Shown here: piece after piece, positions 1 through 10,722 of the stretch
Numbering within the stretch: position 1 is the first letter of the stretch
Layout: each line of letters opens with the position of its first letter
Origin: Pseudomonadota bacterium
GTDB lineage: Bacteria; Pseudomonadota; Gammaproteobacteria; SZUA-229
Length of the DNA: 10,722 nucleotides
NCBI GenBank assembly: GCA_015222915.1
Contig: JADFWE010000264.1
Coordinates: 1 to 10,722 of the forward strand
Direction: 5' to 3'
Program-made: the position numbers and the translations under genes
The notes under the pieces: model-generated
Seen by the model: only the letters and a program-made list of their open reading frames with translations
Told to the model about the DNA's origin: nothing
Database searches by the model: none

Positions 1-80
1 CTGATAGAGATTGCCGCGCTTCGCTCGCAATGACAAATATCAAAGGCTTTTCCTTTGCGTCTCTGCGGCTCTGCGCGAGC
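1..80. repeat. Dispersed intergenic repeat fragments
   Basis: No gene is visible in positions 1-166. Positions 10-31 hold an inverted repeat (ATTGC ... GCAAT, with an inner GCG/CGC pair) whose minus strand reads GTCATTGCGAGCGAAGCG. From memory, this string is common as an intergenic repeat in environmental proteobacteria. It is followed by a perfect 6-bp hairpin, CAAAGG-CTTTT-CCTTTG (41-57). A second repeat-like block rich in CTCTGCG/CTCTGCGC units follows at about 52-80. The left end is cut by the window. The family assignment is recall, not a search. Confidence 0.55.
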
Positions 81-166
81 AATATTGTTTTAAACGCTTT
101 TAAGGTCTGCTTTGTGTCAACAGCGGTCATATGGCTTTCTGCTGGTGTTACATGTTCAAGTTTTAG

Positions 167-520
167 CTAAGCTTGTTTAAGTTTATCGCCTGACCAGGCG
201 CGGACCAGTGCCCACAGGGCAAAAACGATAAAAACAGTATGCACCAGAGTGAAATAGGTGATCACATAGACCCAGGTCCAGGGTGAATCGAAACCACCGA
301 GAAGGATCATCAGTGTACTGACCAGAAAGAGTACAGCGGCAGCGATTATATTGATCTGTATGCCCAGCAGTGCATGGTAGCGGTCGATGTCTCCTGGTCG
401 GGTCTTCCGGTAGATCAGCAGCAGGGCAATAAAGCCGATAACTGGCAGGATCGTCAGGTTGAGCAGAGAGGTCAGAGCCGCATCTGATGCGCGTTTTAGC
501 TGGGTTTCATCGGTTTTCAT
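167..520 (-). CDS. Small 3-TM membrane protein, unknown function
   Basis: This 117-aa protein starts at an ATG (520) preceded by a purine-rich GATGAGAGA stretch that can serve as ribosome binding site. It has three hydrophobic segments at about residues 18-37, 52-75 and 82-108, with a short charged N-terminus (MKTDETQLKR) and a basic C-terminal tail. The loop RPGDIDRYHA between TM1 and TM2, followed by a helix with LLGIQINI, faintly recalls Tic20/DUF4870-type small membrane proteins, but I do not recognise a family with confidence. It lies downstream of norCB on the same strand but beyond an intrinsic terminator, so it is probably a separate transcription unit or reached only by read-through. 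A role in NO reductase assembly is possible from position only. No metal-binding or redox motif is visible. Confidence 0.75.
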   Translation of the reverse strand: MKTDETQLKRASDAALTSLLNLTILPVIGFIALLLIYRKTRPGDIDRYHALLGIQINIIAAAVLFLVSTLMILLGGFDSPWTWVYVITYFTLVHTVFIVFALWALVRAWSGDKLKQA

Positions 521-582
521 TGCTGTCTCTCATCTTCATTTTACGTAACCCGACCTTACATCATTTTATTTCATCGGGCACA

Positions 583-614
583 AAAAAATACCGCCTGTAA
601 GGGCGGTATTTTTT
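583..614. terminator. Bidirectional rho-independent terminator after norB
   Basis: ATACCGCC (588-595), a 6-nt loop, then GGCGGTAT (602-609) form a perfect 8-bp GC-rich stem. It is flanked by an A run on the left (582-587) and a T run on the right (610-614). Read on the minus strand, it ends in a U tract about 60 nt past the norB stop codon, so it should terminate the norCB transcript. The symmetric A/T flanks would let it work in both directions. Confidence 0.9.
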
Positions 615-670
615 ATGTTCGAGTTTATCTAAGGAGTTCTGTCTGCGAGCAATCAGCCCTCCTTAAATCT

Positions 671-2068
<1,398 letters not shown>

Positions 2069-2506
2069 TTAACCTTGAATATTGGGTGGCCAGTCTCTGG
2101 CGATTTTAATGCCGTCAGCATATTTTAGGAATTGCGCGATCTCTTCCAGTTCCTGATCAGTAAAATTAAACTGAGGCATACTGCGACGACCGGGAATACC
2201 ATCGACGGGACGGCTCTTGATGAAACCCTTGATGGCTTCTGTGCTCTCGCCGAATCGGGTGTAAACATTGCCAAGTTCGGGGGCAAAATAAGCACCTTCA
2301 CCTAACAGGGTATGGCAACCAATGCAGTCATTGATTTCCCATAGACGTTTACCTGCAGCAACCTCTTCGGTCAGATTCTCTCTATTGTCAGTTTTAGGCA
2401 GACTCTCAACCGTATCGACGGTTAGTCCAATAAGTACCAGGAAGAAAAACACCGATCCCCCGTAGTAAATATTTCGTGCCATGCCCTTGGTAAAGGTTTC
2501 TCTCAT
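2069..2506 (-). CDS. norC: Nitric oxide reductase cytochrome c subunit NorC
   Basis: NorC is the membrane-anchored monoheme cytochrome c that passes electrons from soluble cytochromes to NorB. The open frame can begin at a GTG (2518), but I prefer the ATG at 2506. It gives MRETFTKGMARNIYYGG, the typical NorC N-terminus, a 145-aa protein of usual length, and a GTGAGA stretch upstream. One TM anchor (GGSVFFFLVLIGL) is followed by the periplasmic heme domain with CIGCH (residues 61-65 from this start) and a likely distal Met in RRSMPQF (Met110). It is first gene of norCB, preceded by a consensus FNR/DNR promoter, so low oxygen and NO probably induce it. The stop codon lies 12 nt before norB. All features expected of a functional subunit are present. 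Confidence 0.97.
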   Translation of the reverse strand: MRETFTKGMARNIYYGGSVFFFLVLIGLTVDTVESLPKTDNRENLTEEVAAGKRLWEINDCIGCHTLLGEGAYFAPELGNVYTRFGESTEAIKGFIKSRPVDGIPGRRSMPQFNFTDQELEEIAQFLKYADGIKIARDWPPNIQG

Positions 2507-2540
2507 AGCGGTTCTCACTTGATTTGAGTTAATGGTTCAC

Positions 2541-2568
2541 CATAGCCTGGGCACATGCTCAGACTATG
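2541..2568 (-). promoter_or_regulatory. Stem-loop at 5' end of norCB leader
   Basis: The 28-nt segment is an imperfect palindrome. As minus-strand RNA it pairs CAUAG with CUAUG and continues through a U-G wobble and three further pairs (9 pairs). One A-C mismatch and two G-C pairs follow, closed by a 4-nt AUGU loop. It would begin within about two nucleotides of the transcription start (about 2570) predicted from the FNR box. A hairpin so near the 5' end commonly protects mRNA from 5'-end-dependent decay. It is not followed by a U tract, so it is not a terminator. The function is inferred. Confidence 0.6.
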
Positions 2569-2576
2569 CGGATTTG

Positions 2577-2618
2577 ATGATACGGAAGTTATGGTAACAG
2601 GTACTTGATATTAATCAA
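2577..2618 (-). promoter_or_regulatory. Class II FNR/DNR-type promoter of norCB
   Basis: TTGATATTAATCAA (2605-2618) is a perfect TTGAT-N4-ATCAA palindrome, extended by one more pair to CTTGAT...ATCAAG. On the minus strand a TATCAT hexamer (2582-2577, five of six matches to TATAAT) sits where the -10 box belongs if the palindrome is centred at -41.5, giving a start near 2570. This geometry is that of activation by FNR/ANR (oxygen) or DNR/NNR (NO) regulators. The sequence alone cannot tell which protein binds. No other promoter candidate in the gap is as good. Confidence 0.88.
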
Positions 2619-2778
2619 GAAAGCGTAAAAGCAGTTGAACTGTTTGAGGTTTTAAGTGTCGTTGCTGACGAACAGGGTGGTGCATGACCCGGAAAAAATG
2701 CCAAAGAGGCTCTGACAGATTCAGATTGTTTCGAAATATATCTATATATGGGTAGGTTTGAGCAGTGTATGAGGTTAC
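2619..2778. other. Non-coding gap between nirJ and the norC promoter
   Basis: No credible gene is seen in this stretch. On the minus strand, after the nirJ stop, there is an AT-rich near-palindrome (ATATATCTATATAT, about 2735-2750). Further on, a short GCC...GGC pairing is followed by ATTTTTT (about 2692-2710). This could be a weak terminator for the nir operon, but the stem is only three pairs. Read-through from nir into norCB is therefore plausible. Confidence 0.4.
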
Positions 2779-4020
2779 TCAGGCTGTTCGCCTTCCAGGC
2801 GCGGTGTTTCTTTTCCAGGGCGTCAGTTGCAGACGGTCTTCCTCGTCGCTGACGCCGATCTCACTGTTCTCAAGATAACAGCCGGGGTCTTCAGCCCAGA
2901 AGTTGCCGCTTAACGACCAGGCTCGGGTACGCGAGTTGCCGCCGCAGATATCGATGTACTTGCACTGTGCGCAACGACCTTCGACCGGACGTGATTTCAG
3001 TTTCAGGCCGGCCATCAGCGGGTCGGATGTGTCCATCCATATATCTGAAAATTTAGCCTGTTTTACATTGCCGATGGTGTAGTCCCACCACATGGTATCG
3101 GGGTGCACGTTACCGATATTGTCGATATTGGAGATGTTGACGCCGGAAGAGTTACCGCCCCAGTTATTCAGCATGACCTCCAGACGTTCAGCATGCTGTG
3201 GCAGGTGTTCACGCGCCCATAGCAGCAGATATACGCCATCGGCATCGTTGTTACCGGTAACGAACTCGCGTCGTTTACCATCAAGTGCATCCTGCCAGCA
3301 GGTCTCGAATAACAGGTCCATGGCTTCGCGGGTCATCTTGTGGTGCAGGTCATCGCCACGGTTTTTATTGCCGCGACCGGCATAGTTGAGGTGTGACAGG
3401 TAGAACTTGTCGACACCCTCATCATCCATCAGTTGTAGCAGGGCGGGCAGGTCCTGTTTGTTGTCCTGGGTCAGGGTAAAGCGTAGCCCGACTTTGATGC
3501 CGGCATCCCTGCACAGGCGTATGCCGCGCAATGCCTCATCGTAGGATCCCTGCTTGCGGCGGAATCTATCGTGGGTCTCGCGCATACCATCGATGCTGAT
3601 ACCGACGTAGTTGTAGCCGACATCGACGATTTTCTGGATGTTGTCTTCGGTGATCAGTGTGCCGTTGGAAGACAGCCCGACATAGAAGCCCATGTCTTTA
3701 GCGTGATGTGATATCTCGAATATATCCGGGCGCATCAGAGGTTCACCACCGGAGAGGATCAGTACCGGTACGCCAAAATCTTTCAGGTCATCCATCACTT
3801 CAAACACTTTCTCTGTGTTCAGTTCGCCAGGGAAGTCTTTATCTGCCGAGGTGGCGTAACAATGTTTGCAGGTGAGGTTGCAGCGTCGGATCAGGTTCCA
3901 GATAACCACCGGGCCGGATATCTTTTTTGCGGTCGCCGGTGTGGATGCGCCGACAGGGCGGGATGGCCTGTGGTTAGCATCGGTCTGCAAAGCATGCATG
4001 TACTGGCTTAATCGAAACAT
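2779..4020 (-). CDS. nirJ: Heme d1 biosynthesis radical SAM protein NirJ
   Basis: NirJ is the cytoplasmic radical SAM enzyme that acts on didecarboxysiroheme (12,18-didecarboxysiroheme) to replace two propionate side chains by the oxo groups of heme d1. The 413-aa protein has the cluster motif CNLTCKHCY with Cys47, Cys51 and Cys54, the SAM-binding GGEP at 91-94, and a C-terminal SPASM-like cysteine set (Cys350, Cys353, Cys359, Cys381) for a second iron-sulfur cluster. Length is slightly above the usual 380-400 because of a charged C-terminal tail. The ATG at 4020 has a good AAGGA six bases upstream. It is last gene of the nir operon, 31 nt after nirGH. The heme-synthesis paralogues AhbC/AhbD and other SPASM maturases share the fold, but the nirF and nirD/L/G/H neighbours fix the assignment. 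Confidence 0.95.
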   Translation of the reverse strand: MFRLSQYMHALQTDANHRPSRPVGASTPATAKKISGPVVIWNLIRRCNLTCKHCYATSADKDFPGELNTEKVFEVMDDLKDFGVPVLILSGGEPLMRPDIFEISHHAKDMGFYVGLSSNGTLITEDNIQKIVDVGYNYVGISIDGMRETHDRFRRKQGSYDEALRGIRLCRDAGIKVGLRFTLTQDNKQDLPALLQLMDDEGVDKFYLSHLNYAGRGNKNRGDDLHHKMTREAMDLLFETCWQDALDGKRREFVTGNNDADGVYLLLWAREHLPQHAERLEVMLNNWGGNSSGVNISNIDNIGNVHPDTMWWDYTIGNVKQAKFSDIWMDTSDPLMAGLKLKSRPVEGRCAQCKYIDICGGNSRTRAWSLSGNFWAEDPGCYLENSEIGVSDEEDRLQLTPWKRNTAPGRRTA

Positions 4021-4051
4021 GGGTTTTCCTTTTTTATGTCTGGTATGTCGG

Positions 4052-5110
4052 TCAGGCTGCGAGACGAAGGCCGGTTTTCTTCAGGATGGCTGAACTGTAT
4101 AGCGTATCATGTGCTTTACAGTTATCGCCTAATAATTGTTCGATTTTTTTCGCTTTAGCATTTACCTCGTCCTTGCCCGACCCGTGTACCATGGCAAACA
4201 TATTGTATCGCCACATGGGCAGGTGCCGGGGGCGTTGATAACAGTGGCTGACGAAATCCAGCTGGCCGATAAGGTTTCCCAGCTCTGTCACCCTGTCGTC
4301 GGATACATCCCAAACGGTCATACCGTTAGCCGTCAGACCGAGTTTGTAGTGATTGGGTACGGCGCCTATGCGGCGGATGATGCCACAGGCTAACATCCGT
4401 TTCAGACGTTGGATAACATCATCTTCGGTCAGGCCGATATTGTGCGCGATGCCCAGGTAAGGCTTGCTTTCGACAGGCAGACCCGACTGCGTGATCCTGA
4501 GTATTTTTCGATCGCTATCATCGAGCTGGTAAGCTCCCGCCTCGACATCATCGATAGCGGTATTTTCAGGCACAGGCATGGTCGTGACTTTGTTGTTTTC
4601 GTCGAGGTGCAGCCAGAGGCCGATATAAAATTCCTGCTGCTTGGGAAAGTTGTAGACGCGCAGGCTGGTCGTCTTCTCGATCGAAGATATCACCTTAAGC
4701 AGTTCGGCCTGTGCCTCGGTCGCTATCACGAACCACATATTCAGCTCGTGCTCACGGCGGTAGTTATGCGCGACCTCAGGGTAAGTGTTGACCAGCGCAG
4801 TCACGATCTCATACCGGTTTTCGGGGACGCTTATCGCTGCCAGCGTCAAACCGCCACCGAGGCGGGCAGCATCATAGAGCGGTCCGAAGCGGGTGAGTGT
4901 TTTTTGTTCTTTTAAATGCTGTACCGCTTTTATCAGTTCGTCCTCGGTACAGGAAAGTTCTTTTGCAATGGTATCAAAAGGCCGTTCGACCAGAGGGAAA
5001 TTACCCTGAAAGTTATTGATGAAATCCCGTTCCAGCTTCGATAAGACTATATCTTTCGTGTCTGCAGCCTTTTGGCTAGTATCTGCCGAGTTAGTGGTCG
5101 AAGGGCTCAT
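4052..5110 (-). CDS. nirGH: Fused siroheme decarboxylase, NirG-NirH type
   Basis: This 352-aa protein contains two AsnC/Lrp-like halves in tandem, each with a winged-helix part and an effector-like part. The N-terminal half (about 25-170) carries the A-type motif AHNYRREHELNMWF (114-127). The C-terminal half (about 196-352) carries the B-type signature GLTANGMTVWDVSDDR and the run 289-310 ending MFAMVHG. NirD/L/G/H proteins are not regulators. They remove acetate carboxyl groups from siroheme to give didecarboxysiroheme. The position between nirL and nirJ matches nirG-nirH of Pseudomonas aeruginosa, so I read this as a G-H fusion joined by a linker at about 171-195. Fused two-domain forms (NirDL) are known elsewhere. 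The ATG at 5110 has only a weak GAGAA upstream, and the preceding gap holds tandem repeats. Confidence 0.9.
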   Translation of the reverse strand: MSPSTTNSADTSQKAADTKDIVLSKLERDFINNFQGNFPLVERPFDTIAKELSCTEDELIKAVQHLKEQKTLTRFGPLYDAARLGGGLTLAAISVPENRYEIVTALVNTYPEVAHNYRREHELNMWFVIATEAQAELLKVISSIEKTTSLRVYNFPKQQEFYIGLWLHLDENNKVTTMPVPENTAIDDVEAGAYQLDDSDRKILRITQSGLPVESKPYLGIAHNIGLTEDDVIQRLKRMLACGIIRRIGAVPNHYKLGLTANGMTVWDVSDDRVTELGNLIGQLDFVSHCYQRPRHLPMWRYNMFAMVHGSGKDEVNAKAKKIEQLLGDNCKAHDTLYSSAILKKTGLRLAA

Positions 5111-5135
5111 TAATTTTTCTCGGTGAGTGCTGTTA

Positions 5136-5233
5136 CTAAGGTTCAGGTATTAATATTCAGGTATTAAGGTTCAGATATTAAGGTTCAGATATTAAGGTTC
5201 AGATATTTAAGACTCAGGCATTGAGGTTCAGGG
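5136..5233. repeat. 14-bp tandem repeat array, seven copies
   Basis: Copies start at 5136, 5150, 5164, 5178, 5192, 5206 and 5221. Consensus on the plus strand is TTAAGGTTCAGATA. Copies 3-5 are identical, copy 6 is 15 nt, and the outer copies are degenerate. The array fills most of the 117-nt gap between nirL and nirGH, and its last copy covers the nirL stop codon. On the coding (minus) strand each full unit carries CTGAACCTTAA, so stops are frequent and it is not translated. The three identical inner copies point to recent slippage expansion. Confidence 0.9.
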
Positions 5234-5875
5234 TTTGTCGGCGTTTTTTATCAGTCGCAGTTTGGCTGCGGCCCTGGTTTTTGGTTTCATGGTTTTTGGT
5301 CTTGTCTCTGTATTGCCCTGCGCATAACTTGCACCGCGTTGTTTGAATCGACGGGTGCTGAACAGGATGGTATGTTCGATATCCTGCAGTCCGCATTCGT
5401 TCACTATATCTTCAACTTTTTTTGCGACTTCATCGCGGTCACTGCCGTGCACCATGGTGAACAGGTTGTATGACCAGTCGGGGAGACGGCGGGGACGACG
5501 GTAACTCAGCGTTACGCAGGAATATTTTCCGATGCACATGCCAAGTTCTTCGACCCTGTCATCGGGCACGTCCCAGACCACCATGCCGTTGGCGGTATAG
5601 CCAAGTTCTTTGTGGCGAACCACCACGCCATAACGCTTGATGGCGCCTTTATCGGTCAGCTGCTGCAGCCGTGCGATAACATCCTGCTCGCTCGTGCCCA
5701 GCTGCCTGGCTATCTCGGCATAGGGACGACTGGTCACCGGCAGACCGTGTTCCACCGCTTTGATCAATGCCCGGTCTTCGAGTGTGATCTGCAATACCTG
5801 TTTGTTCAAGTCAGTAGCGTTCATGGCTGGATCCTGTGAGGTCTTATCCTGTGGGTTCATATCTTGACCCTTCAT
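5228..5875 (-). CDS. nirL: Siroheme decarboxylase subunit, NirL type
   Basis: This is a B-type NirD/L/G/H protein that works with an A-type partner to decarboxylate siroheme during heme d1 synthesis. Of 215 aa, about 31-82 form the AsnC-like winged helix. GYTANGMVVWDVPDDR (92-107), the SYRRPRR...NLFTMVHG run (124-144) and LFSTRRFKQRGASY (171-184) are the family signatures. The ATG at 5875 overlaps the nirD stop as ATGA. However, the ATG at 5860 (residue 6) has a much better ribosome site, AAGGG seven bases upstream, and may be the true start. The last 30 residues are an unusual Lys/Arg-rich tail absent from the fused paralogue, ending inside a tandem repeat. By operon order (D then L) it pairs with the gene just upstream. 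Confidence 0.9.
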   Translation of the reverse strand: MKGQDMNPQDKTSQDPAMNATDLNKQVLQITLEDRALIKAVEHGLPVTSRPYAEIARQLGTSEQDVIARLQQLTDKGAIKRYGVVVRHKELGYTANGMVVWDVPDDRVEELGMCIGKYSCVTLSYRRPRRLPDWSYNLFTMVHGSDRDEVAKKVEDIVNECGLQDIEHTILFSTRRFKQRGASYAQGNTETRPKTMKPKTRAAAKLRLIKNADKP

Positions 5876-6351
5876 TTCGTTGCACTCGCTTTTAACTGGA
5901 AGCCCAGGTCGATGAAATAATCATCCAGCATCGGCAGTGACATCAACGGGTATTCGGTATGTTGTTCGATCTCATGTAATACGATGTCCAGGTGTTCCGC
6001 GCTGGAAGCGGTGACCACGAACCACAGGTTGTATTCGTGTTCGCGTTCGTAGTTGTGGTTCACTTCAGGGAAGGCGCTGATGATGCGTGCTACACACTCC
6101 AGGTCCTGTTTGGGGATCGCCATCGCGGCCAGTGTGCTGACCCCGATTTTGTTAGGCCGGAAGACAGGGCCGACACGGCTGATCACGCCACGGTCCTGCA
6201 GTGACTGTATGGTCTCTAATACTTTTTCTTCGCTAACGTCCAGTTGTTTTGCCATGTCGGCATAAGGTGTTGCAGACAAAGACATGTCGCGCTGATAATC
6301 GTTCAGCAAATGCTGTTCGAGTGGTGAAAAATCATTGATTGAATCTGTCAT
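5872..6351 (-). CDS. nirD: Siroheme decarboxylase subunit, NirD type
   Basis: This 159-aa A-type member of the AsnC-like siroheme decarboxylase family forms, with NirL, an enzyme that converts siroheme to didecarboxysiroheme. Residues 10-60 are a winged helix-turn-helix (DMAKQLDVSEEKVLETIQSL). GPVFRPNKIGVSTLAAMAIP (61-80) and NHNYEREHEYNLWF (98-111) are the hallmark stretches, with the histidines expected at the active site. It matches the N-terminal half of NirGH in layout, so the two arose by duplication. The ATG at 6351 follows ACAGGTCTT as ribosome site, 37 nt after nirF. The 4-base overlap with nirL suggests coupled translation and a 1:1 complex. General annotation pipelines often mislabel such genes as Lrp/AsnC regulators. 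Here the context rules that out. Confidence 0.92.
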   Translation of the reverse strand: MTDSINDFSPLEQHLLNDYQRDMSLSATPYADMAKQLDVSEEKVLETIQSLQDRGVISRVGPVFRPNKIGVSTLAAMAIPKQDLECVARIISAFPEVNHNYEREHEYNLWFVVTASSAEHLDIVLHEIEQHTEYPLMSLPMLDDYFIDLGFQLKASATK

Positions 6352-6388
6352 GATAAGACCTGTCGGTTATGTTCTGTCATGGGCCATG

Positions 6389-7576
6389 CTACAGGCCGAT
6401 ACGGTGCGCGCGAGAAGTAAAAAATATACCGCTGGGTTTTTTAGCGTCAAACGTTACCAGCTGTTGCAGTGTTTCAGTATCAAAGACGGCTATACGGTCT
6501 TCGTCCCGTATCGATGCCCACACCTGTCCGCCCCGTGGTTCGAATTCCATGTGTAAAACGCCTTTACCGGGCGTCAATGTTTTTATGATCTTCAGTGACT
6601 GGGTGTCGATGACCTGCAGGGTATCGTTGTTAGGAACAGCAAAGTTGACCCAGATGTTGCGGCCGTCGGGACGTGCCATAACAAAGACCGGCTGGCCATG
6701 TACTTTGATGCGTCCGGCCTCGCTCCAGTCCAGTGTGTTGATTACCAGTACTTCGTGATGGCCGACGGCAGGGACGAAAGCAAAGTTACCGGCAATGGCC
6801 CAGCCTTCGAGGTGCGGCATCTTGTAGACCGGAAGTTTCTTCTCACCTTTACCGTAACCGTCGAGGATGCGCCTGGTTCCAGCATCGAGATTCCACAGGT
6901 CCAGCAACACCATGCCGTCTTCGCCGAACAGGCCGGCGATGTAATAACGACCGTCCGGTGTGATCAGTGCATCGTAGGGATTTTTGCCGATGTCTTTAAA
7001 TTTGGTGATCACGGGTTTGTTGACGTCGGTCATGTCAGCGACCCATATCTCGCCGGCATCCCACAGGCTGAATACAAATTTCTGTCCCGGTGCGTCGACC
7101 AGGCCGATGACTTTTGATTGCAGTCCTTGATCCCCGTAGGTAGCAGGGATGTTGGCAACCAGCTCAAGTGTGTCTGCATCAAATATCTTTACGCCGCCGG
7201 GTTTGTAGTTAGACACTGCCACCAGGCGTCCATCCTGCGAGATAGCACCACCGATGCTGTTGCCGGACTGCATGATGCGTTTGACGATCTTTTTATCGAT
7301 GATATCGATCTTGGTCAGGCCGCCATCGCGGCCGAAGATATAGGCAAACTGTTCATCACGGGAATATACGGCAGAGGCGTGCGAAAGATCACCCAGTCCC
7401 TCGATCCGGCCCAGGCTGGAATTGGTGCTGGTCTCAACCACCTGAACACTGCCGTCAGCACGTTCGATGACGATGCCGAGGTCGCCGGTTCCGCGAGCGA
7501 ATACGTTCGCTGCCAGTAGCAGGCAGGTACCGAGCAGGGCTGAACGCAAGGCAGAGATAGATAGTGGACGGATCAC
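6389..7576 (-). CDS. nirF: Heme d1 biosynthesis protein NirF
   Basis: NirF is a periplasmic beta-propeller protein required late in heme d1 maturation. It resembles the d1 domain of nitrite reductase NirS and of NirN. The 395-aa product begins with a signal sequence (hydrophobic residues 12-26, likely cleavage after ANVFA at 27). Repeated propeller-blade strands follow, such as GGVKIFDADTLELV, NPYDALITPDGRYYIAG and NDTLQVIDTQSLKIIKTL. No c-type heme motif is present, which separates it from NirN and NirS. There is no convincing lipobox: the only Cys in the leader (18) is followed by more hydrophobic residues. So it seems soluble rather than lipid-anchored as reported for the Pseudomonas protein. 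The start is GTG (7576), overlapping the nirC stop as GTGA. Confidence 0.95.
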   Translation of the reverse strand: MIRPLSISALRSALLGTCLLLAANVFARGTGDLGIVIERADGSVQVVETSTNSSLGRIEGLGDLSHASAVYSRDEQFAYIFGRDGGLTKIDIIDKKIVKRIMQSGNSIGGAISQDGRLVAVSNYKPGGVKIFDADTLELVANIPATYGDQGLQSKVIGLVDAPGQKFVFSLWDAGEIWVADMTDVNKPVITKFKDIGKNPYDALITPDGRYYIAGLFGEDGMVLLDLWNLDAGTRRILDGYGKGEKKLPVYKMPHLEGWAIAGNFAFVPAVGHHEVLVINTLDWSEAGRIKVHGQPVFVMARPDGRNIWVNFAVPNNDTLQVIDTQSLKIIKTLTPGKGVLHMEFEPRGGQVWASIRDEDRIAVFDTETLQQLVTFDAKKPSGIFFTSRAHRIGL

Positions 7577-7953
7577 TTACCTGTTCCACTCAAGTCTTGT
7601 GATTTTTTGTTCAGCACCAGTTCAGTCTCCATCACCTTGCCGTCTTGTAGCTGCTCGGTAATCCATTCCGCATCATCGCGGCTGAGCATGGTGTTCCATG
7701 GCGGCATGGCGGTGTTCTCACGGCCGAGCAGGATGGTGTTCACCAGATAATCCCTGGGTTTGGCGGCAAGGGTCTCTGGCAGCAGTGCAGGCCCGAGGCC
7801 TCCTTTTAAAGTCATGCCGTGGCAGGAACCGCAATCATGTTTGATGAAGTACAGCAGTTCGTTCTGGCGGGCTGCGTCCACCCCGGCAACAGCGTGCAGC
7901 GAGGTCATCAGTCCGGCGCCGAGCAGGCTAGCGATGTAGAGCATTTTTTTCAT
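7573..7953 (-). CDS. nirC: Periplasmic cytochrome c55X, NirC
   Basis: NirC is a small monoheme c-type cytochrome of nir clusters, thought to supply or accept electrons in the last steps of heme d1 formation or for NirS. I start it at the ATG 7953 (126 aa), which has AGGA six bases upstream. A TTG further out would lengthen the leader without need. Residues 1-23 are a Sec signal peptide (MKKMLYIASLLGAG ... HAVA). Heme binding is at CGSCH (41-45), followed by GMTLKGGLGPALLP, and the likely axial Met is Met83 in NTAMPPW. The C-terminal 20 residues are polar. It overlaps nirE by 26 nt and nirF by 4 nt, so the three are translated as a chain. Confidence 0.92.
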   Translation of the reverse strand: MKKMLYIASLLGAGLMTSLHAVAGVDAARQNELLYFIKHDCGSCHGMTLKGGLGPALLPETLAAKPRDYLVNTILLGRENTAMPPWNTMLSRDDAEWITEQLQDGKVMETELVLNKKSQDLSGTGK

Positions 7954-8749
7954 GTACAGTCCTGTTCTCGTCAAACGCTTGCAAGTGTTTTATTTCCAGT
8001 GATTCCTGAAACCAGTCAAGTTCATCTGCCAGTGAGACGACCTCACCTATGATGATGATCACCGGGGCTTTCATCCGCTGTTGATGTATCGCATCGTTCA
8101 GCTGCTCCAGCGTCGTTAAGACACGTTGCTGTGATTCGGTTGTGCCGTTCCGGACCGCTGCCGCCGGTGTCGTGGCAGGCAGTCCTGCATCGATCAGAGA
8201 GTGTATCACCAGTGGAAGGTTGGACAGGCCCATGTAGATAACCAGCGTTGAATCAGGGTCGGCGATGGATTTCCAGTTGAGATTCAGCGGCTCGTTATCA
8301 TTAAAGTGCCCGGTGATGAACTGTACTCTCCGGCTCATGCCTCGATGTGTCAGCGGGATGCCGCTATAGGAACTGCAACCTGATGCAGCGGTTATACCGG
8401 GAACGACTTCGAAGTCGATATGGTGTTCTCTAAGTGCCAGAACCTCTTCGCCGCCACGACCGAACATGTAAGGGTCACCGCCTTTCAGGCGTACAATCCT
8501 GCGGCCGGCTTTGGCCAGATTGATGACGATCTCGTTGATCTGCTCCTGCGGTACGCAGTGTTTGCCGACTTCCTTGCCGACGGAGATGCGGCTGACGCCG
8601 GTTGGGATCAGGTCGAGGATATCGTCAGATACCAGGCGGTCATAGACCACGACGTCTGCCTGCTGCAGCAAACGTACCGCTTTAACGGTCATGAGTTCTG
8701 CATCGCCGGGTCCTGCGCCGACCAGTGATACAAAGCCTTGGTTATCCAT
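7928..8749 (-). CDS. nirE: Uroporphyrinogen-III C-methyltransferase NirE
   Basis: NirE uses two S-adenosylmethionine to methylate uroporphyrinogen III at C2 and C7, giving precorrin-2, the branch point toward siroheme and heme d1. Of 273 aa, VGAGPGD (10-16), RLKGGDPYMFGRGGEE (87-102), VVPGITAASG (115-124), GIPLTHR and the YMGLSNL loop are the classical SUMT/CobA motifs. The CysG oxidase/ferrochelatase module is absent, so another enzyme must oxidise precorrin-2 and insert iron. A TTG one codon earlier is possible, but the ATG at 8749 with GAGG upstream is preferred. It is first gene of the nir operon. The context favours NirE over the cobalamin CobA. About 35 residues follow the methyltransferase core (after IIIIGEVV), and their role is unknown. 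Confidence 0.93.
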   Translation of the reverse strand: MDNQGFVSLVGAGPGDAELMTVKAVRLLQQADVVVYDRLVSDDILDLIPTGVSRISVGKEVGKHCVPQEQINEIVINLAKAGRRIVRLKGGDPYMFGRGGEEVLALREHHIDFEVVPGITAASGCSSYSGIPLTHRGMSRRVQFITGHFNDNEPLNLNWKSIADPDSTLVIYMGLSNLPLVIHSLIDAGLPATTPAAAVRNGTTESQQRVLTTLEQLNDAIHQQRMKAPVIIIIGEVVSLADELDWFQESLEIKHLQAFDENRTVHEKNALHR

Positions 8750-8853
8750 CAATATCTGCCTCGTTTATGTTGTCCCGTGACTCGAGCAGAGGGAAGAGAT
8801 TCTCTCGATGCTCCGCTGACGATTCTTGTTGCTGTTAAAAGTCTCAGGTGAGG

Positions 8854-8898
8854 ATAATATTGTATTGCCCGGGCTTATATGTCATTGATTTAGGTCAA
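8854..8898 (-). promoter_or_regulatory. FNR/DNR-type promoter of the nir operon
   Basis: TTGATTTAGGTCAA (8885-8898) fits the FNR/DNR consensus TTGAT-N4-RTCAA. On the minus strand TATTAT (8859-8854, five of six to TATAAT) is a good -10. It lies two to three bases further away than the ideal spacing for a box at -41.5, so the start site near 8847-8850 is approximate. The leader to nirE would be about 100 nt. The box could also influence the divergent gene, though it is far from that start. Confidence 0.75.
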
Positions 8899-8978
8899 GC
8901 CGGGCTAATGAATCTCGGGGAATCTCTGATTAAGCATGATGCTTTAAAGATCTGTTGATTCATTTTTTTAAGGTAGAT

Positions 8979-9021
8979 TTGACACAGATCATTTTGATTT
9001 ATCTGCGAATATGTCTACAAT
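8979..9021 (+). promoter_or_regulatory. FNR/DNR-like promoter of the hemerythrin gene
   Basis: TTGACACAGATCAT (8979-8992) matches eight of ten half-site bases of TTGAT-N4-ATCAA. TACAAT (9016-9021, five of six to TATAAT) follows at the spacing expected for a class II site (about 30 bases from box centre to -10), as at norC. TTGATT (8994-8999) placed 16 bp before TACAAT could also serve as a plain -35. Predicted start is near 9028. Confidence 0.6.
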
Positions 9022-9110
9022 GTGCCAGTCGCTGTCTCGTCGCTGCATTTTCGTCATATCGCCGCCTGGTTCATCGACTCCAATCAATTGTTTTATAAGG
9101 AACAACCCGT

Positions 9111-9695
9111 ATGAAATCGAATGTCTGCCGGAATAAAAGAATGTGTATGTTTGGCGTGTCGCTGCTCATACTGTCGCTTGTCATCGCTGTGATATTAGGT
9201 CTTCTGGTTGGCCCGACCAATCCGGTTACCTGGGTACTGATCGCATGTCTGGTCGTTATTCCATTCGTCCATAAAAAACTGGCGGAGACTCAATTCGTCG
9301 AGTGGAAGGATGATTACAGTGTCGGTATCGATTCTATCGACCAGCAGCATAAGAAATTACTGAACCTGATCAATCAATTACAGACAGCGGTCGATTATTC
9401 TACAGGTGAACAGTTCGAACGCGATGCGCTTGATGAGCTGGTAGATTACACGAAAACCCATTTCACTTATGAAGAAGGCTTAATGCGTGATAATGATTAC
9501 CCTGGTTTTGTCGAGCACAAGCTTCAGCATGAAAAAATGTTCGACAAGGTTAGCGAAGTGCTGGCTAAGTATGAGGAAGACAGCGATACCGCGATGAGCA
9601 ATGCGGCTGATTACCTCAAGGACTGGCTGATCAAACATATCAACGGTACGGACAAGGAATACAGCAGTTACCTGATCGGGAAGGGTGTGAAATAG
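9111..9695 (+). CDS. Membrane-anchored bacteriohemerythrin
   Basis: This 194-aa protein has two closely spaced TM segments (about 12-34 and 38-53) followed by a complete hemerythrin domain. All seven di-iron ligands are in place: His80 (DQQH), His117 and Glu121 (HFTYE), His136 and His140 (HKLQH), and His176 and Asp181 (HINGTD). Single-domain hemerythrins bind O2 reversibly, and some bind NO. In methanotrophs they supply O2 to membrane oxygenase. Here the hairpin anchor should leave the N- and C-termini on the same side, probably cytoplasmic given the basic N-terminus. The ATG has AAGGA nine bases upstream. Its FNR/DNR-like promoter and divergent place beside nir suggest a role in O2 scavenging or NO binding during denitrification. 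That role is inferred. No output domain (kinase, GGDEF, MCP) is attached. Confidence 0.93.
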   Translation: MKSNVCRNKRMCMFGVSLLILSLVIAVILGLLVGPTNPVTWVLIACLVVIPFVHKKLAETQFVEWKDDYSVGIDSIDQQHKKLLNLINQLQTAVDYSTGEQFERDALDELVDYTKTHFTYEEGLMRDNDYPGFVEHKLQHEKMFDKVSEVLAKYEEDSDTAMSNAADYLKDWLIKHINGTDKEYSSYLIGKGVK

Positions 9696-9716
9696 GTCTG
9701 CTTCGTTGTCTAGTAA

Positions 9717-10091
9717 ATGAATACGCTTTACCTGTTGATCGTGCTCACCCAGAATGGTGCGGGTGACGTCAATGCATCATTCGTTAACACTGAATCATTA
9801 CAACAGTGTCAGCAGAAAGCACAGATGGTTTCGGCTATATTCATCACAGCAGATATCCCGGTGTTAACGAGCCGCTGTATGAAAAGTGAGTTGCAGTTCT
9901 CCGAGTTCGGGCATGCATCTGCCGCCAGCCGGATCCGGAACTTTTATCTGGTAGACACAGACGCAGAAAAGATAGAGATTACTTCCGTTGCAGACTGGAA
10001 GACCTGTGTCGAGTTGAAACGAAGAGCATCGTCCAGGAAGGGTGTCTATTGTGCGAGTTCAGTGCAGTCGATTCTAGATAGCCTCAAATGA
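9717..10091 (+). CDS. Hypothetical protein with four cysteines
   Basis: I do not recognise this 124-aa protein. Its first 11 residues (MNTLYLLIVLT) are hydrophobic but short and are followed by QNGAGDV without a clear cleavage site, so export is uncertain. Four cysteines at 31, 54, 97 and 112 are spaced like two disulfide pairs, which would fit a periplasmic location. The body is mixed alpha/beta with a tail rich in Lys/Arg (about 96-109). The ATG is only 21 nt after the hemerythrin stop with no good ribosome site, suggesting coupling or re-initiation. Codon use resembles the neighbours and the frame is open through 124 codons, so it is probably a real gene. Function unknown. Confidence 0.72.
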   Translation: MNTLYLLIVLTQNGAGDVNASFVNTESLQQCQQKAQMVSAIFITADIPVLTSRCMKSELQFSEFGHASAASRIRNFYLVDTDAEKIEITSVADWKTCVELKRRASSRKGVYCASSVQSILDSLK

Positions 10092-10129
10092 TACAGTCCC
10101 TGGCATAAAAAACGACCGGAGCTTTATTG

Positions 10130-10549
10130 ATGAAAAGTATAAAAGCCATTCTTGCCGGCACTGTGTTTATCGTTATCGTGATCCTGTTCTTGCAGCTGTT
10201 GTATATCTTTGTCGCTGTCGCCTACAACGCAATGGCAGATGACTTTCCTGTTCTGAATGATATCGCGCCTTCTTTCCGCTATCTCATCGGCATCCCTGTT
10301 TTTATATCCGTCATGTTTATCGGCGGATATATCACGGCAAGTATCGCTGGCGAAGAAACCACATTGAATGTCGTGCTGCATTGTCTTGTGGTCGGTCTTA
10401 TCACCGCTATAGGCATGATCTATCCCACTCTGGGAAATGCAGATATCACGGTCACCGGCATGGTTATTGTCGTACTGGCGCTGGGCGCAACCGTCGGGGG
10501 CGGGCTTTACCGGCAGAAGAGTATCAAGGCGGAAGTCAAAAAACTTTAA
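10130..10549 (+). CDS. Hypothetical 4-TM membrane protein
   Basis: This 139-aa integral membrane protein has four hydrophobic helices at about 7-30, 49-71, 80-99 and 108-127, small-residue motifs (GGY at 65-67, GATVGGG at 119-125) and a basic C-terminus (RQKSIKAEVKKL). The ATG at 10130 is preferred to the TTG one codon earlier because GGAG lies eight bases upstream. The general layout recalls small four-helix proteins such as the TIGR04086 type, but I cannot assign a family. It follows the four-cysteine protein by 38 nt and may be cotranscribed with the hemerythrin. No cofactor ligands are conserved in an obvious way. The single His (84) and Cys (85) lie inside helix 3. Function unknown. Confidence 0.78.
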   Translation: MKSIKAILAGTVFIVIVILFLQLLYIFVAVAYNAMADDFPVLNDIAPSFRYLIGIPVFISVMFIGGYITASIAGEETTLNVVLHCLVVGLITAIGMIYPTLGNADITVTGMVIVVLALGATVGGGLYRQKSIKAEVKKL

Positions 10550-10555
10550 AAGCTA

Positions 10556-10657
10556 TTCACCACAGAGGCACAGAGTTTGTTTTTGTTAATAGCGCCTACG
10601 GCGCGATTGACAAAAATAAATGATTTTCCTCTGTGCTCTCTGTGCCTCTGTGGTGAA
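10556..10657. repeat. 102-bp palindromic repeat element
   Basis: The ends are a perfect 20-bp inverted repeat, TTCACCACAGAGGCACAGAG (10556-10575) and its complement (10638-10657). Inside, a second pair of arms (about 10576-10596 and 10600-10620, 18 of 21 matching) closes on GCGCC-TAC-GGCGC (10592-10604). The right side has 17 extra bases, which duplicate CTCTGTG units. The element starts 6 nt after the last stop codon and could also end transcription. The arm sequence resembles strings I recall as dispersed repeats in environmental bacteria. No transposase is present. Confidence 0.85.
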
Positions 10658-10722
10658 ATGTTTTTGACCTTCCGCTAACGTTAATCCAACCTGCAATTTA
10701 ATAAAATAAAAAAAGGTTTTTC
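10658..10722. other. A/T-rich right end, nothing assigned
   Basis: No gene is visible. An AACCT (about 10689) and AGGTT (about 10714) pair flanks an A-rich stretch and might be part of a terminator of a gene beyond the window, but the stem is too short to support a call. Confidence 0.3.

What the first reader, a model, noticed from the sequence alone, without database searches (positions are those of the whole stretch)
8979..10549. Hemerythrin plus two unknown genes as a candidate new denitrification accessory unit
A TM-anchored hemerythrin with all iron ligands is followed closely (21 and 38 nt) by a four-cysteine protein and a 4-TM protein that I cannot assign. It sits divergent from the heme d1 operon and has an FNR/DNR-like promoter. 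This suggests a membrane module handling O2 or NO. The spacing, motifs and box are seen; the joint function is inferred.
Basis: partly seen in the sequence, partly recalled or inferred. Interest (0 to 1): 0.72.

Follow-up and report, generated by a model that had tools for sequence, protein, structure and literature searches.

The report
Membrane hemerythrin tied to heme-d1 denitrification
A membrane-anchored iron protein of the oxygen-binding hemerythrin type, found beside the genes for making bacterial nitrite reductase, recurs next to such genes in several bacterial families, while the two small unknown genes that follow it here are only local companions.

Summary
In detail: a two-helix membrane-anchored bacteriohemerythrin (HEM, 9111-9695), a four-cysteine protein (CYS4, 9717-10091) and a 4-TM protein (TM4, 10130-10549) run in tandem, divergent from nirE-C-F-DLGH-J and norCB, behind an FNR/DNR-like box (8979-8992). 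Its meaning divides. HEM is a recurrent companion of cd1-type denitrification: in a class-wide sample full-length HEM is in 16 of 369 genomes, all 16 with NirJ (67 of 369 overall); 15 of its 18 loci have nir/nor genes on the fetched stretch, in different arrangements; the box precedes it in 28 of 31 loci against 62 of 803 other ORFs. It follows Nir (NirJ in 25 of 32) more than Nor (cNorB in 14 of 32). The three-gene unit is not general. CYS4 follows HEM in 18 of 20 loci, but 7 other named loci lack HEM and nir, and one genome keeps CYS4 beside a decayed HEM. TM4 joins only in the window's genus; 21 of its 35 loci show no nir link. Best mechanism (inferred): an FNR/DNR-induced O2- (perhaps NO-) binding buffer on the cytoplasmic membrane face that shields heme d1 assembly. 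New variant of a known kind.

The parts
9111..9695 (+). HEM: bacteriohemerythrin with an N-terminal transmembrane hairpin; HHE domain about residues 62-190, predicted cytosolic
9717..10091 (+). CYS4: small protein with four invariant Cys (C31, C54, C97, C112), invariant H66 and W94; no known family, no TM segment
10130..10549 (+). TM4: membrane protein with about four TM segments, no known family; local companion only
8979..8992 (+). FNR/DNR-like box TTGACACAGATCAT upstream of HEM
   Evidence: consensus TTGATnnnnATCAA quoted in PMC1274295 (passage)
8885..8898 (-). second FNR/DNR-like box TTGATTTAGGTCAA, on the nirE side of the divergent promoter region (near-palindromic; strand nominal)
7928..8752 (-). 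nirE (uroporphyrinogen-III C-methyltransferase), first gene of the divergent heme d1 operon
7573..7974 (-). c-type cytochrome in nirC position (name from position; models say only cytochrome c)
6389..7576 (-). nirF (cytochrome d1 domain protein; name from domain and position)
4052..6351 (-). nirDLGH (siroheme decarboxylase-type subunits; the 352-aa ORF is a fusion of two)
   Evidence: the third ORF, 5872-6351, is below that model's cut-off
2779..4020 (-). nirJ, radical SAM heme d1 enzyme
   Evidence: TIGR04051, 636.6 bits, cut-off 515.45
671..2518 (-). norB and norC (match solved cNOR 3o0r chains B and C)

Best explanation
HEM is a denitrification-dedicated branch of bacteriohemerythrins: a diiron O2-binding-type domain tethered by an N-terminal transmembrane hairpin to the cytoplasmic face of the inner membrane, switched on by FNR/DNR-type regulators together with the nir genes. 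Shown: domain, ligands, two hydrophobic segments, conserved box, recurrent linkage and co-occurrence with heme d1 / cd1 nitrite reductase genes. Inferred: topology, regulation, and that it binds O2 reversibly (and possibly NO) near the membrane as cells switch between O2 and nitrite respiration, so shielding the O2- and NO-sensitive cytoplasmic heme d1 assembly (radical SAM NirJ, siroheme decarboxylases) or holding O2 for high-affinity oxidases. CYS4 is an optional helper in one family; TM4 was added in one genus.
For: Full-length HEM in 16 of 369 class genomes, 16 of 16 with NirJ against 67 of 369 overall (Fisher 2.8e-13, not corrected for kinship), from 11 families. Nir/nor genes on the fetched stretch at 15 of 18 loci there and at 29 of 32 in the relatives sample (the samples share 7 genomes). 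Arrangement differs: divergent from nirE, beside nirS, beside nirN, upstream of norCB. Box within 300 nt in 28 of 31 loci, 22 within 150 nt, against 62 of 803 other ORFs; of 12 loci examined later 8 have it, and both unlinked second copies (L182, L183) lack it. Ligands as in solved DcrH hemerythrin. NirJ in 25 of 32 HEM genomes, 17 of 46 with only other hemerythrin matches, 13 of 115 with none. cNorB in only 14 of 32 HEM genomes; of the other 18, one has a quinol-NOR-like 789-aa ORF at E 1.8e-31 and the rest nothing better than E 1.5e-6, although this query finds solved quinol NORs at about 1e-21 to 1e-46. Basic residues at both ends of the hairpin favour a cytosolic domain (by eye). Five Crp-family proteins in the window's genome, at least two with FNR-like N-terminal cysteines by eye.
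Against: HEM is dispensable: 30 of 55 NirJ genomes in the relatives sample have no full-length match, among them G012 and G017 of the same genus at 97-98% completeness. HEM is enriched with cNorB too (14 of 32 against 27 of 161). G028 has a 41% HEM without NirJ or cNorB, beside a NapC/NirT-type cytochrome; G027 has HEM upstream of norCB and no NirJ hit (74% complete). G178 has NirJ and a perfect box but no nir gene on the fetched stretch around HEM. HEM has decayed in G044 although nir is present. L174 and L177 are linked but show no box. No O2, NO, expression or localisation data. Genomes are related, so P values are too small.
Confidence: 0.47

Rival explanations
1. HEM is mainly an NO buffer or NO-binding protector against the NO made by NirS, like NorA/YtfE in role but not in family.
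For: Tied to nir genomes, many without a recognisable NorB, where NO would need other handling; NorA of Ralstonia is a hemerythrin-domain NO-handling protein of denitrifiers (PMC9045102 passages); in G023, G027 and G175 HEM is next to norC.
Against: Complete O2-carrier ligand set and bacteriohemerythrin models, no RIC/ScdA match; cNorB-positive NirJ-negative genomes rarely have HEM (1 of 8 in the relatives sample against 25 of 55 NirJ genomes; small numbers).
Confidence: 0.28
2. HEM-CYS4(-TM4) is a signalling or redox relay: HEM senses O2/NO and CYS4's cysteines pass the state on.
For: Intact HEM directly upstream of CYS4 in 18 of 20 loci, gaps 10-122 nt in 17 of these 18; four invariant Cys plus H66; some HEM or CYS4 loci hold FMN/4Fe-4S proteins like NosR.
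Against: CYS4 without HEM in 7 of 25 named loci and intact beside a decayed HEM; HEM without CYS4 in 14 of the 32 HEM genomes of the relatives sample.
Confidence: 0.12
3. Generic microaerobic O2 delivery to oxidases (like Pseudomonas Mhr); neighbourhood with nir reflects only a shared FNR regulon.
For: P. aeruginosa Mhr is Anr-regulated, binds O2 and is epistatic to cbb3 oxidases (PMC12403760 passages).
Against: 16 of 16 NirJ co-occurrence and repeated physical linkage to nir. Linkage to oxidase genes was not searched for, so this comparison is incomplete.
Confidence: 0.13

Closest known systems
Bacteriohemerythrin (NCBIfam NF033749; Methylococcus Bhr, DcrH-Hr)
   Same: HHE domain, 5 His + Glu + Asp ligands, curated models passed
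   Different: N-terminal TM hairpin and linkage to the heme d1/cd1 denitrification genes
Pseudomonas aeruginosa Mhr
   Same: Hemerythrin under an FNR-family regulator (passages)
   Different: Membrane localisation there by a C-terminal tail (seen only as a title in a reference list; that paper is not held); here an N-terminal hairpin and nir linkage
NorA / YtfE / DnrN (RIC proteins)
   Same: Hemerythrin-type diiron proteins linked to denitrification or nitrosative stress (passages)
   Different: HEM matches bacteriohemerythrin and no RIC/ScdA model, and follows nir more than nor

Membership tests
Bacteriohemerythrin | passes curated family model | tested here: met
   NF033749 136.9 bits, cut-off 84
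Bacteriohemerythrin | seven diiron ligands | tested here: met
   invariant in 31 sequences and aligned to DcrH-Hr
Bacteriohemerythrin | reversible O2 binding | not testable with these tools
   needs spectroscopy
RIC (YtfE/NorA/DnrN) | RIC/ScdA domain or model match | tested here: not met
   none among Pfam or NCBIfam hits at E up to 1
FNR/DNR regulon member | TTGAY-N4-RTCA box upstream, conserved | tested here: met
   28 of 31 HEM loci against 62 of 803 other ORFs
FNR/DNR regulon member | regulator-dependent expression | not testable with these tools
   needs expression data
   all three together in 9 loci, all of genus g1; TM4 otherwise elsewhere
Nir-associated gene | recurrent linkage to nir across families | tested here: met
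   HEM 15 of 18 class loci linked to nir or nor, several arrangements

The most novel reading that the evidence does not exclude
Membrane-hairpin hemerythrin is an unrecognised accessory of cd1-type denitrification in Gammaproteobacteria: a dedicated O2/NO shield for cytoplasmic heme d1 assembly, recruited to the nir or nor locus several times independently, with CYS4 as a lineage-specific partner.
Probability: 0.35. Interest if true: 0.7.

Novelty: new variant of a known kind. Interest (0 to 1): 0.52.

Why it matters
How heme d1 assembly, with a radical SAM enzyme, copes with O2 and NO while cells switch respiration is, as far as I know, open (recalled). A hemerythrin found only in NirJ genomes in the class sample (16 of 16), over 11 families, gives a concrete, testable candidate and a possible marker gene. 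It also shows that the two small genes should not be annotated as denitrification genes in general.

Tried and rejected
Rejected: TM4 as a fixed module member. Rejected: HEM as a RIC/NorA-type protein. Rejected: HEM as primarily NOR-linked. Rejected: CYS4 as strictly HEM-dependent. Led nowhere: Pfam scans of the 20 CYS4 and 31 TM4 members gave only sub-threshold hits, the commonest for TM4 being DUF3792 in 12 of 31 at best E 0.0089; no solved-structure relatives of CYS4 or TM4 at E up to 1; plasmid search with HEM matched 57 records, 1 of them over at least 80% of the query and that without the first 36 residues; six literature searches listed no paper whose title, abstract start or passages seen report a nir-linked or TM-hairpin hemerythrin (open-licence papers only, few opened). 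The motif was loosened from the strict consensus after seeing that result.

Full report
The window is the whole of a 10.7-kb contig of a 2.1-Mb metagenome-assembled genome, 84% complete. The named records closest by CYS4 are uncultured Gammaproteobacteria, mostly labelled only that. The minus strand holds norCB (solved cNOR chains match at E 6.5e-229 and 1.7e-45) and the heme d1 genes nirJ, nirDLGH, nirF, nirC and nirE; the plus strand holds HEM, CYS4 and TM4. NirS is not on this contig; another contig of the genome starts inside nirT and continues with a cupredoxin and nirN, which in relatives follow nirS. The nirS and nirN queries match solved cd1 nitrite reductases and 6rtd (that 6rtd is NirN is recalled).

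What HEM is. It passes curated hemerythrin and bacteriohemerythrin models and the seven diiron ligands are invariant in 31 aligned sequences, in line with solved DcrH hemerythrin. Two hydrophobic segments separated by a short uncharged loop, with basic residues at both outer ends, predict a hairpin with the HHE domain in the cytosol (inferred). The 12 further homologues examined later have the same two hydrophobic stretches (the second weaker in L178, L182 and L183) and the same ligands, except that L178 is cut by its contig end before the last two.

How HEM is distributed. In 193 relatives I count as full-length HEM the matches at E up to 1e-38: 32 genomes (the search itself used 1e-10 and matched 78 genomes, the other 46 only more weakly, including a contig-edge fragment in G038 that may be a 33rd). 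NirJ at E up to 1e-100 is in 55 of 193: 25 of the 32 with HEM, 17 of the 46, 13 of the remaining 115. Of the seven HEM genomes without a NirJ hit, five carry other nir genes or a NirJ piece at contig ends (G001, G002, G022, G050, G052), G027 has HEM just upstream of norCB, and G028 has neither. In a class-wide draw that shares 7 of its 16 HEM genomes with the first sample, 16 of 369 genomes have HEM and 16 of 16 have NirJ, against 67 of 369. Fisher gives 2.8e-13, too small because genomes are related; 11 families are involved. Nir or nor genes lie on the fetched stretch at 29 of 32 loci of the first sample (misses L102, L112, L113) and 15 of 18 of the second (misses L102, L182, L183; the last two are second copies in genomes that also have a linked one) (the window). 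Stretches ran to 20 kb and were shorter where contigs end. The places differ: divergent from nirE, next to nirS, next to nirN, upstream of or divergent from norC. Varying places in different families argue for a functional link rather than frozen gene order.

Nir or Nor. cNorB at E up to 1e-100 is in 41 of 193, 14 of the 32 HEM genomes against 27 of the other 161, so HEM is enriched with both, more strongly with NirJ (25 of 32 against 30 of 161). A laxer search of the 18 HEM genomes without cNorB (with G000 as positive control and G044 added) found one quinol-NOR-like 789-aa ORF (G034, 29%, E 1.8e-31); the other 17 gave nothing better than E 1.5e-6 at 24-29% identity, in genomes up to 100% complete. 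The query does reach solved quinol NORs, at about 1e-21 to 1e-46 in the library. HEM is absent from 30 of 55 NirJ genomes, so it is an accessory, not an essential part.

Regulation. TTGAY-N4-RTCAN lies within 300 nt upstream of HEM in 28 of 31 loci and within 150 nt in 22, against 62 of 803 other ORFs of the fetched loci. These ORFs come from a mechanical caller and include nir genes and some false ORFs. The strict consensus scan agrees: mean best match 8.65 of 10 against 7.15 in shuffles, none of 200 shuffle sets reaching it; 29 of 31 have 8 or more, shuffles 15 at most; related sequences are not independent. In the window's genus all 9 loci have two boxes, one at 200-298 nt before HEM, towards nirE, and one at 115-148 nt. 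Boxes of this form are described in PMC1274295 (passage). Of 12 loci examined later 8 have the box; the two unlinked copies and L174 and L177 do not.

CYS4. In 193 relatives it is in 20 genomes. Intact HEM lies directly upstream on the same strand in 18 of these 20 loci, with gaps of 10 to 122 nt in 17 and 334 nt in one; 19 of the 20 show at least one nir gene, the exception being G120 on a 3.2-kb contig. The scan uses two short peptide patterns and misses divergent members. In the last three CYS4 is preceded by a TonB-dependent receptor gene (in L160 with a further ORF between) and followed by a CbiX-domain gene and an FMN/4Fe-4S gene only weakly like NosR. In G044 most of HEM is missing or no longer alignable and what remains has an in-frame stop (seen by eye), while CYS4 is intact, dN/dS about 0.3 against G048, one pair only. 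CYS4 therefore probably has a role beyond HEM. It has no family, TM segment or solved relative.

TM4. It is in 35 of 193 relatives: next to CYS4 in 9, all genus g1; directly after nirF in 4 (24-36% identity) and 1.3 kb after nirF with one ORF between in G023; in the other 21 no nir or nor gene appears on the fetched stretch of 3.4 to 20 kb. Two genomes of the same genus without full-length HEM (G003, G010) keep TM4 elsewhere. The nirF-linked copies leave a weak chance of a second link to nir.

Mechanism. The full O2-carrier ligand set, membrane tether, predicted cytosolic side, FNR/DNR-type box and tie to NirJ more than to Nor fit best with an O2 (perhaps NO) buffer that protects cytoplasmic heme d1 assembly as respiration switches. 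The steps from ligand set to O2 binding, and from linkage to protection of heme d1 assembly, are inferred. NO buffering is the nearest rival.

Prior knowledge. Anr-regulated Mhr (PMC12403760, passages), NorA (PMC9045102, passages), Methylomonas bacteriohemerythrins (PMC12607906, passages), anaerobically induced Magnetospirillum hemerythrins (PMC9549626, passages) and an FNR-linked hemerythrin in Accumulibacter (PMC6446978, one passage) are related. None of the passages seen reports a nir-linked TM-hairpin hemerythrin, and six searches listed none.

Noticed in passing
window 10550-10660: Imperfect inverted repeat (TTCACCACAGAGGCACAGAG ... CTCTGTGCCTCTGTGGTGA, by eye) just after TM4, like a dispersed intergenic repeat or terminator.
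   Followed up: no
window 4052-5110: A 352-aa ORF fuses both siroheme decarboxylase-type subunits (AhbA and AhbB models); relatives have them fused or separate.
   Followed up: no
window 167-520: 117-aa protein downstream of norB, no Pfam or NCBIfam family; distant homologues recur near norCB (L096, L101, L103, L109).
   Followed up: partly
L084:10942-12879: A 645-aa protein with two cytochrome c stretches and a cytochrome d1 domain lies beside HEM in several genomes, besides NirS and NirN.
   Followed up: no
L159, L160, L161: TonB-dependent receptor, CYS4 homologue, CbiX-domain protein and FMN/4Fe-4S protein in a row.
   Followed up: partly
L091:601-1400: HEM has decayed in G044 while CYS4 beside it is intact.
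   Followed up: yes
G005, G019, G026, G040: Genomes 98-100% complete with nir genes and HEM but no NorB match better than E 1e-6: how they dispose of NO is unclear.
   Followed up: partly
L083, L106-L109, L111: A second hemerythrin-domain gene, a DUF2249 gene and a larger protein without a Pfam family form a recurring trio near HEM or norCB.
   Followed up: partly
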